From an uncultured Pseudomonadota bacterium (lineage in GTDB: Bacteria; Pseudomonadota; Gammaproteobacteria; Xanthomonadales; Wenzhouxiangellaceae), in the NCBI GenBank assembly GCA_937138395.1, contig CAKZPB010000136.1, positions 30,824 to 94,823 of the forward strand: a stretch of DNA of 64,000 nucleotides. Direction: 5' to 3'. This document shows positions 1 to 64,000 of this stretch, piece by piece (position 1 is the first letter of the stretch; every line of letters starts with the position of its first letter). A program made the translations under genes and the position numbers. The notes beneath the pieces were generated by a model that worked only from the letters and a program-made list of their open reading frames with translations, was not told the origin of the DNA and ran no database searches.

Positions 1-1
1 G

Positions 2-91
2 TCGGCCTGCGGCCGGGAACCATTCATCATCGAACCCCTGGCTCAAGAAGATTTCGGGCGCTGCCGGCCTGCAGATTCAACGATTGGCTAG
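2..91 (+). CDS. possible C-terminal end of a CDS entering from the left (…ACGREPFIIEPLAQEDFGRCRPADSTIG*)
   Basis: Open frame 2 from the window edge to TAG at 89-91, protein-like composition; no start visible. Confidence 0.25.
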   Translation, partial: SACGREPFIIEPLAQEDFGRCRPADSTIG

Positions 92-549
92 CGCAATACG
101 CCTTTTTTGCTCATGTTGCGTGAGTAGCGCAGCAGCACGACACCGACCACAACGATCACCGCACTGAAAATCCAGCCGGATTGACCCATGGCTTCCTGTG
201 CCTGCTCGGACCAGAAGTAGGTCGCAAAGCTGGCCAGCATGCCCACCAGCGATACGGCAAACATCAACACCGCCCAGCGTTTGGCCAGAATCAATCCAAT
301 GGATCCGAGGAGTGCACCCCACACGCCGAATGCCCATGCCGATACCTGCCAGGCAGGCAGTCCATAGAAGTACTCCAGCTGACTCTCGGTGAAATTCGAC
401 ATGTAGGCTTGCCACTGAAACTGCGTTGCACTGTAGTCAAACGCGCCGAAACCGTTCCAGATCAGGCTGAGTATGCCAACGACCCATAGATGCCAGGGTC
501 GCGGTCGAAGCACTGGTGCTTGAGAAATGGCGGCTTTGTGATCGCTCAT
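88..549 (-). CDS. hypothetical integral membrane protein (about 4 TM segments)
   Basis: ORF with an internal ATG (MSDHKAAIS…) preceded by CAGGAG; several hydrophobic segments. Confidence 0.75.
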   Translation of the reverse strand: MSDHKAAISQAPVLRPRPWHLWVVGILSLIWNGFGAFDYSATQFQWQAYMSNFTESQLEYFYGLPAWQVSAWAFGVWGALLGSIGLILAKRWAVLMFAVSLVGMLASFATYFWSEQAQEAMGQSGWIFSAVIVVVGVVLLRYSRNMSKKGVLR

Positions 550-843
550 TGAAAACTCCTGATGTTGCAAGCCGGCTTCATGGTTACACAGCGTCAAGCC
601 ACAGGCAAGTGCGGCCGGAGCGGCGCTTATGAACAGAAGTACAGCGACGAGGTGTCTTGAACAGGCGCGGAATGGATCTTTACCACCAGGCTACAGATCT
701 GGATTTACGTACAAAATGAAGACATGATGCACTGCCGCGCATCGGCCCTTTCTTGGCGTTCGAATGGCAATGGACAACCGTTGATTTCTATCGCCTTACA
801 CGTCCGATTTTCACCTTTGCCCGCGGTTGGCGACCAGACGCGT

Positions 844-1251
844 TCAGCTGTCAGCTTGATTGCGGATAACAGACGGCAATGGAACCGGTTCGCCACTTGA
901 TTTGTCAATCCATACGATGGTGATGGTGCCGTCAGCAAACAGGGTCGGCTGGACATCTTGATCATCAACCACGCTCAGAATCTCGTTGTTCAGTTTCAAA
1001 CTCGAACGGCCGGGCGATTCGGGCTTCAACGTGATTCGGATCCGCTGAGGCCAGTTCATGACCTGTCGATAATTCAGGTTGACATTGGCAACGACCGGCC
1101 CACTGTCATCATCACCCAGGCCGCAGCCGACCGACTCCATCCAAAGCGTACGAACCTGCTCCAGATAGGTGAGATACACCGCATTGTTGACGTGACCAAA
1201 TCCATCCAGGTCACCCCAGCGCACGTCCAGTTCCGTTGAAAATTCAGCCAT
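844..1251 (-). CDS. acyl-CoA thioesterase family protein (hotdog fold, FadM/YbgC-like)
   Basis: Motif VRWGDLDGFGHVNNAVYLTYLEQVR typical of 4HBT-like thioesterases. Confidence 0.85.
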   Translation of the reverse strand: MAEFSTELDVRWGDLDGFGHVNNAVYLTYLEQVRTLWMESVGCGLGDDDSGPVVANVNLNYRQVMNWPQRIRITLKPESPGRSSLKLNNEILSVVDDQDVQPTLFADGTITIVWIDKSSGEPVPLPSVIRNQADS

Positions 1252-1281
1252 CGGATTCTCGATCAGGTTCAAAAAATTACA

Positions 1282-4140
1282 TCAGGCCGACTTGCGCTGT
1301 TTCTTCAACAAGCCGGGCATGTCGGCCAAATATCGACCGGTCCAGGATTTCTTGTTGCGCGCGACCTGCTCCGGACTGCCAACGGCAATGATTTCACCGC
1401 CGCGATGACCGCCTTCTGGCCCAAGATCAATGATCCAGTCGGCCGTCTTGATGACATCCAGATTGTGCTCGATCACCAGCACGGTATTGCCGTGATCGCG
1501 CAGTGTATGCAGCACCTTCAACAATTGCTTGATGTCATGAAAATGCAGCCCCGTGGTCGGCTCATCCAGAATATACAGCGTATTGCCGGTATCGCGCTTG
1601 GATAATTCGCGCGCCAGTTTAATCCGCTGTGCTTCGCCACCGGACAGCGTGACCGCGCTCTGTCCCAAGGTGATATAGCTCAGGCCCACATCCATCAGCG
1701 TCTGCAGTTTACGCGCGATGGCGGGAACGGCCTCGAAGAAAGGCAATGCGTCTTCGACCGTCATTGCAAGAACTTCGTGGATGTTCTTGCCCTTGTAGGT
1801 CACGCTCAGGGTTTCACGGTTGTAGCGTTTGCCGTGGCATACGTCGCAGGGTACAAAGATATCCGGCAGGAAGTGCATCTCGACGCGAACGACGCCATCG
1901 CCCTGACAGGCTTCGCATCGGCCACCCTTGACGTTGAATGAAAATCGACCGGGCTTGTAGCCGCGTGAACGCGCTTCCTTGGTGCCCGCAAACAGCTCAC
2001 GTATCGGCGTGAACAGTCCGGTATAGGTGGCCGGATTGGAGCGCGGGGTCCGACCAATAGGACTCTGGTCGATATCAACAACCTTGTCGAATAACTCAAG
2101 CCCCTTGTGCATCGAATACGGCGCCGGGTTGGTCGAAGCGCCGTTCAATTCTCGCGCCATCAGGCGATATACGGTATCGTTGATCAGCGTCGACTTACCC
2201 GAACCCGACACGCCGGTCACACACACCATCAGCCCGGCCGGCACCTCGACATCGACGTTTTTCAGATTGTTGCCGCTCGCGCCGTTCAACTTGAACATGC
2301 GTTTGCGATCTGGCTTGTGCCGTTCGGCCGGAATCTCGATCGCACGCCGGCCCGACAAGTAATCGGCGGTCAGTGATTCCTCGCATTCAATCAGTTGATC
2401 GGGATGCCCGGAAAACACGATTTTGCCGCCGTGCACGCCTGGGCCCGGACCGATATCGACGATGTGATCAGCTGAGCGGATTGCATCTTCATCATGTTCG
2501 ACGACAATGACGGTGTTGCCGAGATCGCGCAGGCGGGTCAGTGTCTCCAGCAGCCGGGTGTTGTCGCGCTGATGCAGGCCGATCGAGGGTTCATCCAGCA
2601 CATACATGACGCCAACCAGCCCGGCACCGATCTGACTGGCCAGTCGAATACGCTGGGCCTCACCGCCCGACAGGGTGTCGGCCTGACGGTCCAGCGTCAG
2701 GTAATCGAGCCCGACGTTGACCAGAAAATGCAGGCGCTCGCGAACCTCTTTCAGTATTCTGCCTGCAATCTCACCACGCCAACCCTGCAGCGCCAGGTTG
2801 CTGAAAAACTCAAGGCACTGCTCGACCGACCACGAGGAGATCTCCGGCAGCGAGCGCTCATCGATGAATACGTTGCGCGCTTCACGATTCAGCCGGTGGC
2901 CCTCACAGTCCGGACAGGGCTGCATTGAAATATAGCGCGACAGTTCCTCACGCACGATGCGCGAGTCCGTTTCACGATAGCGCCGTTCCAGGTTGGGAAT
3001 AATGCCGACAAACGGATGCTTCCGGGTCTGGCTGCCGCCATCTGAGAAATAGCGGAAGCTGATTTTTTCATCGCCGCTGCCATGCAATATGATCTGTCGA
3101 ATGGACTCAGACAGGTCCTGGAAAGCCGTTTCCGGGTCAAAGTCGTAGTGACGGCCAAGGGACTGAATCAGCTGATAATAATAGGCATTGCGTCGATCCC
3201 AACCACGGATGGCTCCGCCTGCCAGGCTGAGCTCGGGATTCGCGACCACGCGGCCAGGATCGAAATATTCTTTATGGCCCAGGCCATCACAGGTCGGGCA
3301 GGCCCCATGCGGGTTATTGAACGAAAACATTCTGGGCTCGAGCTCAGGCAGACTGTAGTCGCAGACCGGACAGGCAAAGCGGGCTGAAAACAGGGTTTCC
3401 TTCAGGTCACTATCCTGGTCAGGATCCATCGGCGCAACGATGACGACACCATCGGCCATGGCAAGCGCGGTTTCCATACTTTCCGCCAGCCGCTGAGCGA
3501 TATCCGGACGCACTTTGAAGCGGTCAACTACGGCTTCGATGGTGTGTTTTTTGCGCAGCTCCAACGCCGGCAGCCCGTCGTCAAGATCGATCACCTGGCC
3601 GTTGACTCGGGCCCGAATGAATCCCTGCGCACGCAAATCCTGCAGCAAATTCTGGTGCTCGCCCTTCCGATTGCGAACCACCGGCGCCAACACCATCATG
3701 CGACTGCCTTCTGGCAGGTTCAGCACGGTGTCCACCATTTCGCTGACGGTTTTTGCATCCAGTTCAACCTGGTGATCCGGGCATTGCGGAATGCCCACCC
3801 GCGCATACATCAATCGCAGGTAATCATGGATTTCGGTCACCGTGCCCACGGTTGAACGCGGATTATGGCTGGCCGCCTTCTGCTCGATGGAAATTGCAGG
3901 CGAAAGACCTTCAATATGATCCAGGTCGGGCTTCTGCATCATCGATAGAAACTGCCTTGCATAGGCCGACAACGATTCGACATAGCGACGCTGGCCTTCG
4001 GCATAAATCGTGTCGAACGCCAACGACGACTTGCCGGAGCCGGACAGGCCTGTGAATACAATCAGCTGATCGCGTGGCAGCTCGAGATCCACGTTGTCCA
4101 GGTTGTGCGTACGCGCACCGCGTAGTGAAATTTTGTCCAC
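1282..4140 (-). CDS. uvrA: excinuclease ABC subunit UvrA
   Basis: [62 protein letters not shown]; two ABC ATPase halves, zinc-finger CxxC pairs; probable GTG start at 4140. Confidence 0.98.
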
Positions 4141-4677
4141 GAAATTCCGTTTCAGCCAAACAGTAGGTAACGTTGCAGTATACCGGTGCCAGTGAATTTT
4201 GAGCAAATACAGTTGGGTCAGAACCAACAACGCCCTGCCCGCTGATGAGAGCCAGGCAATCGTTCAGGAAACCGGCCGGGAATCGCCCAGGCATTCGCTG
4301 AACAGCCATGCAAGCGGTTGGGAAGCAGGCTGTAAAACCACTGCTTGTGCGTGCCAAGGGGTGTCATCACTGGTCGTCAGGACAGGGTAACGATGCTCAG
4401 CACAAGATGCGGTCTTTGCGCCTGCGTGCCACCACGCTCGGCTGCGAGGACGAAGCCCGTGTAAAGTCCGGGTCAGGCGGTTTGCCTTCTCTCTGCCCGA
4501 TGCAGACCACCGATTGACATAGGATCGTGAGAAGCGATTGAAAACCGCAATACTTTTCGCTCTTCGGGTTCGCTTGTTTGAAATGACGGATGGATATGCC
4601 CATCGGTACTGACCCAAGTCCTGCCGATGCTTCCCGCATCAGCCGGGCACACGCAAGCGTCGTGATTCAGAGGTGCG

Positions 4678-5298
4678 CTAGTTCGATTTTCGCCACTGAT
4701 ACACATGCATCGGCGGGATATTCAACAGCTCCGACTCGACGCGAGCCGGTGCGCCAAATACCGGATCCGTACGTTTCACTACGTCGGATCGGAACTGATA
4801 GGCCAGGAACACGCCGCCCGGATTGAGAATGGAATGAATCGCCGACACAATGGCCAGCCCCGTAGTCTCGGGAATCGTCGAAAAAGGAATCCCGGAGATC
4901 ACGGCATCGACGCCATCCATATGATGCGTTTGCACGGCTGAAGTGATGTCTTCGGCACTGCCGGTATGGCTGATCAGACGATCGTCATTGAACTGCCGAA
5001 TGATTTCTGAAAACGCCGGATCCAGATCGACCGCCATCAGCCGTGCGTCAGACGCCAGCGCCTTGAGCAAGGCGCAAGTTGTGCCACCGGTGCCAGGGCC
5101 CAGTTCAATCACGTGCCGGGCGTGGTCCAATTCCGACAGGGCCACAATCCGACGCATCAGGAATCTCGAGCTCGGAATGACCGAACCAACCTGTGCCGGA
5201 TTGCGCAAAAATCCTCGGAGAAATGCCAGGGGACGGGGCTTGACGGGCTTGGTTGAGGGCTCGCCGCTTGGGCTGTATCGAATACGATCGTTGGACAC
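4678..5298 (-). CDS. class I SAM-dependent methyltransferase, phospholipid N-methyltransferase (PmtA)-like
   Basis: FLRGFLRNPAQVGSVIPSSRFL…VIELGPGTGGTT signature. Confidence 0.8.
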   Translation of the reverse strand: MSNDRIRYSPSGEPSTKPVKPRPLAFLRGFLRNPAQVGSVIPSSRFLMRRIVALSELDHARHVIELGPGTGGTTCALLKALASDARLMAVDLDPAFSEIIRQFNDDRLISHTGSAEDITSAVQTHHMDGVDAVISGIPFSTIPETTGLAIVSAIHSILNPGGVFLAYQFRSDVVKRTDPVFGAPARVESELLNIPPMHVYQWRKSN

Positions 5299-5365
5299 GT
5301 TGCTGCCACTCGAAATGGTCAGCCGGTGAGTCTAGCAGTCCCTTGAGTCCAACACCCGGCCCGAT

Positions 5366-5890
5366 TCAGTCCCTGACGGGCTCAAGCAGTGCATTCTGGA
5401 GCTGCCGTGGGTGCTCAGGGCTCAGCAGCAGCGCGCCGTTTCTATGCTTGAGCGGAATCAGCAAAACGCTGGGATTGGTGACCAGACAGAACAGTTTCTG
5501 CCACTGCTTGCTGCGAAAGTGACCGGCATGAAAGCCGGGCAGTGAATAGCCATTGGTCTTGATCATGGGCCGAAGATGGGTGTGTTCATCCAGGCTCAGC
5601 ACTCTGGAATGCTCCAGATCCAAATCAGCGATGGCATGCTTCCAGGTATAAAAGGTTGCAGCCACGCGCAGCTGACCACCGTCAATCTGAATCCTGCGCC
5701 GACGAGTAAACAAGGCGATGCCGACTGTAGTCAGGACCAGCGTTAGCCCAAGCGGTATCGACAACCGCAGGTCCGACCTGAATTCAGGAACCATCAACAA
5801 GCCGACCAGGATGACGGGAGGAATGGCCAGAATCAATAGCTGCCAGATCAAGGTTGATTTGCTGACCGGTGCGAGCGTAAACGATTGCAT
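5366..5890 (-). CDS. hypothetical membrane protein with PH-like domain
   Basis: Two N-terminal TM segments followed by a domain resembling bacterial PH domains (RRRIQIDGGQLRVAATFYTWKHAIADLD). Confidence 0.55.
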   Translation of the reverse strand: MQSFTLAPVSKSTLIWQLLILAIPPVILVGLLMVPEFRSDLRLSIPLGLTLVLTTVGIALFTRRRRIQIDGGQLRVAATFYTWKHAIADLDLEHSRVLSLDEHTHLRPMIKTNGYSLPGFHAGHFRSKQWQKLFCLVTNPSVLLIPLKHRNGALLLSPEHPRQLQNALLEPVRD

Positions 5891-5905
5891 CCTGTTTCTC
5901 CTGGA

Positions 5906-7234
5906 TTAGTTAAAAGACGCGTGGATCCATTTGGCCATGTCCGAAATAACCTCAGGATCCACATGACCCACATCATTGATATATTCAGCCGGGGTGGCCA
6001 TACCCTTTCCGGAAATGAACACGTGATTCAGTCTGTCATAGCGTTTCAGCGTCACGCGACCAACCTCCGCGAACGCCCGTTGCCACATCGCAAAATCATC
6101 TTCAACGGTGACCTGATAATCCCGCCCCCCTTGCAGTATCAGCATCGGCAGGTCCAGCGACCTGGCTGTTGCGATCGGATCGTAGTTCCTCAAGTCCAAC
6201 AGGTAACTTTCCGGCACACCCAGTAATCCGGGGGCTGCAGACTGCGGATCGGACAGTTCGGCAACGGCCGCAGCCTGAGCATCAATTTGAGCCAGTTGCG
6301 CTGCCTCAGCCTGGTCAATCTGGCCGTCCAGGCTGAAGATATAGCGTAATTGCTGTGGCACCATGGCTTCCAACCCACGAGCCGGAGCAGCCATCAGAAT
6401 CAATCCGGCCAATTCCGGGTTGGCCAGACCGATTCTCGGCGCCAGCAACCCCCCGAGGCTCAGCCCCGCAACAACCACCCGCTGTGGATTGATCTCGTTG
6501 ACCTCCTGCACTTGCTCAACTGCGGCGCGCACATCGGACAGGACCTCCTGCTCAACCGTGTAGGCCCCGGTCAAATCAGCCGGCTTCACCAGGCTGCGCT
6601 TGTCGTAACGCAGACTGGCGATGCCCTGCTCGGCAAGCCCATGGGCCAGATCACGAAACGGCGTATTCGGCCCGATGGTCTGGTCGCGATCGCCCGGCCC
6701 CGAACCATGGACGAGAACCACAGCCGGAAACGGTCCGGTACCTTCGGGAAGCGTCAGAATTCCGGGCAATTCGTCAGCAACTACAAATTCGCTTTCAACC
6801 CAGCGATCGCTGCTGGCCAATGCTTTTTCAGCTGGAGCCCCGGGTGCAGCCGGCACCAGAAAAAAGCCGTCCACCTGCCCGTTCTGGTTCACGTTGATGC
6901 GTGCATCCAGGGCCGCATTGGCGAAATTCAGTCGAAATAAAAACAGATCGCCGGTTTCGCTACTGCTGATCTGCGGTGCCTCGTGCCCCTGGTACGCTCC
7001 GACCTGCCCGGGCAGGCTGAGCCAGATCTGCTCGAGCTGTGCCCTGCTGATCTGATCACTGACCTCGCTCGAAAGCATGGCATGGGCCTGGTCGAAGCGA
7101 GCCTCTTCAAGTGATTCCAGAAACTGCTGCGCAATGCCTGCTGTTTGTGCCTGGATCACGTTGATCAACAGACAGGCAGACAGGGCCAGGAGCACTGGCG
7201 CCGACCGAACAGTACTTTGCTTTATCCATGTCAT
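5906..7234 (-). CDS. exported alpha/beta hydrolase with N-terminal DUF3887-like domain
   Basis: Signal peptide; VVLVHGSGPGDRDQTIGPN and GLSLGG nucleophile-elbow motifs. Confidence 0.88.
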   Translation of the reverse strand: MTWIKQSTVRSAPVLLALSACLLINVIQAQTAGIAQQFLESLEEARFDQAHAMLSSEVSDQISRAQLEQIWLSLPGQVGAYQGHEAPQISSSETGDLFLFRLNFANAALDARINVNQNGQVDGFFLVPAAPGAPAEKALASSDRWVESEFVVADELPGILTLPEGTGPFPAVVLVHGSGPGDRDQTIGPNTPFRDLAHGLAEQGIASLRYDKRSLVKPADLTGAYTVEQEVLSDVRAAVEQVQEVNEINPQRVVVAGLSLGGLLAPRIGLANPELAGLILMAAPARGLEAMVPQQLRYIFSLDGQIDQAEAAQLAQIDAQAAAVAELSDPQSAAPGLLGVPESYLLDLRNYDPIATARSLDLPMLILQGGRDYQVTVEDDFAMWQRAFAEVGRVTLKRYDRLNHVFISGKGMATPAEYINDVGHVDPEVISDMAKWIHASFN

Positions 7235-7308
7235 TTTGCTGCAACTCCTTGAATCAACAAGGCACCGGATGTTTGATCAAGCCGGTGCGTCTTGATCGTT
7301 ATTCGTCT

Positions 7309-7524
7309 TCATCGCTGACCGTCTTCATCGCTTTTCAAGGCGGGATCATCATCTTCAACCGGCTCGGCCTGAGTGCGCTTCAACCGGCCCGCTTTGCGCA
7401 GGCCTTCGCGCAACACCCATTCGATCTGGGCATTCAACGAGCGAATGTCGTCATCGGCCCAGCGCTGCATAGCGGTCATGACCTGGGGGCTGATGCGAAG
7501 TGCGAACGGTTTTTTGTTGGCCAC
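7309..7524 (-). CDS. Arc/RHH-family DNA-binding protein
   Basis: MANKKPFALRISPQVMTAMQRWADDDIRSLNAQIEWVLREGLRKAGR, ribbon-helix-helix pattern. Confidence 0.8.
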   Translation of the reverse strand: MANKKPFALRISPQVMTAMQRWADDDIRSLNAQIEWVLREGLRKAGRLKRTQAEPVEDDDPALKSDEDGQR

Positions 7525-7561
7525 TGGAATCCGGTGTATTGCCTGTGATCCGTTCTATAGT

Positions 7562-8428
7562 TTATTGATGAATGCTGCCGGTATTGACCACTGGCTGAGT
7601 GGCGCGATCCGAACACAACACCACCAGCAGGTTGGACACCATCTGCGCCTGTCGTTCCTCATCGAGCTCGACAATACCCTGGCTTTTCAAATCCGATAGG
7701 GCCATGTCGACCATGCCCACAGCACCGTCGACGATCCGCCGTCGCGCGGCCACTACCGCGTTGGCCTGCTGGCGCTGGAGCATGGCATGGGCAATTTCGG
7801 GCGCATAGGCCAGGTGACTGATGCGGGTTTCGATGACATGCACGCCAGCCGTTTGCAAGCGATCATCGAGCTGGGATTTCAGATCATCGCTGATCTCAAG
7901 CGCGTGGCTGCGAAGAGAAATCTGGCCTTCTTCCTGCTGGTCATACGGATACTGCGTGGCCATCGAACGCAGCGCGGCCTCCGATTGAATCTGGACAAAG
8001 CTTTCATAATCGTCCACGTTGAATACGGCTTCGGCGGAATCGACCACCTTCCAGACCACAACGGCGGCAATTTCAATCGGGCTGCCGTCCAATTCATTGA
8101 CCTTGAGCCGACCGGATTCGAAGTTCCGGACCCGCAAGCTGACTTTTCGGTTTGAGTAGAACGGATTGCTGAACCGAAGCCCCTGCTCCCGCACCGTGCC
8201 GACATACTTCCCGAACAGCGTCAATACCGCAGCCTGGTTGGGTTCGACCATGTAATAGCCGAACATCAACACGGTGGCAACGATGAATAACAAGATCGCG
8301 CCGATCAGCCCGATCATCTGGGTAGGGTTGATTGAATCGAAGAACCACCAGGCCGCACCGGCCACGAGCACGATGTTCAAGGCCAGCACCGGAATACCAT
8401 TGGTTGAACGCACTTGTATTTCCTGCAT
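7562..8428 (-). CDS. SPFH/Band 7 domain protein
   Basis: N-terminal TM segments, then [30 protein letters not shown]… SPFH signature; start at MQEIQVRS with upstream AGGAG. Confidence 0.9.
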
Positions 8429-8465
8429 GGGGGGATACTCCTGTTCGTTCGAGTTATGCAAAATA

Positions 8466-8483
8466 ATATCACGATGATATCAC
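8466..8483. promoter_or_regulatory. candidate RHH operator: two GTGATAT direct repeats spaced 11 bp
   Basis: ATATCAC at 8466-8472 and 8477-8483 (+ strand), upstream of the SPFH-RHH pair. Confidence 0.4.
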
Positions 8484-8578
8484 TTTGTAAAGTGCGCTGA
8501 TTCCCCTCATGCCGGACTGCTGAATCACGCAGCGCTTCAACTACCCTGCAGACCACTCAGGGGATATAGCAATCTGTA

Positions 8579-8607
8579 TTGACCTGTCAGGCCAAAGTCG
8601 GTAGAAT
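8579..8607 (+). promoter_or_regulatory. sigma-70 promoter for rplU-rpmA
   Basis: TTGACC - 17 bp - TAGAAT. Confidence 0.7.
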
Positions 8608-8647
8608 TCCCGCTCTTTAGTCACGCGTAGTGCTCGAGGAAATTTCT

Positions 8648-8959
8648 ATGTACGCGGTATTCAAAACCGGAGGCAAGCAGTACAAGGCCTCAACCGGCGA
8701 TGTCTTGCGGGTCGAAAAATTACCTGCCGGCAGCGGCGATTCTATTGAACTGAACGAAGTGTTGATGGTAGCTGACGGCGAAGATATTCGCGTTGGCGCT
8801 CCCACGCTGGATGGCGGCAAAGTCACGGCCGAGGTCGTCAGCCACGGCCGCGGCGAAAAAGTTCGCATCATCAAATTCAAGCGGCGCAAGCACCACATGA
8901 AGCAGATGGGGCATCGTCAGCACTACACCGAAATCAAAATAACCGGCATCGAGGGCTGA
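8648..8959 (+). CDS. rplU: 50S ribosomal protein L21
   Basis: [25 protein letters not shown]. Confidence 0.98.
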
Positions 8960-8962
8960 ATC

Positions 8963-9223
8963 ATGGCTCATAAGAAAGCAGGCGGCTCTACACGTAACGG
9001 CCGCGATTCAAATCCAAAATATCTGGGCGTAAAACGCTACGGTGGAGAACAGGTCGACGCAGGCAATATCCTGGTCCGCCAGCGCGGCACGCGTTTTCAT
9101 GCTGGCGACAACGTCGGCGTTGGTCGCGACCACACGTTGTTTGCCCTTGTTGATGGCAAGGTTGTGTTCAACAGCCGTGGCAAACCGCTGCGCAAGTTCG
9201 TGTCTGTTGAACCTGCTGAATAA
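8963..9223 (+). CDS. rpmA: 50S ribosomal protein L27
   Basis: [29 protein letters not shown]. Confidence 0.98.
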
Positions 9224-9250
9224 GCCTTCAGCAGATTCACATAACTCCTG

Positions 9251-9276
9251 AAAGCCGGCCCAGTGCCGGCTTTTTT
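9251..9276 (+). terminator. Rho-independent terminator after rpmA
   Basis: AAAGCCGGC-CCAGT-GCCGGCTTT followed by T's. Confidence 0.85.
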
Positions 9277-9326
9277 GATTGCCAACCAGTGATTGGCTCC
9301 GCTCAAACTGCTGATGATGGTCATGA

Positions 9327-10370
<1,044 letters not shown>

Positions 10371-10448
10371 TTCACTCGGGTTTGAACTGAACCGCAGCTC
10401 GATTCCAACGTCCAAGCACACAGTCTTTTGTTGTCCTGGAGTTTGCCA

Positions 10449-12056
10449 ATGCGTTATTTCCAATGGGTTTGTGCACTGGGTGTTGTTTGCTGGGCCTTGC
10501 TGGTGCCCGTGCCTGCAGTCGCAGAACTGCAGTCGGTGGTCGTCTATCCTGACCGGGCCAGCATCACGCGGGTCATCTCAATCGAGTTCGAGCCCGGACC
10601 AGGGCAGATTGAAATCGAGGATCTGCCGGCCGGGATCCTGCGCGACAGCCTGCGCATTTCAGCCGGCCCGAATCAGGGCCTGCAGTTGGGTTCATTCGAG
10701 TTTTCCACGCGACGGGGCATTGACCGGGTCAATCCGCAGGCACGCAGACTCAGCGAACAGATTCAGCAACTCGAGGACGATCAGGCCGCAGTTGATGATC
10801 GAATGCGCGCACGCGATATGCAGCTCGCGGTATTGAATTCGTTATCGAACCAGTCCGATCGCGATGGATCACTCAGTATCGAACAACTGGAGCAGGCGCT
10901 TCGAGTCGTTGGTGACAGTGCCGATCAGATTCTGTCAGAACGGCGCCAACTGGACCAGCAGAAACGTGAGCTCTCCAGCCGGATTCAGCGGCTCGAACGC
11001 GAGCTGGCCGATCTTGGCCAACAGCAGCGGGATACCACCGGCCTGACGATCCAGTACGCTGCGAATACATCGGGCGATGCCGAATTGCAGTTGGACTATA
11101 TTGTCATGCAGGCATCCTGGCGCCCGACGTATGAATGGCGGCTCGATACAGACACACGCCAGCTGGAGATGATTCAATCGGCCATCATCCGGCAGAATAC
11201 TGGCGAGGACTGGTCCGACGTGAGCCTCTCGGTCTCGTTGGCCCAACCCAGCACAGGCGGCCGATTACCCGAACTTCGGACCTGGTGGATCGGAGTTGCA
11301 GAACCGCCAACCTCCAAGGCATCCCGTGCGATGGAGCAAGCCGAAATGGCTGCTGACTTCAGCGCCGTCCAGGTCACCGGATCAGGCGTGAACCCGGCCG
11401 GCCAGTTTGCGGCGGAACTGGCCGGTACTGAATACACGCGCGAATACACCATCAACGGTCGCTCATCGGTTGCCGCGAATAATCAGGAACAACGTTTCCG
11501 GCTGGCCCAACAAGTCATGCAGGTTGATCTGAGTGCGCGCGCAGTGCCGAAACAGCAGCCCAGGGCCTGGTTGTACGTCGAAGGCGAATTCAGCGGCGAA
11601 GCGCCGATGCCACCCGGTCAATTGACCCTGTTCCAGGACAATCGCATCGTTGGGCAACGGTTTTTTGAAGGCATTCGCCCGGGTGCATCGCTGGCCGCCA
11701 GCTTTGGTGTCGATCAGCTGATCGAGATCGATGTTCAACTGATCGAAGAGCAGCGCGCCAGTGCTGGCGTGATTCGTCGTTCGACCGAGGAACTGCTGAA
11801 ACATCAGATTCGCATCCACAATCGACATACACAACCGCTCTTGTTGACGGTGCTCGACCGTATGCCGGTATCAACCGACGAACGCATCCAGGTCGAATTA
11901 ACGCGCGACACGACGCGCCCTGACCAGCGCGATGTGGATGATCAGCCGGGTGTACTGGCCTGGTCGATGGAGCTGGACGCGGACCAGCAGGAAACCCTGA
12001 TCGTGGGCTACAGCGTCAGTTATCCGGAGGATATCCAGGGCTTGAGCGGCTGGTAG
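10449..12056 (+). CDS. DUF4139 / mucoidy inhibitor MuiA-family exported protein
   Basis: Signal peptide, coiled-coil, ASWRPTYEWRLD, NTGEDWSDVSLSVSLAQPSTGGRLPEL typical of DUF4139 proteins. Confidence 0.85.
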   Translation: MRYFQWVCALGVVCWALLVPVPAVAELQSVVVYPDRASITRVISIEFEPGPGQIEIEDLPAGILRDSLRISAGPNQGLQLGSFEFSTRRGIDRVNPQARRLSEQIQQLEDDQAAVDDRMRARDMQLAVLNSLSNQSDRDGSLSIEQLEQALRVVGDSADQILSERRQLDQQKRELSSRIQRLERELADLGQQQRDTTGLTIQYAANTSGDAELQLDYIVMQASWRPTYEWRLDTDTRQLEMIQSAIIRQNTGEDWSDVSLSVSLAQPSTGGRLPELRTWWIGVAEPPTSKASRAMEQAEMAADFSAVQVTGSGVNPAGQFAAELAGTEYTREYTINGRSSVAANNQEQRFRLAQQVMQVDLSARAVPKQQPRAWLYVEGEFSGEAPMPPGQLTLFQDNRIVGQRFFEGIRPGASLAASFGVDQLIEIDVQLIEEQRASAGVIRRSTEELLKHQIRIHNRHTQPLLLTVLDRMPVSTDERIQVELTRDTTRPDQRDVDDQPGVLAWSMELDADQQETLIVGYSVSYPEDIQGLSGW

Positions 12057-12125
12057 CTCAGCATCTGAAGCGTTTTGCGCGGCGTTGCTATACTGCGGCG
12101 TGATTGACTACGCGCAGGACGTGGA

Positions 12126-14807
12126 ATGGATGACGCCAAGACAAGCCGACTGACCCCGGCGCGCAGGACGTTGCTGGATCGCCTGCTGGACCAGGTGCTG
12201 GATCTGGAGTCAGATCAGCGACAGGAGGCATTGACAGCCATGGCCCGGACGCACCCGCGCGTGCATGCCCACCTGGCCCGTCTGGTTGATGCGTCAACTG
12301 AACCGACCCAGTATCTCGAAACGCTGTTCAATCGCGTTGGCAGCGCTGCACTCGAGGCTGTTGAACCGGAAACCCCGAAATTACCGGCCGGCACACGAAT
12401 CGGCGACTGGCGAATTGTTGACGCCGTAGGTGCCGGCGGGATGGGTCAGGTCTATCGCGCTGAACGAGCCGATGGCTCGTTCGAGATGACCGCAGCCATC
12501 AAGTTCATCCGCACGCCGAATCATGCCCAGTTAAACGATCGCCTGGCGCTGGAACGCCAGCTGCTTGCCCGGCTCGATCATCCGAATATTGCGCGCATCA
12601 TGGATGGCGGCACGCTCGACGACGGCCAAACCTATCTGGTCATGGAATGGGTCGATGGTCAGGACTGGAGTGATTGCCATGACCGCCTGAGAACCGCTCA
12701 GCACGGTGGGCTGCAGCATTTGATCGAAGTCGCCTCGGCAGTTCAGCATGCGCACCAGCGTCGAGTCGTCCACGGCGATATCAAACCGGCCAACATCCGC
12801 ATCATGGATAACGATCGGGTCCGCCTGCTGGACTTCGGTGTTGCACGCCTGCTCAGCAACGACGGCGACGCACACGACCGCAAAGCCCTTGCACTGACAC
12901 CGGCCTATGCGGCGCCAGAGCAGCTGGCAGGTGAACCGGCGTCAACACAAAGCGATATTTTTTCGCTCGGCAAGCTGATGACCTGGTTGTTGACCGGCAC
13001 GACTGAGCCCGATCAGCGCACGGTCGAATCTGCAATCAATCGCCGGCCCCGTACAAAAGCCATCAAAGCGATTATTCAAAAAGCAACCGCAGCTGACCCT
13101 GGTCAGCGTTATGGCGCAGTGTCGGAATTGATCAATGATCTTCAGGCGCTGATTGAACAACGCCCGGTCTCGGTACAGCGCAACTCGACCATCCAGCGGC
13201 TGTTTTTGTGGGCGCGCCGCCATCGCCTGGCGGCCGCGACCGCCAGTTTGGCTGCACTGAGTATTGTTGTTGGCACGGCAGGACTGGCCTGGCAGGAGCG
13301 CATTGTTCGGGCTGAACGCGACCTCGCCCGATTCGAGGCAGAACGTGCAACGCTGATTCGAGAGCAGCTGACGCTACTGTTTCGCGAAGCCGGTGAGGAA
13401 ATTCAGCAGGAGAATGTCACCGCTCGCGACCTGCTGGCCGAAAGTGTACGCGTCGCCGAGCAACTGCACGCAGACGATCCGGAAGTCCTGGCTGCGGTTC
13501 GCGCATTTCTGGGTGAACTGTACATTGCAATGGATGACTTTGCCGCAGCCGACCCGCTGTTGACCGCGTTTGTCAACGATGCCGACGCCCGGGGTTCGCC
13601 TGATTTACTGCGTGCGGTGGTGTTGGCAGATCTGTCCCAGATTCGTCTGCGCCAGGGCGAATCTGAAGCCGCACTTGCATTGGTCGACGAGTCGCTGTCG
13701 ATCCTGGCGGACCATCCGGCCGATAACCGGGCGCGGCTTGGCGATATTCTGACCATTCGCGGGCAGGCGTTGCGGGGGCTTGGTCGATGGGACGAGGCCA
13801 TTAACAGCGCCGAACGTGGCCTGGCCATGGCACAACAGGTGGTGTCTGCACCGTCCCGTCTGCTGGCCACGATCGAGAACAATCTGGCGACCACCATGAT
13901 TTACTCCGGACGAACCATGGAAGCTTTGCCACATTTGCGCAAAGCCCTGGACAACTGGCGCGGCCTGGGGCTGGAAGACAGCTCGTCGGCCCTGACCGTG
14001 ATGACCAATCTGGCCAGCCTGTTACATCAGCAGGGCAATCTGGAGCAGGCTGAGCAGTTGTATCGTGAATCCATCGAGCGTCGCCGTCAGCGGTTTGGCG
14101 AGTCAGGCGCACTGGGTGCAGCCTACTTGAACCTGGGTACGCTGCTTACCCAGCGCTACGAATTGGAGCTGGCCGGTCAGCACGTGCAACAGGGTATCGA
14201 GCTGATCGAGCGTTTCGAAGGGGAGCAGACCATCAATCAGGCCCGCGGCTTACTGGTTCGCAGCCGTTGGCGCCTGGCTGTAGGTGATTTCATCGATGCC
14301 CACGACGATGTCAGCGAAGCCTTGCGATTGTTCGATCAGACGCTGGGCAGCGATCATCTGTTCAGTCGCGTAGCGCAGGCCCAGCAGGCCATGATTGTTG
14401 CGCAGGCGGCGCGCGATGAATTCGCCAACTTGAATCAGTTGACCAGCGCACCGGTACGCAACCAGATCGAAGACGTCATCGGGAATCTTGAGAACCTGAA
14501 ACCCCAATCCAATCGGTTTCTGGCGCAGGCTCTGTGCGAACTCGCGCGCTATGACCTGGCAGAACGTTCGCCAGAACGTGCACTGGAGGCTGCCAGTCAA
14601 TGTCTTGACCTGCGGCTGGAATTGACCAGCGAGCGCAATTGGGAAGTTGCCGAAGCGCAGACGATTGTGGCTGCGGCAGAACTGGTTATGGGATCACAAC
14701 AGGCTGAAAATGAACTGCAACAAGCACGCAGTCATCTGGTCCAGGTGCTGGGCGATCAGCATCCAAAAGTGCAATGGTGTGAACGCTGGCTTGATTTAAC
14801 CAGCTGA
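12126..14807 (+). CDS. serine/threonine protein kinase with TM segment and C-terminal TPR repeats
   Basis: GAGGMGQVYRAE glycine loop, AAIKFI lysine, HGDIKPANI catalytic loop, LLDFGVAR, then TM segment and TPRs. Confidence 0.93.
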   Translation: MDDAKTSRLTPARRTLLDRLLDQVLDLESDQRQEALTAMARTHPRVHAHLARLVDASTEPTQYLETLFNRVGSAALEAVEPETPKLPAGTRIGDWRIVDAVGAGGMGQVYRAERADGSFEMTAAIKFIRTPNHAQLNDRLALERQLLARLDHPNIARIMDGGTLDDGQTYLVMEWVDGQDWSDCHDRLRTAQHGGLQHLIEVASAVQHAHQRRVVHGDIKPANIRIMDNDRVRLLDFGVARLLSNDGDAHDRKALALTPAYAAPEQLAGEPASTQSDIFSLGKLMTWLLTGTTEPDQRTVESAINRRPRTKAIKAIIQKATAADPGQRYGAVSELINDLQALIEQRPVSVQRNSTIQRLFLWARRHRLAAATASLAALSIVVGTAGLAWQERIVRAERDLARFEAERATLIREQLTLLFREAGEEIQQENVTARDLLAESVRVAEQLHADDPEVLAAVRAFLGELYIAMDDFAAADPLLTAFVNDADARGSPDLLRAVVLADLSQIRLRQGESEAALALVDESLSILADHPADNRARLGDILTIRGQALRGLGRWDEAINSAERGLAMAQQVVSAPSRLLATIENNLATTMIYSGRTMEALPHLRKALDNWRGLGLEDSSSALTVMTNLASLLHQQGNLEQAEQLYRESIERRRQRFGESGALGAAYLNLGTLLTQRYELELAGQHVQQGIELIERFEGEQTINQARGLLVRSRWRLAVGDFIDAHDDVSEALRLFDQTLGSDHLFSRVAQAQQAMIVAQAARDEFANLNQLTSAPVRNQIEDVIGNLENLKPQSNRFLAQALCELARYDLAERSPERALEAASQCLDLRLELTSERNWEVAEAQTIVAAAELVMGSQQAENELQQARSHLVQVLGDQHPKVQWCERWLDLTS

Positions 14808-14825
14808 ATTGTCTGGAACCAGGCT

Positions 14826-14849
14826 CGCCGACCGCCAATACGGTCGGCG
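14826..14849. terminator. hairpin between convergent kinase and rpsT
   Basis: CGCCGACCG-CCAATA-CGGTCGGCG perfect 9-bp stem; no T tract. Confidence 0.45.
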
Positions 14850-14865
14850 GGTCAAGCGAAGTCAA

Positions 14866-15126
14866 TCAGAGATTTCGGACGTGTTGACCCAGTCGCGTCT
14901 TGTGGCGCGCTGCCTTGTTGCGATGCATGATGCCTTTGCTGACAGACCGGTCAATAGCGGGGACGGCTTCGCGATAGGCTTGTTCGGCCGCGGTCTTGTC
15001 TCCAGCCTCAATTGCGCTGAGTACTTTTTTGATCATGGTGCGCACATACGAACGCTGCGCAGCGTTATGCTGACGATTCTGCTCGGATTGACGTGCGCGC
15101 TTGCGGGCTGATGCACTATTCGCCAC
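14866..15126 (-). CDS. rpsT: 30S ribosomal protein S20
   Basis: MANSASARKRARQSEQNRQHNAAQRSYVRTMIKKV. Confidence 0.97.
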   Translation of the reverse strand: MANSASARKRARQSEQNRQHNAAQRSYVRTMIKKVLSAIEAGDKTAAEQAYREAVPAIDRSVSKGIMHRNKAARHKTRLGQHVRNL

Positions 15127-15276
15127 GGGTAGCTCCTGTAAACAATTAATTTTGGAAAATCAGCCAGCTAGTATGCCGTTTCAAACGCCTATCGTCAAGA
15201 TCAAGAACGCATTTCGTGCAGGTCTATTCTTGGGTCATCCGCAAAGGCAACCAGACGCTGCAGGCTCCTTAAACCA

Positions 15277-16863
15277 ATGAAATTATTGAAGTCCAGCGCC
15301 GCGTTTGGCGCAATGACCCTGATCTCGAGAATACTGGGCTTTGCACGCGACGTCGTGCTGGCGCGTTTTTTCGGGGCAGGCATGATCATGGACGCCTTCG
15401 CCGCTGCATTCCGACTGCCCAATCTGCTGCGCAGAATTTTCGCCGAAGGCTCGTTTTCGCTGGCCTTTGTACCCGTGTTCTCCGAAGCGCGCGAACAAGA
15501 TGATCCGAAAGCGCTGCGTGAATTGATTGATGCTGTCGCTGGCAGCCTGCTGGCCATTCTGCTGGTGGTCACAGCCATTGGTGTTCTGATGGCGCCGCTG
15601 ATCATGCGCATTGTAGTGCCCGGGTTTGCCGACAACCCGGAGCAGATGCAGCTGGCCGGCGATTTATTGCGCGTGATGTTCCCGTATTTGATGCTGGTGT
15701 CGCTGACCGCGATGGCTGCAGGCATTCTGAACACGATCGGGCGATTTGCGCTGCCCGCACTGACGCCAGTCATGCTGAATGTCAGCATCATTGTGGCGGC
15801 CGTTGCGTTCAGCCACTATTTTGAACGGCCGATCATGGCGGTCGCCTGGGGCGTTCTGATTGCCGGTTTTCTACAGCTGATGATGCTGATGCCGGCGCTG
15901 ATGCGCCATGGTCTGCTGCCGCGACCGCGCACTCAGTTTCAACATGCCGGCGTGCGCAAGATCGGCAAGCTGATGCTGCCGACCTTGTTCGGCTCATCCG
16001 TTGCTCAGATCAACCTGCTGTTCGACACGTTTCTGGCCTCTTTGCTGATTGCCGGAAGTGTCAGCTGGCTTTACTATTCGGAGCGGCTGATGGACTTTCC
16101 GCTCGGGATTTTCGGTGTTGCATTGGCCACAGTGATTCTGCCGACCCTGTCCCGCATGCACGCGCACAGCGATCATCAGCAGTTCCGACAGACGCTGGAA
16201 TGGGCACTGACGCTGGGCATGGTCATTGGCGTACCGGCTGCTGTCGGCCTGATGCTGCTGGCCGAACCACTGATGCTGACGCTGTTCCAGCGCGGTGAAT
16301 TTTCGCTGCAGGATGCGCAATGGGCGGGCTTCGCACTATCGACCTATTGCCTGGGCCTGCCTGCCTTCATCGCCGTAAAAATACTTGCGCCTGCCTATTA
16401 TTCGCGCCAGGACACCGTGACGCCGGTCAAGATTGCCGTGGTCGCTCTACTCAGCAACATGCTCTTGAATGTCGTGTTTGTCGGCCTGTTGGTGCTCTAC
16501 TGGACCGAACCCGGCGGCGGTTGGTGGCAGCGGATGCAGCAGTCGCCCGGTATTCACGCCGGGCTGGCGCTGGCATCATCGGCGTCTGGCTGGTTGAACG
16601 CAGGTCTGCTTTGGTATTTCCTTAAGCGCAGTGGTTCACAGCCGGATCTGCAGTGGAAACAGGCGCTGCGCATTATTTTTGCCGCCATCGGTATGGGCCT
16701 GATGGTCGTCTGGCTATCGCCGCCGATCGAGCAGTGGCAAGCCGCTTCAGGCACGCAGCGCGTGTTGTGGGCGGGTTCAACGATCACCAGTGGTGCGGCG
16801 GCATTTGGCCTTTTATTGATGGTGTTCGGCATGCGCAAGCACCATCTGATTCGTTCAGATTGA
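15277..16863 (+). CDS. murJ: lipid II flippase MurJ
   Basis: MKLLKSSAAFGAMTLISRILGFARDVVLARFFGAG; 14-TM pattern. Confidence 0.97.
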   Translation: MKLLKSSAAFGAMTLISRILGFARDVVLARFFGAGMIMDAFAAAFRLPNLLRRIFAEGSFSLAFVPVFSEAREQDDPKALRELIDAVAGSLLAILLVVTAIGVLMAPLIMRIVVPGFADNPEQMQLAGDLLRVMFPYLMLVSLTAMAAGILNTIGRFALPALTPVMLNVSIIVAAVAFSHYFERPIMAVAWGVLIAGFLQLMMLMPALMRHGLLPRPRTQFQHAGVRKIGKLMLPTLFGSSVAQINLLFDTFLASLLIAGSVSWLYYSERLMDFPLGIFGVALATVILPTLSRMHAHSDHQQFRQTLEWALTLGMVIGVPAAVGLMLLAEPLMLTLFQRGEFSLQDAQWAGFALSTYCLGLPAFIAVKILAPAYYSRQDTVTPVKIAVVALLSNMLLNVVFVGLLVLYWTEPGGGWWQRMQQSPGIHAGLALASSASGWLNAGLLWYFLKRSGSQPDLQWKQALRIIFAAIGMGLMVVWLSPPIEQWQAASGTQRVLWAGSTITSGAAAFGLLLMVFGMRKHHLIRSD

Positions 16864-16935
16864 GTCCCCGCATCCAGGCTTGAAACCATGCATTCACTGG
16901 TTTCCGCTTGTCGCCCAACAGGTACAATCGCGCCC

Positions 16936-17916
16936 ATGCAGCTGATTCGAAGACTCCCCTGCCGATTGACCGATGCACGACCCAGCGCTCTGGCAATCGG
17001 CAATTTCGACGGCCTCCACCGCGGTCACCAGGCCTTAATCGAATGTGCCGTGAGCCTGACACCCGACAATGCACCTTCGCTGATGTGCTTCGAACCGCTG
17101 CCGCAAACCCTGTTCGCGCCAGACCAGCCCGTACCGAGGCTGATGGGTTTGCGCGATCGCTTGCGAGTGAGCGAATCGATGGGCATTCAGCGTTTGTTTC
17201 AACTGCCGTTTGATCTTGATTTTGCGGGCTTGTCGCCGCAGCAGTTTATCGACCGGGCCATCATTGACGGTGCCCGGGCGCAGCATGTGATTGTCGGTCA
17301 GGATTTCCGTTTTGGTCACCGTGCAGCCGGTGATGTCGATCTGCTGCGTCGCCTGGGTGGCAGCCTCGGCTTTGACGTTCACGTGATTGAGCCGATCATG
17401 GCAAGCGATGATGAAAAGGTATCGTCCACGGGGCTACGTACGGCGCTGAACGATGGCAATCTTGACCGCGCCGAAGCCATGCTCGGACGCCGCTATGCCC
17501 TGTCCGGCCGGGTCCTTCGGGGCCAGCAACTCGGCCGTACGCTCGGCTTCCCAACCCTGAATCTGAGCGTACCCGTACCGCCGGCGCTGGCGGGCATCTT
17601 TGCGGTTTGCGTCAATGGGCTCGACGACGCTTCTGCCCTTGCACGCTGGCCCGGTGTCGCCAGCCTCGGCAAACGCCCCACCGTCAACGGTAAAGAATGG
17701 CTGCTCGAGGTGCACCTGATTGATTTTGACGGCGATCTATACGGCCACCACGTGTCTGTGGAGTTTATCGCCAAGCGTCGGGACGAGGCCCATTTCGACA
17801 ACCTGAATGATATGACGGCAGTCATGCAGCAGGATTTTCGCTGGGCCCGCGAACAATTGCAGCCGATTGTGACAAGCGAGACACCCTCTGAACAACGCTG
17901 TGCGGACGTTCCCTAA
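16936..17916 (+). CDS. ribF: bifunctional riboflavin kinase/FAD synthetase
   Basis: ALAIGNFDGLHRGHQALI; GRTLGFPTLNL; RRDEAHFDNL. Confidence 0.97.
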   Translation: MQLIRRLPCRLTDARPSALAIGNFDGLHRGHQALIECAVSLTPDNAPSLMCFEPLPQTLFAPDQPVPRLMGLRDRLRVSESMGIQRLFQLPFDLDFAGLSPQQFIDRAIIDGARAQHVIVGQDFRFGHRAAGDVDLLRRLGGSLGFDVHVIEPIMASDDEKVSSTGLRTALNDGNLDRAEAMLGRRYALSGRVLRGQQLGRTLGFPTLNLSVPVPPALAGIFAVCVNGLDDASALARWPGVASLGKRPTVNGKEWLLEVHLIDFDGDLYGHHVSVEFIAKRRDEAHFDNLNDMTAVMQQDFRWAREQLQPIVTSETPSEQRCADVP

Positions 17917-18036
17917 CCCAATCCCCAGCCGATCAAGTCACCCATTTCGGCAGCAATGGAGTGCCAGACGCTGAAATCGCAGGGACGCGTCCGCGTACAA
18001 TGTAGGATTGAATCTGCCGCACGCACATAGACCCGA

Positions 18037-18549
18037 ATGGAAACTGTTCTACCGCGCATGACCCTGCCACGCTATGGCGCCTGGTTGCTGTTGGCGCTGT
18101 TCGTGGTCATTCTTGACCTCTGGACCAAACACCTGGCCAGTTCCAATCTGGAGCTGTATCGGCCCGTTGCACTGACCAGCTGGTTCAATCTGACGCTGGC
18201 GCACAACGACGGGGCCGCGTTCAGCCTGTTGGCGGATGCCGGCGGCTGGCAACGCTGGTTTTTTGTCACCGTCGCCATCGGCATCAGTGTTTTCCTGCTG
18301 GTCTGGCTGTCGCAGCTTCCGCATCAGGCGCGCGCACTGCCAGTCGCGCTGATGCTATTGCTGGGCGGCGCCGTCGGCAATCTGGTTGATCGACTCCGCT
18401 TTGGCTATGTCGTGGATTTTATCGATCTGCATGCGCGCGGCTGGCACTGGCCTGCGTTCAATATTGCCGACAGCGCCATCGTGATCGGCGTTACCGTCCT
18501 GCTGATCGAAAGTCTGCTTCCTCCACGCCAGCCGGCCCAGCCGGACTAG
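18037..18549 (+). CDS. lspA: signal peptidase II (prolipoprotein)
   Basis: DLWTKH, NDGAAFSLL, GGAVGNLVDRLRFGYVVDFID, FNIADSAI. Confidence 0.97.
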   Translation: METVLPRMTLPRYGAWLLLALFVVILDLWTKHLASSNLELYRPVALTSWFNLTLAHNDGAAFSLLADAGGWQRWFFVTVAIGISVFLLVWLSQLPHQARALPVALMLLLGGAVGNLVDRLRFGYVVDFIDLHARGWHWPAFNIADSAIVIGVTVLLIESLLPPRQPAQPD

Positions 18550-18582
18550 CCTTGCATCTCAACTGATCGCCTTCATCAACCG

Positions 18583-19635
18583 GTGACCGGACAGAAACGC
18601 ATCATCATTGTCGGGGCTGGAATTGCCGGCCTGACCACGGCTTTTTGGCTGCATCAGTCGGGCCACCAACTGCTGTTGATCGACGCCGGCGAAGTCGGTC
18701 AGGAATCCACCTGGGCTGGCGGCGGCATTATTTCGGCCGTGCCGCCCTGGAACTATCCAGATCTGGTCAATCGATGGGTCTCGCGCAGTAGAGCGCTCTA
18801 CCCATCGATGATTGAAGTGCTTGAACAGCGCACCGGCATCGACTGCGAATACCGTACCAGTGGTCTGGTTTTGACTGGATGGCCCATGACAGCAGCAACC
18901 GCCTGGCTCGCTGCCAACGCAGTGACAGCCATGACCGGGCCACTGAAAAACTTCCAACCCAACCTGTCGAGTCCGGAACAGGATGCAATCCTGCTGCCGG
19001 ACGTCACCCAGGTCCGCAACCCCCGATTGGCCAGTGCGTTTCGCGCATGGCTCGACCATCAGCCGATCGACCTGCTTGAACACACAGCCGTCGAGCGTGT
19101 GCTGCTCAGCCACAAACGAGTGCAAGGTGTACGCACCGTCCGGGGTGATACGATTCCGGCACGCCACGTCGTGCTTGCTTGCGGCGCGTGGACCGATCGG
19201 ATTCTGCTACGTTCCGGGCTCGATCGATTGGGTATCGAGGCCATTCGCGGCCAGATGCTGCTGTACAGGCCCCAACCGGCGTTGCTGAACCATATCATCA
19301 ACACGCCGGCAGGCTACTTGATTCCCAGACAGGATGGGCGCATCCTGGCCGGAGCCACCGTCGAATCGGTCGGCATTGATCGCCGTCCGAGCCACACCGG
19401 CTTTCAGCAGCTGGCCGAAATGGCGCAACAATTGCTTCCCGCGCTCGAGCCAGACTGCATTGAGTTGCATTGGTCCGGTTTGCGCCCCGGCATCCGCGGC
19501 GACGAGCCAGTCTGCGGCCCGCATGATCTGAACCACGGCCTTTGGTTACAATCGGGAGGGTTCAGAAATGGCCTTGGCATTGCACCTGCAGCCGCAGAGC
19601 ACTTGACCCAACAGATGAATCAGGCCGTGTCTTGA
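18583..19635 (+). CDS. thiO: FAD-dependent oxidoreductase, glycine oxidase ThiO-like
   Basis: GTG start; IIIVGAGIAGLTTAFWLHQSG FAD motif; C-terminal GLRPGIRGDEPVCG…GGFRNGLGIAPAAAE. Confidence 0.8.
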   Translation: MTGQKRIIIVGAGIAGLTTAFWLHQSGHQLLLIDAGEVGQESTWAGGGIISAVPPWNYPDLVNRWVSRSRALYPSMIEVLEQRTGIDCEYRTSGLVLTGWPMTAATAWLAANAVTAMTGPLKNFQPNLSSPEQDAILLPDVTQVRNPRLASAFRAWLDHQPIDLLEHTAVERVLLSHKRVQGVRTVRGDTIPARHVVLACGAWTDRILLRSGLDRLGIEAIRGQMLLYRPQPALLNHIINTPAGYLIPRQDGRILAGATVESVGIDRRPSHTGFQQLAEMAQQLLPALEPDCIELHWSGLRPGIRGDEPVCGPHDLNHGLWLQSGGFRNGLGIAPAAAEHLTQQMNQAVS

Positions 19636-19763
19636 GCGCGAAACTGTGAATTCGCTGCAGAAACAGGCTTCAAATCAAGCGCTCGGGGGCGTTGTAATCT
19701 CGGCCCGATTGCGTGAAAATACATCAGGTAGTTAGGGCACTGACCTGAAAACAGGAGAACAGT

Positions 19764-20984
19764 ATGGCGACGACCCGCGATGAGTTGGAAGTCTTTTTAT
19801 GGGAAGGTAAAGACAAGCGCGGTAAAGTCCTGAAGGGCGAGCGCTCGGCCAAGAGCCAGCAGTTGATCAAGGCTGAGCTGAGGATGCAGGGCATCACCCC
19901 TTCCCGCATCCGGAAAAAACCGAAAGCGCTGTTCGGTAGCGCCGGTAAGCGCATCTCGCCAAAAGACATTGCCGTCTTTACGCGCCAGCTGGCAACCATG
20001 TTGAATGCGGGTATCCCACTGGTCCAGGCCTTCACGATTATTGGGGCGGCGGCCGAAAACCCGCGCCTGCAAAAGCTGATCAATACGATTCGAGTCGATG
20101 TCGAGTCGGGTGCCACGCTGGCCGAAGCGCTCAGCAAGCATCCTGTCTATTTTGACGAACTCTACGTGAACCTGGTTGCATCAGGCGAAAGCGCCGGTGT
20201 GCTGGACCAGGTCCTGGAGAACATTGCGACCTACAAGGAGCGCATCGAATCGATCAAGGGAAAAATCAAGAAAGCATTGTTCTATCCTGCAACAGTCGTG
20301 GCGGTAGCCATTATCGTGACTGCAATCCTGCTGATTTTCGTTATTCCTCAGTTCGACTCGATCTTCGAAAGTTTCGGTGCCGATCTGCCGGCATTTACTC
20401 AATTGATTGTCAACCTGTCCAACACGCTGCAACAATATGGGTTTCTTGTGCTGGTGGCCGTGATTGGCAGCATTGTTGGATTGATTGCGCTGAAAAAGCG
20501 AAGCAAATCCTTTGCTCATTTCCTCGATCGAATCAGTCTGAAAATCCCGGTGATCGGCGATGTATTGGAGAAAGCCGCGCTTTCTCGATTTGCGCGTACA
20601 TTAGCCACAACCTTTGCGGCTGGCGTGCCACTGGTTGACGCGCTGAAAACCGTGGCAGGCGCTACCGGCAATATCGTCTATTCCAACGCAACGGATCAGA
20701 TTCGCGAAGATGTGGCAACCGGTCATCAGATGCAGTTGGCCATGCAGCAAACCGGCTTGTTTCCTCCGATGGTGGTTCAGATGACGGCCATCGGTGAGGA
20801 AGCCGGCTCACTCGACGCCATGCTGCTGAAGGTGGCTGATTTCTACGAGGAAGAGGTCAATAATACGGTCGATGCGCTATCCAGTCTGCTCGAGCCGTTC
20901 ATTATCGTTCTGGTCGGAACCATCATCGGTACCATTGTGATTGCCATGTATCTTCCGATCTTCCAGATCGCTTCTGTTGTGTAA
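19764..20984 (+). CDS. pilC: type IV pilus inner-membrane assembly protein PilC
   Basis: T2SF domains; FTRQLATMLNAGIPLVQAFTII; TFAAGVPLVDAL; IGEEAGSLDAML. Confidence 0.96.
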   Translation: MATTRDELEVFLWEGKDKRGKVLKGERSAKSQQLIKAELRMQGITPSRIRKKPKALFGSAGKRISPKDIAVFTRQLATMLNAGIPLVQAFTIIGAAAENPRLQKLINTIRVDVESGATLAEALSKHPVYFDELYVNLVASGESAGVLDQVLENIATYKERIESIKGKIKKALFYPATVVAVAIIVTAILLIFVIPQFDSIFESFGADLPAFTQLIVNLSNTLQQYGFLVLVAVIGSIVGLIALKKRSKSFAHFLDRISLKIPVIGDVLEKAALSRFARTLATTFAAGVPLVDALKTVAGATGNIVYSNATDQIREDVATGHQMQLAMQQTGLFPPMVVQMTAIGEEAGSLDAMLLKVADFYEEEVNNTVDALSSLLEPFIIVLVGTIIGTIVIAMYLPIFQIASVV

Positions 20985-20987
20985 ACA

Positions 20988-21848
20988 ATGGATTCACTCG
21001 AATCGCTGAACCCTGCCGTACTCTACGGCGGGGTCCTCGTGCTGAGTTTGCTGGTCGGGAGTTTTCTCAACGTCGTCATTCTCCGTTTACCGAACCGGAT
21101 GATGCACGATTGGAAGTGTCAGTGTCGGGAATTGCTGGGCCTGGATGAAGGTAATGCCACCGAACAGCCGCCTGGCGTGGCAACCGGCCGTTCGCATTGC
21201 CCCAAGTGCAACGTCAAGATCGCCTGGTACGACAACATCCCGGTCATCAGCTGGCTGATGCTACGCGGACAGTGCCGAAACTGTGGTACGTCCATTTCGA
21301 TTCGTTATCCAGCCGTCGAACTGCTGACCGCCATTCTTTCCCTGGTGGTTGTGGTGCAACTCGGCCCCACGCCTGCAGGCATGGCGGGGCTGTTGTTGAC
21401 CTGGACCCTGATCGCAGGCGCTGGTATCGATCTGGACCACAAGCTCCTGCCTGATCAATTGACGCTGCCCCTGGTCTGGATTGGCTTGCTGCTGAACCTG
21501 TCGATGGGCCTTTTTACCGATCTGGAGTCTGCCGTTATTGGCGCCGTGGCCGGCTATCTGGTTCTGTGGCTGGTGTTTCATCTGTTCCGGCTTGCAACCG
21601 GCAAGGAAGGCATGGGCTACGGCGATTTCAAATTGCTATCGGCCATCGGCGCCTGGTTTGGCTGGCAGGTACTGCCCAGCGTGATCCTGCTTGCATCACT
21701 GGTCGGTGCCGGCATCGGAATTGGCTTGATCGTAGCCAAGCGACTGGGCCGCGAAGTACCGATCGCCTTCGGGCCATTTCTGGCGGCGGCCGGTTGGTTG
21801 GTGTTAGTCAGCGATGGCGCAATCGTGGACCTGTTTTTCTTCTATTGA
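20988..21848 (+). CDS. pilD: prepilin peptidase PilD
   Basis: GSFLNVVILRLP, two CxxC pairs, GAGIDLDHKLLPD and GMGYGDFKLLSAIGAWFG aspartates. Confidence 0.96.
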   Translation: MDSLESLNPAVLYGGVLVLSLLVGSFLNVVILRLPNRMMHDWKCQCRELLGLDEGNATEQPPGVATGRSHCPKCNVKIAWYDNIPVISWLMLRGQCRNCGTSISIRYPAVELLTAILSLVVVVQLGPTPAGMAGLLLTWTLIAGAGIDLDHKLLPDQLTLPLVWIGLLLNLSMGLFTDLESAVIGAVAGYLVLWLVFHLFRLATGKEGMGYGDFKLLSAIGAWFGWQVLPSVILLASLVGAGIGIGLIVAKRLGREVPIAFGPFLAAAGWLVLVSDGAIVDLFFFY

Positions 21849-21990
21849 TCGCCTCCAGCAGCGATCGCTATAGCCGGATCTGACAGGCGGGGCTGAAACC
21901 CAAGCCCAGAATTAAACCGAGGTGTTTCTGCAGCCCCAGCCCAGCGGACTACGAAGGCTGAAACACCGGCCGGAGAACAAAACCCGATCG

Positions 21991-24720
21991 TTAATCCGGC
22001 TTGCCATGGCATTGCTTGTACTTCTTGCCTGAACCACACGGGCACGGCTCATTGCGACCAATCTTGCGGCCTTCTCGGACGAAGGTTTCAACCGACTCGG
22101 CCGGGTTGCCCTGGCCGCTGGCACCTTGTGCGGGTCCGCCAGCCTGCGGATTGCTCATGCCTGCAGCTTCGCGGTGCTGGAACTCCATCGGCGCTTCGCG
22201 ACGACGCTGCTCGTCGACCGCCTGGACGTCCTGCTCGGACTTGACCTGCACCCGCGCCAGAATCTTGATGACTTCGTGACGCATCCGAGCCAGCATGTCG
22301 GTAAACATTTCGAACCCTTCACGCTTGTACTCCTGCTGCGGTTTTTTCTGAGCAAAACCGCGCAGGTGTATACCCTTTCTCAGGTAGTCCATGTTGGCCA
22401 AGTGGTCTTTCCACTGCTGGTCGAGCACGTTCAGCATGACGGCTTTTTCGAACTGCAACATGACCTCGCGACCGGTCTGTTCCATTTTCGTATCGAAATG
22501 GGCATCGACCTTTTCCATAATGCGCTTGCGCAGTGCTTCTTCAGCCAGATCATCGTCTTCATCCAGCCACTGCCGAATCGGAATTTCGATGCCGAACTCA
22601 GCCTCCAGCGCTTTCTCGAGCCCGTCCGGATCCCACATTTCGTCGATGGAATCGGGCGGAATGTAGCGATCAATCAGGTCGACAAAGGCTTCATCGCGCA
22701 GATCCTCAACCAACTCATGCACGTCATCGGACTGCATCAGCTCATTGCGCTGTGCATAAATGACGCGACGTTGATCGTTCGCCACGTCATCGAAATCAAG
22801 CAGGTTCTTGCGCATGTCGAAGTTATGTGCCTCAACCTTGCGCTGTGCGTTCTCGATGGCCTTTGTGACCCAGGGATGTTCGATGGCTTCACCCTCGCCG
22901 ACCAGCTTCTGCATCATGCCGCCCATGCGATCCGGCGCAAAGATGCGCATCAGGTTATCTTCCAGCGACAGGTAGAACCGGCTGGAACCCGGGTCACCCT
23001 GACGACCGGATCGCCCGCGCAGCTGGTTGTCGATACGGCGCGATTCATGTCGCTCGGTGCCGATAATGTGAAGACCGCCCGCTTCGATGACTTGATCGTG
23101 ACGCTGCTGCCAGTCCGCCTTGATTTTTTTCCTGTTTGCTTCGTCGGGCGAATCGCCAGCCTCGGCCAGTTCGACTTCCAGGCTGCCGCCCAGAACAATA
23201 TCGGTGCCTCGACCGGCCATATTGGTGGCAATGGTGACCGCACCCGGCCTGCCGGCCTGGGCAATGATGTGGGCTTCGCGCTCATGCTGCTTTGCGTTCA
23301 GCACTTCATGCTTGATACCGGCTTTCTTCAGCGCCTTTGCCAGTAGTTCCGAGGTTTCGATGGACGTTGTACCCACCAACGTCGGCTGGCCTGCCGCGCT
23401 GCACTGCTTGATGTCATCGATGACGGCATCGAATTTTTCCATCGTGCTCTTGAACACCAGGTCGGGGTTGTCGATACGCTGCATCGGCTTGTTGGTCGGT
23501 ATGACCACGACCTCGAGACCGTAGATGGTCTGGAACTCATAGGCTTCGGTATCAGCAGTACCGGTCATGCCGGACAACTTTTCGTACAGGCGGAAATAAT
23601 TCTGGAAGGTAATCGAGGCCAGCGTCTGGTTCTCGCGCTGAATCGGTACGCCTTCCTTGGCCTCGACGGCCTGATGCAAACCATCCGACCAGCGCCGACC
23701 CGGCATCGTGCGGCCAGTAAATTCATCGACAATCACCACTTCACCATCGTTCACGATGTAATCGACATCGCGATTGAACAGATGATGCGCCCGCAGACAG
23801 GCGTTCAGGGTATGGGTCAGATTCAGATTCTGCGCATCGTACAGACTGTCTTCAGGCTTCAGCAGGTCCACCTCAGTCAGCAGTTGCTCGACGTGCGCCA
23901 TGCCCTCTTCACTCAAGTGTACCTGCTTGGATTTTTCGTCAATTGAAAAATCACCCGGACCGTCCTCCTCTTCCTGGGGCGTCATCTTCGGAACGATGCG
24001 GTTGATCTTGACGTACAGCTCTGGACCCTCGTCGGCAGGGCCCGAAATGATCAAGGGCGTTCGCGCCTCGTCAATCAGGATCGAGTCGACCTCATCGACG
24101 ATGGCGAAATGCTGGCCGCGCTGGACTTTCTGATCCTTCGAGAAGGCCATGTTGTCGCGCAGGTAATCGAAACCGAATTCGTTGTTGGTGCCGTAAGTAA
24201 TGTCGCAGGCATATGCGGCTCGCTTGGCGGCGGCCGACATGCCCGGTACCGAAACACCGACGCTCAGATCCAGGGCATGATAAATCGGCCCCATCCAATC
24301 CGCGTCTCGCCGGGCCAGGTAGTCGTTGACGGTAATGACATGCACGCCCTGATCAGCAATGGCGTTCAGATATACCGCAAGCGTCGCGACCAGCGTTTTA
24401 CCCTCACCGGTTTTCATTTCAGCAATCTTGCCCTGGTGAAGCACCATGCCGCCGATTAACTGGGCGTCGAAATGACGCATTCCCAATGTTCGTACCGAGG
24501 CCTCACGACAGACGGCAAAAGCCTCTGGCAACAGGTCATCGAGTGTTTCTCCAGCTTCGAAACGCTGCCGAAACTCGACTGTTTTCCCGCGCAGCGCCTC
24601 ATCACTGAGCTCCTTGGTATCGGCCTCGAGCTCATTGATTTGGTCAACGTGTTTTTGCAGTTGCTTCAGCAGTCGCTCATTACGACTGCCGATAACGCGG
24701 GTGATCAGACTTTTTAGCAT
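21991..24720 (-). CDS. secA: preprotein translocase SecA
   Basis: [49 protein letters not shown]-terminal zinc motif [20 protein letters not shown]. Confidence 0.99.
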
Positions 24721-24938
24721 CGTGAATTCACTTGATTTTTCAGGACTGTGCTGTACTACCAGCTTGGGGCTGACTGGCACGGTATCAAGCAGCTGGGCCT
24801 GATTGCCAGAATGTGTTGTGGCTCAAGCCAAGCGGCTCAATGCTCTATTTTATCGGAACGCAGCGTTCAGTATCATGCTTGTACCAGGTCGCAGAATCAC
24901 GTAAATTCGAGTATCCAGGATTCAACCCACGTTCGCAA

Positions 24939-25280
24939 ATGACTGAGCAAAAACCAGCCGACAAGTCTCGCACCGTTTCTCAGGTCGCCGCCACGAGCCA
25001 AGGCCTTGGCGGCGCTGTCCGACAAGCCCAGGCTTTCCAGGCGCTGAATGAACGCGTGGTGCAATCGCTGCCGGACAGCGTACGACCGCATGTCCGCATT
25101 GCCTGTATTGAAGGAGACTGCCTGATGATCGGTGCTGAATCGCCCGCTTGGGCAACACAGGCGCGGCTGTGGGCCGACACGATGGTCAACGAGGCTGCAG
25201 CCTTGTGGCCCGTACCGATCCGTCGAAGCGAGATTTTTGTATCAAATGATTCGTTCCGACTGATTCGTGGCGATCTGTAA
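24939..25280 (+). CDS. DUF721/DciA-like protein
   Basis: AFQALNERVVQSLPDSVRPHVRIACIEGDCLMIGAESPAWATQARL; position between secA and lpxC. Confidence 0.75.
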   Translation: MTEQKPADKSRTVSQVAATSQGLGGAVRQAQAFQALNERVVQSLPDSVRPHVRIACIEGDCLMIGAESPAWATQARLWADTMVNEAAALWPVPIRRSEIFVSNDSFRLIRGDL

Positions 25281-25576
25281 AACACTTCATCGCTACCACC
25301 GTGGCCACACTGTGCCCACAGCCCCGGTTCCGAAATTCGGCTACTGGTCAACCGAAAATACCCGGTCGATTCAGTTCTTTCTTTCGGCGATGCCGATGCA
25401 GGAATAACGAGCCAGGTGACAAAGAACGAATAGATAGAGCAGACAAAAGCGCTGGATCACACCGTCGCTAGTTCAAGCTACGAAATAGTGCGGTCACTGC
25501 GTCGCCGGGAGACCCGGTCAAATTGTCAGCTATCGTGCGTCTGAACGGGTCGCCAGCTGGACTGGTTGCGCAGTCG

Positions 25577-26491
25577 TCAAACTGCCTGAGCCGGCTGCAA
25601 GAAAGAAATGGGTGCGTTGGCATTTTCTTCGAGCGTCACGTCCTCCCAGGCAGATTCATCGGCCAATACCTTTCGTAGCAGCTGATTATTCAATTCATGG
25701 CCGGATTTGTGACCACTGAACCAACCGATCGGGCTGGCGCCCAGCAAATACAGATCGCCAATGGCATCCAGCATCTTGTGCTTGACGAATTCGTCTTCAT
25801 AGCGCAATCCATCGCTGTTGAGCACGCGGTAATCGTCGACGACGACCGCATTGTCGAGGCTGCCGCCCAGAACCAGATTACGTTGGCGCAGATATTCAAT
25901 ATCGCGCATGAAGCCGAACGTACGGGCGCGCGCGACTTCTTTTAAATACGAGGTCGTGGAAAAATCCAGATCGGCACGACATGTACGGTCCTTGAACACC
26001 GGATGGTCAAATTCAATCTGAAACGATACACGGAAGCCATCGAACGGCTCAAACCGAACCCAGCGGTCGCCATCGACCAATTCAACTGGTTTCTTGATTC
26101 GGACGAAACGCTTGGCCTTGTTCTGCTCGGCAATGCCTGCAGACTGAATCAGAAATACGAATGGGCCGGCACTGCCGTCCATGATCGGCACTTCTGAGGC
26201 CGTCAGATCAACAAACACGTTGTCGATGCCGAGTCCTGCCAAAGCCGATACCAGATGCTCGATCGTTGCAACGCGCGTACCATCCGTGCCGACCAGGGTG
26301 GTTGACAGTGCAGTGTCGCCCACGTGATGGGGCTCCGCCTTGATTTCGAACACGGGATCCAGATCGATCCGTCGAAAGACAATACCTGTGTCGACCGGTG
26401 CAGGGCGAAGGGTCATCACGACCTTTTCCCCGTTGTGCATACCGACACCGGTCGCGCGGATGACGTTTTTGAGTGTACGTTGTTTAATCAC
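25577..26491 (-). CDS. lpxC: UDP-3-O-acyl-N-acetylglucosamine deacetylase
   Basis: [55 protein letters not shown]. Confidence 0.98.
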
Positions 26492-26561
26492 GGCAATATT
26501 TACTGATCAATAACCTTTCAATACTAGCACATTCTTCAAAAACCAGCCCTTTATGTCAATT

Positions 26562-26585
26562 TTATTACGCTGGTTATTACGCTGG
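26562..26585. repeat. 2 x 12-bp tandem repeat TTATTACGCTGG
   Basis: Exact copies at 26562-26573 and 26574-26585. Confidence 0.85.
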
Positions 26586-26591
26586 AATGTC

Positions 26592-26635
26592 GCTCATCCC
26601 GCGATGACGCGGCGAGTCATCAAAGCGGGATGAGC
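26592..26635. repeat. REP-like compound hairpin between lpxC and ftsZ
   Basis: GCTCATCCCGC-GATGAC-GCGGCGA-GTCATC-AAA-GCGGGATGAGC: 11-bp outer and 6-bp inner stems. Confidence 0.7.
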
Positions 26636-26652
26636 AACACGAATTGATACGA

Positions 26653-27813
26653 TCAATCAGCCTGATTGCGTAGAAAAGCCGGAATGTCCAGATATTGAAA
26701 CTCAGTCTGCTCGACATCGGTCGCGCGCTCGGACCGACGCCCTGGCCGACGATTAGGCTCATTCGACTCAGGCTCATCATCTTCGGCAAATACCGGACGA
26801 TCGTCCGTGCCGGTCCTGATCAACTGCATCGGCTTTTCCTTTTCAATGTTCCTTTTATGGCCGAGTCCGGTCGCAACGACGGTTACGCGGATTTCGTCAT
26901 TCATATCCGGCTCGATCACCGTGCCCATCACGACCGTGGCATCTTCGCTGGCCAAGTCAGCGATGGTCGTACCGACCTCTTCGAATTCGCGCATCGACAG
27001 ATTCATCCCGGCCGTCACGTTGACCAGAATGCCGCAGGCACCGGCCAGATTCACGTCTTCCAGCAGCGGTGAGCCAATGGCCGACTGGGCCGCCATCAGG
27101 GCGCGATCCTGGCCCGTTGCGCAGCCGGATCCCATCATGGCCATGCCCATTTCAGACATCACGGTGCGCACATCGGCAAAGTCGACGTTGATCAAGCCAG
27201 GTCGTGTAATCAACTCGGCAATACCCTGGACTGCACCTGACAGCACCTGGTTGGCTGCCTTGAAGGCATTCAGCAGCGTAATGTCGGGACCAAGCACGCT
27301 GAGCAGTTTTGAATTCGGAATCGTGATCAACGAATCGACGTGATGACCCAGTTCGTCAATGCCCTGCTGAGCAACGCCAGAGCGACGCTGGCCCTCGAAC
27401 GGAAACGGACGGGTCACGACAGCGACCGTCAGCACGCCCATTTCCTTGGCCGTTTGTGCAACTACGGGTGCCGCCCCGGTACCGGTCCCGCCACCCATAC
27501 CGGCAGTCACGAAAACCATGTCGCAGCCTTCCAGCATTTCGCAGATTCGATCACGATCTTCGAGCGCTGCTTGACGACCCACTTCGGGATTGGCGCCGGC
27601 ACCCAGGCCCTTGGTGACGCTCGATCCGATCTGCAGCGTGGTCTTGCCCTTGAAGCTCTTCAACGCCTGGGCATCGGTATTGACTGAGACAAACTCGACC
27701 CCGTCGATGTTGGCTTCGACCATCTGGTTGACGGCATTACCGCCGCCCCCGCCGATGCCAAGCACCTTGATGGTCGCACTCGGTGTGTAATTCTCGATTA
27801 ATTCAAAAGCCAT
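26653..27813 (-). CDS. ftsZ: cell division protein FtsZ
   Basis: [31 protein letters not shown]-terminal [14 protein letters not shown]. Confidence 0.99.
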
Positions 27814-27950
27814 GATGTAGTTCTCCTGTTACTCGCCGTTAGAGAAAAATTCAGAACAAAGGAATACGGCGCGCACCTTCTTGACGGATGCTTTGCGCCG
27901 CTTCCGGGCTGAACTGAAAATGAATTGTTGTTGAATTGAGCTCCAGCGCA

Positions 27951-29183
27951 TCAGAATTCACCCTGGAACCAGTTTTTGAAGCGGCTCAACAAGCCGCCGG
28001 AATGACCTCGGCCGAGGCCACCACCACGCGGACGATCCAGCTTGCTGCCGCGCAGCAGCAAACCAACGCCGGTGGCATGAATCGGGTTATTGACGACTTC
28101 CGACAGGCCCTGCACGTGCTGCGGGGCACCGAGTCGAACCGGCATATGCATGATTTCTTCGGCCAGCTCGACCACGCCTTCCATCCGCGCACCGCCGCCA
28201 GTCAGCACCAGGCCAGCAGGGATCAGGTTTTCGCAGCCGGACTGGCGTAGTTGTTTCTGCACATGGTGGAACAATTCGCGATAGCGCGCTTCGACCACCT
28301 GGGCCAGCGTCTGGCGCTCCAGTCGTCGTGGTGGTCGATCGCCGACGCTTGGCACCTGGATGGTTTCTTCGCTGGTTGCCAGCTGCTCCAGTGCACAGGC
28401 GTACTTGATCTTGATTTCTTCAGCGTGCTGGGTCGGGGTGCGTAGCGCGACCGCAATATCACTGGTCACAAGGTCACCGGCAATGGGAATGCAGGCGGTG
28501 TGCTGGATCGCACCCTCGGAGAATACGGCGATGTCCGTAGTGCCGGCACCGATGTCGATCAGGCCGATGCCGAGTTCTTTCTCATCGTCGGACAACACCG
28601 ACTCACTGGACGCGAGTTGATGAAGAATCAGGTCGTCAACCTGCAATCCGCAGCGGGCCACACATTTGGTCACGTTCTGAACCGCACTGACCGCCGCGGT
28701 AACCAAGTGGACCTGAACCTCCAGCCGCACGCCGGACATGCCGATCGGCTGCCGGATGCCATCGGTTGAATCGATCATGTAGCCCTTCGGCAGCACATGC
28801 AGAATTCGCTGGTCAGCCGGGATGGCCACGGCCCGGGCCGATTCCAGTACGCGTTCGACATCGGCATCGTCGACCTCGGTATCGCGGATCGCGACCGCGC
28901 CATGCGAGTCACGTGAGTTGACGTGCGTGCCGGAAATCCCGGCAAACACCGAGTGAATTTCGCAATCCGCCATCAACTCGGCTTCCTCGACCGCGCGTTG
29001 GATCGATTGCTCGGTCGATTCGATGTCGACCACCATGCCGCGTTTCAGACCGCGCGAAGAATGGGAACCAAGCCCGATCACTTCCACCGACCCGTCGGCC
29101 TGGATTTCACCCACGATCGCAACGATCTTGCTGGTACCGATGTCCAGCCCTACAACCAATGATTTATCCGGCTTTCTAGCCAT
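27951..29183 (-). CDS. ftsA: cell division protein FtsA
   Basis: LVVGLDIGTSKIVAIVGEI; IDIGAGTTDIAVF; C-terminal amphipathic SRFKNWFQGEF. Confidence 0.98.
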   Translation of the reverse strand: MARKPDKSLVVGLDIGTSKIVAIVGEIQADGSVEVIGLGSHSSRGLKRGMVVDIESTEQSIQRAVEEAELMADCEIHSVFAGISGTHVNSRDSHGAVAIRDTEVDDADVERVLESARAVAIPADQRILHVLPKGYMIDSTDGIRQPIGMSGVRLEVQVHLVTAAVSAVQNVTKCVARCGLQVDDLILHQLASSESVLSDDEKELGIGLIDIGAGTTDIAVFSEGAIQHTACIPIAGDLVTSDIAVALRTPTQHAEEIKIKYACALEQLATSEETIQVPSVGDRPPRRLERQTLAQVVEARYRELFHHVQKQLRQSGCENLIPAGLVLTGGGARMEGVVELAEEIMHMPVRLGAPQHVQGLSEVVNNPIHATGVGLLLRGSKLDRPRGGGLGRGHSGGLLSRFKNWFQGEF

Positions 29184-29997
29184 GTTCTTCCTCTTTTGCT
29201 GGATCACGATCCTGCGACTTGACAAGACGGCTCCCGAATTCCGATACATGCCCAGGCCATGGCGCCGACTGCAATGCGGTTTCGCCGGCATTCGCCGGCT
29301 GTTCTACCGGCGGTTTGACGGGCGTTATGGCGAGGCCGTTCGGGTAGCGCAGATCAATTCGTGCAATGCTGTTCATGTTGACCAACTGCCGATGAACGGC
29401 CAGGAACCGCTTCAGCCTGTGCTGAATCTGTTCGCGGCCCAGCAGCAGCAATTGCCCACTGTCCAGCCGCAACGACCAGGCACCGCGCGGGTCCAGCACC
29501 AATTGATTCAGGTCCAGACCGGACTGAACCAGTTCCATTCGAAGCTGCTGCCAGGTCTGAAACACATCCTGTTGACGACTTTCCGGTCCCTTGAGATCCA
29601 CCAGACCCTGCATGCCAGCAGTGCCGGCGACATCGAACACGGCACCGTTTGCACTCATCAGACCGGTCTGATTCCAGCGTGCGACTACACGATGCTCGAC
29701 CACGGTAATTTCGAGCGCGTCCGGCCAATGTCGACTGATGTAGACCCGCTCGACCCAGGGCAGGCGCTCGATCGCGTTGCGCGCCCGTTCGATATCTACA
29801 GCGAAGAACCCAAGCGCGGCCTCTTGCGCAACCGCTGCGCGCACTTGCTCGGCCGTGGTTCGGTCCAGTTCACCAGCCACTTCAAGCCAGCGAATCGGCC
29901 ACTGTTCTGCCTTGTTCAGGCCGCCGAAGGTCCAGATGGATAGACCGGCTGCGGTAATCAGCAATAGCCCGGCAATTGACCAGATCATGATCTTCAT
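29176..29997 (-). CDS. ftsQ: cell division protein FtsQ
   Basis: N-terminal TM, POTRA-like region, LPWVERVYISRHWPDALEITVVEHRVVARW. Confidence 0.95.
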   Translation of the reverse strand: MKIMIWSIAGLLLITAAGLSIWTFGGLNKAEQWPIRWLEVAGELDRTTAEQVRAAVAQEAALGFFAVDIERARNAIERLPWVERVYISRHWPDALEITVVEHRVVARWNQTGLMSANGAVFDVAGTAGMQGLVDLKGPESRQQDVFQTWQQLRMELVQSGLDLNQLVLDPRGAWSLRLDSGQLLLLGREQIQHRLKRFLAVHRQLVNMNSIARIDLRYPNGLAITPVKPPVEQPANAGETALQSAPWPGHVSEFGSRLVKSQDRDPAKEEEHG

Positions 29998-30920
29998 GCT
30001 GCGATCTCCTCCGCGTTCATGCTGGTCAGCAGAATGCACTCGACCAGTTGCGGGAATGAGATGCCTGCCGCTTTTGCGGCCATCGGCACGAGCGAAGTAT
30101 TGGTCATACCGGGCACTGTATTGGCTTCAAGCAGCCAGGGCTGATGTTGACCGTCGAGCATGAAGTCCACCCGACCCCAGCCTGAACAGCCGAGCATTTC
30201 AAAAGCCTGAACTGCCAGCGCCTGAAGCTGACTCTCCTGATCTTCCGGCAGACCGCAGGGGCAGTGATACTGGGTGTCATGTGCCTGATACTTGGCATCG
30301 TAATCGTAGAATTCCCGCGGTGTCTGGATCCGGATCAGCGGCAGAGCCTGCCCTTCAATCAATGCAGCCGTGTATTCATGCCCCTCGATCATGCGCTCGA
30401 CCAGTACCACTCGATCATGCTCGAGCCCGCGCTCGATGGCGCGCCTCAGCTGACCGCGTTCAAGCACGCGCGTCATGCCCACACTGGAGCCTTCGCGAGC
30501 TGGCTTGACGAATAAAGGGGGCTGCAAATCGTCCAGCACCTGCTCGGCCTGGTCACAGGAATCAACCGCACGCCAGTCCGGCGTTGGCAGGGCACAGACC
30601 CGCCACAGCCGCTTGCTCTGGAGCTTGTCCATCGCGAGGGCCGATCCGGTCTGGGCAGACCCTGTCATCGGAATATCAAGAATGCGCATGGCACCCTGCA
30701 AACAACCATCTTCACCGCCGCGCCCGTGCAGCATATTCAGCACGCGATCAATTTTTCCGTCCATTGCAGACTCGATGACAGCCCGCGGCCCGTCCAGCCA
30801 GTCATACGACAGACCCAGGCTGTCCAGCGCTTCGGCCACAGCCCGACCACTGCGCAACGAAATCTCGCGCTCTGCGCTGTCGCCGCCGGCAGCCAATCCA
30901 ATACGCCCGAATTCGCTCAT
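29994..30920 (-). CDS. ddl: D-alanine--D-alanine ligase
   Basis: GGDSAEREISLRSG; KPAREGSSVGM; LLEANTVPGMTNTSLVPMAAKAAG. Confidence 0.97.
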   Translation of the reverse strand: MSEFGRIGLAAGGDSAEREISLRSGRAVAEALDSLGLSYDWLDGPRAVIESAMDGKIDRVLNMLHGRGGEDGCLQGAMRILDIPMTGSAQTGSALAMDKLQSKRLWRVCALPTPDWRAVDSCDQAEQVLDDLQPPLFVKPAREGSSVGMTRVLERGQLRRAIERGLEHDRVVLVERMIEGHEYTAALIEGQALPLIRIQTPREFYDYDAKYQAHDTQYHCPCGLPEDQESQLQALAVQAFEMLGCSGWGRVDFMLDGQHQPWLLEANTVPGMTNTSLVPMAAKAAGISFPQLVECILLTSMNAEEIAA

Positions 30921-32380
30921 GATGCCGCTCCCACAATCGGGCTGCTGCTTTGTGCCAATTCAGCACCCAGCCGACCAATATCACCAGCACCCATCACCAG
31001 CAGCAAATCCTGATCAATCAACTGCTGGTCCAAAGCCGTCAGCGCCGCGCGCCAGTCAGTAACCCGAACACTTGCACGATCGGTTCGACGACTGACTGCG
31101 GCTGCCAGTGCGTCGGAGTCGATGCCTGCGATCGGGACTTCACCTGCACTGTAAACGTCGGCCAGGATCAGCACATCAACCTCGGCCAGCACCCTGGCAA
31201 AGGCATCGAACTGGTCGCGCGTGCGTGAATAGCGATGAGGCTGAAAAACCAGCACAAGGCGTCGTTCCGGCCAGCCAGATCGTGCCGCCTGGACAACAGC
31301 ATCCAGCTCGGTCGGATGATGGCCATAGTCTTCGAATGCAAGCACCTGGCGTTGACCCAGCTGTAGCTGGCCCTGCAAAGTACCGATCGGCTCGAATCTG
31401 CGGCCAATGCCGGAGAACGAAGCCAGCCCGGTGACAATCTGTTCAGGCGCGAGACTCAGCTCCCAGGCTACTGCAGCCGCGCCCAGCGCATTCAAGACAT
31501 TGTGCCGGCCCGGCTGCTGCAGGCAGACATCCAGTCCATGCTCGGCTTCAGGCAACCACAGCTTGAAGTGCATCGATCGCCCGTCCTGGCGTACATCGGT
31601 GCCGCGCACATCGGCGCGTTGATCGAATCCATAGGTAATGACGGTGCGTCCTACCTGGGGCACCAGTTCGGTCACGTGCGGGTCTTCTATACACAGCACC
31701 GCAACGCCAAAAAACGGCAGGTGATGCAAAAACTGCAGGAACGCCGCTTGCAGTTGGTCAAAACTTCCCTGGTAGGCATCCAGGTGATCCCGGTCAATAT
31801 TGGTAATCAGTGAGATGACCGGCTGCAGGCGCAGGAACGATGCATCCGATTCGTCGGCTTCGGCAACCAGGTATTTGCCCTGCCCTACACGCGCATTCGA
31901 ACCGAATGCATGCACCAGACCGCCAATCACGAACGTCGGATCCATGTCGGCATGATCCAGCACGCTGGCAATCAACGAGGTCGTCGTTGTCTTGCCGTGC
32001 GTGCCGGCCACCGCAATGCCCTGGCGAAAGCGCATCAGCTCACCCAGCATTTCGGCGCGACCGACCACCGGAATGCGCTGCTCGCGCGCAGCCAACAGCT
32101 CGACATTATCTTCGGCGATGGCGCTGGAACACACCACAACATCGGCCTTTGCGACGTACTCGATACGGTGTCCGATGTGTACATCGATACCCTGCTGCCT
32201 GAGCTGTTCGACACGGGTCGATTCGCTCAGGTCCGATCCGGACACCTTGAATTCCAGGTTGACCAGCACCTCGGCGATGCCGCTCATTCCGGCACCGCCG
32301 ATGCCGACCATATGGATATGCCGGATCCGATGCATCAGGCTCGGTGCCGGTCGCATGCTTGCATTCAGTGCATTGTTCAT
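30917..32380 (-). CDS. murC: UDP-N-acetylmuramate--L-alanine ligase
   Basis: HIHMVGIGGAGMSGIAEVL; AGTHGKTTTTSLIA; FQPHRYSRTRD. Confidence 0.98.
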   Translation of the reverse strand: MNNALNASMRPAPSLMHRIRHIHMVGIGGAGMSGIAEVLVNLEFKVSGSDLSESTRVEQLRQQGIDVHIGHRIEYVAKADVVVCSSAIAEDNVELLAAREQRIPVVGRAEMLGELMRFRQGIAVAGTHGKTTTTSLIASVLDHADMDPTFVIGGLVHAFGSNARVGQGKYLVAEADESDASFLRLQPVISLITNIDRDHLDAYQGSFDQLQAAFLQFLHHLPFFGVAVLCIEDPHVTELVPQVGRTVITYGFDQRADVRGTDVRQDGRSMHFKLWLPEAEHGLDVCLQQPGRHNVLNALGAAAVAWELSLAPEQIVTGLASFSGIGRRFEPIGTLQGQLQLGQRQVLAFEDYGHHPTELDAVVQAARSGWPERRLVLVFQPHRYSRTRDQFDAFARVLAEVDVLILADVYSAGEVPIAGIDSDALAAAVSRRTDRASVRVTDWRAALTALDQQLIDQDLLLVMGAGDIGRLGAELAQSSSPIVGAAS

Positions 32381-33471
32381 CGCATGGCCTCCTGGCAAGC
32401 CGCTGCAACATCAGCCGCGGCTTCGGGCCGCGAAAGCGCGCGCGCTCGCAAGGCTTTTTCCAGAAGGTCGTCACGGGTCAGCTTGCTGATCAGGCTGGCC
32501 AGGCTGGCAGCTTCCAGATCATCCTGACGAATCAACCAGGCGGCATCGGCTTCGGACAGGTAGCGGGCGTTGGCTGCCTGATGGTCGTCGACTGCGGCCG
32601 GGAACGGGACCAGCACAGCCGGCACTCCGGCGGCTGCCAGCTCTGCCACGGTCAGCGCACCTGCACGGCAAATCGCCAGATCGGCCCAGCCCCATGCGGT
32701 GGGCATGTCATCGATGAATTCGACAACCTCGCCTTCGACGCCACGCGCTGCATATTGTGCTTTTGCTGTGTCCAAGGTACGGCCCGCCTGGTGGCGAACG
32801 ATCGGGCGCTGATCCGGATCAATCAATGCAAGCGCGGCGGGTACAGCCTGATTCAGTGCCAGGGCGCCCTGGCTACCGCCGATGACCAGAATGCGGATCG
32901 GGCCGGTCCGGTCGACGTAGCGGGCGGTCGGTGCCGGCAATGCTGCAATAGCAGGCCGCACCGGGTTGCCGGTCACGCGCGCCTGCGTGAACACCCCGGG
33001 AAAGCCGCTGCAGCGGAATCTTGCGAGCGGCGCCAGCAGTCGATTGGTCCAGCCGGCAATGGCATTCTGCTCATGAATGACCAGCGCAATGCCGCGCAGC
33101 CGTGCTGCAATTCCACCCGGACCGGCCGCATAGCCACCCATGCTCAGCACGCAGTCGGGCTGCTGCTGTTTCAGTATTGAAAACGCCTGCATGACGGCCT
33201 TCAGTATTCGGACCGGTGCCATCAGCCATCCCAATAGCCCCCTGCCGCGAAGGCCCTTGATTTCGACTCGATCCAGCGCAATGCCCGCTGCCGGCACAAG
33301 CCGGTTTTCGAGGCCATGAGGCGTACCCAACCAACGTACTTCGATGCCGCGGGACAATAACTCGGAGGCAACCGCCAATCCGGGGAAGATATGACCTCCC
33401 GTGCCTCCGGCCATGATCGTGATGCGCCGCTGTCCGCTGTGTGCCGGTGATTGGACCGTGTGCTGATTCAT
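32377..33471 (-). CDS. murG: UDP-N-acetylglucosamine transferase MurG
   Basis: ITIMAGGTGGHIFPGLAVA; GGSQGALALNQ; ICRAGALTVAEL. Confidence 0.97.
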   Translation of the reverse strand: MNQHTVQSPAHSGQRRITIMAGGTGGHIFPGLAVASELLSRGIEVRWLGTPHGLENRLVPAAGIALDRVEIKGLRGRGLLGWLMAPVRILKAVMQAFSILKQQQPDCVLSMGGYAAGPGGIAARLRGIALVIHEQNAIAGWTNRLLAPLARFRCSGFPGVFTQARVTGNPVRPAIAALPAPTARYVDRTGPIRILVIGGSQGALALNQAVPAALALIDPDQRPIVRHQAGRTLDTAKAQYAARGVEGEVVEFIDDMPTAWGWADLAICRAGALTVAELAAAGVPAVLVPFPAAVDDHQAANARYLSEADAAWLIRQDDLEAASLASLISKLTRDDLLEKALRARALSRPEAAADVAAACQEAMR

Positions 33472-34664
33472 GCAGCCCACTCCCGACGCTTGCGTGGCCG
33501 CGCCAGCTGCGCCTGATCCAGTTCCAGACCAATTTTCAGCACCAGGCCCAGCGCCAACATCGTCATCATCAGGCTGCTGCCGCCTGCCGACACGAGCGGC
33601 AGGGTCAAACCCTTGGTTGGCAACAGGCTGAGATTCACGCCCATGCTGATCAGCGCCTGCAGTCCGATCCAGAGTCCGATGCCGTAACAAGTAAAGGACG
33701 CAAAGTGGCGCTCGGCACGCTGCGCTTTCAGGCCAATGCGGAAGATTCGCACCACCAGCACAGCAAATAGACTCAACACCAGCACGATGCCGATCAGGCC
33801 CAATTCTTCGGCCAGAATTGCAAAGATAAAATCGGTGTGCGCTTCCGGCAGGTAGAACAGCTTCTGCACGCTTTCACCGATTCCCACGCCGGAAATCTGG
33901 CCGCGACCAATCGCGATTTGCGCCTGGACCAGCTGGAAGCCGGCGTTGAATGGATCGGAAAACGGATCGCCCAGAATCGCAATACGCCGCAGGCGATAGG
34001 GTTCGAGGGCTGCAAACGTCAACAGCGGCAATGCGCTCAAACCAAGCAACGCCAGGTAGCGCCAGGCAGCACCGGCCAACCAGACCATGCCGCCGATGAT
34101 GGCCATGATGACCACGGCTGAGCCCATGTCGGGTTGCTGCAATAGTATTGCCGCGATCAAGCCGCCGATCAGAATCGGCTTGAAGGTTTCCATGAAGCCG
34201 GTACGACCCAGCGTCGGGCGCCTGGCCAGGTAGCCGGCCACGAATACAATCATCAACAGCTTGACGGCCTCGACCGCCTGAAAACGGAACAAGCCGAGAT
34301 TGATCCAGCGCGTGGCGCCGTTGACCTTGTGCCCCAGGCCCGGAATGAAGACCAGTGCCAGCAGTACCAGTGACGCCAACAGGCACCAGTGGCCGTAACG
34401 TTCGAGCCACTCGCTTTTGATCAGGTGGCAACCGGCTGCCAGTACCAGGCCAAAGCTGATGAACATCAAGTGGCGGCTCAGAAAATGCCATTCACCAACG
34501 GCATATTTCTCGGCTACAGCGACCGATGTCGAGGCCACCATGATGATGCCGACCGCAATCAGACCCAGCGCTGCCAACACCAGCGTCTGGTCGAACTGCC
34601 ACTGGCGAATGGGCTCACCCGAGCGGCGCGCCTGTCGACGAGATGTGCGAACGGAAGCCGTCAT
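33468..34664 (-). CDS. ftsW: peptidoglycan glycosyltransferase FtsW
   Basis: SEDS protein; GARRWI-like NGATRWINLG, LPTKGLTLPLVSAGGSSLM. Confidence 0.97.
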   Translation of the reverse strand: MTASVRTSRRQARRSGEPIRQWQFDQTLVLAALGLIAVGIIMVASTSVAVAEKYAVGEWHFLSRHLMFISFGLVLAAGCHLIKSEWLERYGHWCLLASLVLLALVFIPGLGHKVNGATRWINLGLFRFQAVEAVKLLMIVFVAGYLARRPTLGRTGFMETFKPILIGGLIAAILLQQPDMGSAVVIMAIIGGMVWLAGAAWRYLALLGLSALPLLTFAALEPYRLRRIAILGDPFSDPFNAGFQLVQAQIAIGRGQISGVGIGESVQKLFYLPEAHTDFIFAILAEELGLIGIVLVLSLFAVLVVRIFRIGLKAQRAERHFASFTCYGIGLWIGLQALISMGVNLSLLPTKGLTLPLVSAGGSSLMMTMLALGLVLKIGLELDQAQLARPRKRREWAA

Positions 34665-35740
34665 CAGCGCACCTTCAACGTCGCCAGACTGATCAGTACG
34701 AGCATTACCGATATGATCCAGAATCGAACAATCACTTTCGGCTCTGGCCAGCCTTTCAACTCGAAGTGGTGATGAATGGGCGCCATCCGGAAGACGCGTC
34801 TACCGGTCAGCTTGAAGGAAATCACCTGGATTATGACCGACAGCGTCTCGATGACGAAAATGCCGGCCATCAACACAAACACCAGCTCCTGTCGAACGAT
34901 AACGGCTATCAGACCGAGCGCAGCACCCATCGACAGCGCGCCCACGTCACCCATGAACACCTGAGCCGGATAGGTATTGAACCAGAGAAATCCGAGTCCG
35001 GCACCCGCCAGCGCGGCGCAGAAAATGGCCACTTCACCTGCGCCAGGTATGTATGGAAAACCAAGATATTCGGCAAAGATGGTATTGCCGGTGGCATAGG
35101 CAAAGATGCCCAGGCCCAGTGCAACCATGACCGCCGGAACGATCGCCAGGCCGTCCAGACCGTCAGTCAGGTTGACCGCATTCGACGAACCGACGATCAC
35201 GAAGTAGGTCAGGATGACGAAGCCGAAACCGAGCGGAATTGCAACATCCTTGAAGAACGGCACCAGCAGTTCGGTGGCGCCTGGCACGTCGGCCGTAAAG
35301 TACAGAAACAGCGCCGCCGCCAGGGCAGCAATCGACTGCAGCGTGTATTTGGCCAGTGCCGTCAGCCCACGCGAGTCGTTCTGCTTGAGCTTGTGATAAT
35401 CATCAACAAAGCCGATGGCACCAAATGCAGACGTCACAAACAGTACGGTCCAGACATATCGGTTAGCCAGATCGGCCCACAACAGCGTCGCGACCACGAT
35501 CGATATCAGTATCAAGGCGCCGCCCATGGTTGGCGTTCCGGCCTTGTCAAAATGTGTTTGCGGACCGACTTCACGGATCGGCTGGCCCAGCTTCCGCGCC
35601 GTCAGGTAACGGATGAACATCGGCCCGATGGTCAGCGAAACCAGCAACGCCGTCAGCGCAGCCATGATTGTCCTGAACGTGATGAAGCCAAACAGGGCGA
35701 CTTCCAGGGCCAGCAGCTGTTCAAACAGGTACATCAACAT
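34664..35740 (-). CDS. mraY: phospho-N-acetylmuramoyl-pentapeptide transferase
   Basis: [43 protein letters not shown]-terminal [24 protein letters not shown]. Confidence 0.98.
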
Positions 35741-37116
35741 GATGTTGCGCTCCATTGCTGAAGTGCTGCCACAACACGCTCCATGCCCAACGAACGTGAG
35801 CCCTTGACCAGTATCGTGGTCGTCTCTGACCGCTGGCTCTCGAGGAACGCATGCAATGCGTCGATCAGAGCTTCCAGATCCTGAAACGCGCGACCTGGCC
35901 CGTTGAACTCGGCCTGTGCCAGGCACGCTTTTGGACCCAAAGTAAACAATGCGTCCAGCCCAAGCTCACGCGCCCGCCGGCCAATCTGAACATGTTCGGC
36001 ATCCGCCTGGTCAGCCAGTTCAGCCATATCGCCGATAACCACGCAGCTTGTACCCGCCTGCGCGGCCAGAACGTCAAGCGCGGCGCGCATCGAGGCCGGA
36101 TTGGCGTTGTAGCTGTCGTCCAGAACCGTCAGTTGATCGGACAAGCTCAAGCGAGTCAATCGGCCCTCTTCGGCCCGGGTTTGTGCAAGCCCCAGCGCAA
36201 TCGTATTCAAGTCAATGCCCAGCCCGAGAGCGGCAGCCGTTGCCGCTAGCGCATTCAGTTGATTGTGCTGGCCGGGCAAATTCAGCTCGAGCATGAATTC
36301 ACCTTCCGGTGTTTGCACCTGCTGCTGGTCCAAGCGCACGTCGGCCTCCGCGTGCAATCCAAAGCTGATGATGCGAGCCGGCCTGGCCTGGTCCAGCCAG
36401 TAGCTGAAAAAACGATCGTCTCGATTGATCACAGCCACGTCATTGCCACCCAGATCGGTGAACAATTCGCCCTTGGTCGCGGCCACGCCTTCAACGCTGC
36501 CCAGGCCTTTCAGATGGGCGGCCGATGCATTGGTGACCACGCCGATATTCGGTTGAGCAAGGCCGGCAAGGTAGGTAATATCGCCCGGCTTGGCGCAACC
36601 CATTTCGAGAATTGCAAACTGATGCTCGGCGGACAACTGCGCCAGTGTCAACGGGAGGCCCAATTCATTGTTGTAATTACCAGGGGTGGCCAGGTATGCG
36701 TGATTCTTCTGATTGTTCTCGTTCTCGTTATTCTTTTTTGCATACCTGGCCACAATCGAAGCGATCATGTTCTTGACGGTGGTCTTGCCGTTGCTGCCCG
36801 TTATTCCGACAACTTGAAGATCGAGGTTTTTGCGCCACGCTGCGGCCAGTTGGCCCATGGCCTGAAGCACATCGGAGACCTGGATTTGAGCCAGCTCACT
36901 GGCCACGTGTTTGCTGACCAATGCGCCGGCAGCCCCACGGTCTCGTGCGTCATGGATAAAGTCATGTCCATCCACATGCGCACCCGGCAATGCCGCGTAC
37001 AGGGCATTCGGGCCCAGGCGACGTGAATCATGGCTGAGGCCGCGGAACCGGCCGTTCGCACCGTGCAGCTGTCCGTTGACGATTGAACAGGCCTGACTCA
37101 GTGAATAGTCGATCAT
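35734..37116 (-). CDS. murF: UDP-N-acetylmuramoyl-tripeptide--D-alanyl-D-alanine ligase
   Basis: [32 protein letters not shown]. Confidence 0.97.
36687..36752 (-). repeat. 66-bp palindrome-bounded in-frame insertion inside murF
   Basis: 13-bp perfect inverted repeats TGGCCAGGTATGC (36687-36699) and GCATACCTGGCCA (36740-36752) around a 40-bp A/G-rich (coding strand) core encoding [12 protein letters not shown]. Confidence 0.85.
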
Positions 37117-38564
37117 GCGGCCTCCGCCAGTAGCGCCTGGGCCGTTGACAAATCAGAGAAGGTCCGACTGTCATCGCCAATGATCTGTTCTGATTCGTGG
37201 CCTTTGCCTGCCAGCAGCACTACATCGTTGCCGGCGGCTTCGCCAATCGCCAATTCGATGGCTCGAGCCCGATCGCGCTGCACGACGCTGCGGGCCGGTC
37301 TGACCATGCCGGCTTGAATCTCGCGAATAATGCCGAGCCCATCTTCATGGCGCGGATTGTCGTCGGTGATGATGACCCGATCCGCCAGTGCTTCGGCAAT
37401 TCGGCCCATCATCGGTCGCTTGGCCCGGTCACGCTCACCACCGCAGCCAAACACGCAGATCAATCTTCCAGAAATGAGCTCGCGCAAACTCTGCAGCGCA
37501 TTCTCCAGCGCATCCGGGGTATGCGCATAGTCCACAACGACCACTTGGCCTGCGGGGCCGGTCAATGGATTCATGCGCCCGGGCACCGGCTCGAGATCAG
37601 CAATGATATCGGCGATGTCCTGATGACTTGCGCCGCGTGACTCGAGTACGGCCGCTACAACCATCAGGTTCAATAGGTTGACCTGCCCGATCAGCCGGCT
37701 GTGCAGCGTCAGACGTCCGGTGGGTAGCTGGAGGTCGATCCATTGTCCTTCGAGCGAAGCTTTGCGTACCTCAGCCCAGACATCCGGGTCATGCGATGAC
37801 TTCATGCCGAACCGGACCAGGCCCGATCGACCGGACAATTCCTGAGCCAGTTCGCGCCCAAATTCGTCGTCTACGCAAATCAGCTGTTGGCGGCTCGAAT
37901 AGTCACGGAACAGCCGGGCTTTTGCCGCCGCATAGTTCTCAAGATTGCCGTGGTAATCGAGGTGATCGTGGCCGAGATTGGTAAAAATGACCGTATCGAA
38001 TTCAAGCCCTGCCAAGCGCTGCTGATCGAGCGCGTGCGAAGAGGCTTCGATGGCGATCCGCGCAATGCCATCGCGTTTCAATGCGGCCAGCGTTCGATAC
38101 AAACTCAGGATGTCGGGCGTGGTGTGTGTACCGCTGGCAAAGTTGGCCGGACGCCCTGTGCCCAGCGTACCGATCATGCCGCCGTCCAAGGCCTGCGCGA
38201 GTAACCAGGCCACTGAGCTCTTGCCGTTGGTGCCGGTGACGGCATACAGATCCAGCCCGGCGGCAGGATCCTGCCAGCAGCGCCTTGCAAGATCGCCCAG
38301 TCGTGAAGACAGGCAGTGGACCTGAATAAAACGGCGATCATCGGGCGCGCTGGTCTGACCATCGTGCAATACCACTGCTGCACCGCTGTCCAGGGCCTGC
38401 CCGGCAAACTGCAGGCCATGGTGCTGCTGTCCGGCCAATGCAACGAATGCATCGCCCGGCTCGATACGTCGGCTATCCAGGCTCAGATTGCCGATATTCA
38501 GCCCGATCAGCTTCGGGTCCAGGTCCTGCGCCCAATCGTGCACTAGATCTTCAAGCCGGATCAT
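37113..38564 (-). CDS. murE: UDP-N-acetylmuramoyl-tripeptide synthetase MurE
   Basis: AVTGTNGKSSVAWLLAQALD; VVDYAHTPDALENAL; VIITDDNPRHED. Confidence 0.97.
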   Translation of the reverse strand: MIRLEDLVHDWAQDLDPKLIGLNIGNLSLDSRRIEPGDAFVALAGQQHHGLQFAGQALDSGAAVVLHDGQTSAPDDRRFIQVHCLSSRLGDLARRCWQDPAAGLDLYAVTGTNGKSSVAWLLAQALDGGMIGTLGTGRPANFASGTHTTPDILSLYRTLAALKRDGIARIAIEASSHALDQQRLAGLEFDTVIFTNLGHDHLDYHGNLENYAAAKARLFRDYSSRQQLICVDDEFGRELAQELSGRSGLVRFGMKSSHDPDVWAEVRKASLEGQWIDLQLPTGRLTLHSRLIGQVNLLNLMVVAAVLESRGASHQDIADIIADLEPVPGRMNPLTGPAGQVVVVDYAHTPDALENALQSLRELISGRLICVFGCGGERDRAKRPMMGRIAEALADRVIITDDNPRHEDGLGIIREIQAGMVRPARSVVQRDRARAIELAIGEAAGNDVVLLAGKGHESEQIIGDDSRTFSDLSTAQALLAEAA

Positions 38565-40282
38565 GGCTGAACCTCGCGCACGTCGACTCCGTTCTCGTTC
38601 AGCGCCATCAGGCCGTTCATGTCGTCGGGCGGCACGTTCATCAGGCGCAGTGCGTCTTTCATGACCTGGCCAAATAGAGGCGCCGCGACCAGGCCGCCGT
38701 AGTAGTCGCCGGCACTCGGCTCATTGACAACCGCGACCACAGCAATCCGCGGCCGAACCATTGGCGCAAAGCCCGCAATGCTGGCGACATACTTATTCGA
38801 GTAACCACCTGCGCTGGATTTACGCGACGTGCCGGTCTTGGCCGCAACGCGATAGCCGTCGACGGCAGCGCGGGTGGCCGTACCGCCCGTCTGCGTCACG
38901 GTTTCAAGCATCTGACTGACCTGCTCGGCCAGCAGAGGGTCGATCACCGCCTGCGGTGGATTATCCGAATCGAGGATAAAACTGGGCTGTCTTAAACGGC
39001 CTTGGTCGGCTATTGCCGCGATGGCACGCGCGAGCTGCAGCGGTGTCACCGACAGGCCGTAGCCATACGACAAAGTCGCCTGCTCCAGCTTGCGCCAGCG
39101 CTCGTGATCACGCAGGACTCCGGCCGATTCGCCGGGAAACCCGGTGCCGGTTACATCACCAAATCCCAACCTTGAATACATGCTCCACAAGTGGCTGGCA
39201 TCCATCGCCATGGCCAGCTGTACAATCCCGACATTGGATGATTTGGTCAGCAGCCCGGTGACCGACATTTCACCAAAGTTACGAATGTCGCGAATGGTAT
39301 GACCCGAGACCTGCATGGTGCCCGGTGAAGTGTCGACCAGCATCTCCGGGTGGGCGATACCGGCCTCCATGGCAGCTGCCACGACAAAGGGCTTGACGAT
39401 GGAACCGGGTTCAAGCACATCGGTCAGCGCACGATTGCGCATGCCGTCTGAACTGCGACTGCGCCCATTCGGGTTGTACGACGGATAGTTGACCATGGCC
39501 AGGACTTCACCGGTCGGAATATCCAGCACCACGACCGAGCCGGATCGAGCCTGGTGCCTTGCGATCGTCGCCATCAGTTCGCGGTAGGCCAGATCCTGCA
39601 GCCGACGATCAATGGTCAGCCTCAACTCACGACCGGGCAAGGCCTCACGGATCAGCTCGACGTCCTCGACGATGCGGCCCAGTCGATCCTGTATGACCCG
39701 CTTGGCGCCGGTCTGACCGGTCAACCAGTTGTCGTAGGCCAGCTCCAGCCCTTCCTGACCGACCTCGTCGATATTGGTGAAACCCACGACCTGGGAACTG
39801 ATTTCAGCAGTTGGATAAAAGCGCCGGTACTCGCGCTGCAGGAATACGCCAGGAATATCGAGTTCTCTGACCCGGTCGGCCAGGTGCGGTGGAATGCGGC
39901 GAATGATCCAGACAAACTGGCGGTCGGCGCGCTGGGTCAGGCGACGCTCGATGGCCTCGGCATCCTGACCGAGCAGGCTGGCCAGCATCGGGATCCGATC
40001 CGAAGCCTCCTGCAATAGCTCGCCGGGATGCGCCCAAACCGATTCGACCGGCGTCGATACGGCCAGCGGCTCGCCGTTTCGATCCACGATACTGCCGCGC
40101 ATGGTCGGAATTTCAACCTGGCGCAGGAATCGCGCTTCACCCTCGCCCTGCAGGAATTCTGTGTCGATGACCTGCAGCTTGACGGCCTGGGCCACCAGCA
40201 CAAAGCCGCACAGACCCATTCCAATCAGCAGCGCCAGTACGCGCCGCCGGCTGGTCACCAGGACTGCGTTCGGGTCAGCCAT
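38561..40282 (-). CDS. ftsI: peptidoglycan D,D-transpeptidase FtsI (PBP3)
   Basis: RGSIVDRNGEPLAVSTPVESVWAHP; KSSNVG; AKTGTSRK. Confidence 0.97.
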   Translation of the reverse strand: MADPNAVLVTSRRRVLALLIGMGLCGFVLVAQAVKLQVIDTEFLQGEGEARFLRQVEIPTMRGSIVDRNGEPLAVSTPVESVWAHPGELLQEASDRIPMLASLLGQDAEAIERRLTQRADRQFVWIIRRIPPHLADRVRELDIPGVFLQREYRRFYPTAEISSQVVGFTNIDEVGQEGLELAYDNWLTGQTGAKRVIQDRLGRIVEDVELIREALPGRELRLTIDRRLQDLAYRELMATIARHQARSGSVVVLDIPTGEVLAMVNYPSYNPNGRSRSSDGMRNRALTDVLEPGSIVKPFVVAAAMEAGIAHPEMLVDTSPGTMQVSGHTIRDIRNFGEMSVTGLLTKSSNVGIVQLAMAMDASHLWSMYSRLGFGDVTGTGFPGESAGVLRDHERWRKLEQATLSYGYGLSVTPLQLARAIAAIADQGRLRQPSFILDSDNPPQAVIDPLLAEQVSQMLETVTQTGGTATRAAVDGYRVAAKTGTSRKSSAGGYSNKYVASIAGFAPMVRPRIAVVAVVNEPSAGDYYGGLVAAPLFGQVMKDALRLMNVPPDDMNGLMALNENGVDVREVQP

Positions 40283-40544
40283 CTTCGAGCACCAACAAAC
40301 CCATTTGATCGGGTTCACTCATATTCAATGATTCAGCAGCCTGCTGCTCGATCCGGTGCGCTTCACCCAGCCAGGCCAGCTCGATCTGCAGGCGCGACCA
40401 TTCGACCTGGTGCTGATCCTGCAGCTGCGTTGCAGCCTCCAGCTCGATGAACAGCTGGCGCGATTCGTGCTTGAGCCCAACCAGGCTGATCGAGCTAGCA
40501 ACGACGCCCAGTAATACCACGATCAGCAGAATCCAGCGCGTCAT
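40275..40544 (-). CDS. ftsL: cell division protein FtsL
   Basis: Short single-TM protein with coiled coil between rsmH and ftsI. Confidence 0.9.
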   Translation of the reverse strand: MTRWILLIVVLLGVVASSISLVGLKHESRQLFIELEAATQLQDQHQVEWSRLQIELAWLGEAHRIEQQAAESLNMSEPDQMGLLVLEDG

Positions 40545-41485
40545 ACCGCTTGCTCCCGAGGCAGTTTTTCGGCCACGCGCATTTTCGACGAGCGCGCCCG
40601 TGGATTCCTTGCACACTCGGCATCATCCGGACGCACCAGCTTGCCGATCTTTTTCAATTGCGGTGAAAACTTCACTGCAACCGGGCTTCGTCGACTGGCC
40701 GGCGGCGGCACTGCAGCCCGATGGATGGCTTGCTTGACCAGCCGGTCTTCCAGTGAATGGAAACTGATCACAACGAGACGCCCTGCCGGAGCGAGCATGT
40801 CAATACCGTCTTCCAGCACTTGCTCGAGAACGTCGAGTTCATGATTGAGTGCAATGCGGATCGCCTGAAACGTTCTTGTGGCCGGATGAATGGCCGACGC
40901 GTTGCGGGCAGCTGGAGGCATGGCCTGTTCAATCACTTCCGCCAACTGCTGGGTGCGAACCAGCGGTGAGTGCTGCTGGGCCTCGATGATGGCGCGCGCG
41001 ATTCGGCCGGCGTAGCGCTCTTCCCCGAAATCCCGGATGACGCGTGTCAAGGTGGCTTGATCCACGTGAGCCAGCCATTCCGCAGCGCTGATTCCAGTAT
41101 CGGGGTTCATGCGCATATCCAGCGGCCCGTCGGTGCGAAAACTGAAGCCCCGCCCGGCATCGTCGAGTTGAGGCGAAGACACACCCAGATCGATCAGCAG
41201 GCCGTCGATCTGATGGTCCAGCCCCATCGAGTGGATCAACGACGACAGTTCGGAGAAATTACGCTGCGCCATCACTACCCGCTCATCACCTCGGTGTGCC
41301 TGTTCTGCATGGGCGATGGCGGTCGGGTCCTGATCCAACCCGATCAAGCGGCCGGCTGCACCCAGGCGATCAAGAATCGCGCGGCTGTGCCCCCCTCGAC
41401 CGTACGTTGCATCGATATAGATTCCGTCTTTACGCACCCTTAGCGCGTCCACTGCGGCCTCCAGTAATACCGGCACATGATCCAT
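40541..41485 (-). CDS. rsmH: 16S rRNA (cytosine1402-N4)-methyltransferase RsmH
   Basis: DHVPVLLEAAVDALRVRKDGIYIDATYGRGGHS; FHSLEDRLVK. Confidence 0.98.
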   Translation of the reverse strand: MDHVPVLLEAAVDALRVRKDGIYIDATYGRGGHSRAILDRLGAAGRLIGLDQDPTAIAHAEQAHRGDERVVMAQRNFSELSSLIHSMGLDHQIDGLLIDLGVSSPQLDDAGRGFSFRTDGPLDMRMNPDTGISAAEWLAHVDQATLTRVIRDFGEERYAGRIARAIIEAQQHSPLVRTQQLAEVIEQAMPPAARNASAIHPATRTFQAIRIALNHELDVLEQVLEDGIDMLAPAGRLVVISFHSLEDRLVKQAIHRAAVPPPASRRSPVAVKFSPQLKKIGKLVRPDDAECARNPRARSSKMRVAEKLPREQAV

Positions 41486-41498
41486 GCTCGCAAGCCGG

Positions 41499-41951
41499 TC
41501 ACAAGACCAATCGTGACATTTCGTCCGACGCCTGTTCCAACATGGATCGCTCTTCCTCAGCACGCCTCTGGCTGAGTACGTTTTCGTTCCAGACTTCGAA
41601 CCGCGCACCCATACCCATCAGCACGATCTTTTTTTCCAAACCGGCAAACTGCCGCAGACTCTGCGGCAACAGCAAGCGCGCACTTCCGTCCGGCTCGACC
41701 AGCGTGGCAGAGCCGACCAGCCGGCGCTGCAGGCTGCGGTGGCTAGGATTGAATGTTGAAAGCGCCATGACATCGTCACGCACTTTTTCCCACTCCGGTT
41801 CGGGATACAACCACAGACAACCACTGTCGAATGCGGAGTACGTCATCACCAAGCGATTGTCACAAACGTCCTCAACCGCAGGGCGATAGCGGGTCGGCAG
41901 CGCCATGCGGCCCTTGCTATCGAGATTGATGGACGTTTCTCCAAAAAACAT
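41499..41951 (-). CDS. mraZ: transcriptional regulator MraZ
   Basis: MFFGETSINLDSKGRMALPTRYR; two SpoVT/AbrB-like repeats. Confidence 0.97.
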   Translation of the reverse strand: MFFGETSINLDSKGRMALPTRYRPAVEDVCDNRLVMTYSAFDSGCLWLYPEPEWEKVRDDVMALSTFNPSHRSLQRRLVGSATLVEPDGSARLLLPQSLRQFAGLEKKIVLMGMGARFEVWNENVLSQRRAEEERSMLEQASDEMSRLVL

Positions 41952-41966
41952 GATCTGACCCTAAAT

Positions 41967-41991
41967 TTCCACTTTATCCCACAATTTCCCA
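41967..41991 (-). promoter_or_regulatory. MraZ box array (three TGGRA repeats at 10-bp spacing)
   Basis: Minus strand: TGGGA-AATTG-TGGGA-TAAAG-TGGAA just upstream of mraZ; matches the known TGGGN-N5 MraZ operator pattern. Confidence 0.85.
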
Positions 41992-42000
41992 CCTAGCGCC

Positions 42001-42029
42001 ACAATAGTGGCAAAACCCAATGCTGTCAA
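42001..42029 (-). promoter_or_regulatory. sigma-70 promoter of the dcw cluster
   Basis: Minus strand TTGACA - 17 bp - TATTGT immediately upstream of the MraZ boxes. Confidence 0.75.
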
Positions 42030-42213
42030 GCTTTTAGGTGGTGTGGGCGTCGTGATTCGGTGGCTTGATCAGCCCAGAACATGAAGCTGTTTTTAGCTAG
42101 TCTGCGTAAGCATCTGAAAAGCAGTCAAAAGACTGAATGTGCTATCCGGCTCGATATGGACGGCTGGTGCGGTGCACGCAGATTTTGTGTGGTTGAATTG
42201 AAACGATAAAAAA

Positions 42214-42568
42214 GGAGTCGGCCGATAAGCCGGGTTCTGTCAAGAACAGTCATTCATCTGGGACGATCGTCGCCGATCGCCTCGAGCAGCCTACCCGGAT
42301 GCGGCGCGGGCCACGCACTAGCATCCCTATTTGGCCTTGCTTCGAGTGGGGTTTGCCCTGCCATCAGCGGTTACCCGTGATGCGGTGCGCTCTTACCGCA
42401 CCTTTTCACCCTTACCCGGCAGCTCTAAACAGAGATGTCAGGCGGTTTGTTTTCTGTGGCACTTTCCGTAGACTCGCGTCTCCCAGGCGTTACCTGGCAC
42501 CCTGCCCTGTGAAGCCCGGACTTTCCTCTGCAGGCGCATAGCGCTACAGCGACTGTCTGGCCGACTCC
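42214..42568 (-). ncRNA. rnpB: RNase P RNA, type A
   Basis: Minus strand GAGGAAAGTCCGGGCT, GGAAAGTGCCACAGAAA, AGGGTGAAAAGGTGCGGTAAGAGCGCACC, GGCAAACCCC; termini GGAGTCGGCC…GGCCGACTCC pair. Confidence 0.97.
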
Positions 42569-42724
42569 TAGGTCAGGCATTATGCCAGTCATTGGCTCGA
42601 AAGCACGACAAACCGGTATTTTTTGCCCGGCCAGACACATCTGAGTAAACATGACCGGGTGGTATCATAGGCGTTAACGAGGGTTTCGAACATTGAATAC
42701 GCCAGGACAGATCGCAATCGGGTC

Positions 42725-42754
42725 TTGACGGGTGTGCTACTGTTGTAGTACACT
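42725..42754 (+). promoter_or_regulatory. sigma-70 promoter for the downstream lipoprotein gene
   Basis: TTGACG - 18 bp - TACACT. Confidence 0.55.
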
Positions 42755-42844
42755 AACTTTCAGGTTGTTGTTCTGACAGCAATCCTTGACAACCAGCGGA
42801 TGCTCAACCGCTTACATCCAGCTTGGGCCATTACAGGAGATCGA

Positions 42845-44554
42845 ATGATGCTACGCAACCTATTGTCCGGCTTTGTGCTGATATCGTGTTTATTGTTGAC
42901 CGGCTGTGGTGGTGATCAGGATCAGGCGTCCGACGATTCAGGCGCAACCGCGCGCGCCATGAGCGGCGGCGACAACCCATTCCTCGGCTTCGTCGATGCA
43001 AACTCGGCCTACGTCTATGCCAATCTGGATACCATGCCGGACGCCATCGTGGATGCGGCCTGGGCGCTGAACGACGCCTCTGCAGAAAGCAATCAACAGC
43101 TGCTTGAAGGACTGGAAAACGATGAAGAGGTGCCCGAGGAATTTCGTGCGCTGATGGACGAAGTGTCCAGTCTGCTGACACGCGAAGGCTGGGAAAATGC
43201 CGGGCTATCGGTCAATCCGAAATATGCTTTTCACGCGGTTTCAGTCTACCCGTTCGCCCACATGGAATTGACCAATGGCGAAGCGTTCAGTCAGCTGATC
43301 GAGCGCATTCAAACCAGCCTCGAGCAACCGCTTGAGCAGCGTGACGTCGATGGACAGCCAGTCTATTGGTTCGAGGCAGCGCCGGGTTTCGGCATTGCGC
43401 TGCATCATTCCGACACGGTCGCCAGTGCCGCAATGATTCCGGACCAGGCCGAATATTTTGCCCGTTTGACCGGCCAGGCACGGCCGGCTGAAGCCATGAC
43501 CGAGAGCCAGCTCGAAGCATTCAACAGTGCGCTTGAATTTACCCCGCACGGCAGCGGGTTTGTTGACATGCGCCGCGTCATGGACGAATTGCGCAGCCCG
43601 GATTCAATATTGATGGCCATGGATGACAGCGGGGCCTTCCAGACGTTTGTCGAAAACCCGGCCTGTATCGTCGAGGTGGATGCGCTTACCAACGCGATGC
43701 CGCGCATGGTCTTCGGCTACACCGAATTGGACGACGACACGCTGAATTTCCTGTTTCGTCAGGAAATGTCCAGTGAGCTTGCCAATGCACTGATGCCGAT
43801 TTCCAGAGCACCGGTTACGATTGATCAGGAATTGTCCGGCATGTTCAACTTTGGCATGGCGTTTGATTTGATTCGGGCACGCGAATTTGCCCAGAACCTG
43901 GTCAATGGCTGGGTTGAAAATCCGCCAGCCTGCCCGATGTTCGAGTCCATTGCGATGGGCGCCGAAGGCATGCAGGCCAACCTGAACCGGCCGATACCCC
44001 CGATGGTGACCAATTTGCAGGGCTTGTTCATCGAGGCCATGGACTTCAATCTGGCCGAGCAGATGCAGCCTGAGTTCGAGGGCACGATGAGTTTCTTCAT
44101 GAACAATCCGCAGCTGCTGGTTGGTATGGCGCAAATGTTCTCGCCGGTAGTTGCAGAAATTCAAATGGAGCCCGGTGGTGAACTTCAGCCTGTGCCAATG
44201 GAAGCACTACCCCCTCAGTTTCAGAATCTCGATCTCGAAGCCTGGATGGGCATGGGTGAGAATTCAATCGGCCTGGCGGTTGGTGAGGCGCAGCGCCCCG
44301 CGCTGGAACAGCGGCTGGAAGCGTCGGACGCCGATCCGTTTCTGATGGCTGGTCGAATGGATTTCGCCATCCTGGGCAAATTCATGGACATCGCGACTCA
44401 AAGCATTGGCCAGGATGAAACCGAGCTACAGGACATGCTTGAAGTTCAGCGACAGCAATACGATGCCATCGCCGACTTCTACGATGAAGGCTCATTCACG
44501 ATCGGCTTCACCGAACAGGGCATTGATTTCTTCTTCGGCACCGAGCTGAACTAA
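42845..44554 (+). CDS. hypothetical large lipoprotein
   Basis: MMLRNLLSGFVLISCLLLTGCGGD lipobox; single long ORF, no recognised domain. Confidence 0.85.
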   Translation: MMLRNLLSGFVLISCLLLTGCGGDQDQASDDSGATARAMSGGDNPFLGFVDANSAYVYANLDTMPDAIVDAAWALNDASAESNQQLLEGLENDEEVPEEFRALMDEVSSLLTREGWENAGLSVNPKYAFHAVSVYPFAHMELTNGEAFSQLIERIQTSLEQPLEQRDVDGQPVYWFEAAPGFGIALHHSDTVASAAMIPDQAEYFARLTGQARPAEAMTESQLEAFNSALEFTPHGSGFVDMRRVMDELRSPDSILMAMDDSGAFQTFVENPACIVEVDALTNAMPRMVFGYTELDDDTLNFLFRQEMSSELANALMPISRAPVTIDQELSGMFNFGMAFDLIRAREFAQNLVNGWVENPPACPMFESIAMGAEGMQANLNRPIPPMVTNLQGLFIEAMDFNLAEQMQPEFEGTMSFFMNNPQLLVGMAQMFSPVVAEIQMEPGGELQPVPMEALPPQFQNLDLEAWMGMGENSIGLAVGEAQRPALEQRLEASDADPFLMAGRMDFAILGKFMDIATQSIGQDETELQDMLEVQRQQYDAIADFYDEGSFTIGFTEQGIDFFFGTELN

Positions 44555-44559
44555 TACCT

Positions 44560-44595
44560 GTCGCAATCAGCCGCTGCATTGCGGCTGATTGCGAC
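44560..44595. terminator. perfect 15-bp hairpin after the lipoprotein gene
   Basis: GTCGCAATCAGCCGC-TGCATT-GCGGCTGATTGCGAC; no U tract. Confidence 0.5.
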
Positions 44596-44767
44596 ACGGA
44601 CGGCTGAGTCATTCTTCGCGTTCGGGACAATGGCTTCATGGATGGCTTGTGCCGATGGTTGGAACCAACGGTGCTCGTTCAAACAAGCCATCATAATCCC
44701 GCCGAAAATCAAGCGTCATCCTGCCCCCGGATGGGTTTGGCTATACGCAGATTGAATCAAGGGCTCG

Positions 44768-44799
44768 AAAAAACCGACCGGCATTCAGGTCGGTTTTTT
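44768..44799. terminator. bidirectional Rho-independent terminator overlapping the 3' end of hda
   Basis: AAAAAACCGACC-GGCATTCA-GGTCGGTTTTTT. Confidence 0.85.
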
Positions 44800-45504
44800 A
44801 TTGCCTGCGTCAGAATCACTGCGCTGCACGTCCAGATGACTTCGTGCCAGTGGAATGGAGAGCACGCGTCGTTCGGCACGGGCCTGCTCCGAGAGCTGCT
44901 CGAACAGATCAACCAGACGCGATGGGCTGCGTGGCGCACGACGCAGCAGATAGTCGACGATACCGTAGCCCGGCTTGAGCTGAAAATCCTCCAGCAATTG
45001 CTCAATCAACTGACTGAACGCAACATCGCTGCCGCTTTGAAGCGGCGATAGCTTCAAGTGTGCAGCCTGATTCAGTCGCGAGCGCAGGTCCGGCAAGACG
45101 AAGCTGGTGCGGTCTCTGCCAGTCATTAGCAGGCCGGTGTGGCTGGCCCGCCAGGTATTCAATGCATTGAACAGCGCGCGCTCCGCTTCATCGACTCCGG
45201 CAATGGCGTCGACATCGTCCAGAATTACCCACTCGGCCCGGGTCTGATCCAGCACGTTGAACGCAGCCGAAACCGAACAGGCAACAAAGCGGGCATCCTG
45301 GTCGTTGCGCAACGCACGATCAAATACAGCATGCGCCAGATGGCTGCGGCCGCTTTGGGCCTGGCCTGACAGGAAGTACCATTGACCGGGCTCCAGCCCG
45401 GTTTTCAGTACATCAAGAATCGTCTGGTTGGGGCCGGGAATGAAATTATCGAACAACAATCGCCGCGGTGGAGTCAATGCCAATGGAATCTGGGGCGCAG
45501 TCAT
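44785..45504 (-). CDS. hda: DnaA regulatory inactivator Hda
   Basis: DnaA-like AAA+ domain without DNA-binding domain: IPLALTPPRRLLFDNFIPGPNQTILDVL… LSGQAQSGRSHL. Confidence 0.9.
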   Translation of the reverse strand: MTAPQIPLALTPPRRLLFDNFIPGPNQTILDVLKTGLEPGQWYFLSGQAQSGRSHLAHAVFDRALRNDQDARFVACSVSAAFNVLDQTRAEWVILDDVDAIAGVDEAERALFNALNTWRASHTGLLMTGRDRTSFVLPDLRSRLNQAAHLKLSPLQSGSDVAFSQLIEQLLEDFQLKPGYGIVDYLLRRAPRSPSRLVDLFEQLSEQARAERRVLSIPLARSHLDVQRSDSDAGNKKPT

Positions 45505-46079
45505 GATGATCCTGGTGGCGCACTATTGCGCGAGCGCACAACTCGAACCGCCCGAATGGACCAAATGACGACATATTGAACCAGCGTCGCGGCCGCCAGA
45601 AAGCCAACCAGCCAGATCAAACCGATCGTTAACGGCAACGGAACCGGAATACCGGCCAAACCGATCAAGAGAACCCACATCAACAGCAGTTGGCAGAACG
45701 TATTGAATTTAGAAAGCTCGGTCGGCTGACCACGGAACCGTTCAATTCGATAGTGGTAATACAGGCCGCCGCCGACAATCACCAGGTCGCGCACGACAAC
45801 GACACCGACCAGCCACCACGGCAGATGACCAAGCCAGGCCAGCGTCCAGTAGGCCGAAGTCATTAGCAGCTTGTCGGCAACCGGATCGAGCCAGCCCCCC
45901 ATTTCGGTCTGCCAATCGAATCGGCGCGCCAGGGTGCCGTCGAGCCAATCGCTGATTCCGGCCATCAGGGCTACAATCAAGGCGCGCAGGTAATCGCCTG
46001 TCAACAACAGAAAAACCAGCACCGGAACCATCGCTATGCGGGCCAGAGTCAACAGGTTGGGCAGGAAGCGAAAATTCAT
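45501..46079 (-). CDS. CDP-alcohol phosphatidyltransferase family protein
   Basis: Motif D-G-x2-A-R-x8-G-x3-D-x3-D: DWLDGTLARRFDWQTEMGGWLDPVADK. Confidence 0.9.
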   Translation of the reverse strand: MNFRFLPNLLTLARIAMVPVLVFLLLTGDYLRALIVALMAGISDWLDGTLARRFDWQTEMGGWLDPVADKLLMTSAYWTLAWLGHLPWWLVGVVVVRDLVIVGGGLYYHYRIERFRGQPTELSKFNTFCQLLLMWVLLIGLAGIPVPLPLTIGLIWLVGFLAAATLVQYVVIWSIRAVRVVRSRNSAPPGSS

Positions 46080-46091
46080 CAGTGCGTATCG

Positions 46092-47123
46092 TCACCATGC
46101 CAGACGGTAGTGCAGCGCGCGCGTGACCGGATCACTGCGCTCGAACAGCAGCAGATCAGAAAGTGCAATGCGCGATTCCAATCCACTTCCGCTGGCGATC
46201 AGCTCGAATTCGATGAAATCGGGTCCGGCGCGGTTCACACGCAATGATTCCACACCGGTCAGGGTATTCAAGTACCGCGTGATTTCTGCATACTGGACTT
46301 CATTGGACAGGCCGGATATCACCAGGCGCTGTTGACCAGGACGACCGGCCAGCACTGCGTAGCGATTGCTGAGTGCAGCTGCAATTCGGCCCAAACCAAG
46401 ATCAATCACCTCAGCGGGATCGCCGCCTGATCGTTCGAAAGCACGCTCCATTTCGTCCAGCTTCCAGGACCATCGGCCAGTGACAAAATCGGGATTCTGA
46501 CGCAGGTCCAGCATGATCGTGCCACTGGCGCCATACCGCTGTTTGGCGTTTTCAGCAGCATCCGTGAAACCGCCCCGGATATCCGAGGGCGATACCTCGA
46601 TGCGGTCACCGGCATCCAGGATGGGTCGAATCAGATTCAAGCCGTAACGAAAAGCGGCACGCTCCAGGGCATGCTCAGTGATGCTGTCCTGCTCAAGGTA
46701 CTCAGCGCTTCCGGCCTGATCGGTCGTGACCCAGATCAACATCTGGGGCCGTTCCTGACCCCAGCGAGCCAGCCCGGCGCGATCCAGCAGTTGATTGACC
46801 GCCTGCTGGTCGAACTCGATACGCTGCATGCGGACATCAATGAACCGGCCCTCCGGATCGGGCACGGAGACACGACTGAACTGTCGCGTCAGAATCATCT
46901 GCTCGATCAGATCATTGGATAGCTGCAATTCGGAAACCAGGTTCTGCCCGACACGGCCGGTCAACCGAACCAGCACTTGATTCAGGACTGCCGCTACTGG
47001 AACCGCCTGTTCAAATTGGTTTTCGACCGGCAGCTCACCGATATACAAACCGCTGCTGGTCTGCGCACTGGTTGGCAGCAGACAGCAAGCCAGAATCAGG
47101 ATTGGTACTATGCGTCGGATCAC
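46092..47123 (-). CDS. DUF2066 domain-containing exported protein
   Basis: Signal peptide after GTG start (VIRRIVPILILACCLLPTSAQ); neighbourhood with purM/hda. Confidence 0.7.
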   Translation of the reverse strand: MIRRIVPILILACCLLPTSAQTSSGLYIGELPVENQFEQAVPVAAVLNQVLVRLTGRVGQNLVSELQLSNDLIEQMILTRQFSRVSVPDPEGRFIDVRMQRIEFDQQAVNQLLDRAGLARWGQERPQMLIWVTTDQAGSAEYLEQDSITEHALERAAFRYGLNLIRPILDAGDRIEVSPSDIRGGFTDAAENAKQRYGASGTIMLDLRQNPDFVTGRWSWKLDEMERAFERSGGDPAEVIDLGLGRIAAALSNRYAVLAGRPGQQRLVISGLSNEVQYAEITRYLNTLTGVESLRVNRAGPDFIEFELIASGSGLESRIALSDLLLFERSDPVTRALHYRLAW

Positions 47124-47238
47124 GTCCGAACCATAGCACAGCGGATCGGCGACCGGGCGCTCTCCAGCCGCGCTGCAGGCGCTGGAATCAGGCAGAATAG
47201 TGCCCGAAGTCTTTGACCCCTGTTTCGGGAGATCCTGC

Positions 47239-48303
47239 ATGAGTCAATCGGATAACAATTCCAGTTCGGAATCACTGGATTATCGATCTTCCGGGGTGGA
47301 TATCGATGCCGGAAATGAGCTGGTCAAGCGCATCAAGCCGATGGTCAAGCGCACCGCGCGCACCGAAGTGCTATCAGGCCTGGGTGGCTTTGGCGGCCTG
47401 TTCCAGCTCGGCCAACAGTACGCCGACCCGGTGCTGGTCTCCGGGACTGACGGCGTGGGTACCAAATTGATGCTGGCCCGGGCGTTGAATCAGCACCGCA
47501 GCATCGGTATTGATCTGGTCGCCATGTGCGTCAACGATATCCTGGTGACCGGCGCTGAGCCGCTGTTTTTTCTTGATTATTTTGCCTGCGGCCAACTGGA
47601 GCTCGATCAGGCCAGTGACGTGATCGCAGGCATTGCAAGTGGCTGCGAGCTGGCCGGTTGCGCATTGATCGGCGGCGAAACTGCCGAAATGCCGGGCATG
47701 TATCCGATAGGCGAATACGACCTGGCGGGCTTCTGCGTTGGCTGTGTTGAACGCGATCGGCTGATTGACGGCCAACGGGTCGAGGCGGGATGCAGCCTGA
47801 TCGGACTACGCAGCTCCGGACCCCACAGCAATGGGTACTCATTGATCCGTAGCGTCCTGGATCGAGCCGGCGGCATCGAAGCCAATGCGTCCATGGCTGC
47901 TCAATTGCTTGAACCGACCCGAATCTACGTTGCCAGCGTACAACCGTTGTTGGCCCAGTTCGATGTGCTTGGCATGGCGCACATCACAGGCGGTGGGCTG
48001 ACCGAGAACATCATCCGCAGCGTGCCAGACGGTCTGGGCGTCGAAATCGATCTCTCCGCATGGTCAGTTCCACCCGTTTTCCGCTGGCTCCAGGATATCG
48101 GCAAGATTCAGCCTGGCGATCTGCGTCGCACATTCAATCTCGGTATCGGCTTTGTCCTGATCGTCCCCGAAACGCAAACTGAAGCCGTGATCACCGCCCT
48201 GATCGATTCCGGTGAACCGGATCCCGTCCGACTTGGACACGTTGTTGATGTTGAACAAGGGCAACCCAGAGTGCAGTTCAATGGCGGCGATGCTGCGTCA
48301 TGA
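47239..48303 (+). CDS. purM: phosphoribosylformylglycinamidine cyclo-ligase
   Basis: LDYRSSGVDIDAGNELVKRIKP; DGVGTKLMLA; GGETAEMPGMY. Confidence 0.98.
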   Translation: MSQSDNNSSSESLDYRSSGVDIDAGNELVKRIKPMVKRTARTEVLSGLGGFGGLFQLGQQYADPVLVSGTDGVGTKLMLARALNQHRSIGIDLVAMCVNDILVTGAEPLFFLDYFACGQLELDQASDVIAGIASGCELAGCALIGGETAEMPGMYPIGEYDLAGFCVGCVERDRLIDGQRVEAGCSLIGLRSSGPHSNGYSLIRSVLDRAGGIEANASMAAQLLEPTRIYVASVQPLLAQFDVLGMAHITGGGLTENIIRSVPDGLGVEIDLSAWSVPPVFRWLQDIGKIQPGDLRRTFNLGIGFVLIVPETQTEAVITALIDSGEPDPVRLGHVVDVEQGQPRVQFNGGDAAS

Positions 48304-49022
48304 CGGTGAATGAGAACGGGCTGGACCTGGTTATTCTGATTTCCGGTCGAGGCAGCAATGCGATGGCGATTGCCGACGCCATCGACGAAGGTCGTTTAGC
48401 GGGCTCGCTCAAGGTTCGTGCTGTAATTGCGGACTGCTCCACTGAACAACCGGCAGCCGGTGTGGCCGCAGCAGCCAGGCGGGGCCTGGATACCGCCATC
48501 GTTGATCCGAAGCAGCATGCCGACAAGGCCAGCTTCGAGGCGGCGCTGCAGTGCGTCATCGATTCCTTTGAGGCCCATCTGGTCGTACTGGCCGGCTTCA
48601 TGCGGGTGCTATCGGCTGACTTTGTGGAACACTATGCGGGTCGAATCATCAATATCCATCCCTCGCTGCTACCGAAATACCGCGGCCTGAACACCCACCA
48701 ACGTGCGCTGGATGCCGATGATGCCCAACATGGTGCCAGCGTGCATTGGGTCACGCCGGAACTGGATGCCGGGCCCGTCCTGACCCAGGCATCCATTGAC
48801 ATTCTGGCATCGGACAATGCAACCACACTGGCTGAGCGCCTGTTGCCGGTCGAGCATCGGCTGTATCCAGCGACGCTGGCACTTTTATCCAATCTCGGAG
48901 TCTTATCGGGACATGAGCGCAATGATCAAACAATACCGGACGGTTGGTTGCTGGATCGTGATTTTGACGCTGCTGGTCGTTGTCTGTCTCGGCGCGGCTC
49001 AGGCCCAGCGACCTCAAGCTGA
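48300..49022 (+). CDS. purN: phosphoribosylglycinamide formyltransferase
   Basis: LVILISGRGSNAMAI; LAGFMRVLSADFVEHYAGRIINIHPSLLPKYRGLNTHQRAL. Confidence 0.96.
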   Translation: MTVNENGLDLVILISGRGSNAMAIADAIDEGRLAGSLKVRAVIADCSTEQPAAGVAAAARRGLDTAIVDPKQHADKASFEAALQCVIDSFEAHLVVLAGFMRVLSADFVEHYAGRIINIHPSLLPKYRGLNTHQRALDADDAQHGASVHWVTPELDAGPVLTQASIDILASDNATTLAERLLPVEHRLYPATLALLSNLGVLSGHERNDQTIPDGWLLDRDFDAAGRCLSRRGSGPATSS

Positions 49023-49764
49023 TGACGAGCTGGCCAATCAACCGCCGGCCTTGGCGGAGGACTATCAGCTAACGCCGTTTACGGCGCGCTATGAAGTCTT
49101 GCGCAACGGCAAGAAAATCGGCGAGCTCAATACGCGTCTGCAGCAGCATGAAAACGGGCTTTGGAATTATCAGCTGCAATCGGTGGCGACCGACTGGTTG
49201 ATTCGCCTGCTGGATATCTCGACCTTCGAGTTGGCCTGGTTCGACTGGCGTGACGGCCAATTGATTCCGCTGAGCTACCGCATGGAGTCATCCGAGCCCG
49301 GGCGTGATCGACACTGGCAGCATCGCTATCGATGGCTTGATCGCAGTACCGACACCGAGACCTACAGCGGCGAACTGTCATTGCCGCTGGTCGACAACGC
49401 ACTGGACCCACTGACCCTGCGCATTGCAGTTGCTGCACGACTTGACCAGGGCCTGCAACCCGCGCCGGCCTGGGCTTTTTCGGTGCTGGAACGAGACCAG
49501 CTCGAAACGCAGGTCATTCGAATGATTGGTGAACAGGCGCTGCAGCTCGGTCATCTTTGTTTTGACACCATCCAGCTGTATCGCTTCAGGCGCGAGGGTT
49601 CAAGTCGTAACTATCATGCCTGGCACGCGCCCGCGCTGCATGCACTGCCAGTCAGGATCCGTCATCAAGATGATGACGACATTATCGAAATGCGCCTGCT
49701 GGACTGGTCGATTCACAGCCAGCAGCCGCTGACCCGGGAACAGTTCGAATGCGCCAGCGCCTGA
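48913..49764 (+). CDS. DUF3108 domain-containing exported protein
   Basis: Signal peptide CWIVILTLLVVVCLGAAQAQ; LTPFTARYEVLRNGKKIGELNTRL; downstream of purN. Confidence 0.82.
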   Translation: MSAMIKQYRTVGCWIVILTLLVVVCLGAAQAQRPQADDELANQPPALAEDYQLTPFTARYEVLRNGKKIGELNTRLQQHENGLWNYQLQSVATDWLIRLLDISTFELAWFDWRDGQLIPLSYRMESSEPGRDRHWQHRYRWLDRSTDTETYSGELSLPLVDNALDPLTLRIAVAARLDQGLQPAPAWAFSVLERDQLETQVIRMIGEQALQLGHLCFDTIQLYRFRREGSSRNYHAWHAPALHALPVRIRHQDDDDIIEMRLLDWSIHSQQPLTREQFECASA

Positions 49765-49840
49765 ACTGAGCGCCTTCAAGCTGGAGTAGAATCAAAAAAA
49801 TTACTTGACCTTTTGGCCGAAAGGCCGTGGAGCCTGAACC

Positions 49841-51130
49841 ATGAATCGCATCGCTCGCCTCGTCGTCGCCCTGCTGCTGTTATTGCTGGTCGTGGGTTGT
49901 TCGGTCAACCCGGTGACCGGCCAACGCGACCTGAACTTCCAGGGCGAAGAATGGGAGCTGGCCGTCGGCCAGCAGCAGTATGCCCCGCTCCGACAACAAC
50001 AAGGCGGTGACTTCAACCTCGACCCTGAACTCGTTGAATATGTCCAACAGGTCGGCAATCGACTGGCCGAAGTCGCTAGCAGCGACCGCAACCTGCCCTA
50101 TGAATTCAACGTCATCAATGATTCCGTTCCGAATGCCTGGGCCCTGCCGGGCGGCAAGATTTCAATCAATCGCGGCTTGCTGACCGAGATGCAAAGCGAG
50201 GCCGAACTGGCAGCAGTGCTTGGCCACGAAATCGTGCATTCTGCAGCAAGCCATGGCGCGCAGCAGCAGTCACGCGCGACGCTGCTCCAGGGTGCGGTTC
50301 TGGCCGGCGGTATTGCAGTGGGCGCTGCGACCGGCGACGAGGGGTATACCGCTGCCACCCTGCTGGGTGGCTCGGTGGGTGCCCAACTGATCACGCAAGG
50401 GTATTCACGCGAAGCCGAGCGTGAATCCGATCTGTTTGGCATGCGCTACATGAAACAGGCCGGCTACAACCCGCGGGGCGCCGTTGAACTTCAGGAAACC
50501 TTCGTGCGGCTGTCCGAGGGCCGACGCAGCAGCAGCTTTGACCGACTGTTCTCCTCTCACCCACCGAGCCAGGAACGCGTCGAGAACAATCGCCGCTTGC
50601 TGGCCGAACTCGGCGACAGCGGCGAAATCGGCCGCGAACGTTATCAGCGCCAGATTGCACGATTGATGCGCGCCCAGCCGGCCTATGAGGCCTATGATGA
50701 AGGCCGCAAGGCGCTGGCCGATGATAATCCGGGGCTGGCGCTGCAAAAAGCCGATGAAGCCATTCGCATCGAATCCGGCGAAGCGTTGTTTCACGGCCTG
50801 CGCGGCGATGCACTGTCGCAACAGGACCGGCATGCCGACGCCGAGCGCGCCTATGGCCAGGCGCTGCAGCGCAATGCTGGCTGGTTCTACCATCACCTGA
50901 GACGCGGCATGGCACGACAGGAGCTGGACAAGCGCTCCGGCGCGCGTGAGGACCTGCAGGCCAGCATCGAGCGCTTGCCAACGGCCACGGCGCACTTTTT
51001 CCTGGGCAACATCGAGCGCGCCGACGGCAATACACGACAGGCAATCGAGCACTATCGTTTTGCTGCACGATCGAGTTCAGACATCGGCCAACGCGCCAAG
51101 CTGGCCTTACAAGAAATGGGCGCTGGGTAA
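49841..51130 (+). CDS. M48-family metalloprotease lipoprotein with TPR repeats (BepA-like)
   Basis: Lipobox LLLVVGCS; VLGHEIVHSAASHGA (HExxH); ESDLFGMRYM. Confidence 0.92.
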   Translation: MNRIARLVVALLLLLLVVGCSVNPVTGQRDLNFQGEEWELAVGQQQYAPLRQQQGGDFNLDPELVEYVQQVGNRLAEVASSDRNLPYEFNVINDSVPNAWALPGGKISINRGLLTEMQSEAELAAVLGHEIVHSAASHGAQQQSRATLLQGAVLAGGIAVGAATGDEGYTAATLLGGSVGAQLITQGYSREAERESDLFGMRYMKQAGYNPRGAVELQETFVRLSEGRRSSSFDRLFSSHPPSQERVENNRRLLAELGDSGEIGRERYQRQIARLMRAQPAYEAYDEGRKALADDNPGLALQKADEAIRIESGEALFHGLRGDALSQQDRHADAERAYGQALQRNAGWFYHHLRRGMARQELDKRSGAREDLQASIERLPTATAHFFLGNIERADGNTRQAIEHYRFAARSSSDIGQRAKLALQEMGAG

Positions 51131-51137
51131 ACCCATT

Positions 51138-51286
51138 AACCGCAGATATACGCAGATTAAAAAATGCAAAACCCTATGTTCTGTAAAAGCGCAATCTGAA
51201 GTTAGGCCCTCAAGTCAGTTTCGATGCAAACCACTGGCCCGCCAATAAACTGATGGAATCTGCGGAAATCTGCCTAATCTGCAATT
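51138..51286. mobile_element. MITE-like element with imperfect terminal inverted repeats
   Basis: Left end AACCGCAGATATACGCAGATTAAAAAATGC, right end AATCTGCGGAAATCTGCCTAATCTGCAATT; iterated GCAGAT/ATCTGC in opposite orientation; noncoding, between convergent M48 gene and murA. Confidence 0.5.
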
Positions 51287-51313
51287 GGTATTGATTGTCA
51301 GCTTTCTGAATTC

Positions 51314-52805
<1,492 letters not shown>

Positions 52806-52940
52806 ACACTCTGCAGTCCTTCAACGTTTATTAAGGAGACTATTCAAGCGCCGGTTGGAATCAACCGGACGAAACGAATTTACCCATGGTAAACCAAATA
52901 TCGATATGTTGACACGACGACCCGCTACTGACTCTGCCCC

Positions 52941-53906
52941 ATGCCTCTGCTGATTGCATCACTCCAGATGATTGCCGGCTTCATCCTGCTGGTCTGGTCG
53001 GCCGACCGATTGGTGGCCGGCGCCTCGGCGCTGGCACGCAATTTCGGCGTTGCACCGATGATTGTTGGATTGACCATTGTCGGCTTCGGCACCTCTGCGC
53101 CCGAGATGGTCGTCTCGGCCCTGGCCGCTGCAGAAGGCAACCCATCGCTGGCCATTGGCAATGCGCTGGGGTCCAATATTGCCAATGTCGGTCTGATCCT
53201 GGGACTGACCGGCTTGATCTATCCGATGATGATCGACAAGTCATCAAGGCAATACGAATTTCCGGTGCTCGGCCTGGTAACCCTGGCTTCGGCCTTCTTG
53301 ATGATGAACGGCTCGCTGTCCCGGGTCGACGGCACGATCCTGATCAGCGGCCTGGGGCTGTTCTTGTTTTCCATGGTGTTTCGCGCCATCCGCCAGGCCG
53401 AACCCAGCGCCAACACCGAGGCCCTGCTGGCTGAAATCCCTGACCAGATGGAGACCCGTTCAGCCGTGGGTTGGACCGTGGTCGGCCTGATCATTCTGCC
53501 GCTCAGTGCCCACATCCTGGTCAACGGAGCGGTCACCATTGCTGAGATCATGCATGTGTCCGAAGCGGTCGTTGGTCTGACGATCGTGGCGCTCGGCACG
53601 AGTCTCCCTGAACTGGCTGCGGCCATTGCCAGTGCAGTCAAGAAAGAGGACGACCTTTGTATTGGCAATATTCTTGGCTCGAACCTGTTCAACCTGATGG
53701 GCGTGCTGGGCATCGCCGCATTGATTCACCCGATGGTCATCGAGCCCATGCTGATCAGTCGTGATTTGATCGTCATGTCCGGCATATTTGCGCTGCTGGC
53801 CATCATGGCCTATACCCGTGGCGGTGTTACCCGGCTCGGTGCCACGGTGCTGTTGTTGTCGTATGTGGTTTATCAGGTCGTGGTGATTGTTCAGGCCTTG
53901 GCCTAG
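52941..53906 (+). CDS. calcium/sodium antiporter, YrbG-like
   Basis: Two Na/Ca-exchanger alpha repeats: GFGTSAPEMVVS…GNALGSNIANVGL and ALGTSLPELAAA…GNILGSNLFNLMGV. Confidence 0.95.
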   Translation: MPLLIASLQMIAGFILLVWSADRLVAGASALARNFGVAPMIVGLTIVGFGTSAPEMVVSALAAAEGNPSLAIGNALGSNIANVGLILGLTGLIYPMMIDKSSRQYEFPVLGLVTLASAFLMMNGSLSRVDGTILISGLGLFLFSMVFRAIRQAEPSANTEALLAEIPDQMETRSAVGWTVVGLIILPLSAHILVNGAVTIAEIMHVSEAVVGLTIVALGTSLPELAAAIASAVKKEDDLCIGNILGSNLFNLMGVLGIAALIHPMVIEPMLISRDLIVMSGIFALLAIMAYTRGGVTRLGATVLLLSYVVYQVVVIVQALA

Positions 53907-53915
53907 AATGCAGTC

Positions 53916-54890
53916 ATGAAGGACCCAACCGATCTGATCCAGCATGCACGTTCGGTGCTCGATACCGAGGCACGTGCCATCCAGTCGCTTGCAGACCGCC
54001 TGGACGAACACTTTATTGAAGCCTGTCAGCGCATTCTGGACTGTTCCGGGCATTTGATCATCACCGGGATGGGAAAATCCGGCCATATCGGCCACAAGAT
54101 GGCGGCCACGCTGGCCTCGACCGGAACGCCGGCTTTTTTTGTGCATCCGGCAGAAGCCAGCCATGGCGACTTGGGCATGATCAAATCCGATGATCTGATC
54201 GTCGCGCTGTCGAACTCGGGTGAGACCAGCGAAATCCTGGCGCTGTTGCCGGTCATCAAACGATTGGGAGTCGGGCTGATCAGCATGACCGGTCGCAGCA
54301 ATTCATCGCTGGCCCGACATTCCGATGTGCACCTCGATACCAGCGTGGACCGTGAAGCCTGCCCGCTCGGACTGGCTCCGACCGCTTCAACTGCAGCGCA
54401 AATGGCGATGGGCGATGCACTGGCTATTGCCCTGCTGGAAGCGCGCGGCTTTACTGCAGAGGATTTCGCGCTATCGCATCCCGGCGGCGCGCTCGGCAAG
54501 AAGTTGCTGCTGCACATTCGCGACGTCATGCATCAAGGCGATGATCTGCCGCTGATCAAACCGGAACAGACCATTTCCGAAGCCATTGTCGTCATGACGA
54601 AAAGCCGGTTGGGCCTGTGCGCTGTTACCGACCCGGAAGGCCGGCCGGTGGGCATTCTGACCGATGGCGATCTACGGCGCGGGCTGGACGGCATTGGCGA
54701 TATCCGCACGACCGCGGTCCAACAGCTGATGACTGAAAACCCTCACACGATTCCGGCCGACGCGCTGGCCGCGAAGGCCGTGGAGTTGATGCAGCGCCGT
54801 CGGATCCAGGGCTTGTTGGTGGTCGATGCACACCAGCGTCTGATTGGTGCGCTGAACTTTCAGGATCTACTGCAGGCTGGAGTGGTCTAG
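53916..54890 (+). CDS. kdsD: D-arabinose 5-phosphate isomerase (KpsF/GutQ family)
   Basis: SIS domain (GMGKSGHIGHKMAATLASTGTPAFFVHPAEASHGDLGM) plus two CBS domains. Confidence 0.96.
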   Translation: MKDPTDLIQHARSVLDTEARAIQSLADRLDEHFIEACQRILDCSGHLIITGMGKSGHIGHKMAATLASTGTPAFFVHPAEASHGDLGMIKSDDLIVALSNSGETSEILALLPVIKRLGVGLISMTGRSNSSLARHSDVHLDTSVDREACPLGLAPTASTAAQMAMGDALAIALLEARGFTAEDFALSHPGGALGKKLLLHIRDVMHQGDDLPLIKPEQTISEAIVVMTKSRLGLCAVTDPEGRPVGILTDGDLRRGLDGIGDIRTTAVQQLMTENPHTIPADALAAKAVELMQRRRIQGLLVVDAHQRLIGALNFQDLLQAGVV

Positions 54891-54892
54891 CC

Positions 54893-55465
54893 ATGAGCGA
54901 TGATTTTCATAGCATCGATTGGCCGGCCGCCCTGCTCGAACAAGCCCGAGACATTCGCATGGTGGTGTTCGATGTCGATGGCGTAATGACCGATGGCCGT
55001 CTCTATCGTGACGACGCCGGCAATGAAATCAAGGCCTTTCATTCACGCGATGGTCTCGGCATGAAGGGTCTGATGAATTCAGGCTATCGCGTCGCCGTGC
55101 TGACCGCTCGGCGCTCCAGGCTGGTCGAACATCGAATGACCGAGCTCGGTATCGAACTGTTTGAACAAGGCCGGCACGATAAAGGCGAAGCCTTTAATGA
55201 ATTGCTGTCCAAAGCGGATATTCAGGCCGCGAACACCGCCTACATGGGCGATGACCTGGTCGACTGGCCCGCCATGTCCCAGGCAGCCCTGAAAGTCTGT
55301 CCGGCCGATGCCGATGCCTGGATCTGCGGCCAGGCCGACTACATCACTCAGGCCCGTGCCGGACGCGGTGCGGTACGCGAGTTGTGCGAGCTGCTCTTGA
55401 ACGCCAGCGGTCAACTGGCTGACTGGCGCGCAGGTTTCGGCATACAAGGCAAGAAAAAACCATGA
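54893..55465 (+). CDS. kdsC: KDO-8-phosphate phosphatase
   Basis: VVFDVDGVMTDGRLYRDDAGNEIKAFHSRDGLGMK. Confidence 0.96.
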   Translation: MSDDFHSIDWPAALLEQARDIRMVVFDVDGVMTDGRLYRDDAGNEIKAFHSRDGLGMKGLMNSGYRVAVLTARRSRLVEHRMTELGIELFEQGRHDKGEAFNELLSKADIQAANTAYMGDDLVDWPAMSQAALKVCPADADAWICGQADYITQARAGRGAVRELCELLLNASGQLADWRAGFGIQGKKKP

Positions 55466-56037
55466 ACCGTAAAACCGTGTGGCTGCTGGCCGGTTTGACA
55501 TTGTTGCTGGTACTTGCAGCGCAGTGGTGGTCGAGCCGAAACGACGATGACAATGCCGTAACCGATTCAGACACAAGCCAGTTGATCGACTACGCGCTGA
55601 CGAATTTCAGCGCAGAAGTATTCAATGCCGAGGGTGAGCTTGAGCTGACGCTTGCGGCCCCAAGCCTGAAACACTATGCCGAGCGCCGTCAGGCCGAAAT
55701 CACGAGGCCTGAATTTCAGCTCCTGCAGCAGCAAAGCCCCTGGAACGGACAGGCTGCGGCTGGAACGATCGATCGCAATCATCAGCAATTGAGTCTGAGC
55801 GGCCAGGTCGAACTCAAGCAGGATCACCCGGACGGCGTCATCGTGCTGGAATCCGAGTTCATCCGCTATGATCGAGAACGCCAGCAGTTGCATTCGCCCG
55901 ATGTCGCCCGTGTGCGGCAGGCGGGAACTGAACTACACGGTGGTACTCTTACAGTATGGGTGGAAGAACAACGTGCGGAGCTACAAAATGATGTTCAAGG
56001 TACTTACCGGGCTGCTGCTCGCAGGCCTGCTGAATAA
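55462..56037 (+). CDS. lptC: LPS export system protein LptC
   Basis: Single N-terminal TM plus OstA-like fold sequence; position between kdsC and lptA. Confidence 0.88.
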   Translation: MNRKTVWLLAGLTLLLVLAAQWWSSRNDDDNAVTDSDTSQLIDYALTNFSAEVFNAEGELELTLAAPSLKHYAERRQAEITRPEFQLLQQQSPWNGQAAAGTIDRNHQQLSLSGQVELKQDHPDGVIVLESEFIRYDRERQQLHSPDVARVRQAGTELHGGTLTVWVEEQRAELQNDVQGTYRAAARRPAE

Positions 56038-56554
56038 TCCGGCCTGGTCACAGGACGAATCGTCCGAACCCGATCCGACCCGCGTTGCGGTAACGCAGGC
56101 CAGCGCGTCAGAGTCTGACACCCGGCCGGCTTCGGAAGCGCCGATCGTGATTGACTCGGAAAACAATCGGTATGACTTGCGAACCGGCGTCACCGAATTC
56201 AACGACAACGTCTATATCAAGCGTGGACCGATGCAAATTCAGGCCGATCGCGGCATCATCCGGCAGGCGGATGGCGAAATGACCGAAATCGAATTGTTCG
56301 GCAGCCCGACCCAGTGGCGTGATCAGCTGGAAGACGGCAGCATTGTCAGCGGCGAAGCGCGCACTATTTTCTTCGATGTCGTGACCAATATCGTCACGCT
56401 GACCGGCAGTGCCGTCATCCGTCATGAACAGGGCGAATTCACCGGCGACCGGCTGGTCTATGACCTGAATAACGAGAGCCTGAGCGGCAGCGGCAATGGC
56501 GACAATCGGGCTCGCGTCATCATTGAACCCGGTGCAATGCCGGACAACAACTGA
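55988..56554 (+). CDS. lptA: LPS transport periplasmic protein LptA
   Basis: Signal peptide; [38 protein letters not shown] OstA-like domain. Confidence 0.92.
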
Positions 56555-56570
56555 TTTAGAGCAGCACACC

Positions 56571-57290
56571 ATGTTACTCGCTGAACAACTGGTCAAGCGC
56601 TATCGCTCTCGTGCCGTGGTGCACGGTGTATCACTACAGGTCGAACAGGGCGAAGTGGTCGGGCTGCTGGGGCCGAACGGCGCCGGTAAAACCACCTGCT
56701 TCTACATGGTCGTCGGGCTGGTGCCGGCGGATGGCGGCAGCATCAAGCTTGACGGTACGGATATCACTCGCGCCAATATGCATCGCAGAGCGCGCCAGGG
56801 CCTGGGTTATCTGCCGCAGGAAGCTTCGATCTTCCGCCGCATGTCCGTGCAGGACAATATTCTGGCCATACTTGAATTGCGCGATGACCTCGACGAGCAG
56901 CAGCGCACACAGGAAGCGGCCCGCCTGATGGAGGAATTCAGCGTCAGCCACTTGGCCGACCAGTCCGGCATCAGCCTGTCTGGTGGTGAGCGACGGCGGG
57001 TTGAAATCGCGCGTGCACTGGCTGCGAACCCGCGCTTCATGCTGCTGGACGAACCGTTTGCCGGTGTCGATCCGATTTCAATCGGCGAAATCCAGCGGAT
57101 CGTCAAGCATTTACGGGAGCGTAACATCGGCATCCTGATCACTGATCACAACGTACGCGAAACCCTCGGCATCTGCGATCGCGCCTACATCATCTCCGAA
57201 GGCCGCGTGCTGACCCAGGGCTCGCCTCAGGACGTGCTCGACGATGAAGACGTGCGTAACGTGTATCTGGGTAAAGAATTCAAGCTCTGA
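56571..57290 (+). CDS. lptB: LPS export ABC transporter ATP-binding protein LptB
   Basis: [56 protein letters not shown]. Confidence 0.98.
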
Positions 57291-58195
57291 TGGCTCCGGC
57301 AGAAGAACCCGATTCGGCGCTTGAATTTACCGGCGAACGCTTCACGCCGGAATGTGTCCGCGAAATCTTTTACGAGCACTGGCACCGCTACGCCTGGGCC
57401 ACCGAACTCGTCAAAGGCCAGCGCGTACTGGATGCCGCCTGCGGTGAAGGTTATGGCAGTCACCTGTTGTCACGCGTTGCCAAGCACGTCGACGGCGTCG
57501 ATATTGCAAGCGAGGCAATCAAGCATGCAAGACAACAATACCAACGCGATCACCTGCAGTTTCATCAAGCAAGTGCCCTCGACCTGCCGTTTGAAGATGG
57601 CCAATACGATTGTGTCGTGTCTTTTGAAACGCTGGAGCATCTGGCCGAGCACGATCAGCTGATCGGTGAATTTCGCCGCGTGCTGGCGCCCGATGGTCTG
57701 CTGATCATTTCCACTCCCGACAAGAAGACGTATTCCGACGATACCGGCTTCAACAATGAACACCACGTGCGCGAGCTATATCAGGACGAGTTCAAGCAGC
57801 TGCTGGCGAAGTACTTCAATCACCACCGGCTGTACGGGCAAAAACTGATGTTTCACTCTGCGATCTGGAGTCTCGAATCCAGCAATGGAGACGGAACCCA
57901 ACACCTGCTGTCGGAGGAGGACGGGCGTGTTCAGCGTCAAGCCTCGCCCGGGTTGCACCCGATGTACTACCTGGCCGTGGCCAGCAATGCCGCGGATACG
58001 CTTCCGGATGCACACGCTCTGTCCTTGTTCAGCGATCGCACCGAATCGGTCTATCAGCACTATAGCGATGAAGTCGGTAAACATATTCGCGCCGGCGAAC
58101 TGTTGCTGGAACGCGAACGGGAGATCGAACAGCTCAAGAACACCAAGACCACACGCTGGTCGCTGATTAAACAGCTGCTGAAACCCAGCCAATGA
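57290..58195 (+). CDS. class I SAM-dependent methyltransferase
   Basis: EFTGERFTPE…VLDAACGEGYGSHLL…VDIASEAIKHAR; TGATG overlap with lptB. Confidence 0.88.
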   Translation: MAPAEEPDSALEFTGERFTPECVREIFYEHWHRYAWATELVKGQRVLDAACGEGYGSHLLSRVAKHVDGVDIASEAIKHARQQYQRDHLQFHQASALDLPFEDGQYDCVVSFETLEHLAEHDQLIGEFRRVLAPDGLLIISTPDKKTYSDDTGFNNEHHVRELYQDEFKQLLAKYFNHHRLYGQKLMFHSAIWSLESSNGDGTQHLLSEEDGRVQRQASPGLHPMYYLAVASNAADTLPDAHALSLFSDRTESVYQHYSDEVGKHIRAGELLLEREREIEQLKNTKTTRWSLIKQLLKPSQ

Positions 58196-59070
58196 ACGCT
58201 GCAACCGGACTCGATCGGGTCGAGGTCCTGATTGTCAACTACAACGCCGGACCGTGGCTGGGACGCTGCGTCGAAACCCTGATTGCGGACGGCGGAAATG
58301 AGCTTTTGATCCACGTCGTCGACAACGCGTCCAGTGATAATAGCCTGGCATTACTGCCGCAATCAAAGCAGATTCATATCGAGCGCAACGACCGCAATCT
58401 CGGATTCGCCGGCGCAATCGAACGCTATCGTCCAGCCCTGTCGCGCGACTATCTGCTCGTGCTGAATCCGGACTCCATGATCGATCAGGACGATCTTGTG
58501 CGCCTGGTCGAGGAACTGGATCGGCACCCCCGTGCCGGACTGGTCTCAGGCAAGGTACTGAGTGAAACCGGGCTGGAACAACGTGCCAGTCGCAGACAGC
58601 TCCCAACGCCCAAGCGCATTCTGGCCGAACTTCGGTCGAGTGATCAATCTGATCAAGCGCGGATCGATTTGACCCATACCCCGGCACCCAGTGAATCGAT
58701 CGAAATCGAAGCAGTCTCGGGTGCCTGCATGCTGGTTCGTCGTACAGCGCTTGAAGCAGTCGGCGGATTCGATGCCGACTATCCGTTACATTTTGAAGAT
58801 CTGGACCTGTTCGCGCGCCTGCAGAACGCAGGCTGGACAATCCGCTGGTGTGCCGACGTTCAGATCGTCCACGTCGGCGGCGCATCGTCGAACAGCCGCC
58901 CGCTGGCCGTTCACTGGGCCAAGCATCGCGGCCTGTGGCGCTATTTGAACAAGCACTGCAAGCCCATCTGGCCCCAGTGGCAGCGGCCGATCTGGGCATT
59001 ATTGGTGGTGTTGCATGCGGCAATCATGGCGCCGCTGGTATGGCTACGGCGACGTCCGCCGAGTACATGA
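58192..59070 (+). CDS. glycosyltransferase family 2
   Basis: VEVLIVNYNAGPWLGRCVETL; DNASSDNSL; LLVLNPDSMIDQDD; FDADYPLHFEDLDLFARL. Confidence 0.92.
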   Translation: MNAATGLDRVEVLIVNYNAGPWLGRCVETLIADGGNELLIHVVDNASSDNSLALLPQSKQIHIERNDRNLGFAGAIERYRPALSRDYLLVLNPDSMIDQDDLVRLVEELDRHPRAGLVSGKVLSETGLEQRASRRQLPTPKRILAELRSSDQSDQARIDLTHTPAPSESIEIEAVSGACMLVRRTALEAVGGFDADYPLHFEDLDLFARLQNAGWTIRWCADVQIVHVGGASSNSRPLAVHWAKHRGLWRYLNKHCKPIWPQWQRPIWALLVVLHAAIMAPLVWLRRRPPST

Positions 59071-59921
59071 ATTCAATCGCCACGCACGGCCATACCCTTC
59101 CTCCGGTCCTGGTTCTTGGCGCCACGGGTCAGGTCGGGCAGGCCCTGATTCCTTTGCTCATTGAAGGTGGTCATGCCGTACTGGCGGTTTCCCGCCAAGT
59201 CCCTGTGGAGCATCGCGCCAACGTAATCTGGATTCAGCAAGACTTGTCGAGTGAACCAATCCGCAGTCAGACCCAAACATTGCTGAGCGTGGGACCGTTG
59301 TCGCTGGCACTGCGACAGGTCCGGGCTACACCGGCAGTACGGAGAGTCATTGCGCTCAGTTCAGCCAGTGTGCTGTTCAAGCACAATTCGAAGGATCGCA
59401 ACGAACGCGCCATGATTCAAACGCTGCTGGATAGCGAGCAGCAACTCGAACGACTGGCCGAGCAACGCGGCATCGATCTGACCCTGCTGCGCCCGACGCT
59501 GATCTATGGCGGTGACGACGCCAATATTTCAGTCATTCGCAAGCTGGTAAAAACCCGGCGCTGGCTGCCCTGTGCAGGGAATGGTTTACGTCAACCCGCA
59601 CATGTCGAGGACCTTGCAGACCTGATCGTTTGCCTGATACCAAGGACCGGCTTCGGCCAGGAATGCTTCGAGCTGGGTGGCGGTGAAGCCCTCGGCTACC
59701 GTGACATGATCCAGCGCATCGCGCAAAGTGAACAACAATCCGTGCGCCTGCTGCGACTGCCGCCCTGGTTGATAACACCGGGCTTGCGACTGGCCCACAT
59801 GAGCGGGCGTTTTCAATCCATCAGGCCGGCCATGATCGCGCGCCAGCGAGAGGATCTGGACGTCGACGACACACTGGCTCGACAGCAGCTGAACTGGCAA
59901 CCCCGGCCATTCGAGCCCTGA
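59067..59921 (+). CDS. NAD(P)-dependent epimerase/dehydratase-like protein
   Basis: VLVLGATGQVGQALIPLLIEGGH Rossmann motif; LRPTLIYGGDDANISVI; ATGA overlap with the GT2 gene. Confidence 0.85.
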   Translation: MNSIATHGHTLPPVLVLGATGQVGQALIPLLIEGGHAVLAVSRQVPVEHRANVIWIQQDLSSEPIRSQTQTLLSVGPLSLALRQVRATPAVRRVIALSSASVLFKHNSKDRNERAMIQTLLDSEQQLERLAEQRGIDLTLLRPTLIYGGDDANISVIRKLVKTRRWLPCAGNGLRQPAHVEDLADLIVCLIPRTGFGQECFELGGGEALGYRDMIQRIAQSEQQSVRLLRLPPWLITPGLRLAHMSGRFQSIRPAMIARQREDLDVDDTLARQQLNWQPRPFEP

Positions 59922-60085
59922 ACAACGCGGCGGATCAGCCGTCCAGTATTTTGTATCGCACGCGCCTGGGTCCGGCCTGGTCGCCCTGGCTTACTACCTT
60001 CCCTTCCCTGATCCACAGAAAGCCCTAACCACCTGTCTAGAAAGCTGGACTGCCCGTGAAACGCGCATGGATAGATGTGCGGAAA

Positions 60086-60102
60086 CACAGACATCCCCTG
60101 TG
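60086..60102. promoter_or_regulatory. inverted repeat CACAG-N7-CTGTG, candidate activator site
   Basis: About 40 bp upstream of the sigma-54 -24 element. Confidence 0.3.
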
Positions 60103-60143
60103 ACCATTTTCCATAAGTACTTGTTTATCAGAGGTTTTTTATC

Positions 60144-60159
60144 TGGCACGTCGATTGCA
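60144..60159 (+). promoter_or_regulatory. sigma-54 promoter (-24/-12)
   Basis: TGGCAC-GTCGA-TTGCA, full match to TGGCAC-N5-TTGCW, 32 bp upstream of an ATG. Confidence 0.8.
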
Positions 60160-60191
60160 ATTGGGGACTATCACATACTGAGGGCAAACCA

Positions 60192-60461
60192 ATGAACCAT
60201 TCACTCAAACCATGCCGAAGATGCTGGCTCATCATTTTCTTATTGATTTTGCTGCCGACTATCGGGACTGCGCAGACCCTGTTGATGGATCGCGCCGGCC
60301 TTTCATCGATTTTTCCTGAAGACATTGATGACAAGCGCTATGGAGTGTCACCGCTCAGCGCCTCGAATAATCCTTACCGGGAATCACAGGTTGTCCAGTC
60401 AGGCATCAACCCTCCCGCTGACATTGAACGGTTCAACACTCCATGGAGCCAAATCCGATGA
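60192..60461 (+). CDS. small exported hypothetical protein (89 aa)
   Basis: Signal peptide CWLIIFLLILLPTIGTAQ; upstream sigma-54 promoter; stop overlaps next start (ATGA). Confidence 0.75.
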   Translation: MNHSLKPCRRCWLIIFLLILLPTIGTAQTLLMDRAGLSSIFPEDIDDKRYGVSPLSASNNPYRESQVVQSGINPPADIERFNTPWSQIR

Positions 60462-63319
60462 CATTTCCGAAGCTTGAACTGAACCAAACGGTCCTGGCTT
60501 GCATGCTGACTGGCGGCGTATTCCTCATGGCATGGTCTTCGGTGTGCGAGGCAGGCAACCCCATCACAGTCAACACCAATTCCGGCGCCCCTTTCGTGCC
60601 CGGCAATAACGATGGACTGTGCTCACTGGCTGAAGCCATCAATAATGCGAACGAAGCTGGCAGTACCGCAATCACTACATTTTCACCCGACTGCCCGATT
60701 CCAGGAGCAACGCCCCCATTATTGACCCCGATCGACATCTTCATTCAAAGTGGCATCGGCGATATCAATCTGGACGGATTGCTAACGATTAATTCTCCAG
60801 CGAGGCTGATCGGCCCATCACCTTCCGACAAAGCCAGAATAACAACCAGCTCCACTGAAGGAATATTAGTAATAGATCAGACCAATATCGCGCAACTCAA
60901 CGCCGATATCTGGGAGCTGAGAAACCTTGAATTCTTTGGGTCACATAAAGAAGGTAACGATCCCGGTAATTTCACCTGTCCGGTTCGCGGTGGTGCAGTA
61001 TGCGCTAGGCTTGGCAAAACAAATGCGCTACTGTCAATCATCGACAGCGAGTTCAAGGACAACAGCGTCACCCCGGATGCAGGCGGCAGTTCCTATGGCG
61101 GCGGCTTGGCTGTTTACGGCAGACCTGACATTTCTGGAGAGCGCCTGATTATCGAAAACAGCCACTTCGAGGGGAACAGTGGCGTGGATTTTGGTGGCGC
61201 GGCAGACATTAAATGGCTCGGTGTCAACATTCAAGATTCGCATTTCGAAAACAACGACGCGCAAAGAGGAGGCGGAATTAACGCTGGCGACAACGCGTCA
61301 TTTAGCATTAACCGGTCTACGTTTTTTGGAAACAATGCAACGTCAGGCTTTGGCGGTGCGCTGGCATTGGAAGATTTCACCACTGCGGTCATCACCAACT
61401 CTATTTTCGAGTTGAACAGCGGCATCAACTTCAGCGGTACAAGCGACTTCCAGGGTCATGCACTCCGTGTTGCCGGCACGTCTTCGGAATCCAATAACCT
61501 TTTGTTGCTTAATTCCGAGTTCAAAGCCAACCAGACTGGCGCTCTTCGCTTGTTGAATGGTGTGCAAGCGACGATCGCCTCTACGACCATGCATGACAAC
61601 CGCGTGCGCGCCAGTGCTGGAGGCATTGTCTCTGTAAACGACTCAGTATTGGACATGTTCAACTCAAGTATCGTCGACAATGTTGGCCTTGAAGACGCTC
61701 CAGCGCTTCCAGTTGCGGGAATCCAAGTCCAGAGCGGCACGCTGAATCTGGAGCATGTAACGATCAGTCAAAACCAGGGCGCTGGATCAAATTCGGTGGG
61801 TGGTCTTCACCTGATCGACAACTCGACTGCAGATCTGAGCGCAACCCTGATTGCTGACAACTTCGCGCTGACCAACGGGAACGTGCTTGTAGAAGCAGGC
61901 TCGGTGCTCAACGTTCACTCGTCGCAGTTTGGTGACAGCGCAGCAGAGATCAACGGTAGCAATACGGCAAATGTATTCAACAATATCAGCGGTCTGGATT
62001 CTGTGCAGGATATGGGTTGCACGGTACTGGCTGGAGCTACCGCAAACCTTCGCTGCGTACCACTGGCACCGCTGACTGCCAGCGCAGTGGCAGTTGATCG
62101 CTCGGACCCGTCGACAACACTGACCAGCGATCAGCGGGGTTCATTGTTCACGCGGGCAACGGGAGGCGGAAATCTTCCCGATATCGGCGCGCATGAGCTG
62201 CAGCCGCCAATTATTTCTATCGAACCGAACACGATCACCGCTCGCAATGAGGGCAACAGCGGCACAACACCGTTTCCGTTTACGCTGCTGAGAAATGGCG
62301 ATACGCGAAACATTTCCTTTGCCAATTGGAACGTGTTAGGCGAAGGGCCAACGCCCGCGAACATAGCGGATTTCAGCAGCACCAGCGGCAGCGCGTTTTT
62401 TGATGTTGGTGCAAATTCGACCGACGTCACCATCAATGTCATCGGTGATACCGCGTCTGAGCCCGACGAAGGCTTCCGGCTCGCGCTGGCCGGATTGACC
62501 AATGGTCAGCCCGGCGCAGTCTTTGCCAAATCAGCGACGATCCTGAACGACGATGCACTGCTACCTGTAGCCATTGTTTCAATTGAGCCCATCCTGATTG
62601 ACCTCGTGGAGGGAAATTTCATCATCGGCTCGGTGCAGACGCTACGCGTGACGCGTAGCCAATTACTTGGTGGACTCTGCAGTTTTCAAGCCGAACTCGC
62701 TGCCTCCGGCGGAAACGGGGTCAACAGCGATGACTTTCTGAACTGGAACCTGGGCACGCAGACCTTCGTGATGCAGCCCGGTGATGAGTTCATCGATATT
62801 GAACTTCAAGTGACAGGCGATGGGCTGTTCGAAGGGGATGAAGGCTATCGAATGGGGTTGATCAATCCATCCGGTTGTGTCGTCAACAACAATGCATCTG
62901 CAGTTGAAGGTGTGATCATCGATGACGAAAGCCAGATGAGTATCGATGCGATTACGATTGCAGGACCCGAGGGCAATAGCGGCAGCACTGCGTTCACCTT
63001 TGAAATCAGTCGCACGGGCTTTATTCAGGCACCTGCAAGCGTCAACTGGGCCGTGGTTGGCAGTGGTAGCAATCCAGCAACTGCCGACGATTTTGTCGGC
63101 GGCGTGCTGCCCTCCGGCGGAGTCGGCTTCCCACCCGGCGTGATCAGCATTCAAATTACGATCCAGGTCGCAGGCGATATTGAAGGTGAGTTCGATGAAC
63201 AGTTCACTGTCCAACTGAGTTCACCTACAGGCGGGGAAATTCTGAATGGCACAGCGAACTCGACAATCATCAATGACGACGCAAGCGACCTGTTGTTTGC
63301 GGATAGCTTCGAACAATAA
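60458..63319 (+). CDS. secreted right-handed beta-helix protein with Calx-beta-like domains and C-terminal LLFADSFEQ
   Basis: Signal peptide; DGLCSLAEAINNANEAG; repetitive NNSxFExNSG strands; three Calx-beta-like units (…GD…E.DE.F…L). Confidence 0.85.
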   Translation: MTFPKLELNQTVLACMLTGGVFLMAWSSVCEAGNPITVNTNSGAPFVPGNNDGLCSLAEAINNANEAGSTAITTFSPDCPIPGATPPLLTPIDIFIQSGIGDINLDGLLTINSPARLIGPSPSDKARITTSSTEGILVIDQTNIAQLNADIWELRNLEFFGSHKEGNDPGNFTCPVRGGAVCARLGKTNALLSIIDSEFKDNSVTPDAGGSSYGGGLAVYGRPDISGERLIIENSHFEGNSGVDFGGAADIKWLGVNIQDSHFENNDAQRGGGINAGDNASFSINRSTFFGNNATSGFGGALALEDFTTAVITNSIFELNSGINFSGTSDFQGHALRVAGTSSESNNLLLLNSEFKANQTGALRLLNGVQATIASTTMHDNRVRASAGGIVSVNDSVLDMFNSSIVDNVGLEDAPALPVAGIQVQSGTLNLEHVTISQNQGAGSNSVGGLHLIDNSTADLSATLIADNFALTNGNVLVEAGSVLNVHSSQFGDSAAEINGSNTANVFNNISGLDSVQDMGCTVLAGATANLRCVPLAPLTASAVAVDRSDPSTTLTSDQRGSLFTRATGGGNLPDIGAHELQPPIISIEPNTITARNEGNSGTTPFPFTLLRNGDTRNISFANWNVLGEGPTPANIADFSSTSGSAFFDVGANSTDVTINVIGDTASEPDEGFRLALAGLTNGQPGAVFAKSATILNDDALLPVAIVSIEPILIDLVEGNFIIGSVQTLRVTRSQLLGGLCSFQAELAASGGNGVNSDDFLNWNLGTQTFVMQPGDEFIDIELQVTGDGLFEGDEGYRMGLINPSGCVVNNNASAVEGVIIDDESQMSIDAITIAGPEGNSGSTAFTFEISRTGFIQAPASVNWAVVGSGSNPATADDFVGGVLPSGGVGFPPGVISIQITIQVAGDIEGEFDEQFTVQLSSPTGGEILNGTANSTIINDDASDLLFADSFEQ

Positions 63320-63331
63320 CGTCTGTTTACA

Positions 63332-64000
63332 TCAATCGCAATAGCTTGACAGTAGGTGAAAAGCCGCCCGATACAGGGCGGTTTTTTTCATCTCGTTTGC
63401 CGGATCGATTTGGTCCCAAGCGTGTTTCGCGGCGATGCAATCCGTTTGATAAATACGTTGCTGGATCTGCAAAAGCGCGATCGAATCAGCATTGGCTCCG
63501 CCTGCGCTTAACTGCTCAATGCCGAGCTCGACTTCTTCAGTCGATCGGTCGGCAAGCGCCATCTGCGTTTGCAGCTCGAGCATCCGCAAATGTCGAGCAT
63601 GTCCTTCAGGATAGGTTTCGTTGATCACGGCACGGGCTTCATCCAATGTGGTCTGCGCTTGAGCCAGGTTGCCAGCCAGAAACTGATTGGCAGCAGACTC
63701 CAATGCAATTCGAACGTGAAAACCAGGCTCGTCGGCCAGTAATTCAAGGGCCCGATCAAAGTGGGCCTGAGCGTCCTCAAGATTGCCCATACGCTGCAGG
63801 GTTTGTGCCTGAAATCCTGTGATCAGACCAACCCAGGGGTGATCTTTGCCATAGTGAAGTCGAGTCAATCGCAATGCATCCGCGTGAGCTTCCATGGCTT
63901 CGCTCAGAAACCCCTGTTCAGAACGGCGGTTGGCCAGATTGCTCCAGCTGGTCGCCAGTCGAGGGTCATCCGGGCCAAGCAGTTGAACAAAATCAGTGGT
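63332..64000 (-). CDS. TPR protein, truncated by the window edge (possibly C-terminal half of a second TPR Ser/Thr kinase)
   Basis: Frame stays open from the edge (…TDFVQLLGPDDPRLATSWSNLANRRSEQGFLSEAMEAHADALRLTRLHYGKDHPWVGLITG…), TPR pattern. Confidence 0.75.
   Translation of the reverse strand, partial: TTDFVQLLGPDDPRLATSWSNLANRRSEQGFLSEAMEAHADALRLTRLHYGKDHPWVGLITGFQAQTLQRMGNLEDAQAHFDRALELLADEPGFHVRIALESAANQFLAGNLAQAQTTLDEARAVINETYPEGHARHLRMLELQTQMALADRSTEEVELGIEQLSAGGANADSIALLQIQQRIYQTDCIAAKHAWDQIDPANEMKKTALYRAAFHLLSSYCD
63359..63388 (+). terminator. Rho-independent terminator after the Calx-beta gene
   Basis: CCGCCC-GATACA-GGGCGG followed by TTTTTTT. Confidence 0.8.

Follow-up and report, generated by a model that had tools for sequence, protein, structure and literature searches.

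Short C-terminal tags have repeatedly exposed new protein-sorting machines, as was the case for LPXTG, PEP-CTERM, GlyGly-CTERM, MYXO-CTERM and T9SS. PEP-CTERM proteins are under sigma-54 control through PrsK/PrsR (PMC1569441), and pepA is RpoN-dependent (PMC9850573). We analysed a 64,000-nucleotide stretch of DNA (the window) from an uncultured bacterium of the Wenzhouxiangellaceae, at the right end of which a comparable arrangement probably starts. As in the PrsK/PrsR case, a sigma-54 -24/-12 site precedes exported proteins having a common short C-terminal signal, and a dedicated kinase is accompanied by a Fis-family sigma-54 activator. However, the tag carries neither the PEP motif nor the hydrophobic span and basic end of PEP-CTERM, the kinase is a Ser/Thr kinase whereas PrsK is a His kinase, and the activator has an FHA domain where PrsR has a receiver domain. 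Indeed, the activator, encoded on contig C87, scored 262.8 bits with the PrsR model TIGR02915, as compared to a cut-off of 502.6. Because the defining features of that family fail, we did not file the locus under PEP-CTERM/PrsKR; by comparison of the parts, the cassette would be analogous to this system in its working without being a member of it.

Myxococcus xanthus has FHA-domain enhancer-binding proteins (Jelsbak 2005, cited in PMC6971385). These proteins share with the activator studied here the combination of an FHA domain, an AAA sigma-54 domain and a Fis-type HTH; the present locus appears to differ by the adjacent kinase, the tagged exported operon and the G[V/A]ATGV loop of its activator.

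The main product of the operon is an exported protein of 953 aa (60458-63319, + strand), in which Pfam, profile searches, AlphaFold2 and Foldseek delineate, in this order, a right-handed beta-helix, Calx-beta domains and the C-terminal tag. Calx-beta (PF03160) was detected with E=1.9e-14 and 54.1 bits, the gathering score being 27. In the AlphaFold2 model, the beta-helix covers about residues 90-490 (60725-61927, + strand) with pLDDT values mostly of 70-90. It is followed by three beta-sandwich units of lower confidence, making up the Calx-beta region (about residues 585-921; 62210-63220, + strand). Because the overall mean pLDDT is 59, the model supports the domain order and not the structural detail. 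Using this model, Foldseek gave matches to the calcium-binding domains of CALX/NCX and to the beta-helices of AlgG/AlgE4. In contrast with the NCX domains, those found here belong to a secreted bacterial protein, and calcium binding is putative. The beta-helix part is also similar, by profile, to Rhombotarget A of the GlyGly-CTERM-rhombosortase system (PMC3237569; PDB 9cdu, E=1.8e-4). However, the 953-aa protein ends with LFADSFEQ in place of a GlyGly-CTERM, and its tag shows none of the Gly-rich motif, hydrophobic span and basic residues of the latter. With the choice-of-anchor Q model NF041518, the protein reached 20.4 bits and its ortholog from another genus 24.1 bits, below the cut-off of 25. 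An exported beta-helix/Calx-beta protein had been announced by an earlier sequence-only reading of the window; the 953-aa ORF, the Pfam score and the AlphaFold2 beta-helix bear this out, and the envelope or surface programme proposed at the same time follows from such a product. The GC contents of the large gene at the three codon positions (0.55/0.47/0.58, versus 0.65/0.43/0.67 for all genes of the window) are consistent with acquisition of the cassette. A terminator-like GC stem with a T run is located 3′ of the large gene, at 63363-63389, where it overlaps the convergent TPR/kinase gene at its 3′ end.

The sequence-only reading had also placed a match to the sigma-54 -24/-12 consensus about 32 bp before an ATG. 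The match is there and is exact: CTGGCACGTCGATTGCA occupies positions 60144-60159 (+ strand), 32 nt 5′ of the ATG at 60192, and its GG (-24) and GC (-12) elements have the required spacing and lie ahead of a start codon. The genome contains a single rpoN gene, together with activators. Occurrences of TGGCACG-N4-TTGCW were counted in the 2.84-Mb genome. Four perfect matches were obtained, versus 0/1 for the backward control; two are intragenic, one precedes a pilin-like gene and the last is 60144-60159. Allowing one mismatch gave 35 matches versus 28 for the control, which is background. Consequently, weight was put only on the perfect intergenic match. The pilin-like gene (type IV; L165:4874-5404, site TTGGCACGAGTTTTGCA) provides a useful internal control, pilin-like genes being a class known for sigma-54 dependence. 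An inverted repeat, CACAG-N7-CTGTG, does exist upstream, at 60086-60102, but when the 200 bp were shuffled, one or more repeats of this type arose in 74% of cases. Its proposed role as an activator-binding site was thus rejected as being at chance level. No activator-binding site common to the cassettes was found.

The window ends where its contig (C136) ends, cutting a minus-strand TPR gene of which a C-terminal fragment of 222 aa remains (63332-64000; Pfam). The sequence-only reading had mentioned neither this cut gene nor the C-terminal tag of the large protein. On the other side of the operon, an NAD-dependent epimerase-like gene (58935-59921, + strand; Pfam Epimerase, 5.2e-11) forms the left flank of the insertion. 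As seen by tblastn, the methyltransferase-glycosyltransferase-epimerase cluster of the window faces EttA in five relatives (G003, G004, G006, G009 and G015), with at most one small gene in between. On C87, the gene adjacent to EttA is that of the FHA activator, followed by a Ser/Thr kinase gene cut at the contig end; the genome gives 16 Pkinase matches, and no other full kinase among them is cut off. No sequence overlap joining C136 and C87 was found, and the TPR fragment showed no significant match to the TPR parts of related kinases. From the gene order around the epimerase cluster and EttA in the five relatives, and from the position of EttA next to the FHA activator, we infer that C87 almost certainly continues the window and that the TPR fragment belongs to the C87 kinase. 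With this adjacency, the cassette would be an insertion between the epimerase gene and EttA. Another Ser/Thr kinase domain is encoded within the window, at 12414-13085.

Further evidence came from relatives. The ortholog of the 953-aa protein in another genus (G015; 42% identity over residues 466-952) is encoded by the last gene of its operon, the first gene of which is itself tagged. A perfect sigma-54 site, CTGGCACGTGTCTTGCT, is found 40 nt before the start of this first gene, and the operon is divergent from the genes of an FHA-domain sigma-54 activator and of a Ser/Thr kinase. This gives independent support to the assignment of 60144-60159 (TGGCACGTCGATTGCA) as a sigma-54 promoter. It also agrees with the earlier suggestion of a sigma-54-controlled locus in need of an enhancer-binding protein; a dedicated activator is supported as well, a like activator-kinase pair adjoining the window by synteny. 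The orientation of the pair with respect to the operon is convergent here and divergent in G015. According to Pfam, the FHA activators of C87 and of the relatives contain FHA, Sigma54_activat and HTH_8 domains. The C87 activator groups with the clade of the G015 activator (support 0.998), and the two proteins have just 37% identity.

The arrangement recurs in the same genome. A second cassette (L162, contig C10 14000-24608) comprises a kinase, an FHA activator, a divergent, near-perfect sigma-54 site and an operon of tagged beta-helix and small tagged proteins. Overall, 17 loci were compared, nearly all picked solely by the presence of an FHA activator, the window being one of them. Intergenic sigma-54 sites scoring at least 20/22 numbered 15, versus 0 for the mirrored consensus, with site weights set by hand from the published consensus in place of a fitted matrix, and with gene calls that are rough in GC-rich loci. 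The perfect G015 site, hidden by a wrong gene call, comes in addition to these 15. Tagged ORFs in the same loci number 20 (one of them enters twice, as it lies in loci that overlap), whereas the mirrored motif gave 0; tagged genes are present in several of the loci, not in all. A neighbour gene in G040 (C318; L080 4064-5740) proved, on comparison with the others, not to be an FHA activator. A scan of GTDB contigs with the FHA-activator alignment brought up ordinary activators in overwhelming number.

We propose, with a probability of about two in three, that the window ends within an inserted, self-contained cassette, of which it holds the left half, and in which a sigma-54 promoter, an operon, a kinase-TPR protein and an FHA activator would together switch on a tagged surface protein. 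The promoter would be followed by an 89-aa ORF and by the gene of the 953-aa surface protein, and then, on the opposite strand, by the Ser/Thr kinase-TPR and FHA activator genes, the whole lying between the NAD-epimerase gene and EttA. Directly observed are the promoter sequence, the genes with their domain content, the tag family, the synteny and the recurrence of the arrangement in relatives; the mechanism builds on these. The membrane kinase may sense some signal and phosphorylate itself or a partner, and the FHA domain of the activator would read the phospho-threonine. The activator hexamer would then open the sigma-54 polymerase at 60144, leading to expression of the operon. The 953-aa product would be exported by Sec, and its sorting to, or retention at, the surface would be aided by the C-terminal [LIV]FxD[G/S]FE tag.

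Several observations speak against this proposal: the missing overlap of C136 and C87, the TPR fragment without a match in the related kinases, the different orientation of the pair in G015, the low identity of the two activators and the failure to find a common activator-binding site. The main weakness of the mechanism, as judged from the activator sequences, is the loop corresponding to GAFTGA. All FHA activators of the group have G[V/A]ATGV (GVATGV or GAATGV; for example L163:1429-3108 and L162:3417-5090), whereas the other activators sampled have GA[F/Y][T/S]GA or close. The FHA proteins could therefore be regulators acting on sigma-70 promoters, as are VpsR and TyrR, with the -24/-12 site served by another activator, such as PilR; further activators are indeed encoded in the genome. 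Changes of the Phe or Thr of GAFTGA usually abolish activation (PMC3162934). However, the intergenic sigma-54 sites cluster at exactly these genes, the ortholog operon included, and DVUA0100, which carries GVATGV, has been predicted and argued to be still functional in activation (PMC4641369). We thus hold a sigma-70 role of the FHA proteins to be unlikely. An even less probable view is that the match at 60144 is coincidental and that a sigma-70 promoter drives the operon. The background level of one-mismatch matches in the genome would be in line with a coincidence, but the match is perfect, lies at the right distance, and has a perfect counterpart in the ortholog operon and a near-perfect one in the C10 cassette, which makes this view very hard to sustain.

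Within the cassette as we propose it, the role of the first ORF can be read in two ways. This ORF (60192-60461, + strand; 89 aa) has a GAGGG ribosome site 5′ of its ATG. Its stop overlaps the start of the large gene in an ATGA at 60458-60461 (+ strand), with GGAG nine bases before, at 60445-60448. Both the overlap and the signal-peptide-like start had been pointed out from the sequence and are indeed present. The codon usage of the ORF is poor (0.041 bits/codon, below 99.2% of gene windows). Among 66 non-gene ORFs having a ribosome site, a crude purpose-written script found a signal-peptide-like start in just three, namely in this ORF and in two that are real genes. As such starts are rare among non-gene ORFs, the 89-aa ORF is probably translated despite its codon usage. 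Homologs of the protein were searched for in 151 genomes (among them five further ones of the genus), in GTDB contigs, in viral contigs and in plasmids, and none was found. The best match, a TPR protein of G011 (E=0.0057, one genome of 151), was put down to chance. The ORF is also absent beside the G015 ortholog of the large protein, so that the conservation looked for did not materialise. AlphaFold2 gave a signal helix alone, with no further fold (pLDDT 61). Related cassettes often hold a small tagged protein (about 86-106 aa), but the 89-aa protein is of another kind and does not belong to this recurrent family. The suggestion that it serves the 953-aa protein as a chaperone, partner or processing factor, in a two-protein system, finds an echo in the shared operon, the ATGA coupling and the signal-peptide-like start; set against the orphan status, the absence next to the ortholog and the lack of a fold, it is most doubtful. 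It is quite possible, though short of an even chance, that the ORF represents an exported gene that is either young or in decay, or chiefly a translated leader coupling translation of the large gene, with no partner function. The near-zero codon bias and the variation of the first gene among cassettes point in this direction, in addition to the orphan status, while the clean signal-peptide-like start does not. A young or decaying gene, possibly serving mainly for translational coupling, is compatible with the cassette explanation.

The small tagged proteins of related cassettes form a recurrent family of about 70-132 aa, encoded in or near FHA cassettes (L162:8565-8861, L234, L235, L242, L080, L237, L243), and 4-nt overlaps with neighbouring genes are common among them.

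The 953-aa protein ends with NDDASDLLFADSFEQ, that is ...LLFADSFEQ, the tag LFADSFEQ being encoded at 63293-63316 (+ strand). Motif counts near stops of the same genome gave 68 FxDxFE matches versus 7 for the backward control, and 30 versus 0 for the stricter DG form. Collection of the own-genome loci led to 33 distinct tagged ORFs, 63293-63316 included (others being for example in L153, L156 and L157). Across the 29 ORFs of at least 200 codons, the tag reads [LIV, rarely M or F]-F-x-D-[G/S]-F-E followed by 0-6 residues, with an invariant final E though D was permitted. The N-termini inspected among the tagged proteins are mostly signal peptides. In a survey of 150 relatives, most families of the order proved rich in the tag, whereas other families almost lacked it; genus g6 has DRF instead of DGF. 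Sigma-54 promoters common to all tagged genes were considered and rejected, since most tagged genes scanned have none. An ExeM/NucH extracellular nuclease (L153:261-2915, - strand) ends with FADGFE; in other genera this family uses GlyGly-CTERM. The tag is also carried by beta-helix proteins having CSLREA or choice-of-anchor-like parts. By analogy, its presence on these proteins and on the nuclease looks like the behaviour of swapped sorting signals. No NCBIfam model matched the tagged C-termini of the proteins scanned, and no paper describing a FADGFE-type tag was found, so that the tag is apparently undescribed.

We tentatively suggest, at somewhat less than even odds, that [LIV]FxD[G/S/R]FE-(0-7 aa)-COOH is an undescribed sorting or retention signal, present on tens of exported proteins in each genome and in several families of the order, and that the Ser/Thr-kinase, FHA-activator and sigma-54 cassette with its G[V/A]ATGV loop is the dedicated switch for some of them, making up a PEP-CTERM/PrsKR analogue of separate evolution. 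This possible new sorting tag is the most interesting lead of the locus. Its occurrence on 33 proteins of one genome, its presence or absence by family and the lack of an NCBIfam match among the proteins scanned make a direct search for its machinery feasible. In addition, the cassette constitutes a natural test of sigma-54 activators devoid of the GAFTGA phenylalanine, and it would offer a phospho-threonine route into the sigma-54 transcription of surface proteins.
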